Assembly (NCBI GenBank): GCA_016794525.1
Contig: JAEUJY010000108.1
Location: 1-64,000, forward strand
Length of the DNA stretch: 64,000 bases
DNA from: Myxococcales bacterium
GTDB taxonomy: Bacteria; Myxococcota_A; Polyangia; Haliangiales; Haliangiaceae
Direction: 5' to 3'
Shown here piece after piece: positions 1 through 64,000 of the stretch. Under the pieces are notes generated by a model, which was not told the origin of the DNA, did not search any database, and worked only from the letters and a program-made list of their open reading frames with translations. Made by a program: the position numbers and the translations under genes. The first letter of the stretch is position 1. Every line of letters starts with the position of its first letter.

Positions 1-2
1 TC

Positions 3-422
3 GCCGCCGCCCAGGTCGCCGCGCCGATCGTCCCGTCGACGCGCCCCACCGCGACCACGCTCGAGATGCCGCTGCTGGTGACCACCGGCGGCGCGCCGCC
101 GGTGCCGCCCGCCGAGCCGGTCGCCGACGACGGCGCCGGCAAGACGCTCGTGATGACCGCCGTCGCCGCGCCCGACGAGGCGACCGACGGCGGTGGGGCG
201 CCGGTGGTCGATCTCGGCCCGCCCCCCGCCGAGGCGATCCCCGAGGAGCTGGCCGACGACGGCCGCCGCACCACCGTGATGGCCGCGGTCGACATCGAGG
301 CCATCGTCGCCGCCAGCGCCGACGCGACGCCGGCCGACGGCGGCGACGACGAGGCCGCGCCGGCCAGCGGCGGCGGCGACAAGAAGAAGCCGGCGCGCGG
401 CAAGCGCAAGCGCGGCCGCTGA
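3..422 (+). CDS. C-terminal end of an unrecognised low-complexity protein (5' partial)
   Basis: The frame is already open at the window edge, so the N-terminus and any folded domain lie outside. The visible 139 residues are rich in Ala, Pro, Asp and Gly and look disordered. A short motif recurs (TLVM, then TTVM, each followed by an Ala-rich stretch) and the chain ends in a basic tail (KKKPARGKRKRGR). The stop shares one base with the next start (TGATG), suggesting coupled translation with the carboxypeptidase gene. I do not recognise the family. Spaced Thr motifs in a disordered tail would suit phosphorylation, but that is a guess. Confidence 0.6.
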   Translation, partial: AAAQVAAPIVPSTRPTATTLEMPLLVTTGGAPPVPPAEPVADDGAGKTLVMTAVAAPDEATDGGGAPVVDLGPPPAEAIPEELADDGRRTTVMAAVDIEAIVAASADATPADGGDDEAAPASGGGDKKKPARGKRKRGR

Positions 423-1366
423 TGCGCGGCGTGCGCCCGGCGTCGATCGACTGGATCGTGCCGCCGGCGGTGCGGGCGGGCGACGTCGTCGGCGTGTGCG
501 CGCCGTCCGGGCCGATCCGCCCCGCGCGCTTCGACCGCGGGCTGGCGCTCCTGGCGCCGCACCTGCGGCTGACGATGGGCGACGACGTGCGCGCCGACGC
601 CGGCTACCTGGCCGGCGACGATCGCCGCCGCGCCGACGAGCTGACCCGGCTGCTCCGCGATCCCGACGTGCGGGCGATCCTGGTGGCCCGCGGCGGCTAC
701 GGCATCACCCGCATGCTGGGCGACGTCGACCCGGCGTGGCTGCGCGCCGATCCCAAGCCGATCGTCGCGTTCTCCGACGGCACCGCGCTCCTGGCGTGGG
801 CGGCGCTGGCCGGCGTGCGCGCCATCCACGGCCCCGTGGTCAGCCAGCTCGGCGACCTGCCCGAGGACGACGTGCGGGCGCTGGTGCGCGCCGTCACCGA
901 TCCGCGGCCGGCCGGCACCGTCGCGCAGCTGGCGCCGCTGGTCGACGCCGCGCCGATCGCCGGCGCGCTGGTGCCGGCCAACCTCAAGATGCTGGCCCAC
1001 CAGATCGCCACGCCGTGGCAGATCGATCCCGCCGACGCGGTGCTGCTGCTCGAGGAGGTCGGCGAGAAGCCGTACGCGATCGATCGCGATCTCACGCAGC
1101 TGGCGCTGGCCGGCCTGCTGACGCCGCGCGCGGTGGTGCTCGGCGATCTCACCCGCTGCACCGAGCCGGCCTCCGCGCCGGGCATGGTCGACGATGCGGG
1201 GCCGGCCCGGGCGGTGGTGGCCGAGCGGCTGGCCGCGTACCGGGTGCCGGCGTGGCGGGGCGCGCCGGTGGGGCACGGCGCGCGCAACCTCGCGTTGCCG
1301 ATGGGCGCGCGGGTCGAGATCGACGCCACCGGCCGCTTCGCGGTGCTCGACGCCGCGGTGCGCTGA
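422..1366 (+). CDS. LD-carboxypeptidase (peptidase family S66, LdcA-like)
   Basis: Predicted to cleave the L,D bond that releases the terminal D-Ala from murein tetrapeptides, in cytoplasmic peptidoglycan recycling. The 314 residues match the family's usual length. Family signatures are visible in order: VARGGYGITRML near residue 88, the nucleophile motif AFSDGTALL with Ser118, LLLEEVGEKPYAIDR near 208-221 with the acidic catalytic residue, and a C-terminal GHGARNLALPMG carrying the His. These are the Ser-Glu-His elements of S66 enzymes. No signal peptide is seen, which fits a cytoplasmic enzyme. The start codon overlaps the preceding stop. The sequence does not separate LdcA from microcin-resistance (MccF-type) relatives, but the simple length favours LdcA. 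Confidence 0.9.
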   Translation: MRGVRPASIDWIVPPAVRAGDVVGVCAPSGPIRPARFDRGLALLAPHLRLTMGDDVRADAGYLAGDDRRRADELTRLLRDPDVRAILVARGGYGITRMLGDVDPAWLRADPKPIVAFSDGTALLAWAALAGVRAIHGPVVSQLGDLPEDDVRALVRAVTDPRPAGTVAQLAPLVDAAPIAGALVPANLKMLAHQIATPWQIDPADAVLLLEEVGEKPYAIDRDLTQLALAGLLTPRAVVLGDLTRCTEPASAPGMVDDAGPARAVVAERLAAYRVPAWRGAPVGHGARNLALPMGARVEIDATGRFAVLDAAVR

Positions 1367-1469
1367 CCGCGGCCGACGCCGCGGCCGACACCGCGCGGCG
1401 CGAAAGTTTGGATCGGCTGCGGCGTTGGTGCGTACGAAGCCACCAACCGCCGCCACCGGGAGCCTCCGC

Positions 1470-2144
1470 ATGTCCGCACGTCGCCTCGCCCTCCTCGCCG
1501 TCCTCGCGACCACCGCCGTCGCGCCGCGCATCGCCGCCGCCGACTGCTACGACGAGACCTGCCGCGAGGCGCGCGATCGCGAGTGGTCGCGGCCGCGCTT
1601 CGAGGGCGGCTTCGGCCTGCTCGCCGGCAGCTACACGGTGTCGTCGGTCCACGGCGGCGGCGTCGGCCTCCACGTCGACGGCGGGGTGCGCATGGGGCGG
1701 CTCGCGCTGCTCGGCGAGTACGACTTCCTCTCGATCGGCCAGGACGCGTACACCTACGACGACCCCATCCGCGGCGTGCTCCACCGCGTCGGCGCCAACG
1801 CGCGCTACTCGGTGGCGGCGTTCGGCGGCCGCGCCGTGCCGATCCGCGGCGACATCTGGGTCGAAGGCGGCATCGGCAGCCAGCTCGTGCAGTGGAACGG
1901 CGGCGGCGAGCTGTCGCGCCGCGATCTCGCGTTCGGCGTCGGCGGTCAGATGACCGTGCGGATCGCCGGCGGCAAGCGCCCCAACTACCTCGGCTTCTAC
2001 TACGCGTTCCGCGGCCTGCTCGCGCGCGACCCGTTCCCCAACAAGGACATGCCGACCTGCGCCGGTCCGTGCGACACGCCCACCGGCCCCTCCGCCTGGG
2101 ACACCGGCGCCTTCTTCAACTTCGGCGTCGTCTTCTCGCGCTGA
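1470..2144 (+). CDS. small exported protein, probable outer-membrane beta-barrel
   Basis: A 224-residue protein with a clear signal peptide (MSARRLALLAVLATTAVAP, cleavage probably after AAA near residue 24). The mature part begins with a Cys pair and then shows alternating Gly/aromatic/hydrophobic stretches (GGFGLLAGSYTVSSV, LGFYYAFRGL) typical of a small beta-barrel, ending in FFNFGVVFSR. A longer upstream open frame was rejected because the signal peptide begins at this ATG. The 3' end runs straight into a long hexanucleotide array, as for the OmpA gene at 16072-18591. No family name can be assigned. Confidence 0.75.
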   Translation: MSARRLALLAVLATTAVAPRIAAADCYDETCREARDREWSRPRFEGGFGLLAGSYTVSSVHGGGVGLHVDGGVRMGRLALLGEYDFLSIGQDAYTYDDPIRGVLHRVGANARYSVAAFGGRAVPIRGDIWVEGGIGSQLVQWNGGGELSRRDLAFGVGGQMTVRIAGGKRPNYLGFYYAFRGLLARDPFPNKDMPTCAGPCDTPTGPSAWDTGAFFNFGVVFSR

Positions 2145-2153
2145 CGAGTTGCC

Positions 2154-2421
<268 letters not shown>

Positions 2422-2502
2422 ACTCCCCGTCGGTCCCCGCCTCCGTGTTCCCCACACCACCGCCACCACCGCCACCACCGACATCCGCCGTGTCGCGCCC
2501 AT

Positions 2503-2560
2503 GTCGGACTCCCGTCCGACTGTCGGCGCGCCGTCCGACACTCCCGTCAACCCTGACGGC
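2503..2560. repeat. cluster of small hairpins after the hexamer array
   Basis: Several short inverted repeats lie close together. The clearest is GTCGGAC-tccc-GTCCGAC at 2503-2520. It is followed by a second GTCGG/CCGTCCGAC pairing and by CGTCA-accc-TGACG near 2547-2560. None is followed by a T-run on the plus strand. They may help end or protect transcripts of the upstream gene. Confidence 0.4.
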
Positions 2561-2589
2561 GCCGCGTCAGCGCGCGCCCGTCAGACGGC

Positions 2590-2625
2590 AAAAAAAAGCG
2601 CTGCACCGGGGGGACGGTGCAGCGC
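2590..2625 (-). terminator. Rho-independent terminator on the minus strand
   Basis: A perfect 11-bp stem (GCGCTGCACCG at 2598-2608 with CGGTGCAGCGC at 2615-2625) closes a 6-base loop. Eight A on the plus strand at 2590-2597 become eight U directly after the stem on a leftward transcript. This is the textbook form and the only one I found in the window. No minus-strand gene ends here; the nearest sequence to the right is gene-free to ruvX. Confidence 0.85.
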
Positions 2626-3079
2626 AGGCGCAGATCACGACACGCTACTGGTTGCCTCAAGTGGGAGGGGGATGCCGACAGGGATGAGGGGAGGGACCAA
2701 GCCGGCGCCACCGAGTCGAAATTTTCGCGTGTCGTGTCGCGCGTGTTGAAGTGGGGTTCCTCGTGGTGAGGGTTCGTGGCAGTAACCGGAGCGGGGCGGC
2801 GAGAATTTCAGCTCATCGTCCGCTTCGTGCTTCTCATCTAGAGCAACAGCCGTTCCAACTCCAAAGCCGTGCGGCGTCGACCAGGCTTCGCGCCCTTAGC
2901 GCCGGTTCTGTGTCACACCGTCACCATCTGGTGACGAAGTGGCTAGGGGAGGCGCCACACCCCTGATGACTTGGCACCGCAGGGGGATGGCAACTCGACT
3001 CGCCACTGATCGACTTTCACCGGCCGGAGTTACCGCCGAGCTGTACTCCCGACCGCGCCGGTCGTGCTACTCAGCCGCC
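2626..3079 (-). other. gene-free stretch, candidate small RNA locus read leftward
   Basis: About 450 bases with visibly lower G+C than the surroundings and no convincing protein frame on either strand. It lies directly upstream, on the minus strand, of the terminator at 2590-2625, so a leftward transcript must start somewhere here. It does not match tmRNA, RNase P, SRP or 6S RNA signatures that I can recognise. It also holds a GTCACC/GGTGAC palindrome at 2920-2935 and must contain the ruvX promoter on the other strand. Strand and role are inferred from the terminator alone. Confidence 0.4.
2920..2935. promoter_or_regulatory. operator-like palindrome GTCACC-N4-GGTGAC
   Basis: A perfect 6-bp inverted repeat about 145 bases before the ruvX start, preceded by another GTCAC at 2912-2916. 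A near copy with a 5-base spacer lies 39 bases before the membrane protein gene at 38247. Either could bind a dimeric regulator; no known family is assigned. Confidence 0.35.
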
Positions 3080-3505
3080 GTGCGCGCCCTCGGACTCGAT
3101 GTCGGCTCCAAGACGATCGGCGTGGCGATCTCGGACGAGCTGGGCCTGGCCGCACACCCCGACCACGTGATCGCGCGCAAGGGCACGGCGGCCGACGTCA
3201 GCGCCATCGTGGCACTGTGCCAGGCCCGCGCGGTCGAGGCGGTCGTGGTCGGCATGCCGTTCGAGCTGTCGGGCGCGGTCGGGCTGCGCGGCCGCCGCGT
3301 GCAGGTGCTGATCGACGCGCTGCGCGCCGCGCTGCCGCCGGCGCTGCCGATCCACGAGGTCGACGAGCGCTTCACCACCGCGCTGGCCGAGCGCGTGCTC
3401 CTGGCCGGCGACGTCTCGCGCGCGCGCCGCAAGGACGTGATCGACAAGCAGGCCGCCGCGGTCATCCTGCAGGGCTGGCTCGATGGCCAGCGCCGCCGCG
3501 AATAA
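3080..3505 (+). CDS. ruvX: putative pre-16S rRNA nuclease / Holliday junction resolvase YqgF
   Basis: A 141-residue RNase H-fold nuclease that in other bacteria processes the 5' end of 16S rRNA (YqgF) and has been proposed to resolve Holliday junctions. GTG at 3080 is chosen because the conserved first strand follows at once (GLDVGSKTIGVAISD, first metal-binding Asp). Other family marks are VVVGMPFELSG, DERFTTALAE and the C-terminal KDVIDKQAAAVILQGWL with the last catalytic Asp. The longer frame upstream to 2939 adds unlike sequence. mltG follows 42 bases behind; the yqgF-mltG pairing is seen in many genomes. Length is typical. Confidence 0.92.
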   Translation: MRALGLDVGSKTIGVAISDELGLAAHPDHVIARKGTAADVSAIVALCQARAVEAVVVGMPFELSGAVGLRGRRVQVLIDALRAALPPALPIHEVDERFTTALAERVLLAGDVSRARRKDVIDKQAAAVILQGWLDGQRRRE

Positions 3506-3533
3506 CCACCCGGCGTCACGCCGTTGCTCGATG

Positions 3534-3539
3534 TAGAGT
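3534..3539 (+). promoter_or_regulatory. -10 box TAGAGT before mltG
   Basis: TAGAGT ends 8 bases before the chosen ATG, with no ribosome-binding site between, so transcription would begin at or beside the start codon. Confidence 0.45.
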
Positions 3540-3547
3540 CCGCCCCG

Positions 3548-4681
3548 ATGGCCCGTAAGCCGTTCCGCATCGCCCTCATCGTGGTCGCGTCCACGGTGGC
3601 CCTGGCCCTCGCCATCGCCGGGTTCTTCGCGTACCGCGTCTACCACTACCCCGACACCCGCCACGGCGGCCGCGGCGAGGACGTCGCGATCACGATCAAG
3701 CGCGGCATGACGTTCCCGCAGATCACCAAGCTGCTGGCCGCCAACCACGTCATCGATCACCCGCTGTACTTCCGCATCTACGGCATGCGCCGGGGCGCCA
3801 CCACCGCGGTCAAGCCGGGCGACTACGTGCTGCGCGACAACCTCACGCCGCGCGAGGTGCTCGACGCGCTGGTCGCCGGCGTCCGCGAGCGCTCGGTCGC
3901 GGTGACGTTGCCCGAGGGCAAGCACATGCTGGAGTTCTTCCAGCTGCTGGAAGAGGCCGGGGTCGCCAAGGCCGCCGAGCTCGAGGTCCTGGCCCGCGAT
4001 CCCAAGTTCCTCACCGCCCACGCGATCGCCGGCGACACCGTCGACGGCTACCTGTTCCCCGACACCTACCAGTTCGTCGTCCCGACCCCGCCGGCCAAGG
4101 TGCTCGAGCGGCTGATCAACGCCCACCGCAAGGCGTGGAACGCCGCGGCGCGCGAGCACGGCAAGGCGCTGGCCCGGCTCAAGGATCGGCTCAAGTGGAG
4201 CGATCGCGACGTGCTGATCCTGGCGTCGATCGTCGAGAAGGAGGCGGTCGAGGCCGACGAGCGGCCGCGCATCGCGCAGGTGTTCATCAACCGCCTGACC
4301 TCGCCGTCGTTCAAGCCCAAGAAGCTCGAGACCGATCCGACGATCCGCTACGGCTGCCTGGTGCCGGTGATCAAGAGCCAGGCGTGCAAGGACTGGCTGG
4401 CGATGTGCCCGCCCGACAAGCCCGGCTGCGAGCGGCTGCACCGCGCCCAGCTGGTCGACGCCGACAACCCGTACAACAGCTACCAGCACGAGGGCCTGCC
4501 GCCGGGGCCGATCTGCAACCCCGGCAAGTCGTCGATCGCCGCCGCGTTCGATCCCGACGGCTCGGACTACTTCTTCTTCGTCGCCCGCGACGCCCGCCAC
4601 CACGCGTTCTCCAAGACCGTCGCCGAGCACGAGCGCGCGGTCGAGCAGTACAAGCAGTGGCGCGCCAGCGGCGACCCGTGA
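3548..4681 (+). CDS. mltG: endolytic murein transglycosylase MltG (YceG-like)
   Basis: Cleaves nascent glycan strands and so sets their length; acts at the outer face of the inner membrane. The 377 residues carry one N-terminal membrane helix (about 5-27), a LysM-like region, and the YceG domain. The catalytic Glu is E230 in LASIVEKEAVEADERPRIA, and GLPPGPICNPG near the end is the usual family motif. Between these lies an extra Cys-rich segment (Cys in YGCLVP, QACKD, AMCPPD, PGCER) that most homologues lack and that may form disulfides in the periplasm. The start at 3548 gives the best membrane anchor. A hairpin repeat follows the stop. Confidence 0.93.
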   Translation: MARKPFRIALIVVASTVALALAIAGFFAYRVYHYPDTRHGGRGEDVAITIKRGMTFPQITKLLAANHVIDHPLYFRIYGMRRGATTAVKPGDYVLRDNLTPREVLDALVAGVRERSVAVTLPEGKHMLEFFQLLEEAGVAKAAELEVLARDPKFLTAHAIAGDTVDGYLFPDTYQFVVPTPPAKVLERLINAHRKAWNAAAREHGKALARLKDRLKWSDRDVLILASIVEKEAVEADERPRIAQVFINRLTSPSFKPKKLETDPTIRYGCLVPVIKSQACKDWLAMCPPDKPGCERLHRAQLVDADNPYNSYQHEGLPPGPICNPGKSSIAAAFDPDGSDYFFFVARDARHHAFSKTVAEHERAVEQYKQWRASGDP

Positions 4682-4696
4682 GCTGGACTCCTTGGA

Positions 4697-4717
4697 AGGG
4701 GCTCTCGCAAAGCCCCT
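4697..4717. repeat. dispersed hairpin repeat, copy A
   Basis: AGGGGCT and AGCCCCT form a 7-bp stem around CTCGCAA, 15 bases after the mltG stop. The sequence aligns with the copy at 62576-62598 apart from the loop. The rest of 4682-4808 shows nothing else. Confidence 0.6.
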
Positions 4718-4808
4718 CAGGGCGCGTGAGCGCCGTGCGCCGGCTGTGCCGGTCGACGCCGGCCGATCTGTCGCTGGCGTGCGCCGGCCGCCGCGGCACG
4801 CTCGCCCC

Positions 4809-5162
4809 ATGCTGACCGCCGAAGCCGCCGCCGCGTTCGTCGCCGAGTGGATCGCCGCGTGGAACGCCCACGACCTCGAGCGTATCCTCGCCCACTGGGC
4901 CGACGACGCGACCTTCACCTCGCCGATCGCCGCGCGGCTGCTGGGCACCGACGGCACCGTCGTCGGCAAGCCGGCGCTGCGCGCCTACTGGCAGCGCGGC
5001 CTGGCCGCCAACCCCGACCTGCGGTTCGAGCTCGACCGCGTGCTGGTCGGCACCGACAGCCTGGTGATCGCCTACCGCAACCACCGCGGCCAGGCCTGCG
5101 GCGAGTGGCTGCGCCTCGACGCCGCCGGCCGCGCGATCGCCGGCGCCGCCCACTACGCCTGA
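4809..5162 (+). CDS. NTF2-like / SnoaL-like small protein
   Basis: A 117-residue single-domain protein with the NTF2/SnoaL cone-fold pattern: N-terminal helix ending in WIAAWNAHDLERILAHW, then DDATFTSPIA, a GKPALRAYWQRGL helix, and two strands carrying VLVGTDSLVIAY and GEWLRLDAAGR. Such proteins bind small ligands or act as isomerases or cyclases, and the substrate cannot be read from sequence. It stands alone between mltG and a convergent lipoprotein gene. Confidence 0.75.
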   Translation: MLTAEAAAAFVAEWIAAWNAHDLERILAHWADDATFTSPIAARLLGTDGTVVGKPALRAYWQRGLAANPDLRFELDRVLVGTDSLVIAYRNHRGQACGEWLRLDAAGRAIAGAAHYA

Positions 5163-5189
5163 GCGCGCCGCGGCGTCCCGCGAGCGGCG

Positions 5190-5807
5190 CTACGGCGTCG
5201 GCGGATCGCAGGTGAACGCGGCGGTGACGGTGAGCTGGCGATCGGGCTTGCTCGGCCACTGCAGCACGATCGTCGCGGTCGCCGCCGAGCCGTCGTACTC
5301 GATGAACAGCTTGTCGCCGTCGCCGATCGGATCGCGCTGGTTGTACGTGCCGACGCCGGGCCGCGTGTACTCGAGCAGCGGGCCGGTCTTCTTGTAGTTC
5401 TCGTACGTGAACGTCGGGTCGACGTGGCCGGTCAGCGCGACGTCGCTCGAGATCGCGAAGCTCGAGCCGTCGGGCAGGCACGCGCGGTAGAGCGTGCCGT
5501 CGCCGACCGCGAACCGCTTGGTCGCGACGGTGTGCAGCGCGCCGCACACCGCCGGGCCGGCGGTCATCGCCTGGTCGACGCCGTCGCCGGCGATCGTGAC
5601 GGTGGCCTTGCCCGGGCGCTGGTGCGGCGCGGCCGGGATGCAGCTGGCGGCGGTGGCGCCCGCGGCCATGCCGGTGCCGGGATCGACCGCGGCCGCCGGC
5701 GGGGTCGGCGTCGGGGCGGCGCCGCGGCCGACCGCGGCCCGGGGCTTGTCGTCGGACTTGCACGCCACCAGCGCCAGCGCGCAGGTCAGGCCGATCGCGG
5801 TGCGCAT
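5190..5807 (-). CDS. lipoprotein of unknown function
   Basis: 205 residues starting [19 protein letters not shown], a signal peptide with lipobox LVAC, so the mature protein is lipid-anchored at Cys16. An Ala/Pro-rich linker follows (about 25-55), then a compact domain of about 145 residues rich in beta-type segments ([39 protein letters not shown]) with four Cys that could pair. It converges on the NTF2-like gene and is divergent from prkA, with 108 bases between the starts. No family recognised. Confidence 0.7.
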
Positions 5808-5903
5808 CGCCTGCGACGATACGTCGCCCGCGGCGGTGGTCACAAGGTCGGCCGTCGCCCGCCGATCGCGCGGCGCCCGGCCTGCCACCGCCGGTCGCCG
5901 TGG

Positions 5904-5909
5904 TAGCCT
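5904..5909 (+). promoter_or_regulatory. -10 box TAGCCT before prkA
   Basis: Lies 6 bases before the prkA ATG with no Shine-Dalgarno sequence, so it probably drives a leaderless transcript of the operon. No clear -35 element. Confidence 0.4.
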
Positions 5910-5915
5910 CGGACC

Positions 5916-7958
<2,043 letters not shown>

Positions 7959-7985
7959 TGAGCGATCCGCGCGGCGTGACGAGCC

Positions 7986-8040
7986 GAGGGTCTTTCGAAA
8001 AGACCCTCCCCCGGCATCCGCCGGGGCCCCCACCCGAAAC
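7986..8040 (-). repeat. dispersed hairpin repeat, copy B (two-module form)
   Basis: Two adjacent hairpins begin 27 bases after the prkA stop. The first is GAGGGTCTTT-cga-AAAGACCCTC (7986-8008). The second pairs CCCCGGC with GCCGGGG (about 8010-8027). CCCCACCCGAAAC follows. On the minus strand this reads GTTTCGGGTGGGGGCCCC, exactly as in the copy near 62545. It may attenuate transcription between prkA and the next gene. Confidence 0.8.
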
Positions 8041-8062
8041 GGCCCTGATCTCCTAAGCTACC

Positions 8063-8278
8063 ATGGACCCCCGAGGCAAACCCCCGGTCGCGATCGAGCT
8101 CAACGCCACGCTGGCGGAGCTGCTGGCCCGGATCTGCGCCGGCCAGGAGACCGAGGACTACCTCGGCGTGCTGTCGAAGGCGCTGGGGCTGTACGACCTG
8201 GCGCTGGCGGCGCGGCGGCGCGGCGACGCGGTGTGTTTCGTCAACAGCCGCGGCGAGGCGGCGGAGGTCGTCATCTAG
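8063..8278 (+). CDS. 71-residue protein between prkA and yeaH
   Basis: [20 protein letters not shown] starts a small, probably helical protein with a helix-rich core ([20 protein letters not shown]) and a short strand pair at the end ([17 protein letters not shown]). Its stop TAG abuts the yeaH ATG, so it is almost certainly translated with yeaH. A TAAGCT box lies 3 bases before the start. The form resembles small antitoxin-like or DNA-binding proteins only loosely. I do not recognise the family. Its fixed place between two conserved partners suggests a role in the PrkA-YeaH pathway. Confidence 0.7.
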
Positions 8279-9391
<1,113 letters not shown>

Positions 9392-9392
9392 G

Positions 9393-10889
<1,497 letters not shown>

Positions 10890-10891
10890 CG

Positions 10892-11745
<854 letters not shown>

Positions 11746-11749
<4 letters not shown>

Positions 11750-12786
11750 CCCGGCGGGCGTGGGCGGCGGGGATGGCGACCGCGCTGGCGGGGATGGCGG
11801 CGCTCGCGGCGTGCGGCCGCGACGCCAAGCGCGAGGTCGCGCCCGAGCGCGTGGTGACCGCGCCCGGCCCGGTGGCGGCGACGATCGACGCGGGGCGCGC
11901 GGCGGTGGCCGCGGATCAGGCCGCGGGCGCCGCGGCGGCGTGCGATCCGGCGCCGCAGCCGTGGCGGTTCCCGGCGGTGGCGCGGGTGATCGCGGTCGGC
12001 GACGTCCACGGCGATCTGGGCGCGGTCCAGCACGTGCTGCGGGCGGCCGGCGTCGTCGACGCGGCGGGCGCGTGGACCGGCGGCGCGACCTGGGTGGTGC
12101 AGACCGGCGACGTGCTCGATCGCGGCGACGACGAGCAGGCGATCCTCGACTGGTTCGAGCGGCTCGAGCGCGACGCGGCCGCCGCGGGCGGGCGGTTCGT
12201 GTGGCTGCTCGGCAACCACGAGCTGATGAACGCCGCCGGCGATCTGCGCTACGTGACGCCGGGCGGCTTCAAGGACTTCGACGACGTGCCCGGCCTGCCG
12301 CTGGCCAGGTTCGCCGACGTGCCGGCCCAGGCCCGGGCGCGGGTCGCGGCGCTGGCCCCGGGCGGGCCGTACGCCAAGATCATGGCCGGGCAGAACTACG
12401 CCGCGGTCGTCGGCGACACGGTCTACGTCCACGGCGGCATCCGGCCCGGCTACGCCGACGGCATCCCGGCCGATCAGCCGGCGGCGCGCTGCTGGCTCGA
12501 CGGCGCGGGCACGCCGCCACCCCAGGCCCTGACCGACAGCGAGGGCCCGCTGTGGGATCGGTCGTACGCCCTGGCCGAGGCCGACTGTCCGGCGCTCGAG
12601 CGCGCGCTGGCCGAGCTCGGCGTCGCGCGCATGGTCATCGGCCACACGGTGCAGCCCAGCGGCATCTCCAGCGCCTGCGACGGCAAGGTGTGGCGGATCG
12701 ACGTCGGCCTGGCCAAGCTCTACGGCGGCCCGCACCAGGCCCTCGAGCTGACCGCCGCGGGCCCGACGATCATCGCGGCGCCGTGA
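11746..12786 (+). CDS. lipoprotein PPP-type phosphatase (Shewanella-like/Shelph type)
   Basis: 346 residues from a GTG that overlaps the PP2C stop. An N-terminal signal ends in a lipobox (MAALAAC), so the enzyme is probably anchored in the envelope. The calcineurin-like core has IAVGDVHGDLGAVQHVL, TGDVLDRGDDEQ, WLLGNHELMNAAGDLRYV and GHTVQPSG, giving the full PPP metal-site set. The NHELMN-GDLRYV stretch resembles Shewanella-like PPP phosphatases more than nucleases or 5'-nucleotidases. Substrate unknown; the context suggests phosphoprotein or phospho-ligand turnover linked to PrkA, though on the other side of the membrane. Confidence 0.85.
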
Positions 12787-12833
12787 CGAAGATTGCCACC
12801 GACCGCGGGCGCCACGCGGTGTCCAAGGCTGCG

Positions 12834-13853
12834 ATGCCTCCCCGCGGACCGCTCCTGCTCCTGCTCCTCGTCGCCGCGTGCGGCGCCCCGGCCCGGTTGC
12901 CGGCCGCGCCGATCATCGCGCAGGCCCGCGCGCTGCCGCCGCCGCCGCCGGTCGCCGCGCGGCTGGTGGTCAGCGCCGGCGTGCTGCGCGGCCAGCTCGC
13001 CGCCGGCCCGGTCACGCTGGCGGTGCCGCCCGGCGTGGCGACGACGACCGCCGCGTTGCTGTGCGTCGATCCCGACGGGATGACGGCGCTGCGCGCGGTC
13101 GAGGTCGGCCGCGACGCGGCGTTCGCCGACGCCGTGCGCGCCGGGCTGGCCGGCCTGGCGTTCACGCCGTGGGCCGAGGACGGCCAGGCGGTCGAGGTGT
13201 GCGCGCTGGTGGCGGTGACCCGCGCGGCCGGGGCGCGCGAGGTCGAGCTGTTGCCGGCGGCCGAGCGGCTGTTGCCGCCGCCGGTGGTGGCGCTCGGCGA
13301 GGTCACGCTGGCCGACGTCGCCCAGCCCTCGACGCCGGGCGTCGCGGTGGTCGAGCGCTGCGTCGACGCGGCCGGCGGCGCGCCCACCGCGACGTTGCTC
13401 CAGACCAGCGGCGACGCCGCCGTCGACGCGGGGCTCCTGTACGCGCGGATCAGCCGGCCGCCCGCGCCGCGGCCGGGCGACGCGGCGTGCGGGCTGGTGA
13501 CGGCGGTCGTCGGCGCGGCCCCGCTGGTCGCGCAGCCGGCGCTGGTCGCGCCGACCGTCGCCGATCCGCAGCGGGTCGCGGGCCGGGTCACCGTGTTCCC
13601 GGCGGTCGGCGTGCGCGATCAGATCGCGCTGCGGCGCGGCCCGCACGCGACCGAGTTGACGATCGGCGTGCGCCTGTGCGCCGCCGCCAGCGGCCGGGTC
13701 GAGCGCGTCGAGCTGCTGTCGTCGAGCGGGTTCCGCGGCTACGACCTCGATCTGATCAACGCGGTGGCCGCGTGGCGCTACCGCGCCGCGGCCGACGGCG
13801 GCCTGGCGCCGCTGTGCACGGTCGTGCAGTTCGGCTACCGCCAGCGCGACTGA
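12834..13853 (+). CDS. lipoprotein with TonB-like C-terminal repeats
   Basis: 339 residues with a signal peptide and lipobox (LLLLVAAC). Two copies of a TonB-C/AgmX-like module are visible: VERCVDAAGGAPTATLLQTS near 180 and the clearer VRLCAAASGRVERVELLSSS with YDLDLINAVAAWRYR at the end. Such modules dock to partner proteins in the periplasm. A Pro-run linker (PPPPPV) follows the lipid anchor. The gene is 47 bases behind the phosphatase and converges on the NAD-kinase-like gene with a 3-base gap. Function unknown. Confidence 0.75.
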   Translation: MPPRGPLLLLLLVAACGAPARLPAAPIIAQARALPPPPPVAARLVVSAGVLRGQLAAGPVTLAVPPGVATTTAALLCVDPDGMTALRAVEVGRDAAFADAVRAGLAGLAFTPWAEDGQAVEVCALVAVTRAAGAREVELLPAAERLLPPPVVALGEVTLADVAQPSTPGVAVVERCVDAAGGAPTATLLQTSGDAAVDAGLLYARISRPPAPRPGDAACGLVTAVVGAAPLVAQPALVAPTVADPQRVAGRVTVFPAVGVRDQIALRRGPHATELTIGVRLCAAASGRVERVELLSSSGFRGYDLDLINAVAAWRYRAAADGGLAPLCTVVQFGYRQRD

Positions 13854-13856
13854 CCG

Positions 13857-14780
13857 TCACCCCACCACCAGGCGCGTCCGCTGCGCGGCGGCGGCGATCG
13901 TGACCCGTGCGCCGGACGGGAAGCGCAGCGCGTCGGCCTCGACGCCGTCGGAGAAGATCACGCCGTCGTCGGGCATGTGCGACTCGATCGCGAGGCTGGC
14001 GCCGGCCGCCAGCAGGCCGGCGACGACGGTGGCCTGCGAGGTCTTGCTGACGAACGGCTCGCGCACGACGTAGGCCAGGCGGGGATCGTCGAGCGCGAGC
14101 GGCGGCGGGGCGCCGACGCTGCCGCCGGCGAACGCGGCCAGGCCGCGCGCCATCGCGAACATCGACGACAGCCAGCCGGTCGAGCCGGCGCCGGTGGCGA
14201 TCAGGACGCCGCTCGACGACTGCACCTCGGGCCGCCCGCCGACGGCGATCGCGTAGCGCGCCGAGACGTGGGAGCGCGCGCCGACGAACAGGTCGTTGAA
14301 CGCCAGCAGCCGCTGGCCGTCGTTGAGCCGGGCCTCGGCCAGCGTGACGTCGCGGGTGTGGGCGCGGCCCGCCAGCACCCGGCCGACCGCGCCGCGGGCC
14401 TGCTCGACCGCGAACGGCAAGAGCACGCCGTCGAAGCGCGCCGGGTCGGGGTTGATCGCCACCACCGGCTGCGCGCCGACGTACTTGGCGACGTTGGCGA
14501 CCAGCCCGTCCTGGCCGACCGTGACGATCAGATCGTGCGGCGCGAACAGGTAGCTCGGCACCACCGCGCGGTCGAGGTGCTGCTGCTTGAGCCCGAGGTC
14601 GTCGAGGCCGCGGTCGACGGTCGCCAGCGCGCGCCGGTAGGTGTCGTCCTCGCGCTGGTAGTCGGCGAAGTCGCCGCCCTGGCGCTCGATCGCGTAGCGG
14701 GCCTGGCCGCGGCTGCCCCAGCGCTCCAGGAGCTGGGCCAGCCGGGTCTTGCGGGTGACGACGACCAGCTTCTCGAACAC
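13857..14780 (-). CDS. diverged NAD kinase-like protein
   Basis: 307 residues, GTG start. The chain shows the NAD/diacylglycerol kinase fold: HDLIVTVGQDGLVANVAKYV where canonical NAD kinases have GGDGT, PVVAINPDPARFDGVLLPF (usual GVNxGxLGFL region), LLAFNDLFVG in place of the ALNE motif, and ATGAGSTGW for PTGST. The core is complete but key glycines differ (GQDGL), so substrate or activity may differ from NAD phosphorylation. It follows the SPFH gene after only 2 bases and ends 3 bases from the convergent lipoprotein. Probably real and expressed as a pair with the SPFH protein. Confidence 0.75.
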   Translation of the reverse strand: MFEKLVVVTRKTRLAQLLERWGSRGQARYAIERQGGDFADYQREDDTYRRALATVDRGLDDLGLKQQHLDRAVVPSYLFAPHDLIVTVGQDGLVANVAKYVGAQPVVAINPDPARFDGVLLPFAVEQARGAVGRVLAGRAHTRDVTLAEARLNDGQRLLAFNDLFVGARSHVSARYAIAVGGRPEVQSSSGVLIATGAGSTGWLSSMFAMARGLAAFAGGSVGAPPPLALDDPRLAYVVREPFVSKTSQATVVAGLLAAGASLAIESHMPDDGVIFSDGVEADALRFPSGARVTIAAAAQRTRLVVG

Positions 14781-14782
14781 GG

Positions 14783-15736
14783 CTACTTCGCCAGCAGCGT
14801 GCGCAGCAGGTCGGGGCTCATGTTGAGCTCGCCGATCTTCTGCGCGTTCTCGGCCAGCTCGCGGAAGGCCAGGGCGATCGAGCTGCGGGCGTCGCCGCCG
14901 CCGGCCGACAGCGCCGTCAGCGTCTTCCAGTCGACCTCGCGGATCGGCGTGAGCATCGCGTCGATCGCGTAGGCCTTGCTGTCGGCGTCCTGCTTGTCGT
15001 TGGCGACCTTCTTGGCGATCAGCGCGGTGCGCGCCTCCTCGATCGCGATGTCGGCGGCCACCGCCCGCTCGCGCAGCTCGCGCTGCTTGGCCGCGACCGC
15101 CAGCTCGGTCTCGAGCTCGCTCTCCTTGATGATGCGCTCCTGCTCGACGGCGGCGTTGCGCCGGGCGTAGATCGACTCGTCGGCCTCGCGCTGCAGCTGC
15201 TCGCGGGTCGCCGCCTCGAGCGCGCGGGCCAGGTCGGGGGTGGGGCGCGCGCCCAGCACCGCCAGCGACAGCACCTCGACGCCGAGCATCGCCACCGCGG
15301 GCGCGGTCCGCAGCCCCGCCGTCACCTCGGTCACCAGCGCCTCGGTGGCGGCCAGCGCGGCGCGCAGGCTCAGCCGCCCGATCACCGCGCGGCCCAGCAC
15401 CTGCGCCGCTTGCACCAGGCGCTCCTCGAGCTTGTCGGGATCGTCGGAGCGGTGCTTGCCGCGGTCGTCGACCGAGTAGTCGAGCAGGGCCGCCAGCTTG
15501 CCCGGCTCGCGCACGCGGTAGGTGAGCTGGCCCTGGATCGTGATCTCCTGGAAGTCGGCCGTGGTCTCGGTCCACACGAACGGCACGTCGGCGCTGCCCG
15601 CCGGCACCAGCACCACCGTCGACGTCGGCCGGTAGTACAGGAACGACAGCCCCGCGCCCTCGCGCTTCACGCGGCCGCGCTTGTAGTGGAGGACGTAGGT
15701 CGTGGGTGGCGCCTTGAGGTACGCGATGCCGAACAT
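14783..15736 (-). CDS. SPFH/Band 7 domain protein without membrane anchor
   Basis: 317 residues. The N-terminal 170 residues form the SPFH domain ([41 protein letters not shown]), followed by an Ala/Glu-rich coiled coil (about 175-255) of the kind that drives ring or scaffold assembly. Unlike flotillins and HflK/C it has no N-terminal membrane helix, so it would act in the cytoplasm or at the membrane face. It is the first gene of a pair with the NAD-kinase-like gene, under a clear promoter at 15743-15770. Confidence 0.85.
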
Positions 15737-15742
15737 GGGCTC

Positions 15743-15770
15743 ATGATAGTGTCTGATTTACACAATACAA
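15743..15770 (-). promoter_or_regulatory. sigma70-type promoter with operator for the SPFH gene
   Basis: On the minus strand TTGTAT, a 16-base spacer and TATCAT, ending 6 bases before the ATG. The spacer holds an inverted repeat GTGT-CTGATTT-ACAC (15749-15763 on the plus strand), a likely operator for a repressor. This is the most AT-rich promoter region in the window. Confidence 0.65.
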
Positions 15771-15800
15771 GCCGTTTGTTCGGCGTGAAGGCGCACGGCC

Positions 15801-15829
15801 GGGTATGCGCCGGCTCCGGCGCCATACCC
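15801..15829. repeat. long hairpin at the distal end of the second hexamer array
   Basis: GGGTATG-CGCCGG pairs with CCGGCG-C-CATACCC around a CTC loop, 13 bp with one bulged base. It closes the array on the side away from ompA. No T-run follows on either strand. It could stabilise or end the ompA transcript. Confidence 0.6.
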
Positions 15830-16070
15830 GACTCCGGCTCCGGCTCCGACTCCGGTTCCGGTTCCGACTCCGGCTCCGGTTCCGACTCCGGCTCCGGCTC
15901 CGGCTCCGGCTCCGGTTCCGACTCCGGCTCCGGCACCGGCACCGGTTCCGGCTCCGACTCCGGTTCCGGCTCCGACTCCGACTCCGGCTCCGGCTCCGGC
16001 TCCCGTCCCCGATCCCGTCTCCGTCCCCGATCCCGATCCCGTCCCCGTCCCCGATCCCGTCTCCGTCCCT
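15811..16070 (-). repeat. second hexanucleotide array, downstream of ompA
   Basis: On the minus strand, starting right after the ompA stop, are units GGGACGG, GGGATC, GGGGAC and then GGAGCC, GGAGTC, GGAACC, GGTGCC. The units share the GGnnnC form with the array at 2154-2421 and have the same orientation relative to the upstream outer-membrane gene. No protein is supported in any frame. Confidence 0.9.
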
Positions 16071-16071
16071 A

Positions 16072-18591
<2,520 letters not shown>

Positions 18592-18599
18592 CGTCGAAT

Positions 18600-18605
18600 A
18601 TTGTA
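18600..18605 (-). promoter_or_regulatory. -10 box TACAAT before the large ompA gene
   Basis: A near-consensus -10 hexamer 8 bases before the ATG, with a high-GC region upstream and no visible -35. Confidence 0.5.
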
Positions 18606-18678
18606 TCCCCGCGGGCGTCGGCGCCGGAAGGCCCCGCCTCGGGTGCGGACCGGGTAGCGAGACCCCCGGGATCGAGCG

Positions 18679-19485
18679 TCACGGTGGGAGCGTGAAGGTG
18701 AACTCCCACACGACGATCGACGACACCGGGCGGTCGGCGTCGTCCTTGGCCGGGGTGAAGGTCAACGCCCGCGCCCGCTTGAGGGCCAGCTCGTCGAGGC
18801 CGTGGCCGAGCTTCTTGATCAGCGTGACCTTGGCGACCTTGCCCTCGGCGTCGACGACCAGCTTGGCCTTGATGACGCCCTCGACGCCGAGCGCCCGGGC
18901 CTCGGCCGGGTACTCCTTGCCGGCGTCGAAGTAGTCGAAGTCGCCGGTCGGCTTGGCCGGGGTCTTGATCGCGGCCACCGAGACCGGGCGCGGCTCGACC
19001 CCGCTGCCCACGCCGCTGCCCGACCCGCCGCCGCTGCCGCCGCCGCTGCCGCCGCCGCCGGTGCGGCCGGAGGTGGTGGGCCCGGGCGGCACCGCGGCGC
19101 CGCGGCCGGGCGCCCCGACGTCCATGCGGAAGATCGGCGCGTCGCCGCCGCCGGTGGCGGGCGGCGTGTCCGCGGGGGGCGGCTCGGTCGTGGGCGGCTG
19201 CGGCGCGGTCGCGACCCGGCGCGGCGGGGCGGCCCGGGCACGGGTCGGCGGCGTGGGCGTCGCCAGCGCCGGCGGGGGCGGGGTGGTCGGCACCGGCTCG
19301 CTGGGCGGCGGCGGTGGCGGCGGCGGCGGGCGGAGCTGCGAGACGTCGATGTCCACCAGCGACACCCGCGGCGGCGGCGGCCGCGGCGGCGACTTCGACA
19401 CCACGCCGACCGCGTCGACCACGACCGCGAGGGTCAGGTGGACCGCGAGCGTCGCGGCGAGCGTGAGGTGGAGGGTCGACGCCAT
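18679..19485 (-). CDS. TonB-family energy transducer
   Basis: 268 residues: one N-terminal membrane helix (LHLTLAATLAVHLTLAVVVD), a long Pro-rich periplasmic spacer and a C-terminal TonB domain (YPAEARALGVEGVIKAKLVV, LDELALKRARALTFTPAKD). TonB passes proton-motive energy from ExbBD to outer-membrane transporters. Its start abuts the exbD stop, with the order exbB-exbD-tonB read leftward, so the three form one operon. The Gly/Ser-rich insert before the C-terminal domain (GGGGSGGGSGGGSG) lengthens the spacer. TolA-like function cannot be excluded. Confidence 0.88.
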   Translation of the reverse strand: MASTLHLTLAATLAVHLTLAVVVDAVGVVSKSPPRPPPPRVSLVDIDVSQLRPPPPPPPPPSEPVPTTPPPPALATPTPPTRARAAPPRRVATAPQPPTTEPPPADTPPATGGGDAPIFRMDVGAPGRGAAVPPGPTTSGRTGGGGSGGGSGGGSGSGVGSGVEPRPVSVAAIKTPAKPTGDFDYFDAGKEYPAEARALGVEGVIKAKLVVDAEGKVAKVTLIKKLGHGLDELALKRARALTFTPAKDDADRPVSSIVVWEFTFTLPP

Positions 19486-19938
19486 CTACTTGGGCGTGGT
19501 CCCCGGGGCGACGGCGGTCGGGGCCGCCGCCGGGTCGTTGGCCAGCGAGATCGACTCGATGCCGGCGGTCTTGGCCAGCTCGATCGCGCCGTAGATCGCG
19601 CCGTACGACGCGCTGGTGTCGCCGACGACGATCGCCTTGGCGTTGGGGTCGGCCTTGGCCAGCTCGGTCAGCTTCTGCTTGGCGACGACGCGGTCGGGGA
19701 ACGCCTCGCCCTTGATGTACATCGCGCCGGCCTTGTCGATCGTGATCACGACCGTGCCCGGCGAGTCCTGGCCGACCGACGACTTGGGCTTCTCGACCTC
19801 GATGCCGCGCTGGACGATCAGCCGCGCGGTGACCATGAAGATCACCAGCAGCACCAGCGCGACGTCGACGAACGGCGTGACGTTGATGTCGGTGATGGCC
19901 GCGCCGTCGTCGTCCTGGTAGAGGCTGCCGCCGGCCAT
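19486..19938 (-). CDS. exbD: ExbD/TolR biopolymer transport protein
   Basis: 150 residues with the usual single membrane helix carrying the proton-path Asp (ITDINVTPFVDVALVLLVIF), then a periplasmic domain (VVITIDKAGAMYIKGEAFPD, AIVVGDTSASYGAIYGAIEL). Works with ExbB as the stator-like motor that powers TonB. There is no gap to the genes on either side. A short Ala/Pro tail ends the protein. Confidence 0.93.
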   Translation of the reverse strand: MAGGSLYQDDDGAAITDINVTPFVDVALVLLVIFMVTARLIVQRGIEVEKPKSSVGQDSPGTVVITIDKAGAMYIKGEAFPDRVVAKQKLTELAKADPNAKAIVVGDTSASYGAIYGAIELAKTAGIESISLANDPAAAPTAVAPGTTPK

Positions 19939-20577
19939 CTACGCCGGCTCCTTGGCCCGCGCGTGGGCCGCGGCCAGCACCGCGTGGGCCATCTCGTCGG
20001 CCCCACCCATGACCACCTTGAGCCGCCGCGAGAAGTAGTTGTAGGCGACGACCGCGGGGATCGCGACCAGCAGGCCGATCGCGGTGGCGGTGAGCGCCTC
20101 GGCGATGCCGGCCATGACCGCGGTCTCGCTGCCGGTGGTGGCCTGCTTGAGATCGTCGAACGCCTTGATGACGCCGAGCACCGTGCCGAACAGCCCGACG
20201 AACGGGACGTTGTTGCCCAGCGTGCCGAGGACGATCAGGTTCTTGTCGGCGTCGCGCCGCCAGCGGGCGCGCTCGCCGTGCATGGCCTCGGCGGCGGCCG
20301 CCGGGCCGCCGTCGAACGCCTCGAGACCGGTGGCCGCGACGTGCAGCGGGATCGCCGGTGAGCCGCGCCAGCGCTTGGCCAGCGCGGCCCGGGCGGCGGC
20401 GTCGCCGGCCTTGGCCAGCTCGGCGCGGGCGGCGGCGGTGTCGCCGTCGCGGCCGCGGAACCACAGCGCGCGGTCGACCATGATCGCGATCGAGACGACC
20501 GACAGCACGATCAACAGCCACATCACCCACTCGGCGCCCAGCAGGGCGAAGTCGACGAACGATTGCGTCAGGTTCAT
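19939..20577 (-). CDS. exbB: MotA/TolQ/ExbB proton channel protein
   Basis: 212 residues with three membrane segments: one near the N-terminus (EWVMWLLIVLSVVSIAIMVD), a cytoplasmic loop with helical Ala-rich sequence, and two at the C-terminal half (NVPFVGLFGTVLGVIKAFDD and GIAEALTATAIGLLVAIPAV). The GLFGTVLGV and TATAIGLLVAIPA motifs are the family signatures. Forms the channel with ExbD. Its start overlaps the truD stop by 4 bases. Confidence 0.93.
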   Translation of the reverse strand: MNLTQSFVDFALLGAEWVMWLLIVLSVVSIAIMVDRALWFRGRDGDTAAARAELAKAGDAAARAALAKRWRGSPAIPLHVAATGLEAFDGGPAAAAEAMHGERARWRRDADKNLIVLGTLGNNVPFVGLFGTVLGVIKAFDDLKQATTGSETAVMAGIAEALTATAIGLLVAIPAVVAYNYFSRRLKVVMGGADEMAHAVLAAAHARAKEPA

Positions 20578-21728
20578 GAAGGACTACTCGCGTGAGGTTC
20601 GGGGTCGGGTGCGTCGGCGTCGCCGGCGTCGCCGGGTTCGTCGCTCGCGGGTGGGTGATCGTGGCCGAAGCCGTCGGCAGACTTTTGCACCTCGCGCAGG
20701 ATCGCGGTGGCGTAGGCGCCGGCGGGTAACGAAAACGTGACGCGGATCGCGTCGGGCGCAACCTCCTCGACCGCGGTGTCGGTCAAGCGCAGCGCGGCGG
20801 TGCGGCGGGTGCCGCTGGCCAGGTTGCCCAGCCGGGCGAAGTCGGCGACGCCGAGCTCGACGGCGGCCAGCAGCCGCGCCTCGCGGGCGTGGGCGGCGCT
20901 GTCGACGGTCGGCGCCTTCATGACCGCGCCGAACATCGGGCCGGTCAGCGCCAGCTCGCCGGCGTCGAGCCGCGCCTGATCCACCGCCGGCTCGGTCGAC
21001 ACGAACAGCCCGCCGCTGGTCGTCTTCTCGAGGACGTCGCCGGCGAGCACGGTGGTCACGAGGCCGTCGTCGAGCCGCTCGGCCAGCCAGCGGTTGAACA
21101 GGTACGACTGCAGCGCCGACACCAGGAACCGCTTCCGCTTGGGCGGCCCGCCGCCCTTGCCGCCGGCGCGGATGATCGCCAGCCCGGCGCCGGCGTTGTC
21201 GCCGCGGGCGCCGAACCGCTGCTCGCCGTACCAGTTGGGGGCGCCGTCGGCGAGCGCGGCCAGGATCGCGCGGGCCCGGGCGGCGGCGTCGGCGGCCGGC
21301 CCGACGTCGCGCACCACCAGCGCGAAGCGGTTGCCGCGCAGGTGGCCGGTGCGCAGCTTGTGGCGGTGGCGGACCGCGGCCAGCACGGTGAGCCCGTCGG
21401 CGCTCACGCCGAGCAGCGGCTCGGGGCGGGCCGGCGGCGGCAGCGACAGCCACTGCCGGGTCACCGCGTGGCGATCCTTCATGCCGGCCCAGCCGACGTC
21501 GCGCGCCGGCACGCCGGCCAGCGCCGCCAGCCGCTGCGCCGCCTCGGGCGTGGTCAGCCCGCGCTTCTCGACGTGGACGAAGACGTGATCGCCGGCGCCG
21601 TCGGCGGGGTACGCCGGGATCTCGTCGACCGCGAAGTCGTCGTCGACCGACCGCAGCCGCCCGCCGATGCCCGGCAGCGACGGGGTGCGGTACGGCATCG
21701 ACAGCGGCGGCAGGGACGGCGCGGGCAC
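20574..21728 (-). CDS. truD: tRNA pseudouridine(13) synthase TruD
   Basis: Converts U13 of tRNA(Glu) to pseudouridine. 384 residues from the first start, or 374 from an internal ATG at 21698 that gives the more typical N-terminus ([13 protein letters not shown]). The catalytic motif [20 protein letters not shown] carries the nucleophilic Asp; [14 protein letters not shown] and [19 protein letters not shown] are further TruD marks. The C-terminus is an extra Asp/Pro tail that overlaps the exbB start. It is the first gene of the tonB operon, an unusual pairing. Confidence 0.9.
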
Positions 21729-21758
21729 CGGCGTACTCTGGCACGGCGAGGGCGGTGA

Positions 21759-21764
21759 TAGAGT
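21759..21764 (+). promoter_or_regulatory. -10 box TAGAGT before the ChaN-like gene
   Basis: Seven bases before the chosen GTG. It sits in the short space between the divergent truD and ChaN-like genes. Confidence 0.4.
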
Positions 21765-21771
21765 CGCGGTC

Positions 21772-22683
21772 GTGCGCTACTCGCTCCCGGCGTTGCTCCT
21801 GGTCGTCGCCTGCGGCGGCGCGCCTCACCCCAGCGCGGTGCCGACCAACCACGGCGCCGAGGTCGGCGTGCGCGCGGCCGGGCTGCCGTTCGCGATCGTC
21901 GACGGCCACACCGGCCGGGCCGTCGCGACCGAGGCGTTCTGGGCCGCGCTGGCTTCCGCCCAGGCGGTGTGCGTCGGCGAGGAGCACCCCAACCCGCACC
22001 ACCACTGGGCGCAGCTGCAGGTGGTCGAGCACCTCGCCTCCGCCCCCGGCCAGCGGGCGCTGGGCCTGGAGATGATCCAGACGCCGATCCAGGGCGTCGT
22101 CGACGACTACGTCGCCGGCACGATCGACGAGCCGACGTTCGTCACCCGCTCGGGCTGGGCCGACCGCTGGGGCTACCCGTGGGCGCTGTACCAGCCGATG
22201 CTCGCCGCCGCGCGCGGCCAGGGCTGGGCGGTGCGCGCGCTCAACGCGCCGGCCGAGCTGGTCAAGCGGGTCGGCAAGGTCGGCGTCGCCGGGCTCGAGC
22301 CGGCGGAGCGCGCGCAGCTGCCCGAGCTGGTGCTCGACGACGCCAAGCACCGGGCGTGGTTCGACGCGCTGATGGCCGAGATGGGGCAGCACGGCGGCGA
22401 GCACATGCCGTCGCCCGACAACCTCTACGCCGCGCAGGTGGTGTGGGACGAGGCGATGGCCGGCAACGCCAAGGCGTGGCTCGACGGCGGCGGCGCCGGC
22501 ATCGTGATCCTCGCCGGCAACGGCCACTGCCACGACTGGGCGGTGGCCGGGCGGCTGCGCCGGCGCGGCGCGGCGCCGGTCGTGTCGGTGCGGCCGATCA
22601 TCGACGACGGGCAGGGCGGCGTGGCCGCGGCGCTGACCGAGGGCAACGTCGACTACCTGTTCGTCATGACGATGCCGAAGTAG
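21772..22683 (+). CDS. ChaN-like haem-binding lipoprotein (Cofac_haem_bdg family)
   Basis: 303 residues. The GTG at 21772 gives a signal peptide with lipobox (LLLVVACG). The family motif VCVGEEHPNPHHHWAQLQVV supplies the putative haem His residues. LGLEMIQTPIQGVVDDYVAG, ALNAPAELVKRVGKVGV and VILAGNGHCHDWAV follow in the usual order. ChaN proteins are iron-regulated lipoproteins of Gram-negatives thought to bind haem at the outer membrane. No Fur box is visible nearby. Confidence 0.88.
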   Translation: MRYSLPALLLVVACGGAPHPSAVPTNHGAEVGVRAAGLPFAIVDGHTGRAVATEAFWAALASAQAVCVGEEHPNPHHHWAQLQVVEHLASAPGQRALGLEMIQTPIQGVVDDYVAGTIDEPTFVTRSGWADRWGYPWALYQPMLAAARGQGWAVRALNAPAELVKRVGKVGVAGLEPAERAQLPELVLDDAKHRAWFDALMAEMGQHGGEHMPSPDNLYAAQVVWDEAMAGNAKAWLDGGGAGIVILAGNGHCHDWAVAGRLRRRGAAPVVSVRPIIDDGQGGVAAALTEGNVDYLFVMTMPK

Positions 22684-22690
22684 CGCGGCG

Positions 22691-23374
22691 TCACGCGCCG
22701 GCTTCGGCCAGCAGCTGCCCCGCGCTCTTCTCGAGCCACGCGCGGATGAACATGCAGAACTCGGCGCACTCCTCCTTGGTGTCGGGCGCCGGGAACAGCG
22801 TCATCGCGTTCATCGGGTTCTTGGCGACCAGCGCGTCGTAGATCGCCTTGGTCGCGGCGGCGGTCTTGGCGCCGAGGAAGCCGTCGACCGTCAGCGGCGC
22901 GAAGCCGACCACCTTGGCGAAGCGGTTGAGGTCGGCCTGCAGCGCCTTGAAGTCGTCGTGGACCGGGCCGGCGCCGTAGGCGATCGCGTCCTTGACGTTC
23001 CACTCCTTGCCGGTGCCCTTGTGGTAGCGGCGCAGGTCGGTCAGCCCCAGCGCCTTGCGCGCGGTGGTCTCGAGCCAGGTCCGCGACGCCATCGCGTTCT
23101 CGGCGGTCTCGGCGACCGTCGTCGGCGGCACCAGCGTCGCCGCCAGCATCGGGTTGGACGCGATCACGGCGAGGTGCACCGCCTTGAGCGCGGCCATCGT
23201 CTTGGGGCCGAGGACGCCGTCGACCTTGACCGCCTCGAACCCGACCTTGTCGGCGAAGTAGTTGAGGTCGGCCTGGATGCCGCGGAACACCTCGCGCGCG
23301 GCGCCGGCGCCGGTGATGGTGTCGCCGTGCTGCGTCCAGTCGTGGCCAGTCTCGAGCTTGCGGTCGTCGGACAT
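22691..23374 (-). CDS. tandem peptidoglycan-binding-like protein
   Basis: 227 residues made of two copies of about 95 residues. Each copy has IQADLNYFADKVGF / LQADLNRFAKVVGF, then VKVDGVLGPKTMAALKAV / LTVDGFLGAKTAAATKAI, and a helical half ending in WLETTARKAL / WLEKSAGQLL. The VDGxLGxKTxxA pattern is that of PG-binding type 1 modules. No signal peptide is visible, which is odd for a wall-binding protein. It has GGAGG 6 bases before the ATG and a TAGGCT box at 23399-23404, so it is leadered. It lies 94 bases behind the protease gene. Confidence 0.75.
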   Translation of the reverse strand: MSDDRKLETGHDWTQHGDTITGAGAAREVFRGIQADLNYFADKVGFEAVKVDGVLGPKTMAALKAVHLAVIASNPMLAATLVPPTTVAETAENAMASRTWLETTARKALGLTDLRRYHKGTGKEWNVKDAIAYGAGPVHDDFKALQADLNRFAKVVGFAPLTVDGFLGAKTAAATKAIYDALVAKNPMNAMTLFPAPDTKEECAEFCMFIRAWLEKSAGQLLAEAGA

Positions 23375-23380
23375 CGGGAG

Positions 23381-23404
23381 CCTCCAGGTGAGGCCCCGAG
23401 CCTA
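23381..23404 (-). promoter_or_regulatory. ribosome-binding site and -10 box before the tandem PG-binding-like gene
   Basis: GGAGG at 23385-23381 is spaced 6 bases from the ATG. TAGGCT at 23404-23399 would place transcription start near 23392, giving a short leader. This is one of the few starts here with a good Shine-Dalgarno sequence. Confidence 0.45.
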
Positions 23405-23468
23405 CACGACCTCGCCGCCGCGCCCGCCGCGCCGGCCCCCGATCGCCGCGACCTACCCCGCAGCTACA

Positions 23469-24581
23469 CTAGGAGCGCGCCTGCTCTTTCCAGAACGTCA
23501 GCTGCGTCGCCGGCGCCGGCTCGCAGCCGAAATCGGCGGCCAGCTGGTTGTCGAAGCGATCGGCCGAGGCCACGAACTTGGCCACCCAGCCGGCCAGCTC
23601 GTCGCGATCGCCGTGCGCGAAGACGTCGGTGATGTGCAGCGTCAGGTGCAGCCGGATGACGTTGTCGTCGAGGTCGAACGCGAACGGCGCGTGGTCGGCG
23701 GCCAGCAGGTAGCGGAACAGGTCGCCCAGGCGCTGCTTGCCCGGCTTGGCCAGCGGCGACGCGAAGCACAGGTGCTCCGAGCAGCAGCTCCAGATCTCGA
23801 TCGGCGCCGAGCCGCTGTAGAACGACCAGTTGGCCGCGCCGTGGCGGGCCAGCACCGGGTCGACGCCGGCGCCGGTGAGCGCGTCCTCGACGAAGCCGAC
23901 CAGCGGGTGCGGCGCCGGCGGATCGAAGTACGTGGCCAGCTCGAGGCTCTCGAGATCCGAGCCGCAGCTGGCACAGTAGCGCTCGGCGTGCTCGAGCAGC
24001 ACGTCGCACGCCGGGCACTGCACGCCGAACGCCGCGGTCTGGGCGTGGAAGCCGTCGATGAAGGTCTGGGCGTCGCCGCCGGGGATGCCGAAGCCGACGT
24101 TGTCGGCCGCGCGCAGCTTGCAGGTCGTGACCGCGACGATCCGGCGCGCGGCGTCGAGCATCGGCCCGCCGGAGTTGCCGGGGTTGATCGCCGCGTCGGT
24201 CTGGACGAAGTGCTGGCCGTCGAGCAGCTGGCTGGGGTTCGAGACCACGCCGTCGGTGATCGACAGCGGCAGGCCGACCGGGAAGCCGACGATGCTGATC
24301 GGCTGGTTGGGCTTGAGGTCGGCGGCGGCGTGGATCGCCAGGATCTCGCCGCCCGGCGCGCTGGCCAGCTCGACGATCGCCAGGTCGCGCTGCGGGTGGA
24401 TCCGGCGCACGGTGCCCAGCACGCGGCGGCGATCGCGCAGCTCGACCGCGACCTGGCGGTACGGCGCGACGACGTGGCAGTTGGTGACCAGCACCGTCGG
24501 GGCGATCAGGAAGCCCGAGCCGGTGCCGCCGCCGGTGAACACCTGGTACACGCCCAGGTCGGTGATGTCGGTGGCGCTCAT
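23469..24581 (-). CDS. trypsin-like serine protease with zinc ribbon and C-terminal chaperone-like module
   Basis: 370 residues, no signal peptide. The trypsin/HtrA-type domain (about 1-175) has H36 (LVTNCHVV), D66 (PQRDLAIVEL) and S137 (INPGNSGGPML). A zinc ribbon follows (C189/C192, C203/C206). The last ~160 residues resemble YbjN/CesT-like chaperone folds (LGDLFRYLLAADH, NVIRLHLTLHITDVF, ending ADRFDNQLAADFG at 340-352). The same module and closing motif occur in the overlapping upstream gene (24578-25822). With no export signal it should act in the cytoplasm, unlike DegP. The partner may regulate or target it. Confidence 0.85.
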   Translation of the reverse strand: MSATDITDLGVYQVFTGGGTGSGFLIAPTVLVTNCHVVAPYRQVAVELRDRRRVLGTVRRIHPQRDLAIVELASAPGGEILAIHAAADLKPNQPISIVGFPVGLPLSITDGVVSNPSQLLDGQHFVQTDAAINPGNSGGPMLDAARRIVAVTTCKLRAADNVGFGIPGGDAQTFIDGFHAQTAAFGVQCPACDVLLEHAERYCASCGSDLESLELATYFDPPAPHPLVGFVEDALTGAGVDPVLARHGAANWSFYSGSAPIEIWSCCSEHLCFASPLAKPGKQRLGDLFRYLLAADHAPFAFDLDDNVIRLHLTLHITDVFAHGDRDELAGWVAKFVASADRFDNQLAADFGCEPAPATQLTFWKEQARS

Positions 24582-25822
24582 GGCGTCTCCTCGTCGCGGC
24601 TGGAGTCGTCGATGGTCTCGTCGGTGGTGGCGGCCTCGAGCTCGGCGTCGTCGGCGTCGGGCTCGCCCGCCTCCCCGCCGCCCTCGTCGCCGGTGGCGTC
24701 GCCGCAGAACTGCTCGACCAGCCCCTTGCAGTGATCCCACAGCAGCGCCGCGGCGTCGCGCCACGGCTTGCCACCGGCCTTGGCCAGGCCGTCCATCAGC
24801 GCGGCGGCCACGTCCTCGGGCCACGCGTAGCGCGCCAGCAGGTAGGTGCAGCTCGAGATCAGCGCCAGCGCCGCCTCGAACGACTTGCCCTGGGTGCGGT
24901 ACTTGTCGATCGTCTCGATGTAGTCGCCGCTGCCGAAGTAGCCGGCCAGCGTCGACGGCTGGCCCTCGGCCAGCGGCGCCAGCGCGTAGCGGGCGTGGCC
25001 GAAGTTGGCGCGCAGCTCGGCGCTGGGGATGGCCTTCATCTCGCGGGCGGTGCGCGCCAGCGCGGCCTCGCGCTTGGCCGGATCGCCCTGGCCGTCGTTC
25101 CACACCGCGGCGCTCTCGGAGATCCGCGCCAGCAGGTAGCCGCAGATCGGCAGCACGAACTGCACGCGGAACAGCGCGATCGCCGACACCTCGTTGAGGA
25201 ACCAGGTCGAGCGCTTGCGCTGCGACTCCTTGAGCAGCTCCTCGACCTCGTCCCAGTGCATCCGCCACGCCGCCTCGGCGCGGGCCAGCTCGTCCTCGGA
25301 CAGCGGCTCGATCTCGGCCCGCTCGAGCGGCTGCGCGCCGAACTGCCCGACCAGCCAGTCGTCGCAGCGGTCGGCCTCGACCGGCATCCGCCGCAGCACC
25401 TCGAGCACCTTGGCCGGGTGCATGCGGGTCAGCTTGTCGCGGAACTCCAGGTACAAGTCGTCGCCGCGCAGCCGCGGCTGGTACAGCTGGCCCGAGCCGC
25501 TGATCGTCGTCAGCGCGTAGCGCAGCGCCGCCACCGCGTTGCCGGTCGGCGTCAGCCGCACCAGCGGCACGGTGATCGCCAGCTGGCCGTCCTCGACCCG
25601 CGCGGTGACCTGCGACGAGCCCTGCACGAACGTGAACGGCTGCGCCGCCAGATCGCCGACCGCGGCGCCGGGGAACAGGTGCGCGAACACCTTGTGGATG
25701 GCGTCGTCGACCTGGCCGTCGTCGGAGGCGGCCGACGCCGCCTCGAGCAAGGCGTAGTCGAGGTTGAGCGGCCGCAGCAGCCGCCGGACAGGGGCCGCGT
25801 ACGTGAGCGATGTGATCGCCAT
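24578..25822 (-). CDS. 414-residue partner of the trypsin-like protease, family unknown
   Basis: The ATG of the protease lies inside this gene's stop (ATGA). The N-terminal ~165 residues align by eye with the protease's C-terminal module: PFTFVQGSS, LAITVPLVRL, AALRYALTTI, DDLYLEFRDKLT and a closing ADRCDDWLVGQFG (150-162). The rest is helical (WRMHWDEVEELLKESQRKRS; ISSCTYLLARYAWPEDVAAA) with no membrane segment or catalytic motif, ending in an acidic tail of about 40 residues. I do not recognise the family. Shared modules suggest the two proteins bind each other or a common ligand. A box GACACT lies 9 bases before the start. Confidence 0.75.
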   Translation of the reverse strand: MAITSLTYAAPVRRLLRPLNLDYALLEAASAASDDGQVDDAIHKVFAHLFPGAAVGDLAAQPFTFVQGSSQVTARVEDGQLAITVPLVRLTPTGNAVAALRYALTTISGSGQLYQPRLRGDDLYLEFRDKLTRMHPAKVLEVLRRMPVEADRCDDWLVGQFGAQPLERAEIEPLSEDELARAEAAWRMHWDEVEELLKESQRKRSTWFLNEVSAIALFRVQFVLPICGYLLARISESAAVWNDGQGDPAKREAALARTAREMKAIPSAELRANFGHARYALAPLAEGQPSTLAGYFGSGDYIETIDKYRTQGKSFEAALALISSCTYLLARYAWPEDVAAALMDGLAKAGGKPWRDAAALLWDHCKGLVEQFCGDATGDEGGGEAGEPDADDAELEAATTDETIDDSSRDEETP

Positions 25823-25873
25823 GGGCCTCGAGTGTCCCCGACCCGCCGGGGCGAGCGCAACCGAGCCTCCGGA

Positions 25874-25891
25874 GGGTTTGTCGCCAAACCC
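25874..25891. repeat. dispersed hairpin repeat, copy C (short form)
   Basis: GGGTTTG-tcgc-CAAACCC, a 7-bp stem, sits 4 bases after the stop of the beta-CASP gene on its strand. It is a diverged short relative of the other hairpins in the window and may end that transcript. Confidence 0.5.
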
Positions 25892-25895
25892 GCCG

Positions 25896-27299
25896 TCAGC
25901 GCGTGATCCGCGCGCCGCGCTCCGGCACGGCCACTGCCAGGCCCCGCGCCCGCAGCCGCTCGGCCAGCGCGTCCTGGCGGTCGGGCTCGCCGTGGACCAG
26001 CACGGTCAGCCCGGCGTCGCACGCCGCGGCGTGGGCCTCGAGGTCGTCGGTGTCGGCGTGGGCCGAGAAGCCCTCGAGCGAGACCACCCGCGCGCGCAGG
26101 TCGCGCTCGACGCCCCAGATCTTGACCCGGGGCCGCCGCTCGACGATGCGCCGCCCCAGCGTGTGCTGGGCCATGAAGCCGATCGTCAGGATCGTCGTGC
26201 GCGGATCCTCGACCAGGTTGCGCAGGTGGTGCAGCACCCGGCCGCCCTCGCACATGCCCGAGGCGGCGATGATCAGCGCCGGGCCCTCGACGTCGTTGAT
26301 CGCCATCGACGCCTCGCGGGTGCGCGCCAGGCGCAGGCCGGCGATCGCGAACGGGTCGTCGCGATCGAACAGCGCGCGGGTGGCGTCGTCGAAGCACTCC
26401 GGGTGCAGCCGGAACACCGACGTCACGTCGATCGCCAGCGGCGAGTCGATGAACACCGGCATGCCCGGCGCGACGCCGCGGTGCTCGAGCTCGTGCAGCA
26501 CGTGCAGGAACTCCTGCGTGCGTCCCAGCGCGAACGCCGGCACGATCACCTTGCCGCCGCGGGCCCGGGCCTCGGCCAGCACCGCCGCGAGCTGATCGGC
26601 CATCGCCGCGATCGGCGGGTGCTGGACGCCGCCGTAGGTGCTCTCCATCACCAGCGTGTCGATCGGGCGCGGCGGCACCGCGGGATCGCGGATGATCGGC
26701 AGGCCGCGGCGGCCGAGGTCGCCCGAGATCACCAGCCGGTGGCGGCGCTGGCGATCGCCGATGTCGAGCACCACCTGCGCCGAGCCGAGGATGTGGCCGG
26801 CCTCGATGAAGGTCGCGGTCACGCCGGGGATCGGCTCGAACGGGCGCAGGTACGGCTGGCCGATCATCCGATCGAGCGTGGCCAGCACCGCCGGCTCGTC
26901 GTACAGCGGCTCGACCGGCTCCCAGTCGGGATCCTCGCCGTAGCGGCGGTTGAGGTACTCGGCGTCGGCCACCTGCAGGTGGGCCACGTCGCGCAGCATC
27001 AGCGCCGACAGATCGCGGGTCGCCGGCGTCGCGTGGATCGCGCCGGCGAAGCCGCGCCGCACCAGCACCGGCAGCGCGCCGCTGTGGTCGATGTGGGCGT
27101 GGGTCAGGATCGCGGCGTCGGCGCGGCACGCCGCGGTCGGCAGCTCGCGGTTGCGGGCGCGGCTCTCGGCGCGCCGGCCCTGGAACAGGCCGCAGTCGAT
27201 CAGCAGGCGGCCGCCGGTGGTCTCGACCAGGAGCATCGAGCCGGTGACCTCGCGGGCCGCGCCCAGCACGGTCAGCTCGACGCGCGGCGCGCTGGCCAC
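25896..27299 (-). CDS. beta-CASP metallo-beta-lactamase-fold RNase
   Basis: 467 residues, GTG start. The MBL core has AILTHAHIDHSGALPVLV (motif 2), VISGDLGRRGLPIIRDP (motif 4) and the beta-CASP marks MESTYGG, PAFALGRTQEFL, IAASGMCEGGRVLHHLRNL and SLEGFSAHADTDDL. This is the CPSF/Ysh1-like branch that acts on RNA, here probably an exo- or endonuclease in RNA turnover. The N-terminus reads VELTVLGAAREVTGSMLLVE, typical. Its start lies 4 bases from the stop of the gene behind it, so the two may be co-transcribed. Confidence 0.93.
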   Translation of the reverse strand: MASAPRVELTVLGAAREVTGSMLLVETTGGRLLIDCGLFQGRRAESRARNRELPTAACRADAAILTHAHIDHSGALPVLVRRGFAGAIHATPATRDLSALMLRDVAHLQVADAEYLNRRYGEDPDWEPVEPLYDEPAVLATLDRMIGQPYLRPFEPIPGVTATFIEAGHILGSAQVVLDIGDRQRRHRLVISGDLGRRGLPIIRDPAVPPRPIDTLVMESTYGGVQHPPIAAMADQLAAVLAEARARGGKVIVPAFALGRTQEFLHVLHELEHRGVAPGMPVFIDSPLAIDVTSVFRLHPECFDDATRALFDRDDPFAIAGLRLARTREASMAINDVEGPALIIAASGMCEGGRVLHHLRNLVEDPRTTILTIGFMAQHTLGRRIVERRPRVKIWGVERDLRARVVSLEGFSAHADTDDLEAHAAACDAGLTVLVHGEPDRQDALAERLRARGLAVAVPERGARITR

Positions 27300-27303
27300 G
27301 GCG

Positions 27304-27780
27304 TCACCGCCGCCCCGGCAGCACTCCCAGCTCGCCGAGATGGCTGCGCAGCTCGGTCGGGGTCTCGCGGGTCAGATCGCGCGCGACCTCCTCGACGGCG
27401 ACGCCCTTCTTCTGCAGCGCGCCGGCGTGCTCGCGCAGGTAGCCGAGGAAGCGCGGCGCCGCCACCAGCGCGACCCGGCGGCACGCGGTCTCGTCGGCCA
27501 AGGTCGCCACCCGGGTCAGCACTTCGGCGGCGAAGCGGCGGTCGACCTCGGCCAGGTGATCGTCGCGATGATCGTCGACCGGGTCGCCGTGGCCGGCGGC
27601 GTTGGGGTTGCCGCGCGGGCGCGCGTCGGTCCACAGCTCCTTGTGGGGCACGCGCCGCGTCGGGCTCACCAGATCGGCCCGCTCGCGCAAGGTCGGAGCC
27701 GGATCGTCGTCCGACTCGCGCTTCCAGGTGAACAGGCGCGCGCGCGCCGCGTCGGCGATGACGATCGCGAGGGCTTGCAT
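27304..27780 (-). CDS. host attachment family protein (AtsA-like)
   Basis: 158 residues matching the bacterial 'protein required for attachment to host cells' family: N-terminal MQALAIVIADAARARLF, then VDRRFAAEVLTRV and VALVAAPRFLGYLREH, with a short loop region containing HGDPVDDHRDDH. The fold resembles archaeal release factor eRF1/baeRF. The family name comes from plant-associated bacteria and need not mean host attachment here; ribosome- or stress-linked functions are more likely. It is the first gene of the pair with the beta-CASP RNase. Confidence 0.8.
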   Translation of the reverse strand: MQALAIVIADAARARLFTWKRESDDDPAPTLRERADLVSPTRRVPHKELWTDARPRGNPNAAGHGDPVDDHRDDHLAEVDRRFAAEVLTRVATLADETACRRVALVAAPRFLGYLREHAGALQKKGVAVEEVARDLTRETPTELRSHLGELGVLPGRR

Positions 27781-27874
27781 GGGTTCCTCCGTTGAAGCAG
27801 TCACCCGGTGTCGGTGCGAGGCCCATGCCACGGCGGGCGTCGCGGCGGTCCGAGACTTGCTTGGTTTCGAAGCC

Positions 27875-28306
27875 ATGGACCCAAGCGTCGCGCGCGCGCG
27901 CCTCCTCGAGCAGCACCAGGGCCTGCGGGAACGCCTGGAGCGGGTCAACGGCCTGGTGCGTCAGTACGCGAGCGGGGAGGCGGTGGCCGAGGCGCTCGGC
28001 GCCGCCGTCGCCGGCGTCGCCACGGCGTTCGACGAGCACAACGCCTTCGAAGAGACCTTGCTCACGCCGATGCTGGCGGCGACCGACGGCTTCGCCGACG
28101 TGCGCATCGCCCGCATGGTCGGCGAGCACACCGAAGAACACCGCGCTTTCTCAGCGTTCCTGGCCAGCCCGCTCAGCGAGGTCGCGACCGGCTGGGGCGA
28201 CTTCGCCGAGGAGATCGCCGCGCACATGGAGGCCGAGGAACGGACCTTCCTGCACCCCTGGGTGCTGCGCGACGACCTGGTCACCGCGGACACCTCGGAC
28301 GGGTGA
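27875..28306 (+). CDS. hemerythrin-domain protein
   Basis: 143 residues, a single four-helix domain with the di-iron ligand pattern: H in LEQHQGL, HxxxE in DEHNAFEETLL, HxxxH in GEHTEEHRAF and HMEAEERTFLHPWVL near the end. Such proteins bind oxygen or nitric oxide, or sense them. It stands alone, divergent from the host-attachment-type gene and ahead of the lipoprotein pair. The gene has no strong upstream box. Confidence 0.88.
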   Translation: MDPSVARARLLEQHQGLRERLERVNGLVRQYASGEAVAEALGAAVAGVATAFDEHNAFEETLLTPMLAATDGFADVRIARMVGEHTEEHRAFSAFLASPLSEVATGWGDFAEEIAAHMEAEERTFLHPWVLRDDLVTADTSDG

Positions 28307-28365
28307 TCACGGCAGGACTTGCGCCGACGCCGCCGCGGCGCGCGGATTTTTCGCGCTGGATCCAC

Positions 28366-28371
28366 TAGAGT
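28366..28371 (+). promoter_or_regulatory. -10 box TAGAGT before the OmpA-like lipoprotein
   Basis: Seven bases before the ATG, in a small AT-rich patch (ATTTTT at 28347-28352). Confidence 0.45.
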
Positions 28372-28378
28372 CCGGGGC

Positions 28379-28909
28379 ATGGCTCGCCTAGCTCCGTGCG
28401 TCATCCTCGGGGGGCTGCTCGCCGCAGCCTCCGGGTGTTCGCTGGTGACCGTCCAGCAAGATCCGTTTCCGGCGCTGGAGATCCGCGCCGATCGACCGGC
28501 CGCGCCGCCGCCCCGGGTGGTGCTGACCGACTCGAACATCCAGATCCTCGACAAGGTCCAGTTCGAGACCGGATCGGACAAGCTCCTGCCGGTGTCGTTC
28601 CCGCTCCTCGATCAGGTCGCGCAGGTGATGCTCGAGAACGAGCAGATCGAGCTGATCGAGATCCAGGGCCACACCGACTCGACCGGCTCGGCCGGCATCA
28701 ACCGCAAGCTGTCGGCGGCCCGCGCCGAGTCGGTCAAGCGCTACCTGGTCGACAAGAAGATCGCCAAGGGCCGGATGACCGCGAAGGGCTACGGCCCCGA
28801 CGTGCCGATCGCCGACAACGCGACCGCCGAGGGCCGCGACGCCAACCGCCGCGTCGAGTTCAAGATCCTCAAGCAAGGTCCCAAGAAGACCATCGTCCAG
28901 GAGGACTGA
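28379..28909 (+). CDS. OmpA-domain lipoprotein (Pal-like)
   Basis: 176 residues with a signal peptide and lipobox (GLLAAASGC). After a short linker the OmpA domain runs to the end: VQFETGSDKLLPVSFPLLDQ, EIQGHTDSTGSAGINRKLS, AARAESVKRYLVDKKI and KGYGPDVPIADNATAEGRDANRRVEF. The GHTDSTG and NRRVEF motifs are those that bind peptidoglycan, so it links the outer membrane to the wall. It lacks a tol cluster context, so calling it Pal would go too far. A small AgmX-like lipoprotein gene follows 3 bases behind. Confidence 0.93.
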   Translation: MARLAPCVILGGLLAAASGCSLVTVQQDPFPALEIRADRPAAPPPRVVLTDSNIQILDKVQFETGSDKLLPVSFPLLDQVAQVMLENEQIELIEIQGHTDSTGSAGINRKLSAARAESVKRYLVDKKIAKGRMTAKGYGPDVPIADNATAEGRDANRRVEFKILKQGPKKTIVQED

Positions 28910-28912
28910 GAG

Positions 28913-29275
28913 ATGCGCTCGCTCAGCCTGTGCCTCGTCGCCGCGTCCCTCGCCGCCGCCTGCTCGCGCACCGGCACCGGCGCCGGCGTCCGCACCGACA
29001 TCACCGCGCGCATGCAGTCGGCCCAGGCGCCGATCCAGCAGTGCTACGCCGACGCGCTCCAGCGCAACCGCAAGCTGCGCGGCATGATGGTCGTGATGTT
29101 CCGCGCCGCCGCCGACTCCGGCCAGTTCGGCGATCTCACCGTCGCCCGCGACGAGCCGGGTGACCCGACCTTGCGGCAGTGCGTGCTCGGCGAGGTCGGC
29201 AAGCTCAAGCTGCAGACCCCACAGCGCACCTCGATCGAAGTCTCGTACCCGATCAACTTTCAGCCTACGAAGTAG
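28913..29275 (+). CDS. small lipoprotein with AgmX/PglI-like C-terminal domain
   Basis: 120 residues. Signal peptide with lipobox (LAAACS), then a domain of the AgmX/PglI-TonB type: ITARMQSAQAPIQQCYADAL, NRKLRGMMVVMFRAAADSG and CVLGEVGKLKLQTPQRTSIE. In myxobacteria such domains occur in gliding-motility and glycosylation proteins (AgmX, PglI). It is 3 bases from the OmpA lipoprotein, so both should be made together. Specific role unknown. Confidence 0.8.
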   Translation: MRSLSLCLVAASLAAACSRTGTGAGVRTDITARMQSAQAPIQQCYADALQRNRKLRGMMVVMFRAAADSGQFGDLTVARDEPGDPTLRQCVLGEVGKLKLQTPQRTSIEVSYPINFQPTK

Positions 29276-29291
29276 CCGCGGGCGCTCGCCC

Positions 29292-30086
29292 GTGATCGAC
29301 ACCCACTGCCACCTCGACGTCGATGCGTTCGCGGCCGACCGCGCCGCGGTGCTGGCGCGGGCGCAGGCGGCGGGCGTCACCGGCCTGCTGGTGCCGGCGA
29401 TCCGGCCGCGCACGTGGGCGGCGCTCACCGCGCTGCCGGCGGCGCACCCCGACGCGCCGCTGGCGCTGGCGCTGGGCATCCACCCGCAGGTCGTGCCCGA
29501 GCTCGACGGCGACGAGCGCGCGCTGATCGACCGCCTGGCCGACGCGATCGCGGCGGCGCGCACCGAGCGCGTCGTCGCCGTCGGTGAGTGCGGCCTCGAC
29601 GGCAACGCCGGCGAGCGGATCCTGCAGGGGGCGGTGTTCACCGCGCACCTCACCGCCGCGCGCGCGCTCGGCCTGCCGCTGGTCATCCACGTGATCCGCG
29701 CCCACGAGATCGTGCCGGCGATGCTGGCGCAGGCGCGGGCCCACGAGGTCGGCGGCGTCATCCACAGCTTCTCGGGATCGGCCGAGCTGGTGAAGGTCTA
29801 CGCCGATCTCGGCTTCGCCTGCTCGTTCGCGGGGCCGGTGACCTGGCCCCGGGCCCGCAAGCCGAAGTGGGCCGCGGCGGCGGTGCCGGCCGAGCGGCTC
29901 CTGGCCGAGACCGACTGCCCCGATCAGTCGCCCGAGGGCTGGCGCGGTCGGCGCAACGAACCCGCGGCGCTGCCCGAGGTGATCGCCGGCCTGGCCCAGG
30001 CCCGCGACGCCGACCCGCAGGCGATCGCCGCGCTGACCGCCGCCAACGCGCGACGCGTGTTTCCCGCCGCGGCGCGATTCTGGTAA
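29292..30086 (+). CDS. TatD-family metal-dependent hydrolase
   Basis: 264 residues, GTG start 16 bases behind the lipoprotein stop. Motifs: IDTHCHLDVDAF, GECGLDGNAGERI (the usual GEIGLD with Cys), VIHVIRAHEIV, GVIHSFSGSAEL and LLAETDCPDQSPEGWRGRRN. TatD proteins are 3'-5' exonucleases or D-aminoacyl-tRNA-related hydrolases. The tatD-tcdA-type gene order seems compact here: the next start is 9 bases away. Confidence 0.9.
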   Translation: MIDTHCHLDVDAFAADRAAVLARAQAAGVTGLLVPAIRPRTWAALTALPAAHPDAPLALALGIHPQVVPELDGDERALIDRLADAIAAARTERVVAVGECGLDGNAGERILQGAVFTAHLTAARALGLPLVIHVIRAHEIVPAMLAQARAHEVGGVIHSFSGSAELVKVYADLGFACSFAGPVTWPRARKPKWAAAAVPAERLLAETDCPDQSPEGWRGRRNEPAALPEVIAGLAQARDADPQAIAALTAANARRVFPAAARFW

Positions 30087-30095
30087 GCAGCGGGG

Positions 30096-30935
30096 ATGAC
30101 CACCCACCGCCGCTTCGATCGCACCGCGCGCCTGCTCGGCGACGCCGGCGTGGCCAAGCTGGCGTCGGCCACCGTGACCGTGTTCGGCGTCGGCGGCGTC
30201 GGCTCGTTCGCCGCCGAGGCGCTGGTGCGCTCGGGCGTCGGCCGGGTGATCCTGGTCGACTTCGATCGCATCTGCGTCACCAACGTCAACCGCCAGCTCC
30301 ACGCGATGAAGGGCACGCTGGGCAAGCCCAAGGTCGCGGTGATGGCCGAGCGGCTGCGCGCGATCAACCCCGACTGCATCGTCGAGCCGCGCGTCGAGTT
30401 CTACGGCGCGGCCACCTCGGCGCGGCTGCTCAGCCCCGAGCCCGACGTCGTCATCGACGCGATCGACAACGTCACCGCCAAGATGCACCTGATCGCCACC
30501 TGCGCGCGCGAGCGGCTGCGGCTGGTGTCGGCGATGGGCGCGGCGGCGCGGCTCGATCCCACCGCGGTGCGGGTGGCCGATCTCGCCGAGACCAAGATCT
30601 GTCCGTTCGCCCGCGACCTGCGCAAGTCGCTCAAGAAGAAGCACGGCCTCGACTGCACCCAGCCCACCGGCGTGATCGCGGTGTACTCCGAGGAGGCGCC
30701 GCGGGCGCCCCACGAGCTGGCCTACGACACCGCCGGCTTCGCGTGCGTGTGCCCCGGCGGCGACAACGGCCTCAACGACTGCGAGAAGAAGCACCGGGTC
30801 GAGGGATCGGTCGCGTTCGTGCCGTCGGTGTTCGGGCTGACCGCCGCGGCGACCGCGGTGCAGCTGATCGTCGGCGCGCGCGTCGTCCGCTGGCCGGGCG
30901 CCGCACGCGGTGCAACCGCGCAAGAACTGCGCTAG
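30096..30935 (+). CDS. tcdA: tRNA threonylcarbamoyladenosine dehydratase (TcdA/CsdL)
   Basis: E1-like ATP-dependent enzyme that cyclises t6A37 in tRNAs. 279 residues. Nucleotide motif VFGVGGVGSFAAEALVRSGV, then DFDRICVTNVNRQLHAMKGT, IDAIDNVTAKMHL and SVFGLTAAATAVQLIVGA. The TNVNRQ stretch is characteristic of the TcdA branch rather than MoeB or ThiF. Its position next to tatD fits RNA housekeeping. Confidence 0.93.
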   Translation: MTTHRRFDRTARLLGDAGVAKLASATVTVFGVGGVGSFAAEALVRSGVGRVILVDFDRICVTNVNRQLHAMKGTLGKPKVAVMAERLRAINPDCIVEPRVEFYGAATSARLLSPEPDVVIDAIDNVTAKMHLIATCARERLRLVSAMGAAARLDPTAVRVADLAETKICPFARDLRKSLKKKHGLDCTQPTGVIAVYSEEAPRAPHELAYDTAGFACVCPGGDNGLNDCEKKHRVEGSVAFVPSVFGLTAAATAVQLIVGARVVRWPGAARGATAQELR

Positions 30936-30938
30936 GGT
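30933..30938 (+). promoter_or_regulatory. -10 box TAGGGT before the peroxiredoxin gene
   Basis: Overlaps the tcdA stop codon (TAG at 30933-30935) and lies 9 bases before the ATG, so the peroxiredoxin gene may have its own start within the run. Confidence 0.35.
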
Positions 30939-30947
30939 GCGCGCACC

Positions 30948-31427
30948 ATGATCAACGCGGGCGACAAGATCCCATCGGTCACCATCAAGGAAGCCACTGC
31001 CGACGGTCCCAAGGACGTCGATCCGGCGGCGCTGTTCGCGGGCAAGCGCGTCGTGATGTTCTCGCTGCCGGGGGCGTTCACGCCGACCTGCTCGAAGGAG
31101 CACCTGCCGGGCTACGTCGCGCGCTACGACGAGCTCCGCGCCAAGGGCGTCGACCTGATCGCCTGCCTCTCGGTCAACGATCCGTTCGTGATGAAGGCGT
31201 GGGGCGCCGAGCACGAGGCGCTGGGCAAGATCGTCATGCTCGCCGACGGCAACGCCACCTTCACCAAGGCGCTCGGCATCGAGGTCGACCTCGCCGGCCC
31301 CAACATGGGCCTGCGCGCGCGCCGCGGCCTGCTCACGATCGAGGACGGCGTCGTCAAGTCGATCGACATGGAGGCCCCGGGCAAGTTCGAGGTCTCCAGC
31401 GCCGCTGCGTGCGCGCTGAAGTTCTAA
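30948..31427 (+). CDS. peroxiredoxin, Prx5-type
   Basis: 159 residues. VVMFSLPGAFTPTCSKEHLP holds the peroxidatic Cys and its Thr partner; CLSVNDPFVMKAWGAEHEAL is characteristic of the Prx5/AhpE-like redoxin branch. It reduces peroxides with electrons from glutaredoxin or thioredoxin. A Cys near the C-terminus ([10 protein letters not shown]) could serve as resolving residue. The gene behind starts inside its 3' end. Confidence 0.92.
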   Translation: MINAGDKIPSVTIKEATADGPKDVDPAALFAGKRVVMFSLPGAFTPTCSKEHLPGYVARYDELRAKGVDLIACLSVNDPFVMKAWGAEHEALGKIVMLADGNATFTKALGIEVDLAGPNMGLRARRGLLTIEDGVVKSIDMEAPGKFEVSSAAACALKF

Positions 31428-32092
31428 GCGTCGCGCTGGTGGCTGCGGCCGTCGGGTGTGAGGCGCGCCCCGCGACCGCGCCGTCGCGGCCGGGGGCCGA
31501 CGGGCTGGTCGCGGCGCTGGGGCCGGTGGTCGGCGATCGTGCGCGCGCGACGCGGGCGCTCGCCGGGATGGCCGTGCCGGCGGCGGCGTGGCCGCGGCTG
31601 GTGAGCGCGCCGTACGCGGGGCAGCACGGGGCGTACGCGCGCGCGTACCCGGTCGCGAGCGCCGGGCTGGCCGACGCGCTGGCTGGTGGCGGAGCGCTCG
31701 CCGCGCGGCCGCACTACGCCGACGATCCGCGGCTGGCGCCGGCGCAGCGGCGCGAGCGGATCGCCGTGCCGGTGGCGGCGCCCGCGTGGATCGTCAGCGT
31801 CGACGGCCGCGACCTGCCGTCGGCGTTCGTGTGGGACGGCGCGGCCTGGCGCGCGCTGGCCGGCCTCGACGCGCTGACCCGGGACGCGATCGGCGCCGCC
31901 GACCACGACTGCGCGGTGGCCTACGCCGCGGCGGCCGACGGCCGGTGCCTCGACGCCAGCGGCCCCGCGGCGGTGGCGGCGCTGGCGGGCGATCTCGCCG
32001 CGCTGGCGGTGGCGTGCCGGCGATTGATCGCGCTGGCCGACGCTGGCGCGTGCGGGGCTCGTGGTAGCGTGGCGCCCCTCGCGCGCCCATGA
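31409..32092 (+). CDS. lipoprotein of unknown function, overlapping prx and accC
   Basis: 227 residues. The GTG at 31409, inside the last 19 bases of the peroxiredoxin gene, gives a signal peptide and lipobox (LVAAAVGCE). The mature part is Ala-rich with no known motif; [20 protein letters not shown] and [16 protein letters not shown] are its most structured pieces, and two Cys near the C-terminus may pair. Its stop overlaps the accC start (ATGA). The start inside another gene makes this less certain, but the lipobox is good. Confidence 0.65.
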
Positions 32093-33449
32093 GTCCGCCG
32101 CTGTTCCATCGCATCCTGATCGCCAACCGCGGCGAGGTCGCGGTCCGCATCGCCCGGGCCTGCGACGCGCTCGGCATCACCCCGGTGTTCGCGGTGTCGG
32201 AGGCCGATCGCGACGCCCCGTACACCCGCGACCGCGAGGTCGTCGTGCTGGGCCCGGCCCGCGCCGCGCAGTCGTACCTCGACGTGCGCCGCGTCGTGCA
32301 GGCCGCGGTGCAGGCCCGCTGCTCGGCGCTGCACCCGGGCTGGGGCTTCCTGTCCGAGAACCCGCTGCTCGCGACCCTGTGCGCGCAGCACGGCGTCACG
32401 TTCATCGGCCCGCCGCCGCACGCGATGGCGCTGATGGGTGGCAAGAGCCCGGCGAAGCGCGCGATGCGCGACGCCGGCCTCGCGGTCATCCCCGGCAGCG
32501 ACGGGCCGCTGGCCTCGGCGGCGGCGGCCCGCGCCTGCGCCGACGCCGTCGGCTACCCGGTCTTGCTCAAGGCCGAGAGCGGCGGCGGCGGTCGCGGCAT
32601 GCGCATCGCGCGCGCGCCCGGCGAGGTCGAGGCCGCGTTCACCGACGCCCAGGGCGAGGCCCGCGGCGCGTTCGGCGACGAGCGGGTGTTCCTCGAGCGG
32701 CTGATCGAGGGCGGCCGCCACGTCGAGATCCAGGTGTTCGCCGATCGCTACGGCGCGGCGATCCACGTCGGCGAGCGCGACTGCACGGTGCAGCGCAACC
32801 ACCAGAAGCTGATCGAGGAGAGCCCGTCGCCGGTCCTGCCCGACGACGTCCGCGCCCGGACGCTGGCCACCGCGGTCGCGGCGACCAAGGCCATCGGCTA
32901 CGTCGGGGCCGGCACGATCGAGATGCTGCTCGAGAGCGGCCTCGAGGGTCGCCCGGTCTTGCGGTTCATGGAGATGAACACCCGGCTGCAGGTCGAGCAC
33001 TCGGTCAGCGAGCAGCGCTCGGGCCTCGACCTGGTGATCCTGCAGATCAAGACCGCCGCCGGCCACCCGCTGCCGCTGACCCAGGCCGACGTGCCGCTCG
33101 ACGGCCACGTGATCGAGTGCCGGATCAACGCCGAGGATCCCGACGCCGGGTTCCGCCCCGCGCCCGGCCGCATCACCGACTGGCGGCTGCCCGACCTGCA
33201 GGGCGGCGCGATCCGCGTCGACACCCACGTCGCGCCTGGCTACGTCGTGCCGCCGCACTACGACAGCCTCCTGTGCAAGGTCATCGCCAAGGGCGCCGAC
33301 CGCGCCGAGGCGATCGCCCGGATGCTGCAGGCGCTGGGCGAGCTGACCTGCGTCGGCGTGCCGACGACGGTGTCGGCGCACCAGCGCATCCTGGCCTCGG
33401 CCGCGTTCCGCGAGCACCGCTACGACACCCGCACGATCCCTGGTCTGTC

Positions 33450-33453
<4 letters not shown>
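32089..33453 (+). CDS. accC: biotin carboxylase subunit of an acyl-CoA carboxylase
   Basis: 454 residues. Carboxylates biotin on the carrier protein with ATP and bicarbonate. Markers: [37 protein letters not shown] (ATP-grasp Gly loop), [38 protein letters not shown] and [14 protein letters not shown]. Length is that of stand-alone biotin carboxylases. It is the first of four genes overlapping by ATGA: carboxyltransferase, biotin carrier, dihydroorotase. The role in straight fatty-acid synthesis is less likely, since the transferase is of another type. Confidence 0.95.
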
Positions 33454-35164
<1,711 letters not shown>

Positions 35165-35168
<4 letters not shown>

Positions 35169-35740
35169 CCCGCACCGCCAGCGCCCGCGAGCACGACGCG
35201 ACGCTCGCGCTGTGCGCCGACGGCGTCGGGCTGTGGACCCCGTGGGTCGCGGCCGGGCAGGTGGTCGCGCCAGGCCAGGCCATCGGCGAGCTCGAGGTGC
35301 TGGGCGTGAGCGAGCGGGTGATCGCCGGCGGCACCCGCGCCGGCCGGGTGGTCGCGATCGCCGGCGCCCGCCACCACCGGCTGCCGGTCGACTTCGGCGC
35401 CGCGCTGGTCACGCTCGACCTCGCGCTCGGCGTGGCGATCGACGCGGCCGGCCCCGACGCGACCGCGGCGGCCACCGGCGGCGGGCTGCGCTTCGTCGCG
35501 CCGTCGAGCGGGCGGTTCTACGGCCGCCCCGGTCCGGGCAAGCCGGCGTTCGTGACCGTCGGCGAGGTCATCGCGGTCGGCCACACCGTGTGCCTGCTCG
35601 AGGTCATGAAGACGTTCCACCGCGTCACCTACGGCGGCGCCGGCCTGCCCGAGCGGGCCAAGGTCACCGCGATCGCGATCGCCGACGACGCCGACGTCAA
35701 CCCCGGCGACGTGATCCTGCACCTGGAGGCCGTGCCATGA
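35165..35740 (+). CDS. biotin carrier protein with a degenerate second carrier domain
   Basis: 191 residues. The C-terminal half is a normal biotinyl domain with the modification motif [11 protein letters not shown] and the flanking hammerhead strands. The N-terminal half has the same pattern ([20 protein letters not shown], then [20 protein letters not shown]) but Gly stands where the Lys should be, so it cannot be biotinylated. This looks like a tandem duplication with decay. The start and stop overlap both neighbours, so the three carboxylase subunits are made together. Confidence 0.88.
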
Positions 35741-37089
35741 CGCTGCGCTATCACCTGGTGATCAAGGGCGGCACGCTGTGCACGCCGGGCGGCCCGATCG
35801 TCGCCGACGTCGGCATCCGCGAGGGCCGCATCGCCGCGATCGGCGCGCTGGGCGCCGACGCCCACGCCGCCGAGGTCATCGACGCCACCGGCCTGCACGT
35901 GCTGCCCGGCATCATCGACGCGCAGGTGCACTTCCGCGAGCCCGGCTTCCCGCACAAGGAGGACCTGGCCTCGGGCACCGCCGCCGCGGTGCTGGGCGGC
36001 GTCACCGCGGTGCTGGAGATGCCCAACACCGATCCGCCGACGACCTCCGCCCACGCGATGGCCGACAAGGTGGCGCGGCTGCGCGATCGCGCGCGCTGCG
36101 ACGTCGGCTTCTTCGTCGGGGCGACGCCGGACAACGCCAGCGAGCTCGACGAGCTCGAGGTGCTGCCGGGCTGCGCCGGCGTCAAGGTGTTCATGGGCAG
36201 CTCGACCGGCAGCCTGCTGGTCGCCGACGACGAGGCGCTGGCCGCGGTGTTCGCCCACGGCGTGCGCCGGGTCGCGGTCCACGCCGAGGACGAGGCCCGG
36301 CTGATCGAGCGCAAGCCGATCGCGACGGCCGCCGCCGATCCGCGGGCGCACCCCGAGTGGCGCGACGCCGAGACCGCGCTGCGCGCGACCTGGCGCGCGG
36401 TGGCGCTGGCCCGCCGCTTCGGCCGCCGCGTCCACGTCCTGCACGTGACCAGCGCCGACGAGTGCGAGCTGCTGGCGACGGCCAAGGACATCGCCACCTT
36501 CGAGATCCCGCCGCAGCACCTGACGCTGGCCGCGCCCGACTGCTACCAGGCGCTCGGCACCCGCGCCCAGATGAACCCGCCGATCCGCGATGCCCACCAC
36601 CAGGCGGCGCTGTGGGCGTCGATCGCGTCGGGCGCGTGCGACATGCTCGCCACCGATCACGCGCCGCACACGCTCGAGGAGAAGGCCCGGACCTACCCGG
36701 CCAGCCCCAGCGGCATGCCCGGCGTCCAGACCTTCCTGCCGATCATGCTCGACCACGTCGCCGCCGGGCGGCTGTCGCTGGCGCGGCTGATCGACCTGAT
36801 GAGCGCCGGCCCGGCCCGGGTGTGGGGCCTGGCCGCCAAGGGCCGGCTGGCGGTCGGCTTCGACGGCGACCTGACGCTGGTCGATCTCGCGGCGAAGCGC
36901 ACGATCCGCGCGGCCGACGGCGCGTCGCGCTGCGGCTGGACGCCGTTCGAGGGCCGCGAGGTCACGGGCTGGCCGATCGCGACGATCGTCCGTGGCCACG
37001 TCGTCATGCGCGACGGCCAGCTGATCGGCGACGCGATCGGGCGGCCGCTGCGCTTCGTCGAGACGCTGGCCGCGGTCGCGCCGCCGTGA
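35737..37089 (+). CDS. pyrC: dihydroorotase (class I amidohydrolase)
   Basis: Closes carbamoyl-aspartate to dihydroorotate in pyrimidine synthesis. 450 residues. [20 protein letters not shown] is the metal His pair; [25 protein letters not shown] (the usual place near the carbamylated Lys), [31 protein letters not shown] (catalytic Asp) and [14 protein letters not shown] follow. Allantoinase is a relative but the KVFMGSSTG and HAPHT contexts favour dihydroorotase. It overlaps the biotin carrier gene by ATGA, so the two pathways share expression. Confidence 0.92.
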
Positions 37090-37132
37090 GTCGCGCCTTG
37101 ACGCCGGCGGCCGCGCCGCCCACGCTGCCCCG

Positions 37133-38146
37133 GTGACGCTCGCATCCCTTGGCTGGGACGACGCCTGGGACGACGCCTGGCAGGCCGCGACGCCGGACCT
37201 CCCCGGCGGCACGGTCGCGCGGGTCGCGGTCGCGCACCGCGGCGCGGTCGAGGTGATCGACGCCGAGGGGCAGTTCTGGGCGGAGCCGACCGGCAAGATG
37301 TTCCACCGGGCCGGCGACGCGCGCGAGCTGCCGATCGTCGGCGACTGGGTGGTGGTCGAGGACGCCGCCCGCGCCCGCGCCGATGGCTCGCGCGCGGCGC
37401 TGCGCGCGATCGTGCCGCGCCGCACCTGCCTGGTGCGCAAGGCCGCCGGCGAGGCCGATCGGCCGCAGCCGCTGGTGGCCAACGTCGACGTCGCGTTCGT
37501 GCTGGCGTCGGCCAACCTCGATCTCAACCCGCGCCGGACCGAGCGCTACCTGGCGGCGATCCGCACCGGCGGCGCGCAGCCGGTGATCGTGCTGTCGAAG
37601 ATCGACCTGGCGCCCGACCTCGCGGCGGCGGTGGCGACCTTGACCGCGGTGGCCGACGGCGCGCCGGTGCTGACGCTGTCGGCGACCCGCGGCGACGGCG
37701 TCGACGCGCTGGCGGCGTGGTGCCGGCCGGGCCGCACCGTGGCGTTCCTCGGCAGCTCCGGCGTCGGCAAGACCACGCTGGTCAACCGGCTCAGCGGCGC
37801 CGCGCGCACCACCGCGCCGGTGCGCGCCGGCGACGATCGCGGCGTCCACACGACGACCCGCCGCGAGCTCTTGGTCACCGCCGCCCACGGCATCATCGTC
37901 GACACCCCCGGCATGCGCGAGCTGGCGCTGTTCGAGGACGCCGCCGACACCGCGTTCGACGACGTCGCCGCGATCGCCGCCGGCTGCCGCTTCGCCGACT
38001 GCCGCCACAAGGCCGAGCCCGGCTGCGCGGTGGTGGCCGCGGTGGCCGGCGGCGAGCTGGCCGCCGCCCGCCTGGCCGGCTTCCACAAGCTGGCCGACGA
38101 GCAGGCCGCGCGCGAGCGGCGCAACCCGAGCCGCAAGCGACGCTGA
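37133..38146 (+). CDS. rsgA: ribosome small-subunit GTPase RsgA
   Basis: A circularly permuted GTPase that helps mature the 30S subunit. 337 residues, GTG start 43 bases behind pyrC. OB-like N-terminus (WVVVEDAARARADG), VDVAFVLASANLDLNPRR and VLSKIDLAP (G4), FLGSSGVGKTTLVNRL (G1), DDRGVHTTTRRELL (G2), IVDTPGMRELAL (G3) and a zinc-binding tail CRFADCRHKAEPGC. All motifs intact; the basic C-terminus fits rRNA contact. Confidence 0.95.
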   Translation: MTLASLGWDDAWDDAWQAATPDLPGGTVARVAVAHRGAVEVIDAEGQFWAEPTGKMFHRAGDARELPIVGDWVVVEDAARARADGSRAALRAIVPRRTCLVRKAAGEADRPQPLVANVDVAFVLASANLDLNPRRTERYLAAIRTGGAQPVIVLSKIDLAPDLAAAVATLTAVADGAPVLTLSATRGDGVDALAAWCRPGRTVAFLGSSGVGKTTLVNRLSGAARTTAPVRAGDDRGVHTTTRRELLVTAAHGIIVDTPGMRELALFEDAADTAFDDVAAIAAGCRFADCRHKAEPGCAVVAAVAGGELAAARLAGFHKLADEQAARERRNPSRKRR

Positions 38147-38191
38147 GCGCGGCGAGGGCGCGACCGAACGCCGCTTGCGCCGCGCGCGATC

Positions 38192-38208
38192 GTCACCACG
38201 CTGGTGAC
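38192..38208. promoter_or_regulatory. operator-like palindrome GTCACC-N5-GGTGAC
   Basis: A perfect 6-bp inverted repeat 38 bases before the membrane protein start at 38247. It closely resembles the site at 2920-2935 with one more base in the spacer. Confidence 0.35.
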
Positions 38209-38246
38209 ACGCCCCCGGTCGTCGTACCGGGCGGCGGCGGTCGCTC

Positions 38247-39356
38247 ATGCTTCGCCTCGCCTTGGTCGCCCTGGTCGTCGTCCACGGGCTCATCCACCTG
38301 ATGGGCTTCGCGAAGGGCTTCGGGCTGGCCGAGCTGAGCCAGCTCACGCAGCCGATCGCCCGCCCGATGGGCGTGCTGTGGCTGGCCGCCGCGCTCGCGA
38401 TGCTGGCCGCCGCGGTCGCGCTGGTGGCCGCGCCGCGCTGGTGGTGGGCGATCGCCGCGGTCGCGGTCGTGCTGTCGCAGGTGGCGATCGTCGGGTCGTG
38501 GCGCGACGCGCGCGTCGGCACGATCGCCAACGCGATCATCCTGGCCGCCGCGATCTACGGCGGCCTCGCGCGCGGGCCGCGCAGCCTGCACGCCGCGTAC
38601 GAGCGCGCGGTCGCGGCGTTGCCGCACGCCGCGCCCGGGCCGGCGCTGACCGAGGCCGACCTCGCGCCGCTGCCACCGCCGGTGCGGCGCTACGTGCGGC
38701 AGGCCGGCGCGGTCGGGCAGCCGCGGGTCCACGACTTCCGCGTGCGGTGGACCGGGCGGATCCGCGCCGACGCCGCCAGCCCGTGGATGCCGTTCGTCGC
38801 CGAGCAGCACAACACGATCGAGCCGCCGCGCCGGCTGTTCATGATGGACGCGCGGATGAAGGGCCTGCCGGTCGCGGTGCTGCACGCGTACGCGCCGAGC
38901 GGCGCGACGATGCGCGTGAAGCTGCTGTCGGCGATCGCGATGGTCGACGCCGCCGGCCCCGCGCTGACCCGCGCCGAGACCGTCACCTGGTTCAACGACC
39001 TGTGCCTGCTGGCGCCGGGCGCGCTGGTCGCGCCGTGCATCGCGTGGACGCCGATCGACGATCGCGCGGCGCGGGCCGAGGTCACGGTCGGCGCCAACAC
39101 CATCGCCGCCGAGCTGCGCTTCGACGCCGAGGGGCGGCTGATCGACTTCGTCTCCGACGACCGCGCCGCGGCGTCGCCCGACGGCAAGACCTTCACCGTC
39201 CAGCGCTGGAGCACGCCGCTCCGCGACTACGCGCGGGTCGGCCCGGCCACGGTCGCCACCCACGGCGAGGCCCGCTGGCACCCGCCCGCCGGCGCGTTCG
39301 CCTACGGCGAGTTCGAGCTGCGGTCGCTGGCGTACGACGTCGCCGCCGCGGCGTGA
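38247..39356 (+). CDS. membrane protein with soluble DUF6544-like domain
   Basis: 369 residues. About four membrane helices in the first 110 residues (LALVALVVVHGLIHLMGFAK, LWLAAALAMLAAAVALVA, WWWAIAAVAVVLSQVAIV, GTIANAIILAAAIYGGLA). A soluble C-terminal domain of about 240 residues has beta-rich stretches (VRWTGRIRADAA, LRFDAEGRLIDFVSDDR) and resembles proteins annotated DUF6544; enzyme activity is unknown. The start follows an operator-like palindrome at 38192-38208. Convergent with ligA over a 3-base gap. Confidence 0.8.
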   Translation: MLRLALVALVVVHGLIHLMGFAKGFGLAELSQLTQPIARPMGVLWLAAALAMLAAAVALVAAPRWWWAIAAVAVVLSQVAIVGSWRDARVGTIANAIILAAAIYGGLARGPRSLHAAYERAVAALPHAAPGPALTEADLAPLPPPVRRYVRQAGAVGQPRVHDFRVRWTGRIRADAASPWMPFVAEQHNTIEPPRRLFMMDARMKGLPVAVLHAYAPSGATMRVKLLSAIAMVDAAGPALTRAETVTWFNDLCLLAPGALVAPCIAWTPIDDRAARAEVTVGANTIAAELRFDAEGRLIDFVSDDRAAASPDGKTFTVQRWSTPLRDYARVGPATVATHGEARWHPPAGAFAYGEFELRSLAYDVAAAA

Positions 39357-39359
39357 CCG

Positions 39360-42711
<3,352 letters not shown>

Positions 42712-42792
42712 CCGGGGGTGTGCAAGGAAGATCCCGAGGGGGGCAGGGTAGGGCGATGTAGTTGCCCCTGGCGGTCGACCCGACCGCGGCGG

Positions 42793-44631
<1,839 letters not shown>

Positions 44632-44717
44632 GGTCAGGTGGGTGAACGCGGACCCTATCGCAGCCGGCGCGGATTGCAACCCGCGCGGCGGGTCGCACGA
44701 GCCCGGCGCCGCTGCGT

Positions 44718-44723
44718 TACGCT
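44718..44723 (+). promoter_or_regulatory. -10 box TACGCT before the cupin gene
   Basis: Six bases before the GTG start, in the divergent space shared with the thiC leader. Confidence 0.4.
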
Positions 44724-44729
44724 CGCCGG

Positions 44730-45239
44730 GTGAGCGACCCCAAGCACCTCGTCCGGACCCACGCGTTCACCCCCGCGGACGGCCTGCACGTCCGCCACCC
44801 GTTCAACCCGGCGTCGGAGCTGCGCATGTTCTTGCTCAGCGATCGGGCCGGGCTGACCCGCGCCGCGCTGTCGCTCGCGCGGGTGCCGCCGGGCAAGGAG
44901 AGCTTCGTGCCGCACGCCCACCGCGGCACCGAGGAGTTCGTCTTCATCCTGGCCGGCCGCGGCCGCGCGCTGATCGGCAGCGAGGAGTACGACGTCGGGC
45001 CCGGCGACTACATCGGCTACCCGATCGACGGCACGCCGCACCACCTGCGCAACGTCGGCGACGACGACCTGGTGTTCCTCCAGGGCGGCGAGCGGGCGGC
45101 GTTCGACGTCGTCGACTTCCCGACGCTCGGCAAGGTCAGCGTCGCCAGCGGCGCCGGGCCGGTCCGCTTCCACGAGGCCGCGACTGAGGAGGCGCTGCCG
45201 CTGACGGCGTGGCTGGCGTCGGCGCCCGATCCGGAATGA
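44730..45239 (+). CDS. cupin-domain protein
   Basis: 169 residues, GTG start. The cupin metal motifs are visible: [20 protein letters not shown] with two His and a Glu (motif 1) and [20 protein letters not shown] with a His (motif 2). Single-domain cupins bind small molecules or sugars, sometimes as enzymes. The first 50 residues are an extension with [20 protein letters not shown]. No operon partner; it diverges from thiC. Confidence 0.85.
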
Positions 45240-45270
45240 TCGCCCCGTGACGGGGCGCGGGTCGCGCGGG

Positions 45271-45276
45271 TACGCT
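45271..45276 (+). promoter_or_regulatory. -10 box TACGCT before the TfoX-like gene
   Basis: Identical to the box before the neighbouring cupin gene, 5 bases before the ATG. Confidence 0.4.
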
Positions 45277-45281
45277 CGGCC

Positions 45282-45725
45282 ATGGCCTACGACGAAGCGA
45301 CCGCGGCGCGGGTCCGCGCGATCCTGGCGAAGGGCGGGCACGAGGTGGCGGAGAAGAAGATGTTCGGCGGCGTGTGCTTCATGGTGCGCGGCCACATGTG
45401 CTGCGGCTTCGCCAACCAGTCGCTGATGCTGCGGGTGGGCAAGGCGGCGTACCCCGACGCGCTCGATCGCCCCCACGCGCGGCCGATGACGTTCACCGGC
45501 CGGCCGCTCGAGGGCTTCGTCTACGTCGACCCGCCGGGCTACAAGACCGACGCGGCCCTGGCGGCGTGGCTCAAGCGCGGCACCGACTTCGTCGCGACGC
45601 TGCCGCTGCGGGTCGCGAGCAAGCCGAGCCGGACCGCCGCCGCGAAGCGGCCGACGACCAAGCGCCCGGCGCGTCCGGCGACCAAGCGTCCAGCGACCAA
45701 GCGCCCGGCGGCGAAGCGCCGCTAG
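45282..45725 (+). CDS. TfoX N-terminal domain protein with basic histone-like tail
   Basis: 147 residues. The first ~105 form a TfoX_N domain (KKMFGGVCFMVRGHMCCGFA, LMLRVGKAAYPDAL, GFVYVDPPGYKTDAALAAWL). The rest is a Lys/Arg/Pro/Ala tail with repeated TKRPA units like histone H1, suited to DNA or RNA binding. TfoX proteins regulate competence in some Gram-negatives but the isolated N-domain is usually of unknown function. The stop codon shares bases with that of the convergent lipoprotein gene (CTAG). Confidence 0.85.
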   Translation: MAYDEATAARVRAILAKGGHEVAEKKMFGGVCFMVRGHMCCGFANQSLMLRVGKAAYPDALDRPHARPMTFTGRPLEGFVYVDPPGYKTDAALAAWLKRGTDFVATLPLRVASKPSRTAAAKRPTTKRPARPATKRPATKRPAAKRR

Positions 45726-47446
45726 TTAATCGTGTAGGTCAGCGTGTAAGCGCCGGTGGTGGTCAGGAAGCCGTCGACGACCAGCCAGTAGAGCCCGGCG
45801 CCCGAGCCGGCGGCGCCGGTGAATGACGACAGCCGGATCGGCGACACCGAGCCGCACGGCGCCAGGCCGTCGTCGTTGCAGACGACGTCGGCGGCGCTGC
45901 CGGCCTTGCGCAGGTAGATCACCGAGTCCCAGCTGGTCGGTGTGGTGCAGGTGCTGGCGGCGACGGTCGGCACGATCGCCGGGCACGACAGGAAGTAGTA
46001 CGCCTGCTCGCCGGCGGTCGAGCTCGACTGGCACGTCGGCGTCCAGGTGTTGGTGGCGCCGACCGTGGTGCCGGTGACGGTGCCCGAGCCGGTGGCGATC
46101 GACGTGCCGGTGCGGCCGCCGCGGGTGAAGGTCAGGGTCAGCGCGCCGTTGGTCTGGAACGAGCTGTACTGATCGACCACCAGGCAGTAGGTGCCGGCGG
46201 CCAGGCTGAGCGCGCCCTGGGTCTGGGTGACGCTGCACTGATCGTCGAAGCAGCTCTGCAGCGCGCCGAGCGCGGTGCAGCTGCCGGCGAAGACGCGGAG
46301 GTCGGTGTCGAAGTTCGAGCCGAAGGTGTCGAGGTAGACCACCTCGGCGGCCGGCAGCGTGAACGTGTAGTAGACGTCGCGGCCGCCGGTCGAGCCGCAG
46401 AACGAGCCGCTGAAGTCCTGGTCGTTGCGCGCGGCGACGAGGTCGGCGGTGAACGTCCCGCCGCCCGAGATGTTGATCGCGCCGCCGGGCAGATCGTTGG
46501 TCGGGCACACCGCGTCGCTGCCGTTGCAGTCCTGATCGATGCCGTCGCCGCAGGTCTCGGCGGTGGGGCTGGCGGCGGTGGCGTTGCACTGCACGCCGTT
46601 GCCGGCGGCGTTGCAGACGTTGGTGCCGGTGCGCGCGCAGGCGCCGACGCCGGTCGAGCAAGTGCCGCCGACCGCGAAGCCGTTGTCGACGCCGCCCTGG
46701 CAGTCGTCGTCGAGGCCGTTGCAGGTCTCGACCGTCGACGAGGTGGCGTCGTTGCACACCGCGACGCCGCCGGCGCCGCACACCAGCACGCCCTCGGCGC
46801 AGGCGTCGGTGTCGCCGCCGTCGCAGGTGGCGCCGAGGTTGAAGCCCTCGTCGACGCGGGTGTCGCAGTCGTCGTCGAAGCTGTTGCACAGCTCGACCGA
46901 GTCGCCGCTGACGTCGGAGCAGGTGGTGCCGCCGCCGGCGCCGCAGACGATCATGCCCTCGGTGCACAGGTCGGGGTCGGCGCCGTCGCACGCGGTGCCG
47001 AGCGAGAAGCCGTCGTCGATCATGCCGTCGCAGTCGTCGTCGGCGCCGTTGCAGGTCTCGGTGGTCGGCATGCCGGCGGTGGCGTTGCAGGTGGTGCCGG
47101 TGCCGGCGCCGTCGCAGACCACGGTCCCGGAGCGCGCGCACGCGCCCATGCCGGTGGTGCAGCTGGTGCCCAGGCCGGGGAAGCCCTCGTCGACCATCAG
47201 GTTGCAGTTGTCGTCGCGGCCGTTGCAGGTCTCGGTCGTCGGCGCGCAGGCGTCGGGCCCGACCGGCGCGTCGGTGGCGTCGATCGCCGCGTCGATCGCG
47301 GCGTCGATCGCGGCGTCGTCGGTGGCGACGTCCACCGTCGCGACGTCGATCGGGGCGTCGGTCGGGGTGGCGACCTCCGACGACGCGCACGCGGCGATGA
47401 GCAGCGCGCAGGCCGCGGCCCCCAGGACGACGACGAAGCGAGGCAT
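45722..47446 (-). CDS. MopE-like Cys/Asp-repeat lipoprotein
   Basis: 574 residues. Signal and lipobox (LLIAACAS); Ala/Asp-rich linker; then five or six putative metal-binding repeats of about 45 residues with ETCNGxDDxCDxxxD ([54 protein letters not shown]). The C-terminal half holds two pre-peptidase-like or lectin-like beta domains ([40 protein letters not shown]). Such proteins are common on myxobacterial surfaces; metal binding (copper in MopE) is inferred from the motif. The stop overlaps that of the TfoX-like gene. Confidence 0.9.
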
Positions 47447-47452
47447 CCGCGC

Positions 47453-47458
47453 ATCCTA
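47453..47458 (-). promoter_or_regulatory. -10 box TAGGAT before the MopE-like gene
   Basis: Six bases before the ATG; the rest of 47447-47534 shows nothing else beyond the nadA leader. Confidence 0.4.
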
Positions 47459-47534
47459 TCATCGGCGGCCGGACCGCTCGCAACCTTCCCGGCTGGCTGT
47501 GCTACCACTCACGACGACGGGGCCGCCCCGTCGC

Positions 47535-47539
47535 GGAGG
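47535..47539 (+). promoter_or_regulatory. ribosome-binding site GGAGG of nadA
   Basis: GGAGG lies 5 bases before the ATG. It fixes the nadA start and contrasts with the many starts here that have no such site. Confidence 0.6.
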
Positions 47540-47544
47540 CCGCG

Positions 47545-48540
<996 letters not shown>

Positions 48541-48542
48541 CG

Positions 48543-49427
48543 GTGCGCCGCGCGCTGCTGGCGCTGGCCGTGGTCGGGTGCGGGGGGCGCGACGCGGCGC
48601 CGAAGCCGACGCCGCCGCTGGCCGCGGTGACCGACGCGGCGCTGGCCGCGGTCGCGGTCGACGCCGGGGCCGCGGTCGCGGCGGCGAGCGACGCCGCGCC
48701 GGTCGCGCCCGATGCGTCGACCGGTGTGGCCGCGGGCCAGACTGTCCGGATCCCGGACGACACCGGCGAGCTGGTGGTGGCGGTGGCCCCGGACTGGAAG
48801 GCCAAGACCGCGACGCTGACGCACTGGCGGCGCGCGGCCGGCGGGCCGTGGGAGCGCGTCGGCGCGCCGTGGCCCGCGGTGATCGGCGTCGGCGGCGTGG
48901 CGTGGGGCCGCGGCCTGCACGGCGACGGCGCGCCGGCCGGGCGCGGCGGGCCGACCAAGCGCGAGGGCGACGGCAAGTCGCCGGCCGGCATCTTCGACCT
49001 GGCCGGCACCTACGGCGTCGCCGCGACCGCGCCGGCCGGCGCCCGCGTGCCGTACACCCAGACCACCGACCACGCGCGCTGCGTCGACGATCCGGCGTCG
49101 GCCCACTACAACCAGATCGTCGACGACACCGCCGTCGCCAGCGACTGGAGCTCGGCCGAGGACCTGAAGCGCGGCGACGTCCAGTACGACTGGGTCGTCG
49201 ACGTGCGCCACAACCCGGGCGCGACGCCCGGCGGCGGCAGCTGCATCTTCTTGCACGTCTGGCGCAACGCCAAGGGCGTCACCGTCGGCTGCACCGCGAT
49301 GGCCGCCGACGATCTCGCGCGCCTGATCGCCGCGCTCGATCCCGCCGCGCACCCGCGCTTCGTGCTGCTGCCGGCCGCCGAGTACGCCGCGCTGGCCGAC
49401 GCCTGGGGCCTGCCCACGCTGCCGTGA
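48543..49427 (+). CDS. L,D-transpeptidase-like (YkuD-type) lipoprotein
   Basis: 294 residues, GTG start 2 bases behind nadA. Lipobox LAVVGCG, an Ala/Pro spacer, then a YkuD-like domain: TKREGDGKSPAGIFDLAGTY, HARCVDDPASAHYNQIVDDT, CIFLHVWRNAKGVTVGCTAM (His and Cys of the active site). Such enzymes cross-link peptidoglycan by L,D bonds or anchor lipoproteins to it. Because some relatives lack activity, function is inferred. Expression may be coupled to nadA. Confidence 0.85.
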   Translation: MRRALLALAVVGCGGRDAAPKPTPPLAAVTDAALAAVAVDAGAAVAAASDAAPVAPDASTGVAAGQTVRIPDDTGELVVAVAPDWKAKTATLTHWRRAAGGPWERVGAPWPAVIGVGGVAWGRGLHGDGAPAGRGGPTKREGDGKSPAGIFDLAGTYGVAATAPAGARVPYTQTTDHARCVDDPASAHYNQIVDDTAVASDWSSAEDLKRGDVQYDWVVDVRHNPGATPGGGSCIFLHVWRNAKGVTVGCTAMAADDLARLIAALDPAAHPRFVLLPAAEYAALADAWGLPTLP

Positions 49428-49481
49428 CGCGCGCGGCGCAGTCCGCGGGAACGCTGGCGGCGGCCGTGGTGTCCACCCGGC

Positions 49482-50153
49482 ATGCGGGTGTTCGTCGGGC
49501 TCATCGTCCCCGCCGTCGCGATCGCCCTGGCGCCCGCGCGGACGGAGGCGTGGGCGATCCCCACCGAGCCGTGGATCCTGGTGCCGCGGGCGGCGCTGCC
49601 CGATCCGACGGTGCTGGTGGTGGGGCCCGGCGAGCTCGGGACCGATCGCGCGCCCGACATCACCACCTACGTCGACGGCGACGAGGTGCCGCGCACGATG
49701 GCGCGCCGCCGGATCGGCGGCCGCTGGGTATGGGCGGTGCACATCCCGGCGCGCAGTGGGAACGTGATCGTGCGGCGGCGCGGTCGGGATGGGGCGGACG
49801 TCGACGTCAAGCGCTTCCCGATCGTGGCGCGGGTCGCGCCGCCGGTGCTGGACGCGTCCCTGCGGCCGACGGTGCTGGGCGACGACGTCGTCATGCAGTG
49901 GAGCACGGTCGATCCGGATGGCCGGGCCATCACCGTTGATGTGCACCCCGGCGACGGGCCAGGGAGCGTCAGCGGCCAGGAGGCGTTCCGCGCCAACGGT
50001 GAGATCGTGCGGTTCGCGATCCCATCGGCGCCGTCGGCGCCACCCGTGGTGGCGCGCCCGCACGCTGCGCGGCGGTGGTTGGTGCTCGGCGGGCTGATCG
50101 CGACCGCGCTGGTGCTCGTCGCACGGCGGCGCCGTCCGCGCGTCGCGATCTGA
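49482..50153 (+). CDS. membrane-anchored protein, paralogue of the gene at 51537
   Basis: 223 residues. Signal peptide (MRVFVGLIVPAVAIALAP), a beta-rich ectodomain (TTYVDGDEVPRT, GGRWVWAVHIPARSGNVIVR), and a C-terminal membrane helix (WLVLGGLIATALVLVA) with an Arg-rich tail (RRRRPR), a shape used to sort proteins to the cell surface. The gene at 51537 has the same design and weakly similar strands, so the two probably arose by duplication. No function known. Confidence 0.6.
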   Translation: MRVFVGLIVPAVAIALAPARTEAWAIPTEPWILVPRAALPDPTVLVVGPGELGTDRAPDITTYVDGDEVPRTMARRRIGGRWVWAVHIPARSGNVIVRRRGRDGADVDVKRFPIVARVAPPVLDASLRPTVLGDDVVMQWSTVDPDGRAITVDVHPGDGPGSVSGQEAFRANGEIVRFAIPSAPSAPPVVARPHAARRWLVLGGLIATALVLVARRRRPRVAI

Positions 50154-50176
50154 AGGACGCGGTTGTCGGTCGCTTG

Positions 50177-50192
50177 CTGTACATTTGTGCAG
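50177..50192 (+). promoter_or_regulatory. LexA-like SOS box before dinB
   Basis: CTGTACATTTGTGCAG has the CTG-N10-CAG form of the E. coli LexA site and agrees with its consensus at 12 of 16 positions. It overlaps the first base of the GTG start, so a repressor here would block both transcription and start selection. Myxobacterial LexA sites differ in detail, so this is tentative. Confidence 0.5.
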
Positions 50193-51493
50193 TGTCAGCG
50201 CCCCGCATCGCGTGCCTCGATCTCGACACGTTCTTCGTGTCGGTCGAGCGGCTGCTCGATCCATCGCTCGAGGGCAAGCCGGTCGTCGTCGGCGCGGCGC
50301 CCGGGCACCGTGGCGTCGTCACGGCGTGCAGCTACGAGGTGCGCGCGCTGGGCGTGCGCTCCGGGATGGCCATCCGCGAGGCGGTGCGGCTCGCCCCGCG
50401 CGCGATCTACCTGCCGACGCGCCACGGCGTCTACGCGCCGTACTCGCGCCGGGTGCGCGAGGTGCTGGAGCGCAACGCGCCCCAGGTGCAGGCGGCCAGC
50501 ATCGACGAGTTCTACCTGGACTTCAGCGGCTGCGAGCGCCTGTACCACGCGGCCGGCGACGTCGATGGCGACGCCACGATCGAGCGCACCGCGCGCGCCA
50601 TCACCGCGGCGATCAAGCGCGAGATCGGCCTGCCGGCGTCGGTCGGCATCGGCGCGACCCGCGCGATCGCCAAGATCGCCAGCGGCGTGGCCAAGCCCGC
50701 GGGGGTGCGCATGGTGCGCGGCGGCGAGGAGCGCGGGTTCCTGGCGCCGCTGCCGGCGCGCAAGTTCCCGGGCATCGGCCCGGTCACCGAGGAGCGCCTG
50801 CGCCGCGCCTGCGTCACGACGCTGGGCGACCTGGTGGGGTTGCCGCCGGGGCCGGTGCGGGCGCGCTTCGGCGGGCTGGTCGAGATCGTCGAGGCGGAGA
50901 TGGGCGGCGCCGGCGCGTCGTACCTGGCGCGCGATCGGCCGGCGTTCCTCGAGCACGATCCCGAGGGCGCGACCGGCGGCAGCATCTCGAACGAGCGCAC
51001 GTTCGCCCACGACGTCGGCGATCCCGACGCGGTCGAACGGCAGCTGCTGGCGCTGGTCGAGCGGGTGTGCTGGCGGGCGCGCAGCCGCGGCATCCGCGCG
51101 CGCACCGTGACGCTGCGGCTGCGCTGGGCCGACTTCGTCACCGTCACCCGCGGCCGCACGCTGGCGACGCCGACGTTCCAGGACGCCGACGTGTGGCCGG
51201 CGGCGCGGGCGCTCTTGCGCGCGGCCCAGGACGAGCGGCCCGCCGTGCCGGTGCGGCTGGTCGGCGCCAAGCTGTCGGGGCTGGTGCTGGCGACCCAGCT
51301 CGAGCTGCCGCTGGCCGCGCCGCCGCCCGGCGCGGTCGCGCGCGCCACCGTCGACAACGCCGTCGACGAGGTGCGCGATCGCTACGGCTTCGACGCCATC
51401 CGCCTGGGCGCGACCGAGGGCCGGCAGCGCTGGCTCGACGCGCGGCCGGCGGCGCCCGAGGTCGCGCCGGCGCGGCAGCCCCGCCGGCGGTGA
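50192..51493 (+). CDS. dinB: Y-family DNA polymerase (Pol IV / DinB-like)
   Basis: Translesion polymerase. 433 residues from a GTG. The catalytic Asp sits in IACLDLDTFFVSVERLLDPS, further motifs are GVVTACSYEVRALGVRSGMA, VQAASIDEFYLDFSGCERLY (second acidic pair), SVGIGATRAIAKIASGVAKP and the little-finger part (SISNERTFAHDVGDPD). No beta-clamp motif was identified with certainty; LELPLA at the end is a possible one. Preceded by a LexA-like box, so SOS regulation is plausible. Confidence 0.93.
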   Translation: MSAPRIACLDLDTFFVSVERLLDPSLEGKPVVVGAAPGHRGVVTACSYEVRALGVRSGMAIREAVRLAPRAIYLPTRHGVYAPYSRRVREVLERNAPQVQAASIDEFYLDFSGCERLYHAAGDVDGDATIERTARAITAAIKREIGLPASVGIGATRAIAKIASGVAKPAGVRMVRGGEERGFLAPLPARKFPGIGPVTEERLRRACVTTLGDLVGLPPGPVRARFGGLVEIVEAEMGGAGASYLARDRPAFLEHDPEGATGGSISNERTFAHDVGDPDAVERQLLALVERVCWRARSRGIRARTVTLRLRWADFVTVTRGRTLATPTFQDADVWPAARALLRAAQDERPAVPVRLVGAKLSGLVLATQLELPLAAPPPGAVARATVDNAVDEVRDRYGFDAIRLGATEGRQRWLDARPAAPEVAPARQPRRR

Positions 51494-51536
51494 GCGCGCG
51501 CAGGAACCAACCGCCGCGGGTGGTGTCGGTGATCGC

Positions 51537-52268
51537 ATGCGGTGGTCGTCGCTCGCGATCGGGATGGTGGTCGCGTGCGGCGCCGTGGTGCCCGCGGCGG
51601 CGACGCCGTGCCTCGTCGAGGACGGCTGCAACCCGCCGCGCGTGCTCGGCGGGCCCGTGCTGCCACCGGCGCCGACGCTGTACGTGACCGCTGGCTGTGA
51701 CCGGTGGGACCTCGACGACGTCGAGGTGCGGATCGACGGCGTCCCGACGCCGGCGCGGATCGCCGTCGTCGCCGGCGACGGCTGGGTGCAACGGCGGATC
51801 GACGTCGACGCGCGGCGCGGGGCGGTCGAGGTGCAGATCAGCGGCGACCTGCGATACCGCGGGCGCATCGTCGAAGGCATCGTGCCGAGCTCGACCGTCC
51901 GCGGCGTCGTCCCGGTCACCGACCACGCGGACGTGGTCGGATACCGCGTCGCGTTCGCCGAGCGCGGCGTCGCGTACTGGACGGGGGGGCGCGTCGAGGT
52001 CAGCCCCGAGATCTGTGGTCCCGAGGTCGCGGTGGCGGCCGACGTCGCGGTCGCGGCGATCGACGCGCACCTGACCGACGGGCGCGTGACCCATCACCGC
52101 GTCGTGATCCCGCGATCGCCGCTGACGCCGGCCGGCCCGGCGCCGATCGGCGCCGCGGTCGCGGCGACCGCGGGCGGCCTGGTGCTCGCGGCCATCGCGG
52201 TGCTCGCGCGACGGCGGTGGCGCGCCGCCGCGCCGATCAGCTCGTCGGCCCGACCGCGGCGCCGGTGA
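51537..52268 (+). CDS. membrane-anchored protein, paralogue of the gene at 49482
   Basis: 243 residues. Signal peptide (MRWSSLAIGMVVACGAVV), beta-rich ectodomain (YVTAGCDRWDLDDVEVRIDG, GDGWVQRRIDVDARRGAVEV), C-terminal helix (AVAATAGGLVLAAIAVLARR) and basic tail. Four or five Cys occur in the ectodomain. The gene lies on the far side of dinB from its paralogue and its 3' end overlaps the convergent lipoprotein gene by 32 bases. No function known. Confidence 0.6.
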   Translation: MRWSSLAIGMVVACGAVVPAAATPCLVEDGCNPPRVLGGPVLPPAPTLYVTAGCDRWDLDDVEVRIDGVPTPARIAVVAGDGWVQRRIDVDARRGAVEVQISGDLRYRGRIVEGIVPSSTVRGVVPVTDHADVVGYRVAFAERGVAYWTGGRVEVSPEICGPEVAVAADVAVAAIDAHLTDGRVTHHRVVIPRSPLTPAGPAPIGAAVAATAGGLVLAAIAVLARRRWRAAAPISSSARPRRR

Positions 52269-53019
52269 GCCAGCGCTCGATCAGCCAGTCGTCGGCGGCG
52301 CCGGCGGCGGTGATCAGCGGCGAGACGAAGTAGCCCTTGGGCTGCGACGCGGCGATCGCCGGCGAGGTCGCGAGCGGCTCCGAGGTCACGACCGCGTCGC
52401 CCAGGTAGTTCGCGTGCACGAAGCGCACGTCTTTGCCGCGCACCACCACCAGGCCGGCGTGGTTGGCCAGGCCGATGACGTAGACCCCGTCGCCGAGCTC
52501 CGCAATTCGCGCGGCCAGGTCGGCAGGCGGGATGCTGAGGAAGCGGTGGACCTCGTCGCGGCCGCCGACCAGGCTCTGCTGGATGCGCAGCGCCGCGGCC
52601 TGGCCCAGCTTGAAGCGATCGTGCAGCCGGAACCCGGCGCCGCCCAGCACCGCGCCGACGAAGTAGCTGCACGAGATCGTCTGATCGGGCGCGAACGGGC
52701 GCGTCGCGGTGCTGTCGCGGCCCATGCCCCACCGCATGCCGAACCACGCTGGCGTGAGCTCGTCGGCGATCGCCGCCAGCAGCGCGGCGCTGGCGCGATC
52801 GCGGATCGCCGCCCGCGCCGAGGCGGTGTCGGCCGCGCGCCACGCCGCGGCCAGCTCGGCGCGGGTGTCGGCGAGGCGGGCCACCGCGCGGTCCCACGCC
52901 GCGCCGCGCGCGTCGACGTCGATCGCCGCCGCGGCCGGGGGCGGCGGCGCCGGCTGCGAGCGCGCGGGCTCGGAGCGGCACGCGAGGGTCAGGGCCAGCG
53001 CGGCGAGGGCAGGGCGCAT
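52237..53019 (-). CDS. NlpC/P60-like lipoprotein
   Basis: 260 residues. A lipobox (LALTLAC) follows the signal, then a Pro/Ala spacer. The C-terminal half shows the Cys-His design of NlpC/P60-type peptidases: QTISCSYFVGAVLGGAG (candidate nucleophile Cys) and ANHAGLVVVRGKDVRFVHAN (His). It should cut or amidate peptides in the wall. The motif match is moderate, so inactive relatives remain possible. Its 5' end faces the amidase gene on the same strand. Confidence 0.7.
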   Translation of the reverse strand: MRPALAALALTLACRSEPARSQPAPPPPAAAAIDVDARGAAWDRAVARLADTRAELAAAWRAADTASARAAIRDRASAALLAAIADELTPAWFGMRWGMGRDSTATRPFAPDQTISCSYFVGAVLGGAGFRLHDRFKLGQAAALRIQQSLVGGRDEVHRFLSIPPADLAARIAELGDGVYVIGLANHAGLVVVRGKDVRFVHANYLGDAVVTSEPLATSPAIAASQPKGYFVSPLITAAGAADDWLIERWLTGAAVGPTS

Positions 53020-53058
53020 GGCCCGCCAACGCGCGGGCGCCGCCGTTCATTCCCCGGT

Positions 53059-54384
53059 TCACGCCACCGGCTGGGCGCCGACGCCGCTGGCCTCGACCGC
53101 GGCGGCCAGCGCGAGCAGCGCGTGCTCGCTGCCGGCGGCGCCCACGAACATGATCGACAGCGGCCGGCCGCGATCGTCGACGCCGCTCGGCACCGCGATC
53201 GCCGGCAGGTCGCACAGGTTGGCCAGCGGCGTGTAGTGGCCGAGCGCGCGCAGGAGCATCAGGTCCTGGCCGCCGGCCAAGAGCGCCCGCGACAGCGCCG
53301 GCGGCGGGATCGCGGTGGTCGGCATCGCGAGGATCGGCGCGCGCTCGAGCGCCCGCGCGGTGGCGTCGATCAGCGCGGCGCGCTGCGCGTGCAGCCGCGC
53401 GACGTCGGCGGGGGCGAACGCGCGGCCGAGCGCGACGTTCATCCGACCGGCCGGCGACAGCGGGCGCGCGGCGTCGGCGCTCTCGGCCAGCTCGACCGCG
53501 CCGATCATGCCGCCCAGGAGCGTCACCCGATCGGCGCCGGCGATCTCGACCGGCTCGATCGGCGCGCCCAGCGCCGCCAGCGCCCGCGCGAACGCCCGCT
53601 GGATCGATCGACTCGCGCGCCCCGGGCCGAGCTGGCGGATCACGCCGAGGCGCGCCGGCACCGCCGCGGCGACGTCGCGCACCGGCTGGTCGGCCATCAC
53701 CTGCCACAGCCGCGCGCAGTCGGAGACCGTGCGCGCGATCGGGCCGCACACGTCGAGCGTGCGCACCGGCGTGCGGTAGCCGTCGGCCAGCCACGCCGCG
53801 CGCGTGGGCTTGAGCCCGACCAGCCCGCAGTACGCCGCCGGGATGCGCACGCTGCCCAGGCCGTCGGAGCCGAGGCCGTAGCGCGCCAGCCCCGACGCCA
53901 CCGCCACCGCGGTGCCGGTCGACGAGCCGCCCGGGAAGTAGCCCGGGGCCCGCGGGTTGCGCGGCATCGGCCACGGCATCAGCGCGCCGACGCCGTCCAT
54001 GCCCAGCTCGGTCGGCTTGGTCTTGCCGATCAGCCGGCCGCCGGCGGCGCGCACCCGCGCCACCATCGTCGCGTCGGCGAGGGCGGTCGGCGCGCCGCCC
54101 AGCACGCCGCCGGTGGTCGGCAGGCCGGCCACGTCGATCGCGTCCTTGACCACCACGGTCGCGTCGTCGAGCGCGCCGCGGCCGGTCGGCGCGAGCGCGA
54201 GCGCGCACACCAGCGGCGACGGCGCCTCCTCGGCGAGCCCCGGCTCGGGGGCGCGGGCCGCGATCCGCTCGACCGCCACCAGCGGCAGCGACGTGGCGGC
54301 CAGCCGCGCCAGCGCGCGACCGGGCGCGCGCCGGGCCAGGAACCGCTCGGACAGCGCCAGGAACCTGTGATCGGCGACCGGCAT
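53059..54384 (-). CDS. amidase signature family enzyme
   Basis: 441 residues. The Ser-Ser-Lys design is visible: Lys in ATVVVKDAIDVAGLPT, PGGSSTGTAVAVASG and GSDGLGSVRIPAAYCGLVGL with the nucleophile Ser (canonical GGSIRIPA is GLGSVRIPA here). Members act on amides, on Glu-tRNA(Gln) (GatA) or on cyclic imides. The length and missing gatB/gatC context favour a stand-alone amidase. Start at 54384 gives a clean N-terminus without the upstream GC-rich run. Confidence 0.88.
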   Translation of the reverse strand: MPVADHRFLALSERFLARRAPGRALARLAATSLPLVAVERIAARAPEPGLAEEAPSPLVCALALAPTGRGALDDATVVVKDAIDVAGLPTTGGVLGGAPTALADATMVARVRAAGGRLIGKTKPTELGMDGVGALMPWPMPRNPRAPGYFPGGSSTGTAVAVASGLARYGLGSDGLGSVRIPAAYCGLVGLKPTRAAWLADGYRTPVRTLDVCGPIARTVSDCARLWQVMADQPVRDVAAAVPARLGVIRQLGPGRASRSIQRAFARALAALGAPIEPVEIAGADRVTLLGGMIGAVELAESADAARPLSPAGRMNVALGRAFAPADVARLHAQRAALIDATARALERAPILAMPTTAIPPPALSRALLAGGQDLMLLRALGHYTPLANLCDLPAIAVPSGVDDRGRPLSIMFVGAAGSEHALLALAAAVEASGVGAQPVA

Positions 54385-54488
54385 CGCCCGAGTATGCGCA
54401 CCCCGCGCGCCGCGCGTCACCCGCGCCGACGCGAACCCCGGTTGCGGGTGGCGCGCGCGCCGATTGGCGCCGGCGCGGCGGTCGCGCT

Positions 54489-54494
54489 TATGCT
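54489..54494 (+). promoter_or_regulatory. -10 box TATGCT before the FAD-GcvT gene
   Basis: Eight bases before the ATG, in the 118-base divergent space shared with the amidase gene. Confidence 0.4.
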
Positions 54495-54502
54495 GCGCGG
54501 CC

Positions 54503-56962
54503 ATGGCCGATCCCGTGCTCCCCTCTCACGCCCGCGTCGTCGTCATCGGCGGCGGCATCATCGGCTGCTCGGTCGCGTACCACCTGGCCCACGCCGGCTG
54601 GAAGGACGTCGTCGTGCTCGAGCGCGATCGCCTGACGTCGGGCACCACCTGGCACGCCGCCGGCCTGATGGTCACGTTCGGCTCGACCTCCGAGACCTCG
54701 ACCGAGCTGCGCAAGTACACCCGCGATCTGTACGCGCGGCTCGAGGCCGAGACCGGCCAAGCCACCGGGCTCAAGCAGTGCGGCTTCATCGAGGTCGCCG
54801 CCGATCGCGATCGCCTCGAGGAGTACCGCCGGGTGTCGGCGTTCAACCGCTACCTCGGCATCGACGTGCAGGAGATCTCGCCGCGCGAGGTCGGCGAGCT
54901 GTTCCCGATCGCGCGCACCGACGATCTGCTCGCCGGCTTCTACGTCAAGGACGACGGCCGGGTCGATCCGGTCGACGTGACGATGGCGCTGGCCAAGGGC
55001 GCGCGCCAGGCCGGCGCGACGTTGCTCGAGGGCGTCGCCGCCACCGGCGTCACCACCCGCCACGGCGCGGTCACCGGCGTCACCACCAGCCACGGCACGA
55101 TCGGCTGCGAGTACGTCGTCAACTGCGCCGGCATGTGGGCGCGGCAGCTCGGCGAGGCCTCGGGCGTGGTCATCCCCAACCAGGCCGCCGAGCACTACTA
55201 CCTCATCACCGAGGCGGTGCCCGGCATCTCGGCCAGCTGGCCGGTGCTCGAGGACCCGGGCTCGTACGGCTACTTCCGCGAGGAGGTCGGCGGCCTGATG
55301 ATCGGCATGTTCGAGCCGGTGTGCGCGCCGTGGAAGGTCGAGGGCATCCCGCCCGACTTCTCGTTCGGCTCGCTGCCGCCCGACTGGGAGCGCATGGGGC
55401 CGTACCTCGAGAAGGCGATGGCCCGGGTGCCGATCAGCGAGAAGATCGGCATCAAGAAGTTCTTCTGCGGCCCCGAGTCGTTCACGCCCGACCTGCGGCC
55501 GTGCGTCGGCGAGGCCCCCGAGCTGCGCGGCTACTTCGTCGCCGCCGGCCTCAACTCGATCGGCATCCTCACCGGCGGCGGCATGGGCCGGGTGATCGCG
55601 CACTGGATCACCACCGGCCGCCCCGACGTCGACGTCACCGCGATGCACGTCGATCGCCTGCAGCCGTACCAGGCCAACCCCGAGTACCGGCGGACCCGCA
55701 CCGTCGAGTCGCTCGGCATGGTCTACCAGTGCCACTACCCGACGCGCTCGATGACCACCGCCCGCGGCGCCAAGCGCTCGGCGCTGCACGATCGGCTGGC
55801 GGCGCGCGGCGCGTACTTCCGCGACGTCAGCGGCTGGGAGGGCGCCGACTGGTACGCGCCGCCCGGCGTCGAGCCGGTGTCCGAGCTGACCTGGGGCCGC
55901 CCGAGCTGGTTCGGCTACTGGGCCGAGGAGCACCGCGCCGCCCGCGAGGGCGTGATCCTGATGGACATGTCGTTCATGTCGAAGTTCCTGGTGCAGGGGC
56001 GCGACGCCGGCAAGGTGCTCGACTGGGTCTCGGCCAACCTCGTCGACGGCGACCCCGGCGTCATCACCTACACGCAGTGGCTCAACGCCGGCGGCACCCT
56101 CGAGGCCGACCTCACCGTCACCAAGCTGGCCGACGATCGCTTCTGGGTGGTCGCGTCGGACACCGTGCCGCGCCACGTCGCCGCGTGGCTGGCCCGACAC
56201 ACGCCGGCCGACGCTCACTGCGTCGTCACCGACGTCACCTCGGGCTGGTGCCAGCTCAACGTCCAGGGCCCGCGGTCGCGCGAGCTGATGGCCGCGGTGA
56301 CCTCGGTCGACATGGGCAACGCCGCGTTCCCGTTCCGCGCCGCGCGCGAGATCGACGTCGGCTTCGCCCGCGTCCTGTGCGTGCGCATCACCTACCTCGG
56401 CGAGCTCGGCTACGAGCTGTACATCCCGACCGAGCAGGCGGTGCACGTCTACGAGCGGCTGCTCGCGGCCGGCGCGCCGCTCGGCGTGCGCCACGCCGGG
56501 CTCAAGGCGCTGGCGTCGTTGCGCCTCGAGAAGGCCTACCGCGACTACGGCCACGACATCGACAACACCGACTCGGTGCTCGAGGTCGGGCTCGGCTTCG
56601 CGGTCGACCTCGCCAAGCCCGGCGGCTTCCTCGGCAAGGACGCGGTGCTGGCGCAGAAGGCCGCGGGGCCGCTGCGCAAGCGGCTGGTGCAGCTGCGCGT
56701 CCTCGATCCCGCGCCGCTCCTGTTCCACGCCGAGGTGGTGTGGCGCGACGATCGCGCGGTCGGCTACGTCCGCGCCGGCAGCTACGGCCACACGCTGGGC
56801 GGCGCGGTCGGCCTGGCGATGGTCGACGCCGGCGGCGCGCCGGTCGACGCCGCGTACCTGAGCAGCGGCGCCTGGTCGATCGAGATCGCCGGCACCCGCT
56901 ACCCGATCGCGGTGTCGCTCAAGCCGATGTACGACCCGGCCAGCAGCCGGGTGAAGCTCTAG
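54503..56962 (+). CDS. FAD-dependent dimethylglycine/sarcosine dehydrogenase-like, with GcvT domain
   Basis: 819 residues: an FAD oxidoreductase domain (about 1-375) with the dinucleotide motif VVVIGGGIIGCSVAYHLAHA and TTWHAAGLMVTFGS, where a His may bind FAD covalently as in dimethylglycine dehydrogenase, then a GcvT-type folate-binding half (about 430-819; TYLGELGYELYIPTEQAVHV, RLEKAYRDYGHDIDNTDSVL). Demethylates an N-methyl amine and hands the carbon to tetrahydrofolate. Substrate could be sarcosine, dimethylglycine or a related amine. Single gene. Confidence 0.9.
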   Translation: MADPVLPSHARVVVIGGGIIGCSVAYHLAHAGWKDVVVLERDRLTSGTTWHAAGLMVTFGSTSETSTELRKYTRDLYARLEAETGQATGLKQCGFIEVAADRDRLEEYRRVSAFNRYLGIDVQEISPREVGELFPIARTDDLLAGFYVKDDGRVDPVDVTMALAKGARQAGATLLEGVAATGVTTRHGAVTGVTTSHGTIGCEYVVNCAGMWARQLGEASGVVIPNQAAEHYYLITEAVPGISASWPVLEDPGSYGYFREEVGGLMIGMFEPVCAPWKVEGIPPDFSFGSLPPDWERMGPYLEKAMARVPISEKIGIKKFFCGPESFTPDLRPCVGEAPELRGYFVAAGLNSIGILTGGGMGRVIAHWITTGRPDVDVTAMHVDRLQPYQANPEYRRTRTVESLGMVYQCHYPTRSMTTARGAKRSALHDRLAARGAYFRDVSGWEGADWYAPPGVEPVSELTWGRPSWFGYWAEEHRAAREGVILMDMSFMSKFLVQGRDAGKVLDWVSANLVDGDPGVITYTQWLNAGGTLEADLTVTKLADDRFWVVASDTVPRHVAAWLARHTPADAHCVVTDVTSGWCQLNVQGPRSRELMAAVTSVDMGNAAFPFRAAREIDVGFARVLCVRITYLGELGYELYIPTEQAVHVYERLLAAGAPLGVRHAGLKALASLRLEKAYRDYGHDIDNTDSVLEVGLGFAVDLAKPGGFLGKDAVLAQKAAGPLRKRLVQLRVLDPAPLLFHAEVVWRDDRAVGYVRAGSYGHTLGGAVGLAMVDAGGAPVDAAYLSSGAWSIEIAGTRYPIAVSLKPMYDPASSRVKL

Positions 56963-56983
56963 CCGGCGCGGGCCGGCGATCGG

Positions 56984-57883
56984 CTAGCCGCCGACGCGGT
57001 TGCGCCCGGCCTGCTTGGCCGCGTACAGCGCGCGATCGGCGGCGCCGACCAGCTCGTCGGCGGTGCCGACGCCGGGCGTCACCGCGGCGGCGCCGATCGA
57101 CACGGTGACCTGCAGCGGCTCGCCGCCGCCGTCGTGATCGATCCGCAGCTCCTCGACCTTGCGCCGCAGCCGCTCGCCGAGCAGCAGCGCCTGATCGAGC
57201 GCGGTCGCGCGCAGGATGACGACGAACTCCTCGCCGCCCACCCGGGCCACGACGTCCTCGTTGCGGATCGCCCGGGCCAGCGTCTGCGCGACGGCGGTGA
57301 GGACGGTGTCGCCGACGAGGTGGCCGCGCTGATCGTTGACCCGCTTGAAGTGGTCGACGTCGATCATCAGCAGCGCCAGCTGGCTGCCGTGGCGGTGGGC
57401 GAAGCGCAGCTCGGCGTCGAGCCGCTCGTCGAAGTAGCGCTTGTTGTACAGCCGGGTCAGCGGGTCGCGCAGCGCCGACACCACGACCCGCTCCTGGAAC
57501 GAGTCGTCGAGCGCGTCGTGGTACGTGAACTTGACGATCGACGAGCGGCCGACGTGGATCTTGTCGCCGTCCTCGAGGCGCACCGGGCCGGTGACCTTGA
57601 TGCCGTTGACGAAGGTGCCGTTGCGGCTGCCGAGATCCTCGATCCAGATGCCGCCCTCGCCCGGGCGGATCCGCGCGTGGTGCCGCGACACGCCGTCGTC
57701 GTCGACGCACAGCTCGGCGCGCAGGCTGCGGCCGATGATCAGCTCGCGGCCCTCGATGCGGACCAGCGTGCCGACCCGCGGCCCCGCCAGCACGACCAGC
57801 GACGCGCGATCGCGGACCGTGGTGCTCGGGCTCGGCACCTCGGTCTCGTGCGTGACGTTGGTGTCGGAGTCCCAGTCGGTCAA
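56984..57883 (-). CDS. FHA-GGDEF diguanylate cyclase
   Basis: 299 residues from a TTG start with GGAAGG just before it. An FHA domain (about 40-110: LIIGRSLRAELCVDDDGVSR, HHARI, IEDLGSRNGTFVNGI) reads phosphothreonine; a GGDEF domain follows (RLYNKRYFDERLDAELRFAH, ARVGGEEFVVILRA). An intact inhibitory I-site RNED lies five residues before GGEEF, so c-di-GMP should feed back. This couples a Ser/Thr kinase signal to c-di-GMP; PrkA or another kinase could be the source. TACAGT is 7 bases before the TTG. Confidence 0.92.
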   Translation of the reverse strand: MTDWDSDTNVTHETEVPSPSTTVRDRASLVVLAGPRVGTLVRIEGRELIIGRSLRAELCVDDDGVSRHHARIRPGEGGIWIEDLGSRNGTFVNGIKVTGPVRLEDGDKIHVGRSSIVKFTYHDALDDSFQERVVVSALRDPLTRLYNKRYFDERLDAELRFAHRHGSQLALLMIDVDHFKRVNDQRGHLVGDTVLTAVAQTLARAIRNEDVVARVGGEEFVVILRATALDQALLLGERLRRKVEELRIDHDGGGEPLQVTVSIGAAAVTPGVGTADELVGAADRALYAAKQAGRNRVGG

Positions 57884-57890
57884 CCTTCCG

Positions 57891-57896
57891 ACTGTA
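57891..57896 (-). promoter_or_regulatory. -10 box TACAGT before the FHA-GGDEF gene
   Basis: Seven bases before the TTG start, and it overlaps nothing else; the gap to the propeller gene stop is 33 bases. Confidence 0.45.
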
Positions 57897-57916
57897 GGGG
57901 GCGGTCGCGCCGGCGG

Positions 57917-58669
57917 TCAATGCGGCGGCGGGGGTACGAGGACGACCGAGGCGTCGTCGAGATCGCGCACCCAGCCGACCGCGGCCACCGTGCCGTCTGG
58001 CCCGCGCGCCACCGCCCGCGCCGCCCCGGCGAAGCGCGCCACGACGACGCCGTCGAGCACGACCTCGCGGCCGCGGAGCGCTGGCGTGGCAGCGGTCGTC
58101 GGGCCGACAACCAGGGCGGGCAGCGAGAGCCGCACCGCGCGCTGGTCGGCGACCGCCACCGCCGCCGCCCCGTCGACGCGGAGCGCGGCGATCGGCTGCT
58201 CGGCCACCGCCACGCACTGCAGGAGCGCCCCGTCGCGGCGCCGGCGCAGGCAGACCGCGCCGGTCGCGTCGCCGATCAGCAGGTTGCCGTCGGCGGTCGC
58301 GGCCAGCGCCGTCACCGCGGCGCCGATCGGCCAGGTCGCGTCGACCGCGCCGCTCGCGAGCCCGATCGCCCGCACCGCGCGATCGGCGCCGCCGACCCAC
58401 GCCTGACCGTCGACCACGGCCAGCGCCGGCAGGTCGCGCTCGGCCGGCCCCAGATCGTGGCGGGCGCGGACGGCGCCGCTGCGCGGGTCGCGCACCACCA
58501 GCGCGAACCGCACGTCGAGCTCGATCGTGCACAGCGCGCCGTCGCCGAAGGCCACCGCGTAGCCCAGCGTGCCGCGCTCGATCACCCGGGCCGTCGACGG
58601 CGCGGCGCGCCCGGCGCAGCCGACGGCCAGCGTCGCCGCTAGGACGGCGAGCCGGTGCCGCCGATCCAT
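57917..58669 (-). CDS. lipoprotein with beta-propeller-like repeats
   Basis: 250 residues with signal and lipobox (LAATLAVGCAG). The mature chain shows several repeated strands (ALAVVDGQAWVGGADRAVRA, ALAATADGNLLIGDATGAVC, AALRVDGAAAVAVADQRAVR), the form of a small beta-propeller. It overlaps the ispA 3' end by 31 bases and is read in another frame. No function known. Confidence 0.7.
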   Translation of the reverse strand: MDRRHRLAVLAATLAVGCAGRAAPSTARVIERGTLGYAVAFGDGALCTIELDVRFALVVRDPRSGAVRARHDLGPAERDLPALAVVDGQAWVGGADRAVRAIGLASGAVDATWPIGAAVTALAATADGNLLIGDATGAVCLRRRRDGALLQCVAVAEQPIAALRVDGAAAVAVADQRAVRLSLPALVVGPTTAATPALRGREVVLDGVVVARFAGAARAVARGPDGTVAAVGWVRDLDDASVVLVPPPPH

Positions 58670-59489
58670 GTCGCCAGCTCGACCAGCACCTGCGCCGACG
58701 GCCCGAGGCCGGCGGCCAGCGTCGCGGCCTCGGCGCCCAGCTCGTGGGCGCGGCGGGCCGCGGCGGCGGCGTGCTCGGTCAGCTCGCCGTCGTCGCGATC
58801 GTCGGCGTGCTGGAACGCGATCCCGATCGCCATGCCGTAGCGCGCGAGCGCGGCGCGGTGGGCGTCGGGCGCGCCGGCGGCGATCGCCCCCAGCTCGGCC
58901 GCGGCGGCGAACAGCGCGCCGGTCTTCTTGGCGTGGAGGTCCTCGATCGTCGCCAGGTCGGTCGACGGGTGCTCGCCGAGCGACAGGTCGATCGCCTGGC
59001 CGGCCAGCAGCTCGGCGGCCCCGGCCCGGGCGGCCAGCGTCGCCACCGCCGCGCCGGCGCGCGGGCCCAGCTCGGCGAGGCAGGCGAACGCCATCGTCAA
59101 CAGGCCGTCGCCGGCGAGGATCGCGATCGCCTCGCCGAACGCGATGTGGACCGTCGGGCGGCCGCGCCGCTCGTCGTCGTCGTCCATCGCCGGCAGGTCG
59201 TCGTGGACCAGCGTGTACGCGTGCAGCAGCTCGATCGCGATCGCCGCCGGCAGCGCGCTCGAGTCGTCGCCACCGCACGCCGCCGCCGCCGCCAGCACCA
59301 GCGCCGGGCGCAGCCGCTTGCCGGGGCCGGTGGCGGCGTAGTGCATCGCGGCGCGCAGCCGGCCGGGATCGACGGCGGGCACGGCGAGGCGGTGCTCGAG
59401 GTCGGTGTCGACGCGCGCGCGCGCGGCGTCGAGGAACTCGCGGAGCCGCTCGGGGGCGGCGCGGGGATCGAGCGTGACCGGCGGGGTGC

Positions 59490-59493
<4 letters not shown>
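58639..59493 (-). CDS. ispA: farnesyl diphosphate synthase-type polyprenyl synthetase
   Basis: 284 residues. First Asp-rich motif in AYTLVHDDLPAMDDDDERRG has the DDLPxMD insert and an upstream Tyr typical of bacterial FPP synthases; second motif in AIGIAFQHADDRDD keeps DDxxD. GPGKRLRPALVL and AKKTGALFAAAAELGA are further family marks. It makes farnesyl diphosphate for undecaprenyl and other isoprenoids. It overlaps the response regulator gene by ATGA; xseB stands next, the usual xseB-ispA neighbour. Confidence 0.92.
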
Positions 59494-59884
<391 letters not shown>

Positions 59885-59888
<4 letters not shown>

Positions 59889-60130
59889 GGCTCGTCGGTG
59901 ACGGCCTCGTCGAGGGGGACCGACTGCGACCCGCCCGCGACCAGGAGCTCGACCCGCTTCTCGGCGCCGTCGAGCAGCTCGTGGCCGCGGCGCGCCAGCG
60001 CGATGCCCTCCTCGTACGCGGTCAGCGAGTCCTCGAGTGACAGCTGGCCGGCCTCGAGGTGCTCGACCACCTTGCGCAGGCGGGCGAGGACCGCGTCGAA
60101 GCCATCGTCGGGAGCACGCTCGGGCGCCAT
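59885..60130 (-). CDS. xseB: exodeoxyribonuclease VII small subunit XseB
   Basis: 81 residues from the ATG at 60130, chosen because a TACAAT box lies 7 bases upstream; an ATG at 60139 overlaps that box. The domain is the usual helical pair: [20 protein letters not shown] and [20 protein letters not shown]. XseB binds XseA to form the nuclease; xseA is not in the window. Heads the xseB-regulator-ispA operon. Confidence 0.9.
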
Positions 60131-60137
60131 CGCACTC

Positions 60138-60143
60138 ATTGTA
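60138..60143 (-). promoter_or_regulatory. -10 box TACAAT before xseB
   Basis: The best -10 match in this part of the window, 7 bases before ATG 60130; used here to choose the start. Confidence 0.5.
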
Positions 60144-60224
60144 CGCCTGTCGGCCGGCGGGATCGGCGTCGTTCTCGTCGCGAAATCGATTGACCTGCCG
60201 ACGCGTGCCAGGCAAACCAGGGGC

Positions 60225-60782
60225 ATGCCTGGACCTGTCGCGCGCGGCGCCAAGGGCGCGTCCAAGGAGCGTCCGCGCGTGACGCTGCCGGTGGCGCCCG
60301 CCAGCGACGAGCCGGCCAAGCGCGACCTGCGGGACCTCAAGGCCCGGTGGCAGGCCTACCTCACCGACAAGCGGCTGAACACCACCGCCCAGCGCGAGGC
60401 GATCGTCGAGCAGTTCTTCCGCTCGCCCGAGCACATCTCGATCGAGGAGCTGCTGACCCGGGTGCGGCGGCGCCACCCCAAGGTCGGGTACGCCACGGTC
60501 TACCGCACGCTCAAGCTGCTGGTCGACGCGGCGCTGGCCAGCGAGCGCCAGTTCGGCGACGGCCAGGCCCGCTACGAGGTCGCCGGCGATCACCACGATC
60601 ACCTGATCTGCGCCAAGTGCGGCCTGATCCTCGAGTTCGAGGACGACGAGATCGAGCGCCTGCAGGAGCGGATCGCCCTCCGGCTGGGCGGCTTCACCGT
60701 GGTCCGCCACCGCCACGAGCTCTACGCGCTGTGCCCGCGCGAGCGCGGCGTCGACGATCGTTGCCCCGGGCAGCGGCCGTGA
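60225..60782 (+). CDS. Fur-family metal-dependent regulator
   Basis: 185 residues. A disordered basic extension of about 45 residues precedes the winged helix ([40 protein letters not shown]). Metal sites: [20 protein letters not shown] and [14 protein letters not shown], with the second CxxC only half kept. The group could be Fur, Zur or PerR. It is divergent from xseB, with 94 bases between the starts, and followed by a lipoprotein gene overlapping its stop. Confidence 0.9.
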
Positions 60783-61810
60783 GCCGGCGCGTCGCGGCCC
60801 TGGCCGCGCTGATCCTCGGGGCCGCGCTGGCGGCGTGTGGCGGCGACCCGTCGACCGGCGACGACGCCGGCGGCGATCCGATCGACGCCGGCATCGACGC
60901 GCCGGGCTGCGACCCCGAGCGCGCGCGGACCGTGCCGATCAGCGCGGTCACGGTCGGCCCGGCCGCGCTCGAGGACCGCGTCGTCGCGTTCATCGACGGC
61001 GCGACCCGCTCGATCGACGTGCAGATGTACACGTTCACGCTGACCCGCATCGCCGATCGGCTGATCGCCGCCGATCGCCGCGGCGCGCCGGTGCGGGTGC
61101 TGCTCGACGCCAGCCAGCTCGACAGCGGCCTGCGCACCCGCCTGCAGAACGGCGGCGTCGACGTCAAGCTGGCGCCGGCCGGCTTCCCCAACGCCCACGC
61201 CAAGTACGTCGTCGTCGACGGCGATCGCCTGCTGATCGAGTCGGGCAACTTCACCGTCGCCGGCATGAGCGATCAGCGCAACTTCGCCGTCGAGGATCGC
61301 GACCCGCAGGACGTGGCCGACGCCGCCGCGATCTTCGCCGCCGACTGGGCTGGCACCGCGCCGACCCTGAGCTGCAGCCGGCTGGTGGTCACGCCCGGCG
61401 ATTCGCGCCTGCGGATCCAGACGCTGATCGCCAGCGCCACCACCTCGCTCGACATCGCGCTGTACTACCTGTCCGACACCGCGATCCGCGCCGCGGTGAT
61501 GACCGCGAAGAACCGCGGCATCGCGGTGCGGGTGTTGCTCGCGTCGGTCAACGAGATCCCCGAGAACGCGGCCACCGCGAACACGCTGACCGGCGGCGGC
61601 GTGCCGGTGCGGACGCTCGCCAACCCGGTGCTCCACGCCAAGGTCATCATCGCCGACGGCGCCCGCGCGCTGGTCGGCTCGAACAACATGTCGATCACCT
61701 CGCTCCGCGACAACCGCGAGCTGGGCGTGATCATGCGCGAGCCGGCCCCGGTGGCCGCGGTGCTCGCGCAGTTCAACACCGACTGGAACGCCGGCGTCGC
61801 CTGGCCGTGA
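60779..61810 (+). CDS. phospholipase D-like lipoprotein
   Basis: 343 residues. GTG start overlaps the Fur-family stop. Signal and lipobox (LGAALAACG), acidic linker, then two HKD motifs: [19 protein letters not shown] and [19 protein letters not shown] (His, Lys, Asp, with downstream Asn). Hydrolyses phosphodiesters, perhaps phospholipids or nucleic acids in the envelope. Co-translation with the regulator suggests metal-dependent control. Confidence 0.9.
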
Positions 61811-61816
61811 GCGGCG

Positions 61817-62326
61817 CTAGGGGCGCCGCGCGGCGGCCTGGGCCTTGAGCCGGTCGAACTCGGCCTGCTCGCTGCGGGGCAGCAAGCGCACCAGGCAGCG
61901 GCCGGGCTCGCTGGGCAGCTCGCCGATCACGTAGACGTGCTTGTTGCGCCACGCCGCCCACCGCGGCGTGTCCTCGAACGGCGCGCCGAAGTTCGTCTTC
62001 AGCCAGCTCCGCACCGCCTCTTCGTCACAGCCGCGCACCTGGAGCTGGATCTCGATCACCGGGGCCGACGGCTCGGTGCCGAGGAAGTACAGGTCGACGT
62101 CGGCCGGGCGCCCGGCCACGCCCACCGGCGGCTGCATGAAGCACCACGTGCCCTTGCGCCCGTCGGGCAGGTCCGTCGGCTCGCAGCGCCCGGGCGCGTC
62201 CTTGAGCGTCGTCTTGCCCACGCGGTACGCGCCGATCCCGCTGTACCCGCTCCGCCCGGTGTCACACGCCGCCAGCGCCACCACGCCGATCGCCATCGCG
62301 CACGCTCTGCCGTTCACGTACTTCAC
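61817..62326 (-). CDS. lipoprotein of unknown function
   Basis: 169 residues from GTG 62326 (GTG 62317 is possible too). Signal and lipobox (GVVALAACD), then a mixed domain with five or six Cys that may pair ([51 protein letters not shown]). Convergent with the phospholipase gene across 6 bases. No family recognised. Confidence 0.65.
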
Positions 62327-62450
62327 CCGCCTATCCTGCCACGCCACGACGCGCGTGGGTCTGTTCGAGGCCAGGCCGGTTTTGGGGCATCACCACCGTC
62401 GCGGTCCAGGGCTCTCGCGCTGGATGTCTCCACCACCACCGCGAGCATGG

Positions 62451-62598
62451 TCTCGCGTTTCGGGTGGTTTCGGGTGGGGCCCCACGTCTTGTGGGCGAGG
62501 GGCCGTTGGAGGCCACGCTCAACCCACCGAACGTGGGTTCTCGCGTTTCGGGTGGGGGCCCCACGTCTTGTGGGGGAGGGGCTTTTCGAAAGCCCCTC
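62451..62598 (+). repeat. dispersed hairpin repeat, tandem copies D2-D3
   Basis: Two tandem units start at 62451 and 62540 with TCTCGCGTTTCGGGTGG, followed by GGGGCCCCACGTCTTGTGGG. The second ends in the perfect palindrome GAGGGGCTTT-tcg-AAAGCCCCTC (62576-62598). On the strand of the PP2C gene to the right, the order is hairpin, G/C arm, then CCACCCGAAAC, the same as after prkA. The first copy has lost its hairpin part. 62327-62450 shows nothing else I can name. Confidence 0.85.
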
Positions 62599-62614
62599 AT
62601 AGAATCACGTGGGG

Positions 62615-62637
62615 GAGGGTTATTTCGAAAAACCCTC
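62615..62637 (-). repeat. dispersed hairpin repeat, copy D1 after the PP2C stop
   Basis: GAGGGTTATTTCGAAAAACCCTC, a 10-bp stem with one bulge, begins 5 bases after the PP2C stop on the minus strand. It is the nearest hairpin to the gene end and might end the transcript together with the copies behind it. Confidence 0.75.
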
Positions 62638-62642
62638 TCCCC

Positions 62643-63410
62643 TTACGCCGAGACGCACTGAAGCATCAGCGTCGTCACGTTGTCCGTGCCGCCGGCGCGG
62701 TTCGCCGCGTCGACCAGCTCGGCCACCGCGCGCTCCAGCGACTTCGCGTTGGTCGCGATCTGGTTGATGCCCTCGTCGGGCACCATGCCGGACAGCCCGT
62801 CGGAGCACAGCAGGAACACGTCGCCGCTCTTGATCTGGTGGGCGCGGATGTCGACCTGCACCGTCTCGCGCATGCCGAGCGCACGCGTGATGACGTTCTT
62901 GTGCGGGAAGTTCCGCTCCTCTTCCTCGGTCATGTCGGGCTTGGCTTCCTTGTAGTCCTCGAGCAGCGAGTGATCGCGCGTCAGCTGCGCGATGCCGCCC
63001 TCGCGGACCCGGTACACGCGCGAGTCGCCGACGTGCCCGATGTACGCCTTGTCGCCCGCCACCAGGCACGAGACGATCGTCGTGCCCATGCCCTTGTAGC
63101 GGATGTCGCGACACGAGGTCTCGAAGATCCGCAAGTTGGCCAGCTTGATCGCGCAGACCAGGCGGTTCTCGATGTACGAGAGCGACCGGTCCATCTTGTA
63201 CGGCCAGGTGACGTCCTCGTCCTCGCGGGTGCGCTGGTAGAACTCGCCGATCGTCTCGGCGGCCATCTTCGACGCCACCTCGCCCGACGCGTGGCCACCC
63301 ATGCCGTCGGCCACGATGAACAGCTGCTCATCCTCGATGAGCGAGAAGTAGTCCTCGTTGTGGGTACGCTTCATCCCCACGTCGGTCTTGGCGGCGTAGC
63401 GGATCTTCAT
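62643..63410 (-). CDS. PP2C-family (PPM) protein phosphatase, second copy
   Basis: 255 residues from the ATG at 63410 ([20 protein letters not shown]). Motifs: [78 protein letters not shown] and [12 protein letters not shown]. All metal ligands intact. It is more compact than the copy in the prkA operon. In myxobacteria such enzymes pair with Hanks-type kinases. Convergent with nothing; its 3' side is the repeat block. Confidence 0.95.
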
Positions 63411-63567
63411 GGCGTGGACCGGACCGGTCGGCCCTGGCAGGCACGGGAGATGATTCCCACGGCGAAAGGATAGGTTGGCGATCAAACCCCCGTCAACTGA
63501 TGCGGCCCGAATCGCCACGGCCCCCCGCGATCGGCTGCCGAGCACCCGGCAGGCACCGCCGGCGCGG

Positions 63568-63573
63568 TAGCAT
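63568..63573 (+). promoter_or_regulatory. -10 box TAGCAT before cinA
   Basis: Five bases before the GTG, in the 168-base divergent space shared with the PP2C gene. Confidence 0.4.
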
Positions 63574-63578
63574 GCGCC

Positions 63579-64000
63579 GTGCTTGCCGAGATCGTGACCA
63601 TCGGCGACGAGCTCACCCGCGGCGAGATCGTCGACACCAACTCGTCGTGGCTGGCGGCGCGGCTGTGGGACCTCGGCGTCGAGGTGCGGTGGATGACCAG
63701 CTGTCGCGACGACGCCGACGACATGCGCGGCGCGCTCACCGCGGCCAGCCGCCGGGCACAGCTGGTGCTGGTGTCCGGCGGGCTGGGGCCGACCGAGGAC
63801 GATCTCACGGTCGACGTGGTCGCCGGGCTGATCGGCGTCGAGCCCGCGATCGACGCGCCCGCGCGGGCCGTGCTCGAGCGGCTGATGGCCGGGCGCGGGC
63901 GCGCGGTGTCCGCGGTGAACCTGCGCCAGGTGCGGGTGCCGGCCGGCGCGCGGGTCTACGCCAACCCGGCGGGCCTGGCCCCCGGCTTCGAGGTGGCGCT
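63579..64000 (+). CDS. cinA: CinA-like molybdopterin-binding-fold protein (3' partial)
   Basis: The first ~140 residues, from GTG ([20 protein letters not shown]), are visible; the rest lies beyond the window. [36 protein letters not shown] and [13 protein letters not shown] are the characteristic MoCF-domain motifs of CinA/YfaY proteins, which salvage NMN or hydrolyse ADP-ribose. Whether the C-terminal deamidase domain follows cannot be seen. Confidence 0.9.

Follow-up and report, generated by a model that had tools for sequence, protein, structure and literature searches.

Homologous TY-chaperone-type modules in a trypsin-fold protease and its adjacent partner protein in Myxococcota

What is the function of a trypsin-like protease that has no export signal and is encoded next to, and overlapping, the gene for a second protein with the same kind of chaperone-like module? 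The question is raised by one locus of the window, by which is meant the whole 64,000-nucleotide stretch of a Myxococcales contig that was analysed. A sequence-only reading had described a signal-less protease with an intact triad, a zinc ribbon and a C-terminal module, joined to the upstream gene by an ATGA overlap. The protein letters and hydropathy bear out the former description, and the overlap is confirmed by the open reading frame coordinates. The features of the pair are listed below.

24578..25822, minus strand: partner gene, 414 aa, with a TY-chaperone module, a helical domain and an acidic tail
25340..25756, minus strand: N-terminal TY-chaperone module of the partner, residues 23-161 (predicted model, fold match and profile)
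24704..25297, minus strand: helical domain of the partner, residues 176-373 (predicted model)
24581..24697, minus strand: acidic tail of the partner, residues 376-414, predicted to be disordered (pLDDT under 50)
24578..24581, minus strand: ATGA, in which the stop codon of the partner overlaps the start codon of the protease
23469..24581, minus strand: protease gene, 370 aa, with a trypsin-fold (Trypsin_2) domain, a zinc ribbon and a TY-chaperone module
24042..24551, minus strand: trypsin-like protease domain, residues about 11-180, with triad H36, D66, S137
23961..24017, minus strand: zinc ribbon, C189, C192, C203 and C206 (Pfam match below the cut-off)
23529..23906, minus strand: C-terminal TY-chaperone module of the protease, residues 226-351

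The protease domain of the window protein matches Trypsin_2 in Pfam (E 2e-26), and its triad lies within the motifs TNCHVV (H36), QRDLAI (D66) and GNSGGP (S137). The nearest solved folds are those of DegQ and DegP, at Z of about 20.9 (for 3pv5_A, Z 20.9, rmsd 2.5, 181 aligned), and the best sequence match is HhoA, far under the NCBIfam cut-off. No PDZ domain was found in the window protease by Pfam at E up to 1, and its C-terminal part is instead the TY-type module. By Kyte-Doolittle hydropathy, an N-terminal hydrophobic export-like segment is absent from 13 proteases and 12 partners of types A and B (defined below), suggesting that the protease is cytoplasmic. Some internal stretches of 19 residues are hydrophobic: the window protease has a value of 1.61 at residue 95, the window partner one of 1.83 at residue 214, and the maximum of 2.28 is at residue 172 of a type B protease (L008). 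These internal stretches were not read as membrane spans, given that in the models of the two window proteins they form a strand or helix within folded domains.

The partner is less easily placed. It has no match in Pfam, NCBIfam or PADLOC at E up to 1, and a sequence search of the PDB returned a single match at E 1.2. For the helical domain, JetABC, YgiF, MnmE and CCR6 were rejected as kin, as their Z scores of 7.4 or less are of the size that common arrangements of helices give; novelty of the fold is not claimed. An RKRS..FLNE segment in this domain is invariant across 10 close rows of the alignment, and in all 10, the window included, 14-32 of the last 45 residues are acidic. The distant type A row L009 retains just the Lys of RKRS and has 10 acidic residues among its last 45. 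Type A helical domains were tested for a common origin with those of types B and C and show no detectable relation, so that the second half of the partner differs by lineage.

The two modules are too divergent to be compared as single sequences. The local match ADRFDNQLAADFG/ADRCDDWLVGQFG has a score of 44 that is equalled in 11 of 1000 shuffles, and the score of the global module alignment is equalled in 430 of 1000. As this is near chance, a claim of homology requires profiles. By hhalign, the protease and partner modules are matched with a probability of 91.8 (E 7e-7, score 46.3), where 100 column shuffles give a mean of 13.1, SD of 2.5 and maximum of 20.0, and the reversed profile scores 13.7. 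Controls of the module against the middle of the partner and against the protease domain give probabilities of 0.1 and 0.3. In types B and C the corresponding module profiles match at 97.8 (E 9e-13), and a weak link (25.4) connects the type B/C partner module to the type A protease module. A free-standing protein above the Pfam cut-off for TY-Chap1 (L011, the same as L031) gives 79.5-93.9 against all four module profiles and at most 0.2 against two controls. A second TY-Chap1 protein, from the window's own genome (L032), gives 75.3 against one profile and 6.9 or less against the other three. At the level of sequence profiles, these results argue strongly for homology of the protease and partner modules. 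The predicted order of elements is also identical, so that the modules, which the earlier reading had taken to be of the same kind, are not predicted to fall into different folds. In both models the FRY/LRY motif that it had picked out maps to the second of the main helices, and the DDxxLxL motif to the final pair of strands.

The predicted model of the partner module best matches 1xkp_C (Z 12.5, rmsd 2.5, 120 aligned) and also matches E. coli YbjN, 6vu7_A (Z 9.7, rmsd 3.2, 126 aligned). It has the alpha-beta3-alpha-beta2-alpha arrangement of the TY-chaperone superfamily, and as modelled the partner module is of the type III secretion chaperone/YbjN fold. The protease module is predicted to have the same order of elements plus one extra short helix. 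The list of PDB structures for the protease is filled by matches to the protease domain, and the fold of its module rests on element order and profile homology. The resemblance to YbjN and CesT first noticed by eye is therefore upheld by structure match for the partner and by these two lines for the protease. Pfam does not match the window proteins to any chaperone family. Four partners out of 11 in relatives give a TY-Chap1 match with an E of 1 or less (best 0.0061), none of 11 protease modules matches a chaperone family, and the L081 protease matches CesT, TY-Chap1 and YbjN, all under the cut-offs.

The linkage of the two genes is constant. Among 377 Myxococcota genomes, strong protease-module matches occur in 7 and strong partner matches in the same 7, always adjacent, with misses possible given that the phylum searches scored few candidates per genome (9 in one search, 4 in the other). 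Two further lineages share the architecture and gene order of the window pair. The 20 aligned proteases comprise 11 rows of type A, the window's type, with 2 of type B and 7 of type C, the search scope for types B and C being Myxococcota. For near-complete partner homologues the protease gene is next in every case found, such that the expected linkage of the partner to proteases holds. Of the 20 pairs, 19 have overlapping genes and in 17 the overlap is 4 bases long, with start codons chosen by the analyst. Within the window's genus the pair occurs in 4 of 7 genomes, a set that includes incomplete ones. The trees for protease and partner alike separate type A from types B and C, and differ within types B and C in the position of L081. 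Protease and partner distances are correlated (across 9 type A pairs r is 0.90, and across 19 pairs 0.95), which can in large part follow from shared species history alone. Within type A, the partners diverge 1.44 times as much as the proteases.

Some material was set aside for these counts. A contig-edge fragment with about 50 partner residues and no protease (L010/L021, G003:C524) was dropped, a duplicate match in G008 was counted once, and L059 and L018 are one contig. Weak matches in G030, G043, G007, G010, G402, G416, G275:C161, G404:C327 and G109 were left aside. L053, L054 and L064-L073 were included only as extracted stretches, and the alignments leave out G136, G433 and the type A pair of G275.

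The surroundings of the pair were compared as well. Ten scanned neighbours in the window belong to ordinary Pfam families, among them TonB-ExbD-ExbB, TruD and TatD, and no T3SS, MoxR, vWA or VMAP gene is among the ten. With PADLOC, ten flanking genes taken from 7 relatives give no match in eight cases; the other two are a kinase that matches many models and a phage-defence candidate. The earlier remark that such proteases belong to conflict systems finds no support in these neighbourhoods, and the idea of a defence island was rejected. No relatives of the partner were found in viral contigs or plasmids by a search reaching close relatives. The nearest relative has the pair at the same locus as the window, and flanks are mostly dissimilar among relatives, as judged from noisy gene calls by a simple codon-position script. 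The flanking genes were rejected as part of the system, since, apart from the pair itself, clusters are shared by at most two of the compared loci, and several reach two. The upstream beta-CASP gene and the downstream peptidoglycan-binding gene have no tblastn match in 12 loci. A beta-CASP fragment match lies near the G008 pair, on the opposite strand. Rfam and tRNA scans of the window gave no match.

How might the two proteins work together? On the reading that we favour, at about an even chance of being right, they form a translationally coupled cytoplasmic protease complex in which paired TY modules capture clients. The first protein would be an HtrA/Deg-type trypsin-fold protease with the zinc ribbon and TY-chaperone module in place of the PDZ region, and the second would combine the homologous module with a helical domain. 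The presence of the same kind of chaperone domain on both proteins suggests docking and joint capture of a protein. SycN-YscB is a heterodimeric class I chaperone. By analogy with class I chaperone dimers, the TY modules of protease and partner would most likely pair with each other, and such pairing would keep the partner beside the catalytic domain; the protease module could equally well form a homodimer. The paired modules would bind an extended segment of the client, and then either present it to the protease or switch the protease on. PMC3575483 and PMC5398634 describe class I chaperones as dimerising and binding peptides, and the same is presumed for YbjN proteins.

The catalytic triad is not retained throughout the family. 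All 20 aligned proteases keep the four zinc-ribbon cysteines, and 13 keep the triad: 10 of the 11 in type A, the window protease among them, the two of type B and a single one of type C. In the other seven the triad is unrecognisable, six in the type C clade and one in type A, the tree calling for two or more separate losses, and these seven look like pseudoproteases by sequence. With the triad gone in these seven, proteolysis is not the common output of the architecture. The zinc ribbon and module are conserved beyond catalysis. An NuoH-like gene lies directly upstream of all six triad-less type C pairs, and tblastn with the L079 copy, which carries a PDZ domain, matches 6 of 22 loci, exactly these six with the query's own included. 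The trypsin fold could be mainly a peptide-binding or switch domain of an assembly or regulatory chaperone, for which cleavage is dispensable or a single event and which, in type C, is placed as if to serve a membrane protein. This explanation is rather improbable, because an intact triad is found in the window protease, in most of type A, in all of type B and in one type C row, the type A loss rests on a single metagenome contig, and one genus accounts for four of the six losses in type C.

The protease might instead be the toxic effector of a conflict or toxin-antitoxin-like unit, held in check by the upstream partner as chaperone or antitoxin until an invader signal. The overlap of two genes, the patchy distribution within the genus (some genomes being incomplete), the dissimilar flanks, the greater divergence of type A partners and the one phage-defence candidate among ten flanking genes are consistent with such a unit, and trypsin-like effectors with partner genes are known from conflict systems (PMC7159879). 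The ordinary neighbours in the window, none of them MoxR, vWA or VMAP, the shared locus in the nearest relative and the lack of close relatives of the partner in viral contigs or plasmids make it unlikely. Slightly less likely still is that the partner is a dedicated substrate or inhibitor, with its acidic tail or helical domain either plugging the protease or being cleaved to release an active fragment. The long, predicted-disordered acidic tail and the basic RKRS segment of the close rows would fit, as would DDLPPILAP-like stretches in the linker of 6 of 7 type C partners. However, those stretches belong to triad-less pairs, and the pair is retained both in L009, which lacks a comparable tail, and in types B and C, where the partners are tail-less by eye.

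The client-capture complex can be extended, more tentatively and with the balance somewhat against it, to a family of cytoplasmic chaperone-protease pairs in Myxococcota, previously unnamed, whose heterodimer would capture clients in place of PDZ domains. Its protease half would have become a pseudoprotease at least twice, once with the pair captured by a NuoH-like gene, and the one machine would serve proteolysis or cleavage-free assembly or quality control according to lineage. No earlier description or test of the pair was found in the open-licence literature, a scope that leaves most subscription papers outside. The pair would couple a cytoplasmic, ATP-independent protease to client capture of the chaperone type, and two formerly unannotated stretches of about 140 residues now have a fold and a partner. 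The series of intact and triad-less members of one architecture makes the role of the protease domain directly testable.

Like HtrA/Deg proteins (DegP, DegQ, DegS, HhoA), the window protease has a trypsin-fold domain with an H-D-S triad. Unlike them, it has no PDZ domain and, by hydropathy, no export signal, and it has a zinc ribbon, a TY module and a constant second gene. The fold of the partner module matches that of the TY-chaperones (SycN-YscB, CesT and SicP; YbjN, AmyR and DR1245; TY-Chap1). These are known mostly as small free-standing helpers in secretion or stress, whereas here the fold is a module built into two larger proteins, one of them a protease, and none of the ten scanned window neighbours is a T3SS gene. 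TY-Chap1 is described in ADP-ribosyl-glycohydrolase systems in section 3.8 of PMC9503650, and the word "trypsin" is absent from that paper (count 0). The pair resembles VMAP and related systems, with peptidases partnered by Trypco1, Trypco2 or EAD, in that a trypsin-like peptidase has an adjacent partner gene (PMC7159879). It differs from them in that the shared domain is a TY module; YbjN and CesT are absent from PMC7159879 (counts of 0). The window partner gives no match at E up to 1 in Pfam, a collection that probably includes Trypco1 and Trypco2. The pair is a variant assembled from known parts.

The protease and partner genes lie on the minus strand as overlapping open reading frames, and their start codons are supported by relatives, in which the proteins start no more than a few residues away.

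Features of the window
24578-25822, minus strand: partner gene, 414 aa, by ORF reading
23469-24581, minus strand: protease gene, 370 aa, by ORF reading; overlaps the partner gene by ATGA
22691-23374, minus strand, directly downstream: gene for a peptidoglycan-binding-type protein
about 15805-16000, plus strand: stretch in which one frame reads as Arg-Leu and Arg-Phe repeats in alternation; probably a tandem repeat of a short unit

The window protease matches the Pfam Trypsin_2 domain (E 2e-26); its zinc ribbon is detected solely below the Pfam cut-off, and about 160 residues beyond these two parts are without a Pfam match. The partner has no match in Pfam, NCBIfam or PADLOC at E up to 1. The sequence-only reading had described the protease as lacking an export signal, in agreement with hydropathy alone: none of the 13 proteases and 12 partners tested from types A and B, two lineages of such pairs, showed a hydrophobic N-terminus, and the type A pair of the window is among them. 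A few internal segments are hydrophobic, with a maximum of 2.28 in the type B protease of locus L008. Counted from start codons chosen by the analyst, 17 of 20 pairs have a gene overlap of 4 bases; the overlap is 8 bases in L017 and 1 in L014, and in L018 a gap of 2 bases separates the genes. The peptidoglycan-binding-type protein contains two repeats that are 46% identical, has an N-terminus that by eye is unlike an export signal, and its gene has no tblastn match in 12 loci of relatives.

AlphaFold2 models built with 10 rows have a mean pLDDT of 83.8 for the partner and 81.6 for the protease, whose five models spanned 54.6 to 81.6. The order of elements is the same in both modules, with one additional short helix in that of the protease.

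Elements of the two modules in the AlphaFold2 models
Partner: H23-34, H38-49, E63-67, E70-77, E80-89, H96-106, E115-119, E122-130, H136-161
Protease: H226-237, H242-245, E252-256, E259-267, E270-279, H285-292, E301-305, E308-316, H317-322, H326-351

The predicted fold of the partner module is that of class I type III secretion (T3SS) chaperones, YbjN and TY-Chap1, here called the TY module; the sequence-only reading had guessed YbjN/CesT. In a Foldseek search of the PDB with the partner, the YbjN homologue 2plg ranks first (E 5e-4) and is the sole match at E up to 0.001. The next rows, at E 0.002 to 0.1 and mostly with probability 0.99-1.00, include SigE, SycH, SchA, SycN/YscB and YbjN, with some low-probability topoisomerase rows interspersed. 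By VIA, the best 36 rows (Z 9.0-12.5) comprise T3SS chaperones and YbjN-like proteins, plus a few small proteins that are uncharacterised or unrelated by name; the best is 1xkp_C (Z 12.5, rmsd 2.5, 120 aligned), and the earliest clearly unrelated row stands at Z 7.4. The structure matches of the protease are DegQ/DegP and kin, covering residues 1-222, and its module probably has a TY-type fold, judging by predicted element order and profile kinship to the partner module. Matches below the Pfam cut-off, of the L081 protease module to CesT, TY-Chap1 and YbjN and of the L083 partner to YbjN and TY-Chap1, point independently to this fold, and the partners of L081, L079 and L082 gave no chaperone match in Pfam.

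The two modules are homologous as profiles, in line with the sequence-only reading. Comparison of single sequences hardly links them: the score of the shared tail motif is attained in 11 of 1000 shuffles, and hhalign gives probability 2.4. Comparison of profiles clearly does. The protease module profile (11 rows) matches the partner module profile (10 rows) with probability 91.8, E 7e-7 and a score of 46.3, against a mean of 13.1, SD 2.5 and maximum of 20.0 in 100 column shuffles; the two control profiles, partner middle part and protease domain, gave 0.1 and 0.3. The B/C protease and partner modules match each other at 97.8 (E 9e-13) and their type A counterparts at 97.0 and 97.9, respectively. 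The B/C protease module matches the A partner module at 93.4, and the one weak link is between the B/C partner and A protease modules (25.4). A free-standing relative (L011, the same gene as in L031), above the Pfam cut-offs for TY-Chap1 (E 6e-8) and YbjN, matches all four module profiles at 79.5-93.9. The window's own genome holds two further TY-Chap1 matches over the cut-off: a free-standing 162-aa protein (G000:C34:63157-63543), which matches one of the four profiles well (75.3) and the other three at most at 6.9, and G000:C119:33337-33720.

Partner homologues are linked to proteases, as had been anticipated. A scan of 84,980 genomes, one per species, with two patterns of the partner family gave 10 loci, recorded as Kofleriaceae, Polyangiaceae, Labilithrix, Myxococcales or Deltaproteobacteria; the protease follows the partner in nine, of which one is truncated at the beginning of its contig, and the remaining locus is a contig-edge fragment. 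Among 377 evenly drawn Myxococcota genomes, separate searches at E up to 0.001 matched the module in 12 and the partner in 8. Strong matches (E below 1e-78 and 1e-157, respectively) occur in the same seven genomes, adjacent on one contig in all seven. Searches of viral contigs and plasmids for close relatives of the partner gave none. Within the window's genus it is present in 4 of 7 genomes, in one as pieces. Flanks are mostly unlike between relatives, but the nearest relative, L012, has TatD and hemerythrin DNA on the same side of the pair as in the window, so these two have the site in common.

Weak matches led to further pairs with the same gene order and overlap, types B and C. Strong type B partner matches were found in 2 of 56 relatives (G009 and G028), where the protease has a trypsin fold, zinc ribbon and TY module, and the partner a zinc ribbon, TY module and helical domain. 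Type C, found in G360, G400, G425, G426, G404, G275 and G429, has the same parts, but a linker separates the partner's TY module from its helical domain. Between B and C the helical domains are related (probability 90.6), and no kinship of either to the type A domain could be detected (0.9 and 0.2). Genome G275 holds both a type A pair (L060) and a triad-less type C pair (L082). Stretches of the DDLPPILAP type, possibly a short binding motif, occur in one to three copies in the partner linkers of L079, L080 and L082-L085, with AIPAILSP in L083; they were not seen in the partner of L081, the type C pair with an intact triad.

The constant core consists of a protein that combines trypsin fold, zinc ribbon and TY module and a second protein that carries a TY module, both encoded by overlapping genes. 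An alignment of 20 proteases (11 type A, 2 type B, 7 type C) retains the four zinc-ribbon cysteines throughout and the triad (H36, D66 and S137 in the window) in 13. The triad is missing from L020, a single metagenome contig in which Ala replaces Ser, and from six of the seven type C rows, four from one genus; this needs at least two changes on the tree. The tree of the proteases and that of the partners both separate A from B plus C and both contain the triad-less clade; L081 differs in position, and type A is poorly resolved in both. Each of the six type C pairs without a triad follows a gene that encodes a NuoH-like membrane protein, and tblastn with the L079 copy found exactly these six among 22 loci, the query's own included (L018 and L059 being one contig). 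This NuoH-like (NADHdh) protein, at 8834-10792 in L079 and just upstream of the pair there and in L080 and L082-L085, has an extra N-terminal region; the L079 copy, the one scanned, contains a PDZ domain.

By analogy to DR1245, a dimer (PMC3575483), and to SycN-YscB, a heterodimeric chaperone by its PDB entry title (1xkp), the TY modules of protease and partner most likely pair with each other, and the paired surface would capture clients for the protease domain or gate it. Pairs that lack the triad indicate that a use of the complex without cleavage is possible, which keeps alive the reading of the pair as a scaffold, a regulatory or assembly chaperone in which cleavage is dispensable or limited to a single event. 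In type A partners, the C-terminal 45 residues include 14-32 acidic ones in all 10 close rows, and 10 in the distant member L009. This acidic tail and an RKRS..FLNE segment, which does not vary among the close rows, may, as a guess, serve mutual binding or regulation of access. On the module strands of the 10 close type A proteases, C266, C267, H270 and C272 (window 23766-23786, residues 266-272) are invariant, a possible metal or redox site; L009 retains the histidine and not the cysteines.

The sequence-only reading also pointed to bacterial conflict systems, a remark that is not supported. Nothing speaks for a defence role except patchy spread and one neighbour, a strong match to the PADLOC candidate PDC-S02 (L014 3872-5005, minus strand) about 1 kb from a type A pair. 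Of ten flanking genes of relatives tested, that was the one phage-defence candidate, and one other matched kinase models. Against such a role stand the window's ten neighbours: TonB, ExbD, ExbB, TruD, ChaN-like, peptidoglycan-binding-type, baeRF/Host_attach, hemerythrin, OmpA and TatD. Three type A loci have a protein-kinase-like gene beside the pair or close to it (L013 3566-5014, L016 8357-11434 and L058 5935-7392); the first two form one cluster, in which the L013 gene matches kinase models, and the third was assigned by eye. Protein kinases of this kind are common in myxobacteria, so the proximity may be chance.

Every part of the pair is already known, the TY-Chap1 family having been described in 2022 in a different context (PMC9503650), and in searches of open-licence literature neither a trypsin-like protease bearing a TY module nor this pair was found described. 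With no MoxR, vWA or VMAP among its ten neighbours, the window pair shows no sign of the VMAP/Trypco systems. HtrA proteins carry a PDZ domain, whereas the window protease has none and no export signal was seen, so that on present evidence it is not HtrA in the strict sense; the pair of TY modules would sit where PDZ sits in HtrA proteins.
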